Source of the DNA: a virus | DNA: 27,289 nt | Virus record (IMG/VR): IMGVR_UViG_3300003876_000010 | Span: 1 to 27,289 of that record | Strand: one strand, 5' to 3' | In this document: piece after piece, positions 1 through 27,289 of the stretch | Position numbering within the stretch: position 1 is the stretch's first letter | Layout: every line of letters begins with the position of its first letter | The notes under the pieces: model-generated | Told to the model about the DNA's origin: nothing | The model's database searches: none | What the model saw: the letters and a program-made list of their open reading frames with translations, nothing else | Translations under genes and position numbers: made by a program

Positions 1-360
1 TAAGCGGATAGGGTGTCCCTCGGCTGACCCTGTAGGTGTCCCTCGGCTGACCCTGTAGGTGTCCCCGCAACTCCCTACGCCACTGTTTATTAAGCGGATA
101 GGGTGTCCCTCGGCTGACCCTGTAGGTGTCCCTCGGCTGACCCTGTAGGTGTCCCTCGGCTGACCCTGCAAATTCACCAGTTTCCTAACCTTCTTTCTGT
201 CCCATAACCATAATTTTGAGTAGTATAAAATAGAGTGTTTCTGCCCTAAATCATTATCCAGAGTTAAGCTAAACATAGCCTCAATGGTTGAATATGGGCG
301 GTCGTTTGGAAAAAATCTTTTTAGCCCTTTATCCATAGGAACCCACCCACCCCTCTTCAC
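1..360 (-). CDS. Winged-helix replication initiator-like protein (N-terminal part, runs off left edge)
   Basis: A reading frame opens at a GTG (358-360) and stays open for 120 codons to the edge of the window. The start is set by GGAGGGG at 366-372, five bases upstream. Residues about 6-62 resemble the winged-helix domain of phage DnaD/O-type replication proteins: the YSKLWLWDRKKVRKL stretch matches the recognition-helix pattern of that group (La-x-W-x-WsR-kVR). From about residue 64 the protein is built from tandem 23-bp DNA repeats, giving Gly/Thr/Arg-rich text such as TYRVSRGTPTGSAEGH twice. Lambda O is the known precedent for an initiator gene carrying its own origin iterons. It follows the recombination genes in the same direction. 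The family call is by pattern only. The missing C-terminus would show whether it is DnaD-like, O-like or something else. Confidence 0.6.
   Translation of the reverse strand, partial: MKRGGWVPMDKGLKRFFPNDRPYSTIEAMFSLTLDNDLGQKHSILYYSKLWLWDRKKVRKLVNLQGQPRDTYRVSRGTPTGSAEGHPIRLINSGVGSCGDTYRVSRGTPTGSAEGHPIRL
13..58. repeat. Tandem 23-bp repeat, 2 copies (iteron-like, array 1)
   Basis: Two exact adjacent copies of a 23-bp unit, 13-35 and 36-58. On the minus strand each contains GGGTCAGCCGAGGGACACC. A third, degenerate start (GTGTCCC) follows at 59-65. The array lies inside the open frame of the initiator-like gene. The unit is not a multiple of three, yet it has no stop in any minus-strand frame, so three units encode 23 residues. 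This is expected of an array that must serve both DNA binding and coding. An origin role is inferred from the position. Confidence 0.85.
103..168. repeat. Tandem 23-bp repeat, 3 copies (iteron-like, array 2)
   Basis: Copies at 103-125 and 126-148, then 20 of 23 bases of a third at 149-168. The two arrays are part of a larger direct repeat: bases 1-65 and 91-155 are identical, with a period of 90 bp (30 codons), so the reading frame is kept. The first base of the window coincides with the first base of this larger unit, so the copy number may be affected by assembly. Candidate initiator binding sites, by analogy with the lambda origin inside gene O. Confidence 0.85.
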
Positions 361-428
361 TTATACCCCTCCGACATTTAACATATCCTCCCTATATCCC
401 TCTATCTCCCCCGCACCTGTCGTATCAC

Positions 429-866
429 CTACACCTCCCCATTCTCGATTCCTTTGTGCCTTCCAAATGAATTGCTTTCTTTGGTCAATATTATTTTGGA
501 CAGGTCGACAGGTTCCTGTTTTCCACCTTTTCCCCGCTTAGCTAAAGATTCAGCCTTACCATGAGCCAATGTCAACTTGTCCCATATCTCCTCCTTACTC
601 ACACCGCCGGAGGTCAACGCTAAGACCGCCTCTTTAACGTCACCTATAGTCTTGCTTTGTTTCTTGAAATTGCCGTACATCTCGCCATCAGGGAGTCCTA
701 CGTTGCCATTCTCTGAGACGTACCCCTTCATATGCTCCTCGGCTTTTTTAAGAAGCTCTTTCACTTTCTCAACGAAAACAACCGCCTCTGTGAAGTCTTC
801 CGTGTTCTGGATTCCAGAATCAGGAAAAGTTAAAGCCTCTATTTTTCGCTCGTCTTGCTTACCCAC
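429..866 (-). CDS. Hypothetical phage protein of the recombination operon
   Basis: 145 residues, charged, mostly helical in appearance. The N-terminal half is rich in E and K (VEKVKELLKKAEEHMKGY) and could form a short coiled coil; the C-terminal part is basic (ESLAKRGKGGKQ). The GTG start at 866 is chosen because AAGGAGGA lies just upstream with good spacing, inside the last codons of the nuclease gene, which it overlaps by 28 bases. No family is recognised. Its place directly after an annealing protein and a nuclease suggests an accessory role in recombination or replication, which is inference from context only. Confidence 0.75.
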   Translation of the reverse strand: MGKQDERKIEALTFPDSGIQNTEDFTEAVVFVEKVKELLKKAEEHMKGYVSENGNVGLPDGEMYGNFKKQSKTIGDVKEAVLALTSGGVSKEEIWDKLTLAHGKAESLAKRGKGGKQEPVDLSKIILTKESNSFGRHKGIENGEV

Positions 867-1573
867 TCGATCCTCCTTACTTGAAATTTACAAAGCATGA
901 ACACTGTACAGCTTGAACATGCGCTAAAACTTGGTTGCCACTCAGTCCAATCATTAACATCTAGCGTTTTCAAATACTCTTCCGCCCTGATTATCTTCCC
1001 TTTCATCTCCCCGAAAAGACCGTCAGCATCCCCCTTCTCCCCATGAGTTTTAGTGAAACTAAGGAGATGGTCGGTGTCAATGTTCATATAGGGAAAAATA
1101 AAGGAAGACCAGAAGATGCGACTCTTATCTAGCGTGGCACGATAGCTCATAGCGTAGAAGTCCCTTTGAAGCTCATCGTACTTACCACTCGCTCCCATCT
1201 TCCAATCTATAAAACCACCACCTGCCACGGAATCGATTATAGCTAAGGTAAAAGCTCTCTCTTTGTCCATAACTACTTGCCCTTCATCATCCAGCATTAT
1301 AGTTACCTCAGCTTCCGTCCCCCATGCAAGCTTCTTAACCTTGTTCCACGCCACCCTATCTTCGTCATTGTCTGCAAGCATTTTCTCTGACTTATTGGCT
1401 CCGGCCTTTATGAGCGATTCAAATAGCGAGTGCTTCTCTTTTCCTCGCTTCATCGCTTCATTGGGGAACCCTCTATTGCCAAGCACATAGTTAAGATAAA
1501 ACCTCTGCTTACAGGTTTTAAGTGTGTTAACCCTGCTATATGACCACGGTCTGAAAGAGTTAGAACAGGTCAT
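839..1573 (-). CDS. PD-(D/E)XK nuclease, Cas4/RecB-like, with probable Fe-S cluster
   Basis: 244 residues. The core motifs of the RecB/Cas4 nuclease family are visible: H48, E88, D114 in IIDSV, then D123-W-K125 (the DxK part of PD-(D/E)XK), and a Q136-x3-Y140 motif. One cysteine near the N-terminus (C21 in LKTCKQRF) and three near the C-terminus (C219, C222, C228) match the four-cysteine iron-sulphur arrangement of Cas4 and AddB. A 5'-3' exonuclease that makes single strands for the upstream annealing protein is the likely role. It starts at an ATG overlapping the last codons of that gene by 14 bases, so the two are probably translationally coupled. Nuclease class is well supported; the partner role is inferred. 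Confidence 0.8.
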   Translation of the reverse strand: MTCSNSFRPWSYSRVNTLKTCKQRFYLNYVLGNRGFPNEAMKRGKEKHSLFESLIKAGANKSEKMLADNDEDRVAWNKVKKLAWGTEAEVTIMLDDEGQVVMDKERAFTLAIIDSVAGGGFIDWKMGASGKYDELQRDFYAMSYRATLDKSRIFWSSFIFPYMNIDTDHLLSFTKTHGEKGDADGLFGEMKGKIIRAEEYLKTLDVNDWTEWQPSFSACSSCTVFMLCKFQVRRIEWVSKTSEK

Positions 1574-2543
1574 CGTAGCTACCCGAAGGTTCGCTAGAAA
1601 TAGTAGGAGGCTCTCCCTCCTCGCCCATGTCGCCTATTTCGGCTTTCTTCTTCTTCCATTCATTGCGAAGCATTGCCATCTTGTCCGGCGCAACACGTTT
1701 TTGTGCTTTGAGTTTTTCCGCTATTGTTTCAAGGTCTTTAACGGTCATAGCGGCACGAATAGACTCCAAGTGAACCTTAGCGACCCCTCCCAATTTGGAT
1801 TCGGATGGAGGAGTTTCTGGTGGGGTTCCGTTCGTTACCTCGCCCTCAGTATCGCCTACGTCCCCAACAAATTGAGAGTCATAAACGGGCAGGTCTTCAA
1901 CGTCCTGTGTGAAGATATCCGATGCCGCCGTAGCTGTCAGGACAGCATCAACGTGCGCTCTCTTCTTTGCCATCTTTAACACGGTGTTATAGTAGTCAGC
2001 AGGGTTGTCGTGTTCCACACGTCCCGTGACTTGTCCTTCTATTGCCTTGTCGCCATCGTCCCACTTCTCTCCGCAACCGCCCTTTGTAGCGTAACACAGC
2101 CACCCTCCACCATATTCAGCCCTACCTTTTATTATGGTTTCTTTTCCGCACTCAGGGCATTTTTTGCTGGCTGTACGAAAGCGATACTTGCCTTCCATTG
2201 TTGAACACGAACCAAGCCCCTCACCGAGGAAATTGCCCGACCCTACATGCTCCAAAACGCACCTCACCATATACTCTCTATGCCCACCGGCAGAACTTTC
2301 TTTGTCAACAATGTAACGAGGAGCCATTCTAAAAAGAAGGGAAAGCTTTTCGGCTCCGGGCTTTAACAGTGTGGGCTTGTTGCCACAGCCGGGGATAGTT
2401 CCGTAATGCTCGTCCTTTTTCATTACGGATTTCATCGCTTCTTGGATAAGTCTAACCTGCCCGACAAGCGACTCGGTACTCAAGGTTTCCTCTATAGAGA
2501 GTGAAGAATTTTTGTGGGGCTGTAATTCTTGACCTGCGCTCAT
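1560..2543 (-). CDS. Putative single-strand annealing protein with embedded zinc ribbon
   Basis: 327 residues; first gene of the left operon, with AAAGGAG five bases before the ATG. Residues about 25-75 (VGQVRLIQEAMKSVM, then HYGTIPG and TLLKPGAEKL) and about 180-215 (NTVLKMAKKRAHVDAVLTAT, then FTQD) belong to a conserved phage family that I recall as usually unnamed. The late helix with its KMAKKRA run resembles the ERF/Rad52-type pattern. Between the two halves sits a zinc ribbon with cysteines 129, 132, 150 and 157. Residues 225-327 are a low-complexity linker and a charged tail ending in an acidic DDLF, a form reminiscent of protein-interaction tails. The annealing function is inferred from the pattern and the nuclease next door. 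Confidence 0.6.
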   Translation of the reverse strand: MSAGQELQPHKNSSLSIEETLSTESLVGQVRLIQEAMKSVMKKDEHYGTIPGCGNKPTLLKPGAEKLSLLFRMAPRYIVDKESSAGGHREYMVRCVLEHVGSGNFLGEGLGSCSTMEGKYRFRTASKKCPECGKETIIKGRAEYGGGWLCYATKGGCGEKWDDGDKAIEGQVTGRVEHDNPADYYNTVLKMAKKRAHVDAVLTATAASDIFTQDVEDLPVYDSQFVGDVGDTEGEVTNGTPPETPPSESKLGGVAKVHLESIRAAMTVKDLETIAEKLKAQKRVAPDKMAMLRNEWKKKKAEIGDMGEEGEPPTISSEPSGSYDDLF

Positions 2544-2657
2544 ATGCGCTCCTTTATTTACGGCTTGGCAAGTCCCTTTTAGATAAAGAGGAGATGTGAC
2601 GCACCGCTAAAGGAAAAGAGAGCTTACCAAGCCATGTTTATCTATGGCGCATCACAT
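2544..2657 (-). promoter_or_regulatory. Structured 5' leader RNA with three crossing complementary blocks
   Basis: Between the predicted transcription start (about 2657) and the first gene (2543). In transcript order, block A1 (2657-2646, AUGUGAUGCGCC) pairs with A2 (2605-2594) over 12 bp with two G-U wobbles. B1 (2644-2637, UAGAUAAA) pairs perfectly with B2 (2587-2580). C1 (2633-2623, GGCUUGGUAAG) pairs with C2 (2572-2562) over 11 bp with one wobble. The order A1-B1-C1-A2-B2-C2 means every helix crosses the others, so they form either mutually exclusive folds or a multi-stem pseudoknot. C2 ends seven bases before the ribosome site (AAAGGAG, 2555-2549), and UCCUUU in the C1-A2 linker can pair with it. 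A regulatory RNA is inferred; no known class was recognised. Confidence 0.55.
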
Positions 2658-2663
2658 GACTAC

Positions 2664-2692
2664 TTTATACCCCTTGACACAGAGAGTGTCAA
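2664..2692 (-). promoter_or_regulatory. Sigma70-type promoter of the recombination/replication operon
   Basis: On the minus strand, -35 TTGACA (2692-2687, perfect), a 17-base spacer, and -10 TATAAA (2669-2664, five of six). The predicted start near 2657 is an A that is also the first base of helix A of the leader. It lies downstream of the last late gene and upstream of the annealing-protein gene. Confidence 0.75.
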
Positions 2693-2693
2693 G
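2673..2693. promoter_or_regulatory. Operator-like perfect dyad over the -35 box
   Basis: CTTGACAC, five bases, then GTGTCAAG: a perfect inverted repeat with 8-bp arms. One arm contains the -35 hexamer and the other lies in the spacer, so a bound protein would block RNA polymerase. A full arm extended to CTTGACACAG recurs in opposite orientation at 2805-2814. No repressor gene is visible in the window. Confidence 0.6.
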
Positions 2694-2890
2694 AGATGAT
2701 TTGCTTTTTTTTGTTTTGTGAGTATGGTAAGCTTCCATCAAGCATTGCGAGTGGGGTTGTAGAGGGTTTGCCGTCTTTTCCTCTCATCGCCACCAAATCT
2801 CTCGCTGTGTCAAGGCGGAGCCACTACCAGTTATTTCGTAAGCATGTCCACCGGTCCTCGTCTTTTATCTTTCACTGTATAGGGAAATGG
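2694..2890. other. Non-coding stretch between the late operon and the left promoter
   Basis: About 200 bases after the stop of the 1215-residue gene. It holds an isolated operator arm at 2805-2814 and a T-rich run at 2702-2720. I see no strong terminator for the late operon. A minus-strand frame of 34 codons starting at GTG 2793 or ATG 2787 and ending inside the dyad (2689) is open but lacks a convincing ribosome site, so I do not call it a gene. Confidence 0.5.
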
Positions 2891-5800
2891 CTAAAAGTCC
2901 GAGTCGCTTATTCCCAACCTTCTTTCGTAAAGACTCACTAGATCCTCTACTTTTTCGACAAGACCACCCATCTCTTCTTCATACTGAGATTCGGATATTC
3001 TTTTCATGTCAAAATCCGTTGACTTCATGTACATAGAATGCCTAATTATCTCCACTTTTCTCTTGAGTTGCCACGCCGCCCGCCCCTCCATTTTTTCAAG
3101 GTCGGCGGGACGAAGCTTAACCCCAACAGTTTGGAGGAAGGCTTGCCATAGGGGTAGCCTATCGCCCAGCGGGGTGGCTTGCCCCCTGTAAGCATCCATT
3201 ATCTTCCTGAATGAATGGGAGCCTGGAACAAGTGGGTTATTGGGGAGCATTTGAGTTAAGAAAAATTCTCCCTTTATTCTCAGGTCGCTATTATCTCCAA
3301 GCCCAAGCCCCTCCAACTTTTTTTTCCTAAAGAGGTCATAACCTCCAAACGATTGAGCAATGGCACCAGCCGCCCCCCATGAAGGCTGAAGAGGTGCGGG
3401 AAGGAATGGAATTATTTTTTCCTCACCTTCTATATCAAGAACGTCCCCGCCAGGTATATACCTAGTCGTTCCTAGATAGTTGGAAATGCCGTCGATTCTA
3501 AGAGGCCACTTCATGGCCTGTTCGGGCATGAAGGGGAGGCCAAAAAGATTGCCCCTCTGATGGGACGGCATTAATTTCCGTTCCCTTTCCGTGTCCCCTC
3601 CCGCCATATTCTCAAAGGCAGACCACACAATATTGCCAGCAACCGCCCACTTGGCAAATTTCCACGGGCGCAGCGTTGCAGTCTCTGCCAGTAGAGGGAC
3701 TATCCTGTAAGTGTAGGCTATAAACGGAGTGGCGGTTTCTCTCATTAAATTGACGAGGGGAGCGTTGATATTGTAATCTATCATCCATCTCTTTGCGTCA
3801 GCCGCCGCAACGTCAGGAGCCATCCCCTTTTTAATGCGATCTATAAATATTCCCAACCTAAAGAAGTTGTCTTCCGCACGATACGCTTCAAGCATGCCCG
3901 TCACGGGGAGCTTGGCGGTCTTTCCTGCAATTCCTAGCGCAGTTTTGAAGGGGGAGTTTTCTGCCCCTTCTATACCTTTATACATGTCCAATGACTGTTT
4001 GCTTAGTTTTCCCAATTCGCTTGAGATGAAATCAGCGTCAAACACACCCATGTCCTCTGCAAGTTTCAACATCGGAGCATTAGCGACATCTCTCCCTTGC
4101 GCACGGACAGCTTTAAGTTCCCTAAACGCCGTCATCAGGTGTTTATATTCAGCGTCAGCAAAATCATAAAGCATGATGTTGGACATCACATTGTTGACAT
4201 GCACTGTGGGATTCAACGCAGTTTTAGTTACTTTCCACCATGAATTCAGCTTGCGATATGCCCTGACTATGGGGATATTTTTGAATGCCCTTGCGTTCTC
4301 CATTAAGTTCAAGTCTTTATATATGTCCTCTGGCACCCACTTACCAGCAAGCTTTCCGAATTTATTGACTTTGGTCTTCTGTATTCTGTCGGTAGATATT
4401 TGAGACCATCCATCGACTTCTACGTCGCTTGCAAATTTGGGGTTTTTAGCTATATCGTCATAGAATTTGAAGGCCGCTATATCGTTAGAGAGAAGTCGCC
4501 CCGTTTCAGCAATAGCATAGGCCGCATCTTCTATCTCCCCCTTAGCTACTCTTTGCTCCCTAGTCAGTTGCCATCGGATTTTAACTTTTCCATTCCGTAC
4601 TTTACCGAAAGTTTCCCACCCCAAATCATTCCACTCTTTAAGCTTCCTAGCGGAAACTTCTTTAATTACCCCTCTTGGCTGTAGCTCGTGTCCGAGTACC
4701 CTCACCTTCCTACTAACCCAACCAATAGCGTCTCCGCTTTTCCCAAGATAGGACCTATGGATGTAGATAGCTTTATTTTTATTAAATGTCGCCGCATCAA
4801 GTGCGCCATAATCGACAAGCATCTGCCCCAGCTCTGTGATTTTATCCCGTGATTTAACATTAAGCCCTGCTAAGTCGGCAGTAACAGGAGCGTCTCCCTG
4901 GATTATATTGTATAAAACTTTTCGCTCGTAAGGAGACAGCCTTGTCGCTTCTCTCGCCAAATCAAGAGTTTGACCTAACAGGCTATTTCTTGTCGTTACC
5001 CTCGAATTTTTCAGCTTAATAAAGTCGCTAGGCAACCCATGATTGTCTTTAATCAGCCCACTAAGCATCTCTCCTACATTCCCACGCTCAGAATGGGGCA
5101 ATTTGTTGAGACCTTTAACCCCGCCAAAACCTAAGAGGAAGCCGATAGTCGCATTGCCCAGCTTTTCCGTTATCGGAGCATCTTCATCAGAAAAGTTAGA
5201 ATATCCTATGACGCTACCAACGCTACCAGTCGCAAGGCTTCCAGGGTTAGCGTTCACAAACGCATTCAGCGATATGCCCGCTGTGTCCACATAAAACTGT
5301 TTAAGCCCGTCAATGGCTTTTGTTATTAGTGTGGGGTCTAAAGGGTTAGCGTAGAACGTAGCCCCCCGCCCTCCGGTTGCGTTTAAATCAGGAGTCCGGC
5401 CTGTATCAATTTTCCTTGCGTTTTCTAACACTATCTGCTTGTCTGTTTTTGGTGCAGGAGTTTGGCTGTCTTTAGCTAATTTCAAGAGACTCTTTACCGA
5501 CTCTCTTTCAGCGTCTCTCTTCTTTCTTTTCGCCGCCGCCTCTATTGCTGTTTCGGCTTTTGCCCCTGTTTTAGTTACAGGTAACTCTCCTCCCGCTCTC
5601 GGTGCCTCATGGCGCAAAAGGATATCTTTTGTCAGTCCAAGACTATTAAGCTCCTCCCCACTTACAGTCTTCCCGTCAGGAGTGACTAGGAACGTCTCAT
5701 CGTCCCACTTAACGACAGCCTCGTCCAAGCTTGTTTTTGTGTGTTCGGGCAGAAGTCCCGCAACTTCACCTTCTTTTTTAGGCGAAGGGATAATGCCTGA

Positions 5801-6538
5801 CTCGATAGAGGATTCTGCACTGCCATGCGTTCTTAGCGGAATAAGCTCTTTTCCTCTAATTTTTCTCGTTGCATTGGTGATAGCCCCTATGCCGGGCAGT
5901 ATAATCATGCCACCCACCGCCGCAAGCCCTGCGTTGGTCAGCCTCGTTTGCCCCGCCTCTTCGTCAACGTAACCCGTACCGCCAAACAGCAACCCTGATG
6001 CCGCTCCAACTTTAGCCATCCCCGCTATAGACTTTCCTTTAGCTATCGGTACAGCCGCCGCAACAGGGTCAGCCATCATTCCTACCATTTCTCCTGCTAG
6101 TGCTGAGTAACCAACCTCTTCATCTTCTCGCAACTTCCGCATAGCTCTGGCGGAACCTTCACGGTCTGCGTCATCTCCACCCATTAAAGCGTTGTCCCCT
6201 CCGACAATCTGCCCTATCCCCCTAGCGGTATCAGAAACACCGTACCCAAAACCTGCAACGCTTGCAGAAACACCGGGTGATATTTTCGGGGAAAACTTTT
6301 TAGCGGTCCCCTCCCCCCCGAAATAATCAAGAATGTTATCAACCGCTACCAACGTGGACGGAAGGTTATCTCTAGCAGGTTCACTTAAAACCTTTTCGGC
6401 TTGCGCTATGGCCTCTTTCGACCGCTCCGGTACCATGTCAGGAAAATTTGCGAGTATCGCTTTACTTATGTCCTCATCGCTCATATTGCTAGGGAAGTCC
6501 ACGCCCCCCTGACCAGGAACCTCAATTGTTTGGGTCAT
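2891..6538 (-). CDS. Large internal virion/DNA ejection protein
   Basis: 1215 residues, the largest and last gene of the late operon. It starts at an ATG that shares a base with the stop of the upstream gene (TAATG). The N-terminus (IEVPGQGGVDFPSNMSDEDISKAI by parts) is the small motif often found at the start of phage large internal or injection proteins. Glycine/alanine-rich hydrophobic segments follow at about 90-110, 155-185, 205-225 and 430-475, then a long mixed-helical region. No transglycosylase or protease motif is evident. The position after two smaller ejection-type genes is that of the largest ejection protein in T7-, N4- and P22-like phages. Membrane-channel activity on DNA entry is inferred. 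Confidence 0.65.
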   Translation of the reverse strand: MTQTIEVPGQGGVDFPSNMSDEDISKAILANFPDMVPERSKEAIAQAEKVLSEPARDNLPSTLVAVDNILDYFGGEGTAKKFSPKISPGVSASVAGFGYGVSDTARGIGQIVGGDNALMGGDDADREGSARAMRKLREDEEVGYSALAGEMVGMMADPVAAAVPIAKGKSIAGMAKVGAASGLLFGGTGYVDEEAGQTRLTNAGLAAVGGMIILPGIGAITNATRKIRGKELIPLRTHGSAESSIESGIIPSPKKEGEVAGLLPEHTKTSLDEAVVKWDDETFLVTPDGKTVSGEELNSLGLTKDILLRHEAPRAGGELPVTKTGAKAETAIEAAAKRKKRDAERESVKSLLKLAKDSQTPAPKTDKQIVLENARKIDTGRTPDLNATGGRGATFYANPLDPTLITKAIDGLKQFYVDTAGISLNAFVNANPGSLATGSVGSVIGYSNFSDEDAPITEKLGNATIGFLLGFGGVKGLNKLPHSERGNVGEMLSGLIKDNHGLPSDFIKLKNSRVTTRNSLLGQTLDLAREATRLSPYERKVLYNIIQGDAPVTADLAGLNVKSRDKITELGQMLVDYGALDAATFNKNKAIYIHRSYLGKSGDAIGWVSRKVRVLGHELQPRGVIKEVSARKLKEWNDLGWETFGKVRNGKVKIRWQLTREQRVAKGEIEDAAYAIAETGRLLSNDIAAFKFYDDIAKNPKFASDVEVDGWSQISTDRIQKTKVNKFGKLAGKWVPEDIYKDLNLMENARAFKNIPIVRAYRKLNSWWKVTKTALNPTVHVNNVMSNIMLYDFADAEYKHLMTAFRELKAVRAQGRDVANAPMLKLAEDMGVFDADFISSELGKLSKQSLDMYKGIEGAENSPFKTALGIAGKTAKLPVTGMLEAYRAEDNFFRLGIFIDRIKKGMAPDVAAADAKRWMIDYNINAPLVNLMRETATPFIAYTYRIVPLLAETATLRPWKFAKWAVAGNIVWSAFENMAGGDTERERKLMPSHQRGNLFGLPFMPEQAMKWPLRIDGISNYLGTTRYIPGGDVLDIEGEEKIIPFLPAPLQPSWGAAGAIAQSFGGYDLFRKKKLEGLGLGDNSDLRIKGEFFLTQMLPNNPLVPGSHSFRKIMDAYRGQATPLGDRLPLWQAFLQTVGVKLRPADLEKMEGRAAWQLKRKVEIIRHSMYMKSTDFDMKRISESQYEEEMGGLVEKVEDLVSLYERRLGISDSDF

Positions 6539-7668
6539 TATTCGATTTTTCCCGTTATAGGATCATACCTTCTATTCCTCTGCGGGGATGCCGAAGTACT
6601 TGTCTCGCCGCCAAGCCCTAACGCACTTCTCATGGAAGGCCAAAGGTCAGTATAAAACTGCGTCAAGGACGGGACGGTCTTCTTTCCATTTTTTCCTTCA
6701 ACCAGAGGAGCGTCACCTACAGCCTTTGACCTGCCCGCCATATCTTTAGGATATAGCTGTGAGTAGTAAGTGCTTGCTGTCTTCAAGTCTTTATTCTTAC
6801 GAGCCTCACCTCCCGTCAGCCCTCCGTAAAGCTTTTCACCTTTGGAAGCCTTCTCGTAGTCAGCTAACATTCCTGCCCCCTCTTCCCATGTCAACTTCCC
6901 TTCGGCGATTTGACTAGCTATACGGCCTTCCATTGTCGAGGGCGAACCCTTTTCTTTAGGTTTTTGTGACACAACATGCCTTCTCCCTGAGACATTGTTT
7001 ATGTCAACATCGGCACCGTACTTGTCAGTGCCACTTCTAAAGGTTTCCGGTGCCACTTTTGGAGTAGGGGTTATACCTTTGAGTGGCCTTACTGTTCCCT
7101 CGTCCCCTACTTGAGCGTAGCCGAGTTTACCGTCAACTTGCCCCGCCATAGCACCACCAAACTTTTCCTTACCAAAAGCTGTAACGTCCCTCCCTGTCTT
7201 GGCGTAAATGGTTGCGGCGATTAAGTTAAGCCTTGTAAAGTCGGTAGGGTCGAAGCTTTTGGAAGCCCCTTCAATAGAGAAACCGTCAGGGTGAGCATTC
7301 TTCATCGCCTTAAGCCACGGCTGATAGTATTCACTATCGAATATAGGATTTACGTTTTCTTGGGCTTTAGTTATGTACAAATCCTTCCCTTGTTCATCTA
7401 ACGCTCCAAAGTCAACTCCATCGGCTTGGGCGAGGCTCTGAGTTTCAGCGTCAAGCATACTTTTATATTCAACCTCGGCCTGTTTGCCTGTTGTGTAGGC
7501 ATCAGTCATAGCGTCCAAAGACTTTTTTTCATCGAACTTTGCTTGTGAGTCTCGCAACTGCATATACTGCCCTGCGGTTTTCATTCCCGTCTGTATCCCT
7601 GAGGCTAAATCCCCGGCGAAAGACCCTTCGGAAACGTAATCAGGTCTTCTCGGCATTGGCATTGACAT
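6538..7668 (-). CDS. Internal virion/ejection-type protein
   Basis: About 376 residues. An in-frame ATG lies five codons upstream at 7683, but GAGGAG sits at the right distance from the ATG at 7668, so MSMPMPRRPD is taken as the N-terminus. The protein is hydrophilic, rich in Ala, Lys and Gln, with a helical first half (LRDSQAKFDEKKSLDAMTDAY) and no catalytic motif. It lies between a smaller ejection-type protein and the 1215-residue protein, matching the usual series of three ejection proteins of increasing size. Function is from position and composition, not from a recognised family. Confidence 0.6.
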   Translation of the reverse strand: MSMPMPRRPDYVSEGSFAGDLASGIQTGMKTAGQYMQLRDSQAKFDEKKSLDAMTDAYTTGKQAEVEYKSMLDAETQSLAQADGVDFGALDEQGKDLYITKAQENVNPIFDSEYYQPWLKAMKNAHPDGFSIEGASKSFDPTDFTRLNLIAATIYAKTGRDVTAFGKEKFGGAMAGQVDGKLGYAQVGDEGTVRPLKGITPTPKVAPETFRSGTDKYGADVDINNVSGRRHVVSQKPKEKGSPSTMEGRIASQIAEGKLTWEEGAGMLADYEKASKGEKLYGGLTGGEARKNKDLKTASTYYSQLYPKDMAGRSKAVGDAPLVEGKNGKKTVPSLTQFYTDLWPSMRSALGLGGETSTSASPQRNRRYDPITGKIE

Positions 7669-7698
7669 TTTCGTTCTCCTCATTCCTGATGTATCTGC

Positions 7699-8496
7699 TT
7701 ATTTTGCCCAAGAGGGTTTAACCCCGTCCTTAAGCCACCACGACGGACTATTCTGGGCTGAGTTAGGATTGTATGTCGCCCCTCCACTACTCCCGCCACC
7801 TGCTGCAAACGTCTTGCCACCATCTCCGGCATTAGGATCCCAAACAAAAACCCCGTCCGGTGAATACTGTAAATTGGCATAGGGATCGACAGTTTCCTCA
7901 TCATCCTCATCGTCATCGGTAGTAGCGGTGGTAGTTGTTGTGGTCGTGTCACTAATCGGATCAGGGATAGGATTGTCTTTCATCCATTGTGTCCCTGTCG
8001 GCATATCTGGTGAGGCGGCAACGCTTTGAGGTGACCACGAAGGAATAGGGACGCTGGCAAGCCTATAACCAAGATTGGCGTATCGGTCAATTTCATTTGC
8101 CGTAATCGCCGCCCCCCTATCTCTCACAGCGTCCATAGTGGCACCAGAGAAAAGTCCTCGCTTAGCCGCCGCAGTTTGCTGGACTGACCTGATTCCCTGT
8201 TTCATAATGAATTTATAATAAGGAGTCTGCACAATTGAAGACGGATCGTTAAGTAAGTCAACAAGTGACTGTCTACCCACTTGAGCGGCATCTAGTGCCG
8301 GTTTACGGATACCCTTGTCATAGTCATACCGCCGTTGCGACTCTCTAGCCACAGAAGCTCTCTGGTCAGCCGTCAGATAATCATACCCTCCGACAATACC
8401 AGGAACTTCGATATCTTGATACTCGCCGCCACCCGTAGCTTCGAGTGCATCGAGCCTGTCATTAATCGCCGCTATACCATCAATGTCCTCCGCCAT
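7699..8496 (-). CDS. Putative DNA transfer/ejection protein with Thr-Asp linker
   Basis: 265 residues. The segment at about 90-145 (TPYYKFIMKQGIRSVQQTAAAKRGLFSGATMDAV by parts) matches a motif common in phage internal proteins near the tail genes: a helical, alanine-rich stretch around FSGAT followed by NEIDRYANLGYRLA. After this comes a low-complexity linker with a run of threonines and then aspartate/glutamate (TTTTTT, DDDEDDEE), then a Gly/Ser-rich tail. A start at 8496 is supported by GAGAGGG upstream. The middle member of the ejection series is the likely role. Confidence 0.6.
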   Translation of the reverse strand: MAEDIDGIAAINDRLDALEATGGGEYQDIEVPGIVGGYDYLTADQRASVARESQRRYDYDKGIRKPALDAAQVGRQSLVDLLNDPSSIVQTPYYKFIMKQGIRSVQQTAAAKRGLFSGATMDAVRDRGAAITANEIDRYANLGYRLASVPIPSWSPQSVAASPDMPTGTQWMKDNPIPDPISDTTTTTTTATTDDDEDDEETVDPYANLQYSPDGVFVWDPNAGDGGKTFAAGGGSSGGATYNPNSAQNSPSWWLKDGVKPSWAK

Positions 8497-8518
8497 TGTT
8501 CAACCCTCTCTTTCTTTA

Positions 8519-8857
8519 TTATTTAGGCTTGGGGATGCTACCGAAGTCTGGTCTTGGAGGAGGCGCAGTCATTCTATAAGTCCTCGGCCCTACAGATTTA
8601 CCGTACCTAGCCACCAACCCAAGAGAGTTCATTCTCAGGTTTGCGGCGTTCGTCACCCACTGATTAACACGGTCAACAGCGGCAGTCTCATACTGATACT
8701 TGTCGTCCATTTCCTTGTAGGCCATTTGATAATCCCACATAGCTTTATTAGCTCTATTGGTTCTTTTTGCAGCACCTCTTTGTGCGTTGCTAGAAAAAAG
8801 ACTTGCCATTGCGGAGCCAGCCACGCTCCAAGCAAACATTGCCGTAGGGGTTGCCAT
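8519..8857 (-). CDS. Small internal virion protein
   Basis: 112 residues. The hydrophobic, small-residue N-terminus (MATPTAMFAWSVAGSAMASLF) precedes a long amphipathic helix (RGAAKRTNRANKAMWDYQMAYKEM) and a proline-rich tail (APPPRPDFGSIPKPK). This layout resembles the smallest ejection proteins of T7-type phages (T7 gp14 is longer). It is the first of four consecutive genes that look like virion interior components. The assignment rests on layout and context. Confidence 0.55.
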   Translation of the reverse strand: MATPTAMFAWSVAGSAMASLFSSNAQRGAAKRTNRANKAMWDYQMAYKEMDDKYQYETAAVDRVNQWVTNAANLRMNSLGLVARYGKSVGPRTYRMTAPPPRPDFGSIPKPK

Positions 8858-8858
8858 A

Positions 8859-9338
8859 TTAGTCTCCTATCCGTTTAATCATTTTAACATTCGCAACCCG
8901 AAAGCCCATCCCTTCAAGTCTCGCCACATTCTCAAGTGCAACCTCCCCTTGAAGCAAAGAAGACCTGCCTTTCGCCCACTCAACACCTTTTGCGGTGAGA
9001 AGCATAAACGCATCGGTCTGCCGATAATTACGGTCAACATATATCCAATCCAGATTGACCACCAGCTCCTTTACTGCACAAACATGCCCCCTTAAACTTC
9101 CCGTGGTGAAACCTATAGGGAATGGGTCATCTTCCTCAAAGCACACAAAGGCAAAAGCTTCGCTGGGATACTCAAACATTTTAGCCAAGTGGATCATGAA
9201 CTTCGTTCGTTCCTCTTCATCAAACTCATGGAAAGGAATCTTTCTCTCCTCCATGAGCCTTGCCCACATCCTGCCCACGGCAGGAATGTCGTCCATTGTC
9301 ATTTTACGACAAATCACTTTTATATTCTTATCGCACAT
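8859..9338 (-). CDS. GNAT-family N-acetyltransferase
   Basis: 159 residues. The fold signature is present: N-terminal strand and helix (IKVICRKMTMDDIPAVGRMW), central strands ending in ELVVNLDWIYV, the helix that follows, and a final strand with a GF near FRVANVKMIKRI. The acetyl-CoA pyrophosphate loop, normally Q/R-x-x-G-x-G/A, reads RNYRQTDAF here, so it lacks the usual glycines; catalysis may be weak or altered. The gene lies within the virion genes, overlapping the upstream gene by 19 bases, which suggests co-expression late. The substrate is unknown; modification of a virion or host protein is possible. Confidence 0.7.
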   Translation of the reverse strand: MCDKNIKVICRKMTMDDIPAVGRMWARLMEERKIPFHEFDEEERTKFMIHLAKMFEYPSEAFAFVCFEEDDPFPIGFTTGSLRGHVCAVKELVVNLDWIYVDRNYRQTDAFMLLTAKGVEWAKGRSSLLQGEVALENVARLEGMGFRVANVKMIKRIGD

Positions 9339-9703
9339 ACTCTGTAATTCTCCTCCGCAGGATTTATGCTACCTGCCGAATGGTTCCTGAAATTAAACTT
9401 AACGTATCCATTAACCTCAACCCTCGGATTAATTATGTCCAAGTCAGCATCATGCGTAGGCTTATTTATGAAAATTATATCTTCTGTCGTTATTGTTGGC
9501 AAAGATAAAGTCTCTGTTGTCTCGCTCCCTGCCGGAACGGGTGAAGGATTAAGCTCAACCTCAAACCTTTGAATTCTAGGCACCAGCTTAACAAGTTTTT
9601 GAAGCCACCTAAAAAGCCTCCCATTCATTGCGTTAATCATTCGCCCATCTTCGTCAACCTCTAATGGTCCCGTATTAGGTGGCGGTTCCATAGCTGTAGA
9701 CAT
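9320..9703 (-). CDS. Hypothetical tail-associated protein
   Basis: 127 residues. The N-terminus is proline-rich and polar (MEPPPNTGPLEVDEDG), followed by a helix (GRLFRWLQKLVKLV) and a beta-rich C-terminal half (TTEDIIFINKPTHDADLDI, NGYVKFNFRNHSAG) that looks like a small beta-sandwich. It is adjacent to the gp10-like gene, sharing the junction base, and probably is a minor tail component. No family recognised. Confidence 0.6.
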   Translation of the reverse strand: MSTAMEPPPNTGPLEVDEDGRMINAMNGRLFRWLQKLVKLVPRIQRFEVELNPSPVPAGSETTETLSLPTITTEDIIFINKPTHDADLDIINPRVEVNGYVKFNFRNHSAGSINPAEENYRVCAIRI

Positions 9704-11139
9704 TATGACCTCCCCCCTAAACCTTCTACGGCTTTCTTAGATAAAACCCTTGCCGACCCTAACCTTGCCCACTTAATCATCGTCTTGTTTTCGCCTATCT
9801 TCCCCATAGAGCGAGATGTCTTGGTGCCGAAAGTTTTACAGGCATCGTTTGAATACCGCATCATAAGTTGCGGATCAGACCCTTGACCGTTGGCGAGTGC
9901 TGTTCCCGGCTCAAAGTCCACACGAAGAGACTCTACCGCCATCTTCCTTACCCCATCGCTCAGGTCAATGACAGCCTCCCCACCCAATAAAACTGCGTTG
10001 ATAGGATCAGATATACTTATTTCAAAACCTCGCATTGTTCCGGGAATTAACATCCTGCGCTTTCTTATTATAGCTTCGCCATTATCCAGGTATGTCTCTT
10101 CATCAAGCGTGTAAAAATTAGAGTTTTCAAAATCCCCAACTATATGTTTGCCTTTAAAGAAAATATGCCCCTTAGCTCGGTGCCTGTTCGAACCGCTTTT
10201 GCGCTCATGCCACGCCCCAGTGGTTACGTCATAGCACCACGTCCTTTCGGCCGTTGGAAAAGTTATTACATAAAACTCATGCCCCGACTGGCTATAGTAA
10301 TATGCCTCCGCATCCGACACCGTAGTGAATTGCCCCATCTCCCATTCAATATTAGCGTTAGATATTCTTTGAGGATTAGTAGACGAAACCTTAACTATTT
10401 CATATCCGCCAGAACTGCTATGGGCAAGCATGAAACCCATATTAGGAGCCGTAACTATTGAGTCGGGTGCCGGAGAACCTTGCTCTAGCACTGGCATGTC
10501 GTAAGGTTGCCACGGAAAATTTGTCCCTGCATTATAATACTGCTCTACCGTACTTTCTCCCACTAAAAGAACCGCACCCTGGTACCAGACCGCCCTTACA
10601 AGGTTGTCCGCCTTTTTTTCAGCCGTAGCGAAATTTGAAGCTACTATGGTCGTAGGGTCGTCTACCTCGGAAACGAAGAATTTCCCCGTTCCTTTTTGTG
10701 TAAAAATATAATACTGGTCGCACCACATAATACTTGAAGGCTCACCGTAAGGGGGAGCTACTTGTTTAGTCAGCGTTGAGCCATCCCATACATAAGCATA
10801 AGAGCCGTCAACGACAACAATATGAGAAAAACCAGAGGCCATATATGTAGACCCCTTAGATGTCTCAAGGGTTCCTCTGACTGTCCCCGCACCATTAACA
10901 TCTATGCTTACGAGCTTGTCACCACTAACAAAAAAAGCTTCACCCTGAAATTCAACCGCATCGTTGTTTGTCCGGCAAGGACCGGAGCCGAGCTTCATAT
11001 AATATTTTAAACCCGGCGTAGGGTACAAAGCCCCCTCCTTGTCATATATCCAATTTTCACATAGCTGGTCATTAACGTATTTCGACCGAGAAGAAACCAT
11101 CCCTCCCACAACCTGCACTGGTATTTTACGCCTAGCCAT
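9703..11139 (-). CDS. Tail accessory/DNA stabilisation protein, P22 gp10-like
   Basis: 478 residues, near P22 gp10 length (472). The N-terminal VQVVGGMVSSRSKYVNDQLCENW and the propeller-like repeats with WDG, GEST and a CYDVTTGAWHER motif near residue 305 are characteristic of the P22 gp10 family of packaged-DNA stabilisation proteins. In P22, gp10 binds below gp4 and helps plug the portal after packaging. The presence of gp4-like, portal and terminase relatives in the same operon supports this. It overlaps the upstream gene by eight bases. Family call is fairly firm; details of its position in this virion are inferred. Confidence 0.8.
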   Translation of the reverse strand: MARRKIPVQVVGGMVSSRSKYVNDQLCENWIYDKEGALYPTPGLKYYMKLGSGPCRTNNDAVEFQGEAFFVSGDKLVSIDVNGAGTVRGTLETSKGSTYMASGFSHIVVVDGSYAYVWDGSTLTKQVAPPYGEPSSIMWCDQYYIFTQKGTGKFFVSEVDDPTTIVASNFATAEKKADNLVRAVWYQGAVLLVGESTVEQYYNAGTNFPWQPYDMPVLEQGSPAPDSIVTAPNMGFMLAHSSSGGYEIVKVSSTNPQRISNANIEWEMGQFTTVSDAEAYYYSQSGHEFYVITFPTAERTWCYDVTTGAWHERKSGSNRHRAKGHIFFKGKHIVGDFENSNFYTLDEETYLDNGEAIIRKRRMLIPGTMRGFEISISDPINAVLLGGEAVIDLSDGVRKMAVESLRVDFEPGTALANGQGSDPQLMMRYSNDACKTFGTKTSRSMGKIGENKTMIKWARLGSARVLSKKAVEGLGGRS

Positions 11140-11512
11140 TAGTTACATACTCCACCGTATATAAAATCTCAACAAAGCCTGTCTGTGACCCCGCATTATA
11201 TGTGAACTTAAAAAGAGCTACATGCTCCTCAGAAGATCCGCTCGTATTGGCGACTAATGAGGTATCCTCCTCTTGAACAAGCCACGTCACCAGCCCGTCA
11301 GAATCCACCGTGACATTGTTGGCGTTTTTAACGTCCTGCCCATCCCGATTGTTTATTATTGTCGAAGGAGCTTTGCCGAGATAGTGAGTTAGAATTAACG
11401 CAGTTAAGTCAGCAACAGCTAGCCCTTCGCCTGTTTCCTTTTTAAGTTTAAACTTAATGGTGAATGTCGAATTGGCTGGGATGCCTATGTTAATAATATG
11501 TCTTATGCTCAT
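11132..11512 (-). CDS. Small tail/baseplate-like structural protein
   Basis: 126 residues, beta-rich. The central text (IINNRDGQDVKN, then NANNVTVDSDGLVTWLVQEEDTSLV) follows a pattern seen in small phage tail proteins that sit beside fibre genes. The N-terminus is strand-like (STFTIKFKLKKETG), and the C-terminus ends in alternating strands. There is no catalytic motif. A role as a structural adaptor in the tail is inferred from this and from its place between the gp10-like and adhesin-like genes. Confidence 0.6.
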   Translation of the reverse strand: MSIRHIINIGIPANSTFTIKFKLKKETGEGLAVADLTALILTHYLGKAPSTIINNRDGQDVKNANNVTVDSDGLVTWLVQEEDTSLVANTSGSSEEHVALFKFTYNAGSQTGFVEILYTVEYVTNG

Positions 11513-11515
11513 ACT

Positions 11516-11722
11516 TTATCCTATAGCCATAATTTTAATTCCAGAAGGCAAAGTCGCCCCTACCTTGACAACGGAAGGTACCTCTGCCTTTACCCCTAAA
11601 GCTATCACAGTTCCAAAAGTTGTCGATATCCCCGTCAAGCTCAAGCCTCTAGTAACAATATACTTCAAGGAACCAGGACTAAAACCTATACCCCATCGCC
11701 CAAGCAGATGTTTAGTAGCCAT
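11516..11722 (-). CDS. Small conserved phage protein
   Basis: 68 residues, starting at an ATG overlapping the upstream stop. The N-terminal LGRWGIGFSPGSLKYIVTRGL is a recurring opening of small proteins in phage tail clusters, as I recall it. The remainder is alternating Val/Ile/Thr and small residues, suggesting strands. Basic and hydrophobic overall, but no clear transmembrane segment. Function unknown. Confidence 0.6.
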   Translation of the reverse strand: MATKHLLGRWGIGFSPGSLKYIVTRGLSLTGISTTFGTVIALGVKAEVPSVVKVGATLPSGIKIMAIG

Positions 11723-11916
11723 TAAGTATTCCTTGTTATGGACGTAGGATTGCTGGCATCATCGAAGGTGAGCGTCATAGCCGTTGTCGCTTGGTCAAGT
11801 TTCTTTGTAGTGCCGGTTGTTCCACTTGTGGACATTTCCAACAATATTGACAGCATCATAAATAGAGATTGCTCTATTGTCGGAGCCACCCCTTTGGAGG
11901 CGTAGCTCTCCGTCAT
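11722..11916 (-). CDS. C-terminal fragment of a frameshifted tail protein
   Basis: From the ATG at 11916 this encodes 64 residues (TESYASKGVAPTIEQSLFMM, then KKLDQATTAMTLTFDDASNPTSITR). This is a familiar C-terminal domain of phage tail proteins, normally the end of a longer chain. The same frame upstream of the ATG, back to about 12028, also reads as protein (LETRLTAARAAKLDNLDAL), a typical linker before this domain, and is closed only by a TGA at 12030-12028. The upstream gene (11999-12328) would join it with a single +1 shift. AAGGA eight bases before the ATG could let this piece be translated alone. It may be a natural split, a programmed shift or a base-calling error. Confidence 0.6.
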   Translation of the reverse strand: MTESYASKGVAPTIEQSLFMMLSILLEMSTSGTTGTTKKLDQATTAMTLTFDDASNPTSITRNT

Positions 11917-11998
11917 GGACGTTGTCCTTATTGTTGATATGAGTGCATCTAAGTTGTCCAGCTTCGCCGCCCTTGCCGCCGTGAGCCTTGTTTCAAGG

Positions 11999-12328
11999 TC
12001 ATCGACCAGGGCAGACAGAGTTGTCTGTCACAGTTTTTATGGCATCGTTTTCCGTTGTATAAATAACAACTGGGTCTATAGCCACATCGCTAGTCGAGCT
12101 AGAGGCTGACGTTATTACGAGGTCAGCATTGGTTTCGGCCTGAGTGTTGTCAAACGTGTAACAGCCAGAGCCTACCTCTGTCGGGTTCACGTCGTTGGTT
12201 GATGCCTGCGCCCCGCCATCCTTGCTTATTTTTGCCGTGATATTCGCCGCATCCCCTACCCGTGGAATATCCAAAACTGTGTCGTGGGCGTAAATGACCG
12301 TTTTTTGGCTGACCTTATTTTTATACAT
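11999..12328 (-). CDS. Tail/adhesin-associated protein, N-terminal part (frameshifted)
   Basis: 109 residues from the ATG at 12328, which has GAAGGAG six bases upstream; an in-frame TTG at 12400 is less likely. The text (YKNKVSQKTVIYAHDT, VGDAANITAKISKDGGAQ, NPTEVGSGCYTFD, AETNADLVITSASSST) is a well-known phage tail-cluster domain. After VIYTTENDAIKTV the frame ends in an uncharacteristic tail (SVCPGR) at 11999. The natural continuation is found in the +1 frame and leads into the fragment at 11722-11916. As one gene it would be about 200 residues. Confidence 0.7.
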   Translation of the reverse strand: MYKNKVSQKTVIYAHDTVLDIPRVGDAANITAKISKDGGAQASTNDVNPTEVGSGCYTFDNTQAETNADLVITSASSSTSDVAIDPVVIYTTENDAIKTVTDNSVCPGR

Positions 12329-12962
12329 AACGGCTCCTTCGTGATTGTATTCCGTGACCGTGAGTTTGAATTCGGGGGCGACGAACTGCCGAGTCCCCAA
12401 CCACTAAATCCTCTGCATCAAAACGTGTGCAACGAGAAGATCCGCTATCGCTCCGTCCGTACATAGCATGTTTATTTACGGCGGAAACAGAACTGTCCGT
12501 TCCAGTTGAAACGCTCACACCGTCAATCCAAAATTCCCATGAGGTGCCATTCATTTGGAGCTTTATGTCGTAGTAGGTTGAGGCAGAAAACCCAGACTTA
12601 TTTCCGCTATCGAGCAGAGTCCACGAGCCTGAAACAATTTTATATAATTTCCAAGCATCGCTACCTTGTAGCCAAGCAACGTATCCGTCAGTTGAATTTT
12701 TTCTAACACAAACACCTATCCTCTCCCCCGTCGCTGTACTCCCAGTTTTGCCGTTTGTACTAGCCCAGTAGTCAGCAGATGCTGGAGTTTCATCTCCCGG
12801 GGCGTAATAAGACCCGCCAGTCACCGTAAGCTCATTGGTTGCGCCCAGAACATCGAATTGTGCGGTAGTCTCTCCACTCCACCCACCACCAGAATCGGAA
12901 ATATGATTTTCTAGCGGAGTGTCTGATGCTTCTGTGAATGTATCTGTTTTTATGACGGCCAT
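12321..12962 (-). CDS. Concanavalin/LamG-like lectin-fold tail protein
   Basis: 213 residues. The pattern (MAVIKTDTFTEASDTPLENH, GGWSG, VCVRKNSTDGYVAWL, WKLYKIVSGSWTLLDSG, YYDIKLQMNGTSWEFWIDGV, CTRFDAEDLVVGD) is that of jelly-roll LamG/concanavalin-like phage domains that coat or decorate tails and may bind glycans. The last 20 residues are unusually rich in Arg and His (RRPRIQTHGHGIQSRRSRYV) and lie partly over the start region of the next gene. Host-surface binding is inferred. The start ATG abuts the stop of the upstream gene. Confidence 0.7.
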   Translation of the reverse strand: MAVIKTDTFTEASDTPLENHISDSGGGWSGETTAQFDVLGATNELTVTGGSYYAPGDETPASADYWASTNGKTGSTATGERIGVCVRKNSTDGYVAWLQGSDAWKLYKIVSGSWTLLDSGNKSGFSASTYYDIKLQMNGTSWEFWIDGVSVSTGTDSSVSAVNKHAMYGRSDSGSSRCTRFDAEDLVVGDSAVRRPRIQTHGHGIQSRRSRYV

Positions 12963-13288
12963 TATTTGTAATTCCTGTCCAGATGTTTAGCAACTAAATT
13001 TGCCAATGCTTTTTCAGAAGCCTTCTCCGGCAAGTTTGGAAGTTTTGAAACGTCCACCCCTTTACCATTCAAATTGTCTCTGACCTCCTGAGTAGCAGAT
13101 AATCGTTTCACACCAACACCTGTATAGTTTTCTTCTGTTTTGCCTTTCACCAAGCACCATGAAAATTTAGGAGACCCGTCCAGATTGGATGGAATTAGAC
13201 ACGAACCATACGGGCTGATATCTGCACGATAAGGGTTATCCTCCGTACCATCTCCAATAACGTTGGCTATGAGATATTTATCCGCCAT
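12962..13288 (-). CDS. Hypothetical protein
   Basis: 108 residues. The opening (DKYLIANVIGDGTEDNPYRADIS) resembles the start of small phage proteins beside tail genes. The centre has SWCLVKGKTEENYTGVGVKRL, and the C-terminus is helical and basic (EKALANLVAKHLDRNYK). No family is recognised. It is packed between a DUF1353 gene and the LamG-like gene with no spacing, so it is part of the same tail or lysis block. Confidence 0.6.
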   Translation of the reverse strand: MADKYLIANVIGDGTEDNPYRADISPYGSCLIPSNLDGSPKFSWCLVKGKTEENYTGVGVKRLSATQEVRDNLNGKGVDVSKLPNLPEKASEKALANLVAKHLDRNYK

Positions 13289-13726
13289 CTATTTTCCCTT
13301 TTCCCATGAAGACCAACCGAACATACGAACAGCCCAGTAAGCTAATGTCCTGCGAATTTTAGTGACTCCTGCTTGTGCCATCATTTTCAAAAACAAATTG
13401 TCTGCCTCTTTTCTCGAAAACTGGTATAACGAGTTTGTCCATTGCCCATTTATCATGCGTGCATAGCTGTCGGACGGCAATATTCCGCCGTATTTATAAA
13501 TAAAATCATGAACCAACGCACCAGCTCGGTGCAAGCCATCGGGTGTCATACCTATAAAAGTCCATGCACCTCTAGGAACGCTTGCTCCGTCATATTCAAA
13601 ACCTGACGGAACATATATTCTTTTTCGCGACGCTTCACCTAACCATCCATAAACATATCCCTCCTTAAGCAAATATTTTCTGCGGCCTATCGGAACTATT
13701 ATCGGCTGTTTAAGTTTAGTAAGCAT
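13289..13726 (-). CDS. DUF1353 family protein
   Basis: 145 residues. The family signature is clear: VPSGFEYDGASVPRGAW (residues about 39-55), then GLHRAGALVHDFIYKYGG, followed by a helical part with RKEADNLFLKMMAQAGV. DUF1353 members are common in tailed phages near tail and lysis genes; the function is not established. The conserved aspartate in the first motif and the HD pair in the second are retained, so a metal-dependent activity is possible but unproven. Confidence 0.8.
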   Translation of the reverse strand: MLTKLKQPIIVPIGRRKYLLKEGYVYGWLGEASRKRIYVPSGFEYDGASVPRGAWTFIGMTPDGLHRAGALVHDFIYKYGGILPSDSYARMINGQWTNSLYQFSRKEADNLFLKMMAQAGVTKIRRTLAYWAVRMFGWSSWEKGK

Positions 13727-13731
13727 AAATA

Positions 13732-14172
13732 CTACTCAAAATTAAAATCATATGAATTAGATGTTTTAGTAGTGTTATCTCTCAAGCGTACTTGATATTT
13801 TGTTTCTCCTTCTGCCTCAATATCAAATGAAATTTGACGTTCAGCAGTGGCAAATAACACATTATCATTCTCCATAAATTCATACACCGTACCTGCCTCA
13901 TCAGCACCAGCATAGTATGCCGTCCACGATGCCTGTGCGTAATACGTGGAGACTTCATCAATAGTGTTTGTACTCACTGCCATCGTTAGCACCATCTCTT
14001 TGGCAGAACCCTCATTCGCTCCTACTATCGTGGTGTTATAGCTATTGGTAATGCTCGAACCAGCTGGGGACAGCTCACCACACCCTGAAAGAAATATCGC
14101 CGCCAGCACTATTAATACCATCGGCACTATTACCGGAAGCATCCGAACAACACTATCAATAAAATCGCGCAT
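13732..14172 (-). CDS. Predicted phage-encoded lipoprotein
   Basis: 146 residues. A long N-terminal hydrophobic segment (MLPVIVPMVLIVLAAIFLSGC) ends in a lipobox LSGC, followed by G-E-L-S, which lacks the inner-membrane retention Asp at +2 and so suggests sorting to the outer membrane. The mature part is beta-rich and polar with a repeated Tyr-Ala pattern (STYYAQASWTAYYAG). It could be a superinfection-exclusion lipoprotein or a lysis accessory. It is longer than typical Rz1 proteins and lacks their proline richness. Localisation is well supported, role unknown. Confidence 0.65.
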   Translation of the reverse strand: MRDFIDSVVRMLPVIVPMVLIVLAAIFLSGCGELSPAGSSITNSYNTTIVGANEGSAKEMVLTMAVSTNTIDEVSTYYAQASWTAYYAGADEAGTVYEFMENDNVLFATAERQISFDIEAEGETKYQVRLRDNTTKTSNSYDFNFE

Positions 14173-14182
14173 GAATTATCTC

Positions 14183-14548
14183 CTACGGTATCGTTACGGT
14201 TATTATCGTCAGACCTGCGGGGGCATTGGGCTGTATCAAAATGGTCTTTGAAGCTTCGTTTGAATCCGCACTCACGGCACCCTTATAAACAGAAGTAACA
14301 ACAAAATAATACGTACCAGTAGAGAGTCCTGGAACCGTGTAGGTTCCTGCGCCGTCATCAACTGGCACATTGCCTATCAGTTCGTATGGACCTCCACTCA
14401 CGGATGCCTGATAGACGTTCACGCTATCAACAACTATAGGATTGTTACCAACATCTGTAGTTGCGTTCTCCCAACTCAAAGTGACACTCGCCGCAAAAGC
14501 GGGCAGAGCATAAGCAAGTAACATCAAAGCCAAAAATATACGTTTCAT
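14183..14548 (-). CDS. Secreted fibronectin type III-like protein
   Basis: 121 residues. A classic signal peptide (MKRIFLALMLLAYALPAFA) is followed by one FN3-like domain: SVTLSWENATTDVG, VNVYQASVSGGPYELIG, VPGLSTGTYYFVVTSVY, DSNEASKTI. FN3 domains are common on phage tails, but a free, exported single-domain form is unusual for a structural gene. It sits between the lysin and the lipoprotein, so a role in the host envelope during lysis or exclusion is possible. Confidence 0.65.
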   Translation of the reverse strand: MKRIFLALMLLAYALPAFAASVTLSWENATTDVGNNPIVVDSVNVYQASVSGGPYELIGNVPVDDGAGTYTVPGLSTGTYYFVVTSVYKGAVSADSNEASKTILIQPNAPAGLTIITVTIP

Positions 14549-14557
14549 TTTTTTATC

Positions 14558-14995
14558 TCACACTGTTAAAGGAAAATTAGTTTCATTTTGAATTTTTAAT
14601 GGTCTGCCTTTCGGCACTTGAATATGAATGTGGCGGTTACTGCCCGTGCCGTGCAGGACGGCTACTAACATAGGTCTCCCATCTGCATGAGCCACACCAG
14701 TTTCAAACCGCAGGTTAATCCACTGCTCCCACAGTCCTTGGTCACCTTCCGACAGATTATTTACTCGAATGTCGGCGGCTCTACCCTCACGATGGCTGGA
14801 GCTAATTCGTTTTATTGTGTCGGTCGGCAGTTGCAAAACAGATGTGACAGTCACGTCTCTAGCAACTAGCCCTCTACCGTATTTCCCGTCAACAAATCCA
14901 GAGAGAGCAATCAAAACTATTTTTAACTGAATAGAAACGTCGTCAGAATGAAACTCCTCATACTCCCTGTCTGTTTTAAATTTTAGTGCCATCAT
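14558..14995 (-). CDS. Small zinc peptidase-type endolysin (M15-like)
   Basis: 145 residues. Two motifs fit the D-Ala-D-Ala/M15 peptidase fold: SHREGRAADIRV (H68 and D75 as zinc ligands) and RHIHIQV (H122 or H124 as the third). The acidic residue expected between them could be E90. There is no signal peptide, so release would need a holin. The start ATG overlaps the stop of the coiled-coil/transmembrane gene, as is usual for holin-endolysin pairs. Peptide crosslink cleavage of peptidoglycan is the inferred activity; a virion-associated role is a less likely alternative. Confidence 0.65.
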   Translation of the reverse strand: MMALKFKTDREYEEFHSDDVSIQLKIVLIALSGFVDGKYGRGLVARDVTVTSVLQLPTDTIKRISSSHREGRAADIRVNNLSEGDQGLWEQWINLRFETGVAHADGRPMLVAVLHGTGSNRHIHIQVPKGRPLKIQNETNFPLTV

Positions 14996-15273
14996 CCGCC
15001 TCCCTTAACCCATGCGACAACTCCCGCAACAGCACCAGCTATGAGGGTGCCGATGCCCGTCACGTTACGCCGGAGGTCAAGCCTGCGATGGATTTCACGC
15101 ACCCACCTCTCGCCGGTAGAGCAGCCCTGTCCTTGCAAACCTTTCACCCGTTCATCTATGCGAGCTAATACAACGTTAGACTGCCCCTGTTTTTCAGAGA
15201 GCGACGAAACGTTGACAACTAGTGCGTCAATAGATTTTTCCAGCCGAGCATGGTCGCCGTTTGTTTCACTCAT
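14992..15273 (-). CDS. Coiled-coil plus single transmembrane protein, candidate holin
   Basis: 93 residues. A heptad-like helix (LEKSIDALVVNVSSLSEKQ, ARIDERVKGL) is followed by a basic stretch (REIHRRLDLRR) and a C-terminal membrane helix (TGIGTLIAGAVAGVVAWVKGGG). This is the layout of XhlA-like and related phage membrane proteins encoded next to lysins. Its stop overlaps the start of the lysin gene. Holin or holin partner is likely; the exact class cannot be told from sequence. Confidence 0.6.
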   Translation of the reverse strand: MSETNGDHARLEKSIDALVVNVSSLSEKQGQSNVVLARIDERVKGLQGQGCSTGERWVREIHRRLDLRRNVTGIGTLIAGAVAGVVAWVKGGG

Positions 15274-15274
15274 G

Positions 15275-15667
15275 TTATTCTTTTCTTTCTTCTCTGGCTA
15301 GATCTCGAGTCACTTTTGTCAGCCGTTTTAGATACTCCCGTGCAGATGCGAGGTCAGTCACGTTTGCATCAATGTATGAGTCTATTTGAGCGTTTGAAAG
15401 CCTTGTGAGTTTCGATTGAATTTCTGAACGCCGAGTGGCTCTGTCGGAGTTGGCTAGTGCCTTTTTATCAACCTTGGCATCAACAACAAATTGCGGAATT
15501 TCAGATTTTAAAACCGCCGTCCACCCCTTCACTGTCGCCAGATTTTGTGCATCGTTTTGCGAATAACAACACTCCCAGTGATTTACATTGTCATGTACAG
15601 CCCACCCACCAGCGGACGCAGGAAGCCAAAATAAAACCGTTACCAAAATCACTGTTAAATATTTCAT
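15275..15667 (-). CDS. Secreted hypothetical protein upstream of the lysis pair
   Basis: 130 residues from the ATG at 15667. This start overlaps the stop of the upstream gene as ATGA and gives a clean signal peptide (MKYLTVILVTVLFWLPASA); a longer in-frame version is rejected. The mature N-terminus has WECC and is followed by charged helices ending in AREYLKRLTKVTRDLAREERKE. The periplasmic, helical character next to the candidate holin and lysin is compatible with a spanin-like role, but no transmembrane anchor remains after cleavage. Function unknown. Confidence 0.65.
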   Translation of the reverse strand: MKYLTVILVTVLFWLPASAGGWAVHDNVNHWECCYSQNDAQNLATVKGWTAVLKSEIPQFVVDAKVDKKALANSDRATRRSEIQSKLTRLSNAQIDSYIDANVTDLASAREYLKRLTKVTRDLAREERKE

Positions 15668-17175
15668 AGGTTGTCTCTCCATCCTAACAAATCGAGTGAT
15701 ACAGAAGAAGATGCGGAGTTGCGTTTGTAATAAAATTGTTGGCTTGCATTTAGTGGCATAAGCATAGGCGACCACCCACTTCCAAACAATGTCATATATA
15801 GGTTTGTCCCGTCTATAGACAGGTCAGTCGCTATACCGCCTACGGGTATATACATCTCGATAGCTGTGGCTGTAGAAGGAACCACTAAAGCAGGAGCGAT
15901 GTAAGTATCCGACGTTCCTGCACTCAATATTTCAAACTCAGCCACGCTTGTATCGTCGAGAATCGCCACCCAGCCACCGCCCTGCCTTGTATTCCAAAGG
16001 TCGCTTGACCCGTCATTTCGTACCCACCCGACCCTGCGATAGTAGGTTCCTGCGTCGGCAGGAGTAGCGGTGCCATCGTCAATAACGCACGTCTCAGTAG
16101 TTCCATCACTCGACACCCACACGCTATACCATATGTCCGCTGTTTCGGATAATCCGGTATCAAGGTGTGATGCCATATCACAAGTTAAATTTATCGAGAG
16201 AGCGTCGTAAGTGGCGGTAGCGTTCGCAAGAGTTATCGAGTCAGCATCAACGTCAAAAGTCGAAGCCGAAACATAAGCGATAACAAGATTTGAATAGCCA
16301 CCCCTGCCCACATTGAACGTGGTATCAGTAACAGACAACCTCACATCGTCAAACCAAGTTGAGCCAGCCGTAGCATTGGATGAGTGGCAACCGTACATGC
16401 GAATCTTGGCATACATCGCCGTTGCTGGCGGGGTAACTTCAAGTTCTTTTAGCGTCCAAGATGTGGGATTAGCAGTGTCGTCGTCAAAAACCGCAGTAGT
16501 GGAAATTTCGGCAAAGGCTGATGTGTACCAGATAACTTCTATAAGGTTTCTCACGTCCACGACAGAAGATTTCAGCATGAATGACGCAGTGTATGCTCGT
16601 CCTTGCGACACGGCTACATAAGCGTCAGTAACAATATAGCCGCCGCCTAAACCTCCGCTCGTAAATTTATAAGAGCTTGCTCCGTGATATTGAACATCCG
16701 TAACTATTCCAACGGTAGAGCCTGAATAGGTGGTCAGCACCCAATTATCAGGGGTCCCATTACCATCCGTGTCCGTTTCAAAAGAGCCATTAGGGACAAG
16801 GTTGCCCCCATTGATAGCGGCAATCGTCAAGGCATTCCCGTAATTCTCCACAGTTCTCTGTGCTACACCGGCACTGTTCTGTATCTCAATGTCATAAACG
16901 CCAGAGAAATAAATTGCCGCTTCACCACGGGAATCTAGTATGACAGGATTGGCGTTTGCCGTTCCTTGAGTCCCATCGGTGTATGTGCTTTTGAGTGTGG
17001 AAGTTCCAGGCTCAAAGGTTTTAACTTTCCAGCCCGAAGCAGGGTCACCACCATCCTCTGTCCATCTGAACAGTGGGGCGGGGTAAAGGTCAGCGGCAAA
17101 AACGGGAACGCTCCCGAAAAGCACTGCAAATGCAACAAGGGTTGAAATGAACCCCATGTAAGTCCGTCTAATCAT
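15664..17175 (-). CDS. Exported tail fibre/adhesin-like protein with CBM4/9-like domain
   Basis: 503 residues; GAGGAG eight bases before the ATG supports this start. Residues 1-27 form a signal peptide (GFISTLVAFAVLFGSVPVFA). Residues about 30-115 match the virion-binding head of podovirus fibres (FEPGTSTLKSTYTDGTQGTA, NPVILDSRGEAAIYFSG). Residues about 125-285 match a CBM4/9-type carbohydrate-binding fold (LVPNGSFE to WFDDVRL). The C-terminal part (SNLVIAYVSAS, DIWYSVWVSSDG, YYRRVGWVRNDGS) is a recurring phage tail domain. A signal peptide on such a protein is odd: virion parts are normally assembled in the cytoplasm. It may be retained near the inner membrane, or act as an exported decoy or blocker. 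Confidence 0.7.
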   Translation of the reverse strand: MIRRTYMGFISTLVAFAVLFGSVPVFAADLYPAPLFRWTEDGGDPASGWKVKTFEPGTSTLKSTYTDGTQGTANANPVILDSRGEAAIYFSGVYDIEIQNSAGVAQRTVENYGNALTIAAINGGNLVPNGSFETDTDGNGTPDNWVLTTYSGSTVGIVTDVQYHGASSYKFTSGGLGGGYIVTDAYVAVSQGRAYTASFMLKSSVVDVRNLIEVIWYTSAFAEISTTAVFDDDTANPTSWTLKELEVTPPATAMYAKIRMYGCHSSNATAGSTWFDDVRLSVTDTTFNVGRGGYSNLVIAYVSASTFDVDADSITLANATATYDALSINLTCDMASHLDTGLSETADIWYSVWVSSDGTTETCVIDDGTATPADAGTYYRRVGWVRNDGSSDLWNTRQGGGWVAILDDTSVAEFEILSAGTSDTYIAPALVVPSTATAIEMYIPVGGIATDLSIDGTNLYMTLFGSGWSPMLMPLNASQQFYYKRNSASSSVSLDLLGWRDNL

Positions 17176-17179
17176 TAAA

Positions 17180-17545
17180 TCACTCCTCTATATGTAGTTC
17201 CGCAACGCCATTTCCAACGTCTTTATCGAGAAGGTAAGGGAGTATATCCTTGTACCATCTCTTTTCTATCCTGTCTTGCCGTTGAAGAGATACGTCAAAC
17301 TCCAACATTAGCTCATTGGCTAAACCCACTTTTAAAGCTTGTCCCCAGTCATCTAGATATTCCGTGTTTGCGCTAGGGTCATCGTTAGCTTTAAGGCTTG
17401 CCAGGTTTCCATCAACTGGTAAGCGATCGAGAAATAATTTAAAGGAAACAACACACACTTCATTATCCACGGACTCAACATTGTCGCCGTCACCGATGTG
17501 TCCTATTATTTTCAAGGCTCCCTTAAAAATATCATTCCTCGTCAT
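17180..17545 (-). CDS. Head completion/head-tail adaptor, P22 gp4-like
   Basis: 121 residues. The helical N-terminus (IFKGALKIIGHIGDGDNVES, then FKLFLDRL) and the later YLDDWGQALKVGLANELMLEFDVS follow the P22 gp4 family pattern, in which a repeated helix pair binds the portal ring and closes the filled head. P22 gp4 is somewhat longer (166 residues). It lies between head and tail genes as expected. Moderately sure of the family. Confidence 0.6.
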   Translation of the reverse strand: MTRNDIFKGALKIIGHIGDGDNVESVDNEVCVVSFKLFLDRLPVDGNLASLKANDDPSANTEYLDDWGQALKVGLANELMLEFDVSLQRQDRIEKRWYKDILPYLLDKDVGNGVAELHIEE

Positions 17546-17547
17546 GA

Positions 17548-18090
17548 TTACCCCTTGACTTTTTTATAATCGAGCGGAAGCCTCGTTGCGCTCATGGGAT
17601 ACCTTGCCATCTTAACTGCCTCAATTACGGGTTTCTCCCCGTCACCAAGTCCAGCCGTCTGAGTGAAGGTTTCTATGTTTGAGTTCATGAGAGCTTCATA
17701 AAACCTCTTCTCAACCACCACCTTATGCCCCCTAAGTATGCGGATATTTCTACCGTTAACACAAACGTCGACGGGCGCAGTTTCGGACTCGGTTTTAAAA
17801 ATCTCAATCTCGTAAAGTTGATTATCTCTCTGTTCGTCAACGCTCCCAGCTAGGGTCTGCCCTTCGGGAGATTCAGACCGTTCCCCTTCCTTGTCAAGTT
17901 CTTCCAGTTTCGCATCTACCTGCACTTGAGCCTCGTCGAGTTTAGCCGACTTTTCGTCAAGCTCCGCCATCTTTTTGTTGAAAGTCGCCTCTTCCCTTGT
18001 CTTTAAAGGGGTCCCGTCTAAAGGGTCTTGCGTCCCAGTTGATGCGCCTTGAGGTTCGTTACTATTCCGCTTGTTGTTACCCTTGCCCAT
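17548..18090 (-). CDS. Head-associated protein with N-terminal coiled coil
   Basis: 180 residues. The N-terminal 40 residues are disordered and polar, residues about 33-70 form a coiled coil (NKKMAELDEKSAKLDEAQVQ), and the C-terminal domain holds VCVNGRNIRILRGHKVVVEK followed by RFYEALMNS. This last pattern (NG-x-x-y-x-i-x-RG-x-x-v-x-v) is common in small proteins encoded just after phage capsid genes. A capsid-associated or portal-proximal role is inferred from this position. Confidence 0.6.
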   Translation of the reverse strand: MGKGNNKRNSNEPQGASTGTQDPLDGTPLKTREEATFNKKMAELDEKSAKLDEAQVQVDAKLEELDKEGERSESPEGQTLAGSVDEQRDNQLYEIEIFKTESETAPVDVCVNGRNIRILRGHKVVVEKRFYEALMNSNIETFTQTAGLGDGEKPVIEAVKMARYPMSATRLPLDYKKVKG

Positions 18091-18119
18091 TTTTACTGTC
18101 TCCCAATATTGTTGTAAAT

Positions 18120-18144
18120 GGTGAGGGAGCCAAACTCCCCCACC
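18120..18144 (-). terminator. Hairpin after the capsid gene
   Basis: On the minus strand, GGTGGGGGAG and CTCCCTCACC form a 10-bp stem with one G-U pair and a five-base loop, 21 bases after the capsid stop. No U-tract follows, so it may be a weak or leaky terminator, or an RNA-stability element that keeps capsid message abundant. Confidence 0.5.
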
Positions 18145-18165
18145 AGTAACTAAAAACCTTCACCC

Positions 18166-19158
18166 TTAGAGAGCGTCAGTGTTTCCGTGTTCAATCCTAA
18201 GAATCCAATTTTCATTGAGAATCTTAGCTGTTGTCATAACTTTCCAACCGCTCGACCCTCTCTGGTTTATAGGGTCGGCGACTCCCGAAGAGCCTATTGG
18301 CTTGATAATGTTCTTCATCGCTCCGCCAGCTAAAGGAACAATACCGTAAGAATCTTGAGCAATGATAAGGGTAGCGTAAACGTCAGCAACCGTCCCTGCA
18401 GTGGAGATCATCAGCCCTGCAGTAGCACCAGCGTTTGCCCAAATCTTAGCGTTGGTACTCGTAACAAACCGGATATTCTTGTACGAGCCAACCTCGCCCT
18501 CAAGAAGCTCCATCTGTGCAGGGTACTCGCTCACAGCCTTGTATCCAGTGATCCCCTCAAGGACAGCTTCGGTATCGACATGGATAATGCCGATATAAGC
18601 CTTCCGTATCGGAGTAGTACCAATGCCAGTAGATGCGTTCAACTGCCCTTTAATGAACTTAGCGTTCTGTCTCCTAAGAGTGCGGATAGCCGTATTCAGC
18701 TTTCCTGCGGTCAACGTAGTGTTGACGGCGGTTCTCGCTGAACCGTTGGCATACTGAACATTAGTGCCAGCGACAATAACGTTCCTGATAACTTCGTCAA
18801 CAGTCTGTCCGGCCTGTTCGCCCAACAGCTTACCCGCCTCAGTTAATACGGGGTCTTGGTTTACCAGGTCCACCACATCGGAAATCGTAACGAAGTCACC
18901 ATACTGCATCGGCGTTGCGATTATGTCGCTTGTCCCCAACTCCTTGCCAGTAGGAGTCACGCCCTCTGTCAGTGGCGTGGTCGCTGTTGCCAGCGCATTG
19001 TACTTGCGGAATTTTATCTGGTTGCCACTCTTCTTGGAAATTGGTCTCTGCTGTCCCCATCTCCCATGAGGCATCTCTGGCACCGCATTTGCCAGCAACG
19101 TCCTGTCATAAAAAACCTGATTAGCAGGTGTCACTTCTGCGGTAGTTGTAGTACCCAT
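18166..19158 (-). CDS. Major capsid protein, N4-gp56 family
   Basis: 330 residues, in the usual size range of this family. The N-terminal half is diagnostic: FYDRTLLANAVPEMPHGRWG, RPISKKSGNQIKFRKYNALA, TPLTEGVTPTGKEL, DFVTISDVVDLVNQDPVLTE. The middle has a peptide typical of these proteins (KAYIGIIHVDTEAVLEGITG), and the C-terminal half carries small-residue loops (SSGVADPINQRGSSGWK). It forms the icosahedral shell with an HK97-type fold. It is preceded by an acidic scaffold-like gene, the normal order. Confidence 0.88.
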   Translation of the reverse strand: MGTTTTAEVTPANQVFYDRTLLANAVPEMPHGRWGQQRPISKKSGNQIKFRKYNALATATTPLTEGVTPTGKELGTSDIIATPMQYGDFVTISDVVDLVNQDPVLTEAGKLLGEQAGQTVDEVIRNVIVAGTNVQYANGSARTAVNTTLTAGKLNTAIRTLRRQNAKFIKGQLNASTGIGTTPIRKAYIGIIHVDTEAVLEGITGYKAVSEYPAQMELLEGEVGSYKNIRFVTSTNAKIWANAGATAGLMISTAGTVADVYATLIIAQDSYGIVPLAGGAMKNIIKPIGSSGVADPINQRGSSGWKVMTTAKILNENWILRIEHGNTDAL

Positions 19159-19169
19159 CGTCTATATCC

Positions 19170-19982
19170 TTATTTTAAAGCGACTCTTTGCCCTTCAGCT
19201 TCTATTTCGGCAAGAGTCATATTTTCAAATCTCTGTTTCTCTTTGTCAGGTTTCTTGCCTGAACCACCGCCCAATCCTCCCGCCTTTTTCCCAGCAGGAA
19301 TTTCGTTACTTTCGAGCTTGGCCTTTTTATCGGCCTTCGCATCGGCATTACTGGCGGCACGTTTTGCCCTTGTTCTCTTAATCTCCGTTACGAGCGCAAC
19401 AGATTTTGCATGATCCCACGCATCGTCACCTAAGGAGTCAAAACCTTCCTGAACTTCCACATGGAAATCCTTGTTGGCTTTAGATAATTCCTCAAAATCA
19501 GGATGAGCGTCGAACATGTTCTGTGTCCAATCCGCTTCTAGCTTCTTTTGTCGGTCAGGGTTACTTTCCTCAGCTCGTCTGACCTCATCTCGCTTATCAA
19601 GCTCCTCGTTAACCAGATGATTAACGCCTTCCTCAAAACCCGGAACTGTTTCAAGTACCTCCGGTTTAGGTTGTTTGCGCTTAAGATCTGCGTTAGCTTG
19701 TCGAAGATTTTCAGCCTCCAGCTCTTTCTTCCTCCGCCACTCCTGATGGTTTGAAGACTCCTTTTCGAGTTTGCTCTGCTCGTCAGCAAGTCTTTCATTG
19801 TCGGCACGAAGCTTCTCTGCTTCGGCTTTGTAATCGACCTCATCATCGGAACCTTCATCAGAATCACTATCGTCATCCTGATTCCCTGCATCACCATCAC
19901 CTTCATCGGTATTGGCATTTTCAAGAAAATCCTCTTCATCAGAGTTAACATTCTCATCTGCCGCCGCATTTTCTTCTGTCAT
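19170..19982 (-). CDS. Scaffolding-like protein
   Basis: 270 residues. The first 55 residues are extremely acidic (DEGDGDAGNQDDDSDSDEGS), followed by a coiled coil at about 55-110 (YKAEAEKLRADNERLADEQ, KELEAENLRQANADLKRK) and a basic, Gly-rich tail (AGKKAGGLGGGSGKKPDKEK). Acidic, coiled-coil proteins ending in a positive tail and encoded just before the capsid gene are typical phage scaffolds, whose basic end binds the coat. The coiled coil shares text with the small gene upstream. Confidence 0.7.
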   Translation of the reverse strand: MTEENAAADENVNSDEEDFLENANTDEGDGDAGNQDDDSDSDEGSDDEVDYKAEAEKLRADNERLADEQSKLEKESSNHQEWRRKKELEAENLRQANADLKRKQPKPEVLETVPGFEEGVNHLVNEELDKRDEVRRAEESNPDRQKKLEADWTQNMFDAHPDFEELSKANKDFHVEVQEGFDSLGDDAWDHAKSVALVTEIKRTRAKRAASNADAKADKKAKLESNEIPAGKKAGGLGGGSGKKPDKEKQRFENMTLAEIEAEGQRVALK

Positions 19983-20021
19983 TTCAATCTCCCTTAATTT
20001 TTGGAACCGTGAACAATGCCT

Positions 20022-20228
20022 TTAAGCGTCCACGGTCAACCCTTCAACCTTTTTCTTCAAAGCTTCATTTTCTCTCCGCAAGTCAGCCGCTAATTGCGCC
20101 GCCCTAGTACCTTTGGTTTGAAAAAACTTAGCCCTTCCCTTAAGCCCTGCATTGTCCGCCTCCAAGTTTTCATTGTCGGCACGAAGTCTTTCAACCTCTT
20201 CCTTGTAATCGACAATATCCTCAACCAT
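20022..20228 (-). CDS. Small coiled-coil protein, related to the scaffold coiled coil
   Basis: 68 residues, nearly all coiled coil (VDYKEEVERLRADNENLEAD, LRRENEALKKKVEGL). Its VDYK-E-E-LRADNE-L pattern repeats that of the scaffold-like protein, and 19 bases are identical (20168-20186 and 19793-19811). It is probably a partial duplication. It may tune scaffold assembly or be a remnant that still is translated. No other function visible. Confidence 0.65.
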   Translation of the reverse strand: MVEDIVDYKEEVERLRADNENLEADNAGLKGRAKFFQTKGTRAAQLAADLRRENEALKKKVEGLTVDA

Positions 20229-20240
20229 CAGCGAAATCTC

Positions 20241-20567
20241 CTATACAGAACCACGAACAATTCTTTGTTTTTCTTCTTCTGTCAGGCCACAGTCGTCGTC
20301 TTCGCTTCCTTCTCCGTCCAACTTGCCAGCCTCCAACTTCAAACGAATTTCATCCTCCATGAAAAGAAAATCGTCAATCATGTCTATCCTTCCAACGAGC
20401 ATGCTCATCTTTTCCGCAGGCACAAAGTCCTTATGGTCTATTATCAGACGCTCCACAAGATTTGCTCTTGTCTCACGGAGATGTTGAAGAACCACTCCCA
20501 TTGGGGGAGCGGATAGTGCGTTAAGCATGTTCAATAGCCACTCTTCATCTTCTATTTTTTCGTCCAT
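20241..20567 (-). CDS. Hypothetical protein between portal and scaffold genes
   Basis: 108 residues, acidic, helical (EDEEWLLNMLNALSAPPMGVVL, HLRETRANLVERLIIDHKDF, MLVGRIDMIDDFLFMEDEIR). The start shares a base with the portal stop (TAATG), so translation is coupled. Members at this position in other podophages are small head-assembly factors; here that is inference only. Confidence 0.6.
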   Translation of the reverse strand: MDEKIEDEEWLLNMLNALSAPPMGVVLQHLRETRANLVERLIIDHKDFVPAEKMSMLVGRIDMIDDFLFMEDEIRLKLEAGKLDGEGSEDDDCGLTEEEKQRIVRGSV

Positions 20568-22603
20568 TATGCCGCTCCTTCGCCTTCACGATTTCCAAAG
20601 TTATCCATCTTCTCTTCATTGCCAGGCACAGGCACTCCGCCCTGTCCCCGTTGTTGAGCCGCAATCGCCTGCTGTCTCTGTTGAACCAATTTCTGATAAG
20701 CCTCCTCTTTCAAAATAGGAGACTGAAGCCCCGTTTCCAGCATTGTCCATATATGCTCAAGCATTAAACGGAGGTCGCTCATGCTAGATAACTGCTCATT
20801 CGTTGCTATGATGTTGAGGAACATGTTAAGCTTATTGACTAGCACCTCTTTAGCCATCATGGTTGATGTGCCGGTAGCTCTCCACGGCAAGAATCCTTTA
20901 ATCCCGCCCAATCTCAAAGCGTTTGCTTTTATTGCTTGCCACGACCTAGCCACTTCTTCTCCATGTATAGCGGCAACAGTTTCAACCTCAAGATATTCAA
21001 TATTCCATTCAACTAGAGCCTCAATAGAAGGCTCCACCCATTGAACATCAATATTCATCATCACTTCTTTAAGCGGAATGCTCGACTGTCCCAGTATCAT
21101 AGATAGGCCGGAGGCCGTCTTGTTCATGCCTCTAGCTTGCGCCCCTTGCGGGAGCTTAGAAACACTCGTGTCTTCGTCGCTAAACCTTTCAGCCATTCCG
21201 AAAATTACATGCCACCCCTCAGTAACATCTTCTTGCACTAGCGTCTTTATTGCCTTATCTACGCCGTCAGCCAACGCCCCCTTTCGAGCGTTCAGCGTTG
21301 CGCCCGGAGCCAAAACAAACTTTTCTCCAGATACGAACTTAGTCCTGTCCACAATTTTAGGAGGAAGCAGTGCTATCGCCTTACCCTCCAAAAATAAACG
21401 GACGGAAGCGTTCATGAGTTTCTGGCTCGATTCGTTATTTTCAGCCACACCAACGCCGTACATTTCCCCTTCCTCGTCTTCGTATACCGCTCGATAAATG
21501 GGGCGTTTTGAATGGATGCTTTCGCTCATTTTGGCTATTTTCCCGCCAACAATGACAGCTACAACCTCTATATATTCGTCAGAATCTTCTTTAAAGATGT
21601 CGTCACGTTCAGGCTCATCCGGTAGCTCCTCGTCAACCTTGACCGACTTTAAAGCCTCTAAATACCTCTCATCGGACTCATCCATCTCTTCATCGGTAGG
21701 GAGTTCCCCTTCCTCTTGTCGCCACTCCACCAGATCACCACGCCGAACCCTACCGAAAAATCGAAGCACTTGGATATGCCCCTCTTCAGTATAAAACCCT
21801 GCATCTACGGCACCTCGCACCTGGTCGGTCAGTTTTGCCCCTTCAGAAGACGAAACATTCTTGCCTGTACTTACGATTTCCTCTATAGAATCAAAAAAAC
21901 CTTCATTTATCCATGTTTGCGCCTCTTCCGAATAAGCAGAAACAAAAGATTCCCAAAAAACGCCGTCCCCTTCTTGAGTATCAGAAGCGTCAGGGTCAGG
22001 ATAAACGCCCATAGTCCGGCATAATTCCCAATATGGCTCTTTATAAGAGATTTCCTCGGTCTCGGCGTTCTCAAGATTTAATTCTTGGTCTTCCGGCACC
22101 TGAACCAGCCTCGATATCTTCTTTGTTCGGCTATGCACTCCGCTAATGAAGCCAGTTCCATACTTGGGGAGCGTATTGCAGCCACCAGCAAGAGCTTTAA
22201 CGAACCCGCCATCAATAAGTTGGCGTTTGAGTATCGTCTGGAAGTGACCAGCCACATCTTTAAGCTTGTCATCTGTAGGAACTATGTCAAAAGGGAGCCT
22301 ATCGCCAGACCCAAACAGTGCATCTTTGATTTTAGTCCTCGATGCCCTTACTTTATTTCGGGTAGAACCCATAAATAAAGACTTCGATTTCCTCGCCCTA
22401 GAGAGACCCAACCCCTTAGTATCCCCGTCACGGGCAATCCGCATATAATCTTGGTAAAAATTAAGGAATTTCTGTTCTTGTGGCATCCTGCGTTTGCGCC
22501 ATCGGTCGAACTTGTCCACTAGGAGACTTTCAAGTCTCGAATTAGTGACCGTTATTTCGCCGTCTGTTTCACGTGGAACATCTGCGCTAGAAGTAGAATC
22601 CAT
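20567..22603 (-). CDS. Portal protein, P22-like size class
   Basis: 678 residues from the ATG at 22603; a TTG 33 bases upstream is in frame but less likely. P22 portal has 725. It overlaps the large terminase gene by 17 bases. The N-terminal domain (RKRRMPQEQKFLNFYQDY, TRNKVRASRTKIKDALFGSG) and the region TLPKYGTGFISGVHSR fit the head-tail connector family of P22-like podophages, as does a long helical C-terminal half (barrel-like, ending Gln-rich: QKLVQQRQQAIAAQQRG). It forms the dodecameric ring through which DNA is packaged and ejected. Confidence 0.78.
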   Translation of the reverse strand: MDSTSSADVPRETDGEITVTNSRLESLLVDKFDRWRKRRMPQEQKFLNFYQDYMRIARDGDTKGLGLSRARKSKSLFMGSTRNKVRASRTKIKDALFGSGDRLPFDIVPTDDKLKDVAGHFQTILKRQLIDGGFVKALAGGCNTLPKYGTGFISGVHSRTKKISRLVQVPEDQELNLENAETEEISYKEPYWELCRTMGVYPDPDASDTQEGDGVFWESFVSAYSEEAQTWINEGFFDSIEEIVSTGKNVSSSEGAKLTDQVRGAVDAGFYTEEGHIQVLRFFGRVRRGDLVEWRQEEGELPTDEEMDESDERYLEALKSVKVDEELPDEPERDDIFKEDSDEYIEVVAVIVGGKIAKMSESIHSKRPIYRAVYEDEEGEMYGVGVAENNESSQKLMNASVRLFLEGKAIALLPPKIVDRTKFVSGEKFVLAPGATLNARKGALADGVDKAIKTLVQEDVTEGWHVIFGMAERFSDEDTSVSKLPQGAQARGMNKTASGLSMILGQSSIPLKEVMMNIDVQWVEPSIEALVEWNIEYLEVETVAAIHGEEVARSWQAIKANALRLGGIKGFLPWRATGTSTMMAKEVLVNKLNMFLNIIATNEQLSSMSDLRLMLEHIWTMLETGLQSPILKEEAYQKLVQQRQQAIAAQQRGQGGVPVPGNEEKMDNFGNREGEGAA

Positions 22604-24017
22604 CGTCGTCCGGCTGTATATCACCGCCCCCTTCAATGGTTTCCCAGATAGGCTCTATGATAGCCACACTCTCAAGTTCTGCCATACCGTATCTTATTAC
22701 ATCCATAAGGTGGTCATTTTTTTTGACTATTTTGCCCTTAAGGTCTCTGCGGTAGAGTCTACCTTCGTTTAAAGTGTTTACGCAAGACCTAAATACTTTG
22801 AACCTGCCGGTCGCCATTCTCAGCCAAACCCTTAATATCCCCGCCTCCACAGCGTTGTCGGCCTTAGTTAACTCCAACCCCTCGTCAATATAAAGAGCCA
22901 TAATCCGCTCTCCATCTCTCTGGCTCCGGTCATTGGCATGAGGATCAATAACGCCAGGCATCCACGCACCACGAGCCTTTATAGCTTTGGCATGTAAAGT
23001 TACCTCCTGCTCACCCTGATAATGCTCACTATACATGTATACAACGTCAGACTCCCTATCCCATGCAAACCAACCAGCCGCCGTCCGATTCCAACCCACA
23101 TCCAACGCATACATGCGAGGCCAGTGTGCCGGTATATACATGTCGTCAATAACAATCCCTTGAGAACCATCTTCCGTATAAGGGTAAATACGACCACTGC
23201 CAAGCGCAGGAACGCCCTTTGAACGAGCTTCCCTCTCGTGAGGAGGTAGTGCCGCATATAAAGCAGTCTTAGCTTCCTCCGTCAAGTGAGGAGCATCATC
23301 CCACGTTGCGCTAACAATCCCCTGTGCGCTAGTATCTGCACCCTCCGCAGGCTCTATAAATTGAGCAACAACGTCACTCATCCCCTTCAGCGGAGTAAAA
23401 GTCAACATGCCTATACCGCCCATCTTCACTATACGAGTCATCGCCTCCGTATATATCTCAAGAGGTGGCTCCTCATCAAGCCATACACCATGCAAAGTCT
23501 CACTCTGCCATTTCGTGCGACCCTGATCGTAACTCTTAAACGTCAATAAAGATGTACCACCAGACACATGACTTACACGTATAGTCTGAAATCCGTCCGG
23601 AGTATTGGGCTTATTTGTCTTGCCCCTTATCAACTCCAAAGGAATCATACCGCTACCAAAAACTTCCGCATCAGCAGGATCACCACACAGTATCCTCTGG
23701 GGACCCTCCTTCGTTAACTCAGCAGACTCACTGCCAGCCCACCATTTAGTCGGCTCATCAAATCTACGACCCTCCCAATCAGCAGGATATAAACCAGTTA
23801 AATGACACGTAACCTCATAACCAGCTCCTAATGTTTTTCCAACCTGGTTCGCCGCCATTAGAAGTCGATATAATTTATCGGCACCGAGTTTAAAGAAAGC
23901 ATGCTGGTAGGGGTAGGGATTGAAATATTTGAACTTATTGAACGTATGTCTGTCCTTCAATACCTGTTCGAGTTCTGATATTTCGTTAACTAATCTACCG
24001 ACATCTACTGTAGCCAC
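22587..24017 (-). CDS. terL: Terminase large subunit
   Basis: 476 residues. ATPase part: Walker A AANQVGKT (residues about 54-61) and Walker B GVWLDEEPP with the catalytic glutamates. Nuclease part: YALDVGWN, VIDPHANDRS and a final NDHLMDVIRYGM supply the acidic residues of the RNase H-like fold. The WLDEEPP text and the portal, gp4- and gp10-like partners resemble P22/Sf6 headful enzymes, so circularly permuted ends are expected, though this is inference. It pumps DNA into the prohead and cuts it. Confidence 0.9.
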   Translation of the reverse strand: MATVDVGRLVNEISELEQVLKDRHTFNKFKYFNPYPYQHAFFKLGADKLYRLLMAANQVGKTLGAGYEVTCHLTGLYPADWEGRRFDEPTKWWAGSESAELTKEGPQRILCGDPADAEVFGSGMIPLELIRGKTNKPNTPDGFQTIRVSHVSGGTSLLTFKSYDQGRTKWQSETLHGVWLDEEPPLEIYTEAMTRIVKMGGIGMLTFTPLKGMSDVVAQFIEPAEGADTSAQGIVSATWDDAPHLTEEAKTALYAALPPHEREARSKGVPALGSGRIYPYTEDGSQGIVIDDMYIPAHWPRMYALDVGWNRTAAGWFAWDRESDVVYMYSEHYQGEQEVTLHAKAIKARGAWMPGVIDPHANDRSQRDGERIMALYIDEGLELTKADNAVEAGILRVWLRMATGRFKVFRSCVNTLNEGRLYRRDLKGKIVKKNDHLMDVIRYGMAELESVAIIEPIWETIEGGGDIQPDDDGFYF

Positions 24018-24019
24018 AG

Positions 24020-24547
24020 TTAATCACCCAGCCTGTTTGTTGATTTTATAATTTTAATTTCCTTCTCTCGCAACGACTCACGTATCTCATCGTCTGATAG
24101 ACCCTCATATTTAGTTATGAGCACAGCTCTAGTGTTATGTATGTTTATAGATGCGCCGTCCTTATACATTTCGGGCTTGCGCCCTTTGAGCGTAAACATC
24201 AATAGATTGTCAGAGTAACGAGTTTCAGTGTCCCCTGTCAGTTTGCCCTGATGGTTTAACGGATGTATATAACCAGTAGCTCTCCTGATCGCCTCAACCT
24301 CTAATGCCTCAACACCTGCCTCAATAGCCTCATCTATCTGTAGCCTAAAATCATCATCGCGTTTCATCATATTTCTGATTGTGAGAACAGATATGTTTAA
24401 TTTTTTACAGCTATAACTCATTGAAAGTGTTGAGGATAAGAGTTTTAATAATGAGTCCCTTTTGTGCAGACTAACTAGTTTTGCAGGCGATGAAACATTA
24501 CTGAATCCTGTTTTATACTGATTTATGTCGCTTTTATTATCGTTCAT
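24020..24547 (-). CDS. terS: Terminase small subunit
   Basis: 175 residues from the ATG at 24547; a GTG two codons upstream is also possible, and neither has a strong ribosome site. The N-terminal region has a helix-turn-helix look (SYSCKKLNISVLTIRNMMKRDDDF). The centre (AIEAGVEALEVEAIRRATGYIHP, then DNLLMFTLKGRKPEMYKDG) is the signature of a small-terminase or packaging DNA-binding family. It begins the late operon, two bases before the large subunit. It should recognise the packaging site. Confidence 0.78.
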   Translation of the reverse strand: MNDNKSDINQYKTGFSNVSSPAKLVSLHKRDSLLKLLSSTLSMSYSCKKLNISVLTIRNMMKRDDDFRLQIDEAIEAGVEALEVEAIRRATGYIHPLNHQGKLTGDTETRYSDNLLMFTLKGRKPEMYKDGASINIHNTRAVLITKYEGLSDDEIRESLREKEIKIIKSTNRLGD

Positions 24548-24727
24548 GTTCACCGTAAGCTTTTGAAATTAGGTAGTTTACGTTTGCCTAGGTATGTCTG
24601 ATTAGTTTCGCTACTATCGTAGCTCTATCTATCTGTATGTTTCCATATTTTTGAGAGAAAAACAATATTTTTTTTGCTTGTTTATATAAGTTGCTGTTTT
24701 ATTGTAATGTTGTTGAAAAGAAAATCC
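24548..24727. other. AT-rich divergent control region
   Basis: Spacer between the leftward late operon and the rightward cluster. It contains a small inverted repeat GCTAC-TATC-GTAGC (24610-24623) and a T-rich tract (24665-24675). No consensus sigma70 promoter toward the small terminase was found, which fits late genes needing an activator or read-through from elsewhere. Confidence 0.4.
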
Positions 24728-24757
24728 TTGACATAATATATCACGTTGAGCTATATT
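24728..24757 (+). promoter_or_regulatory. Sigma70-type promoter of the rightward cluster
   Basis: Perfect -35 TTGACA (24728-24733), an 18-base spacer and -10 TATATT (24752-24757, five of six). The predicted start lies near 24764, about 35 bases before the first gene. The first gene has GGGAG about eight bases before its ATG. Confidence 0.75.
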
Positions 24758-24798
24758 TAGGGTGTGACGTATTTAAACTGCAAAAGGGAGATTTTAAA

Positions 24799-25122
24799 AT
24801 GATTAAAACTACATTGACTAAAAACGAAATTGCAATCGAAACTGTTAACCTGATCATGGAGCACTACACAGGCTCATCTATGGAATGTGTCATCGGTTTA
24901 GGCTCCGATGGGCAGGTTGCCAAATTCTACCCCTGTCACAGTGAGTCGCCGGAGGTAGAGTTCTACGACACCCGGGAGTGGACGCTCGGTGATTACGATG
25001 GCGATCCCAGCGACGATGGATTTTGGACGGACGATCTGTTTGAGAGCCTAGTAGCGTTGTTTGAAAACGACTGGATAGAGTTTACGGACATTGAGACTGC
25101 GAGAGGGGTGGTTCGGGCATGA
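24799..25122 (+). CDS. Acidic hypothetical early protein
   Basis: 107 residues from the ATG at 24799, chosen because GGGAG lies upstream and the longer in-frame version would begin before the promoter. Very acidic in the second half (DGDPSDDGFWTDDLFESLVALFENDWIEFTDIE). Highly acidic small proteins transcribed first are typical of phage host-takeover or DNA-mimic factors, but nothing specific is recognised. The stop overlaps the next start as ATGA. Confidence 0.65.
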   Translation: MIKTTLTKNEIAIETVNLIMEHYTGSSMECVIGLGSDGQVAKFYPCHSESPEVEFYDTREWTLGDYDGDPSDDGFWTDDLFESLVALFENDWIEFTDIETARGVVRA

Positions 25123-25265
25123 CTGAATATGAGACCGCCAACATCGTTTATAAAACAGTTGAGACAGGGCTTGCCTTCGTTGCGCTTCTGTTTTTTGTTG
25201 CACTCTACGCTCATAGCGTGACACCGGACAGACGCAACAGGCGCAGAAGAGGAGATAAAAAATGA
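25119..25265 (+). CDS. Small single-span membrane protein
   Basis: 48 residues. Overlaps both neighbours as ATGA. One membrane helix at about 16-32 (TGLAFVALLFFVALYAHS) is followed by a strongly basic tail (DRRNRRRRGDKK), suggesting N-out/C-in topology. The tight four-base overlaps at both ends support it as real. Function unknown. Confidence 0.6.
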   Translation: MTEYETANIVYKTVETGLAFVALLFFVALYAHSVTPDRRNRRRRGDKK

Positions 25266-25855
25266 AAACGATAACTATAGACGCAGATACGCTCAAAATG
25301 CAAACTGTGGCGAGTAAATGTGACAGCCGACCAACAGTGACAGGTGTTCATTTTGACAACGGTCTCAAAGTTAGCACAGACGGTAAAATTATAGCCGTTT
25401 CTAAGGCTGGAGAAAGCGAACCAAGGGACGGAATTTACAAGTTTTCTTCAAAAAAGGCCAAAGCTGGAGTTTCCACGATCACATATTCGGGCGATGGCAA
25501 CACTCTGACTGCTGGAGACGGCATTCACGGCACAGCTACGCAGATAGAGTACATGTATCCCAGCTATAGACGGGTCGTGCCAGCCGTGGGACGGGAGGAA
25601 ATAACTGTAGTCCTCGATGCTGATTTACTGCTCCGTTTAGCCAAAGTCTTGTCTACAAAAGACAGGGCTTGTGGACATGTTGTCTACATTTCAATAAATA
25701 AAAACGACGTTGCGTCACAGGTCACGGTTACAGGCAGTAATCCAGACATGGCAGGAATTATTATGCCCTGCCGGGTCGGTGACAGGGATGGGAGTAACTG
25801 TGCCAACCCAACACAACACATCAACGACCTCATAAACAGCAGGAGCATGACATGA
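25262..25855 (+). CDS. Sliding-clamp-like protein (beta-clamp fold, short form)
   Basis: 197 residues. It shows the text of beta-type clamp domains: STDGKIIAVSK (compare the ATDG strand of DnaN), YMYPSYRRVVPAVGREEITVVLDADLLLRLAKVL, and near the C-terminus AGIIMPCRV, matching the closing MP-R strand of clamp domain III. Bacterial clamps have three such domains (about 366 residues); this has room for only two, like T4 gp45. It may make a trimeric clamp or act as a decoy for host clamp partners. GGAGA lies just before the ATG. Family by pattern only. Confidence 0.55.
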   Translation: MKTITIDADTLKMQTVASKCDSRPTVTGVHFDNGLKVSTDGKIIAVSKAGESEPRDGIYKFSSKKAKAGVSTITYSGDGNTLTAGDGIHGTATQIEYMYPSYRRVVPAVGREEITVVLDADLLLRLAKVLSTKDRACGHVVYISINKNDVASQVTVTGSNPDMAGIIMPCRVGDRDGSNCANPTQHINDLINSRSMT

Positions 25856-26322
25856 ACATCAAAGGCATAATTATGGACTATTTGAAAATTCACGGATTTG
25901 ACGGACTCTACTGCAAAGACAAGTGCGGTTGTTTCAATGATGATCTGTTCCATTGCGACAGACCGCAGGGGCATAGCTGTGTTGCGGGGTACAGAACGAC
26001 AGATAGTACCGGAAACGTCATCATCGGGGAAAGAGAGGTTCAAATCATGAGAGATTTTACACCGTTTATTCTAGCCGTTCCGCACAGGGGTCGGGCAGAG
26101 ATTTGGTTTGCAGGCCGACCTATTGAGATGGAAACCGCTTTGAGTGCTTACGAGTCCGGTTTGACCGAAATAGATGAAGGCTTGCACGACCTCTACATTT
26201 TTCACACCGTACGTTCGTGGTCTGAATTTAAGGAAACTTTTCGGGACATTAAGAAAGCTCACCCGTATAACTGGATCAGCTCGCTCAATAAAATGCAAGA
26301 ACACGCTAGAAATACACTGTAA
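25852..26322 (+). CDS. Cysteine-rich N-terminal domain fused to an unknown domain
   Basis: 156 residues. The first 45 residues carry a phage-common motif (YLKIHGFDGLYCKDKCGCFNDDLF, HCDRPQGHSC by parts) with six cysteines that could bind one zinc. It normally occurs as a small separate protein. Here the frame continues for about 100 residues (RDFTPFILAVPHRGRAEIWF, WSEFKETFRDIKKAHPYNW) of unknown type. The start overlaps the clamp-like gene as ATGA. Likely a small regulatory protein; function unknown. Confidence 0.6.
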   Translation: MNIKGIIMDYLKIHGFDGLYCKDKCGCFNDDLFHCDRPQGHSCVAGYRTTDSTGNVIIGEREVQIMRDFTPFILAVPHRGRAEIWFAGRPIEMETALSAYESGLTEIDEGLHDLYIFHTVRSWSEFKETFRDIKKAHPYNWISSLNKMQEHARNTL

Positions 26323-26335
26323 GGGAGGGTTCACT

Positions 26336-26581
26336 ATGGCTGTGGGATTGAGAAAAGCAATAAAAAACAGACAGGAACGAATGATGCAGAGGGTTGATTT
26401 GGCATGGGAATGTGTTGGAAAACTTGAGTGTGAGTCCTTGGACGACATGCGCAAGGACGGATGCGCATTTACCCAGCAAGCTGAAGCCAAAGAGGCGTTT
26501 CTAAAAATTAAGCGAGCGATATTAGAGCTTGAAACGGCTTTAGTTGCTTGCCAAAGGCCACACTTACTGAAGGGAGATTAG
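26336..26581 (+). CDS. Small helical hypothetical protein
   Basis: 81 residues from the ATG at 26336, preceded by AAGGGAGGG; a longer frame beginning at 26174 lies inside the previous gene and is rejected. Charged and helical (LRKAIKNRQERMMQRVDLAW, KEAFLKIKRAILELETALVA). No family recognised. Confidence 0.6.
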   Translation: MAVGLRKAIKNRQERMMQRVDLAWECVGKLECESLDDMRKDGCAFTQQAEAKEAFLKIKRAILELETALVACQRPHLLKGD

Positions 26582-26585
26582 GACG

Positions 26586-26729
26586 ATGAAAGATCGAGTT
26601 TTATTACAGGTCGTAAGGAAGACGGGGCAAGTGCTAAAGACGAGAGCGAAGAGAAGAGACGTGAAGACACTTGTGGATTACTGGGTCAGAAACCCTTTGG
26701 TTGAGAAAGTGATCGTCATAGGAGGGTAA
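26586..26729 (+). CDS. Small basic hypothetical protein
   Basis: 47 residues, very basic (RKTGQVLKTRAKRRDVKTL). It fits exactly between the flanking genes, and its last codons (GGAGGG) supply the ribosome site of the next gene. Could bind nucleic acid, but nothing specific. Confidence 0.5.
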   Translation: MKDRVLLQVVRKTGQVLKTRAKRRDVKTLVDYWVRNPLVEKVIVIGG

Positions 26730-26732
26730 AAA

Positions 26733-26999
26733 ATGGGAATAGAGCAAATAAGTGAATTATGGAATTATGAAGCGTTCCCTTTCGACGAGATAAGGGATAA
26801 GGGCGGCGATTATTTTAACACACGGGAGGAAGCGAAGGCAAGAACAGGCTGTGAAGACTCACAAATATGGTCAGTTATAGAAGGTGATGACGACAGTATT
26901 GTATGGGGTGCGCCCCACCATACAGTTAACCGGCTCGGCTATTGCGTGACCAAAGAAAAGCATGACGGGCGCACTTATTACGTTGGAGGCGTTAGCTAG
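26733..26999 (+). CDS. Hypothetical protein
   Basis: 88 residues with GGAGGG ahead of the ATG. Acidic and aromatic (LWNYEAFPFDEIRDKGGDYF), then SQIWSVIEGDDDSIVWGAPHH and a C-terminal YCVTKEKHDGRTYYVGGVS. No family recognised; part of the rightward small-gene cluster. Confidence 0.65.
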   Translation: MGIEQISELWNYEAFPFDEIRDKGGDYFNTREEAKARTGCEDSQIWSVIEGDDDSIVWGAPHHTVNRLGYCVTKEKHDGRTYYVGGVS

Positions 27000-27007
27000 G
27001 GGGCGAC

Positions 27008-27136
27008 ATGGAAAAGGAGTGGACAAAGGCGGACGGTTCTAAAATTAAGATAGACGACATGTCGGACGCTCACTTAGAGAACACCATAGCTTTCATTGAG
27101 AGGAAGACAGGGGCGAGCGACCGAAGATTGAGATAA
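27008..27136 (+). CDS. Small conserved phage protein (MSDAHL type)
   Basis: 42 residues. The pattern EWTKADGSKIKIDDMSDAHLENTI is a recurrent small phage protein, in which a W-x-x-x-x-G opening is followed by I-x-I-x-x-M-s-D-x-H-L-x-N. AGGGGG precedes the ATG. Function not known. Confidence 0.6.
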   Translation: MEKEWTKADGSKIKIDDMSDAHLENTIAFIERKTGASDRRLR

Positions 27137-27164
27137 CTACCCAGAGAGAAAGAGAGACCGAATA

Positions 27165-27289
27165 ATGAAGAAAATTACAATCAAGATGTTGAAAGAAAGA
27201 GGGGTTTGTGACGCATTGCACTGCTGGGTTAAAAGGCGTTTTGGGGACTCTGCTGACTATGTTGAGTTCTGTCAGGCTTTAGCAGATGA
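27165..27289 (+). CDS. Hypothetical protein, runs off right edge
   Basis: At least 41 residues from the ATG at 27165, open to the last base. The opening (KKITIKMLKERGVCDALHCW) resembles a phage-common small protein whose start reads I-T-I-x-x-L-x-e-x-x-x-C. The C-terminus is outside the window. Confidence 0.5.
   Translation, partial: MKKITIKMLKERGVCDALHCWVKRRFGDSADYVEFCQALAD

Follow-up and report, generated by a model that had tools for sequence, protein, structure and literature searches.

The leader of T4 gene 32, which encodes a Zn(II) single-stranded DNA (ssDNA)-binding protein, contains a pseudoknot (PMC3014915), an element of about 28 nt that is followed by a less structured UUAAA/UAAA tail of >40 nt (PMC535899). 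The pseudoknots of the Escherichia coli rpsO (S15) and alpha-operon (S4) leaders encompass the ribosome-binding site (RBS) and work through entrapment of the ribosome (PMC10931766), and the STAXI motif occurs as two to three tandem copies, frequently with UUCG loops (PMC2864571; Weinberg 2010). Finally, three helices in the order ABCABC make up the "pseudotrefoil" class of genus 1, to which one survey assigned 51 RNAs (PMC3390330).

The stretch of DNA analyzed here in full (the window) is a virus record of 27.3 kb, in which a leader (positions 2657 to 2544, minus strand) occupies the interval from a predicted promoter to the gene start at 2543. A first-pass annotation had reported three helix pairs of 12, 8, and 11 bp on this strand, in the order A1 B1 C1 A2 B2 C2, and all three are indeed present and mutually crossing (Table 1): helix A consists of 12 bp, two of which are G-U pairs, helix B contains 8 bp that are Watson-Crick throughout, and helix C (11 bp) reaches 13 bp in total if another G-U pair, its second, is admitted. 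An additional 8-bp helix, D, was absent from that annotation; C and D together form a 21-bp hairpin with one bulged base, and C/D dominates the predicted fold. C2 is followed by only the short stretch AAAUAAAGGAGCGCAU, of which about 4 nt precede the Shine-Dalgarno sequence (SD). The record contains no second copy of the leader, and no open reading frame of at least 60 amino acids overlaps it; three start-stop mini-ORFs without an SD were seen at 2657 to 2624 (minus strand), namely AUG-UGA at the predicted +1, AUGCGCCAUAGAUAA (MRHR), and AUGGCUUGGUAA (MAW).

Table 1. Features of the leader and its surroundings, in order of transcription (window positions).
Feature	Position	Strand	Remark
Perfect palindrome CTTGACAC-TCTCT-GTGTCAAG	2673..2693	.	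Covers -35 and spacer
Sigma-70-like promoter TTGACA-17-TATAAA	2664..2692	-	Predicted +1 near 2657; consensus reading
A1, helix A 5' arm	2646..2657	-	At predicted transcript 5' end
B1, helix B 5' arm (8 bp)	2637..2644	-	
C1, helix C 5' arm (13 bp, 2 G-U)	2623..2635	-	
D1, helix D 5' arm	2614..2621	-	Prolongs C past one bulged C (2622)
E1, possible anti-SD (UUCCUUUA)	2608..2615	-	Partner 2556-2549; chance level
A2, helix A 3' arm	2594..2605	-	Inside C/D loop
B2, helix B 3' arm	2580..2587	-	Base 2580 common to B2 and D2
D2, helix D 3' arm	2573..2580	-	
C2, helix C 3' arm	2560..2572	-	
SD, AAAGGAG	2549..2555	-	Short A/U-rich GUAAAU immediately 5'
GCGCAU, SD-AUG spacer	2544..2549	-	Alternative partner of A1 (2652-2647)
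PHROG 10048 protein, putative annealing protein, RAD52-like fold and zinc ribbon	1560..2543	-	
PD-(D/E)XK exonuclease	839..1573	-	Overlaps annealing gene (same operon)

As in the gene 32 operators of T4, T2, and RB69, through which gp32 represses its own mRNA, the pseudoknot predicted here lies in a phage 5' leader, 5' of the RBS, a (putative) ssDNA-handling recombination protein with a zinc site is encoded downstream, and a UAAA-type stretch, very short in this case, precedes the SD. In contrast to the T4 element of about 28 nt, the helices here span about 98 nt and include a 21-bp stem, the >40-nt UUAAA/UAAA tract has as its counterpart only about 4 nt between C2 and the SD, and the encoded protein belongs to PHROG 10048, with a predicted RAD52-like fold, and not to the OB-fold ssDNA-binding proteins represented by gp32. 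While the T4 gene 32 operator thus appears to be the nearest functional analogue, the leader was not filed as a member of the gene 32 type, because neither the long A/U tract nor the protein family matched. With the rpsO (S15) and alpha-operon (S4) leaders, it would share a pseudoknot controlling translation of the encoded operon, but the RBS is located just outside the proposed pseudoknot here. The STAXI motif is likewise a pseudoknot RNA found near ssDNA-binding or DNA-manipulating genes; unlike STAXI, the leader is present as one copy and contains no UUCG in 2544 to 2657, and a search of Rfam gave nothing at the gathering threshold, STAXI included (best permissive E value, 1.1). Although the first-pass annotation knew of no named RNA class with this layout, the order of the blocks is that of the pseudotrefoil (PMC3390330), which is a topological class rather than a homologous family and which would require all three helices to form jointly, an unlikely event in this leader.

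Upstream of the leader, TTGACA (2692 to 2687) and TATAAA (2669 to 2664) are separated by 17 bp, and another 6 nt lead to 2657. On this consensus reading, transcription would start near 2657, which fits the earlier claim of a start at the first base of A1. A stricter promoter scan did not list the pair, because the -10 element ends in A and lacks the final T. The palindrome in this region is probably a repressor operator; no other perfect copy was found in the window, and a half-site-like sequence, CTTGACACAG, was seen again near 2815 (minus strand).

The crossing arrangement exceeds what is expected by chance. Compared with 4,000 dinucleotide shuffles, the crossing pair A+C scored 54 (shuffle maximum, 49) and the triple A+B+C scored 71 (shuffle maximum, 52), and the leader was the top-scoring crossing site when both strands of the window were scanned. 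Just two loci attained the pair score of 54 when 412 kb of DNA from related phages was scanned as 21,480 windows of 114 nt, and one of the two is a tandem repeat rich in GC. This corresponds to an expectation of about 0.1 equally good crossing pair per 27-kb window; the pair is unusual, not astronomically so, and the exact match of the crossing site to the 5' leader gives added weight beyond the score. Very high crossing-helix scores were observed at L006:3166-3258, where GC-rich tandem palindromic 11-bp repeats lie within a coding frame, and for that reason the site was set aside as a comparable case. With A and C fixed, any third crossing helix equal to B arose in 3% of linker shuffles, and one between the two linkers of B itself arose in 0.16%; helix D was equaled in 0.22%. 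A fourth in-order pair, helix E, which would engage the SD region, was discarded, being reached at chance level (13% of linker shuffles). The Vienna minimum free energy (MFE) of the 117-nt leader was -37.8 (z = -3.65), with the z score weakening to -2.35 once 15 coding bases were added.

The gene directly downstream was assigned to PHROG 10048, a PHROG of unknown function. An AlphaFold model built from 38 homologues (pLDDT, 73) had human RAD52 chains as its 11 best PDB matches, all weak (best E value, 2.7e-3; low TM-score), and no Pfam annealing-protein match was obtained for the protein. The protein contains a cysteine-rich, zinc-ribbon-like insert (C129, C132, C150, and C157), as do its nearest homologues. 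On the basis of the RAD52-like predicted fold and the neighboring PD-(D/E)XK exonuclease gene, the annealing protein guessed at in the first-pass annotation is plausible, and the operon likely produces an annealing-protein/exonuclease pair. As for other members of the family, an Omnitrophota metagenome-assembled genome encodes a PHROG 10048 homologue (L057:1637-3214) with an intein-like in-frame insertion between YYN-C... and ...HN-TVLKM, and a LAGLIDADG_3 match (E value, 0.0065) in one alignment member probably stems from this homologue. At L083:2501-3934, the match extends over about 1.4 kb for 207 residues, which suggests a second large insertion.

Relatives of the leader were sought at loci that encode homologues of the gene: two overlapping sets of 47 and 80 loci from IMG/VR, 13 genome loci, and another 14 loci in whole genomes. 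The closest homologue is about 67% identical across the conserved part, and a partial homologue, which ends before its leader (L048), shows 79% identity over 38 residues. The leader sequence was absent upstream of all fetched homologue loci; no relative was found by sequence search of phage and plasmid records, in capsid relatives and the genomes with the nearest homologues, or in scans of neighboring genes, and the capsid relatives, as far as searched, contained neither the gene nor the leader. When IMG/VR was scanned with the pattern of the A pair, the match was a coding region, and a degenerate A pair gave zero matches; the only matches to the pattern of the C pair were one unrelated contig and a locus resembling a tRNA. 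C itself has some likeness to a Thr anticodon arm, but reading it as part of a tRNA-like element was dismissed, as ARAGORN found the window free of tRNAs.

The homologues mostly reside inside operons, with short gaps and without such a leader, and their leaders as a group were not enriched for structure. Only those of L074 (z = -6.1), L062 (z = -4.3), and L119 (z = -3.3) fell below a z score of -3; they are unrelated in sequence, and those of L074 and L062 are able to pair with their own SD. These three structured leaders are suggestive, albeit not proof, of recurrent leader control. The L074 leader (L074:2253-2467; the same in L075 to L077) precedes a 52%-identical homologue, is unrelated in sequence to the leader studied here, and contains mutually exclusive helices, namely TTCCGCTGG/CCAGCGGAA, CGCTGGC/GCCAGCG, and an SD-masking pair, GCGGAACTCT/GGAGTTTCGT. 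In the leader of the Geobacter homologue (L062:1892-2000), a possible 10-bp helix, TCTGTCTTCT/AGGAGACAGA, lies over the SD.

Which of the helices could coexist was evaluated with a coarse model of rigid A-form helices and the actual loop lengths, without a threading test. Helix A and the C/D hairpin were easily accommodated together, as an H-type pseudoknot, whereas B and C/D were impossible together, and A, B, and C could be joined only if D was open and several links were fully extended. Given this geometry and the base shared by B2 and D2, the leader is therefore best described as one H-type pseudoknot plus competing alternatives, not as three simultaneous helices; of the multistem pseudoknot initially proposed, the combination of A with C/D is thus feasible, while the coexistence of A, B, and C is not supported, as B excludes C/D. 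In rough energies, the A stack (-22.8), C/D (-26.1), and a pseudoknot penalty of about 9.6 add up to a crude estimate near -39 for the pseudoknot, and the alternative of C/D with A1 paired to the spacer (-34.2) lies within a few kcal/mol of it. An MFE walk along the growing transcript yielded an A-based hairpin at about nt 57 to 93, C/D from nt 96, and finally A1:GCGCAU. This predicts cotranscriptional exchange, with the A hairpin being displaced by C/D once C2 has been made, in line with the helix-exchange switch of the first-pass annotation. The SD was largely unpaired in every predicted state, which makes its direct sequestration by A1 a weak candidate; any translational effect would therefore be expected to involve the spacer and AUG, mRNA stability, or the binding of a protein, and not simple masking of the SD.

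We propose from these observations that the leader, from about 2657 (+1) to 2544, acts in cis as a structured, untranslated RNA that controls the recombination operon as a pseudoknot or folding switch, with the annealing protein as the likeliest effector, a reading to which we give about even chances. The bulged C/D hairpin would enclose a large loop, from which A2 would pair with A1 at the 5' end, and the competing pairings (the A-only hairpin during transcription, B, and A1 with the SD-AUG spacer) would turn the pseudoknot into a switch through which the translation or the stability of the mRNA for the annealing protein and the exonuclease is tuned. By analogy with T4 gp32, the most attractive, if unproven, effector would be the annealing protein itself: when in excess of its single-stranded DNA, it might bind the single-stranded loop or the pseudoknot and repress its own mRNA. 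Several observations weigh against this reading: none of the searches yielded a homologous leader, and hence no covariation supports the helices; the homologues lie mostly within operons and lack such a leader; the SD is predicted to be largely free; and the RAD52 match is marginal.

It seems improbable that the repeats are instead DNA elements, i.e., protein-binding inverted repeats of a promoter/operator or replication region, of which phage operators and origins are frequently composed, even with a clear palindrome, the probable operator, adjoining at 2673 to 2693. The elements lie entirely 3' of the predicted +1, the leader is single copy in the record, and the best crossing triple on the opposite strand near the site scored just 52, versus 71 on the mRNA strand. 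Moreover, at all four positions where A and C deviate from perfect DNA symmetry, the mRNA sense has G-U pairs, a pattern already taken as a sign of selection on RNA by the first-pass annotation. With a chance of about 1 in 16, assuming that mismatches are random transitions, it moderately supports RNA over a DNA operator, the argument being somewhat weaker as the helices were extended through G-U but no other mismatch. An ordinary stable hairpin leader with chance complementarity and no regulatory role would agree with the restriction of the leader to one contig, with the lack of conservation, and with the two equally good loci per 412 kb (about 0.1 per 27-kb window), but such coincidence would have to have placed a score unreached by shuffles in a 5' leader and not at a random site, and we consider it doubtful at best.

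Somewhat unlikely, in our view, is that the functional element is the C/D hairpin alone, as an RNase III site or 5' stabilizer of an early mRNA, with A serving as a secondary or 5'-end-protecting stem. RNase III prefers about two helical turns, which 21 bp with one bulge approximate, the leaders of lambda and T7 provide precedent for hairpins as RNase III processing sites or 5' stabilizers, and C/D dominates the predicted fold; left unexplained are the 12-bp helix A at the predicted +1 and a crossing score above that of all shuffles. A true pseudotrefoil, with A, B, and C formed simultaneously, is very unlikely: although B is perfect and rare between its particular linkers (0.16%), the rigid-helix model just fits with D open, and ABCABC folds are known (PMC3390330), such a fold demands the opening of the 8 bp of D (C alone, -17.5, versus C/D, -26.1) and fully stretched links and is impossible alongside C/D.

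Returning to the cis-regulatory pseudoknot or folding switch, we speculate, as a long shot, that the competing helices (A, B, C/D, and A1:spacer) might be exchanged by the downstream RAD52-like annealing protein itself, by which the mRNA would sense annealing activity. If true, such exchange would represent a second, independently evolved case of viral autoregulation through a leader pseudoknot, beside that of T4 gene 32. If the operon of a phage annealing protein indeed has a pseudoknotted leader, this would be a second case open to testing, and it would point to convergence of recombination proteins that handle single strands on control by leader RNA.
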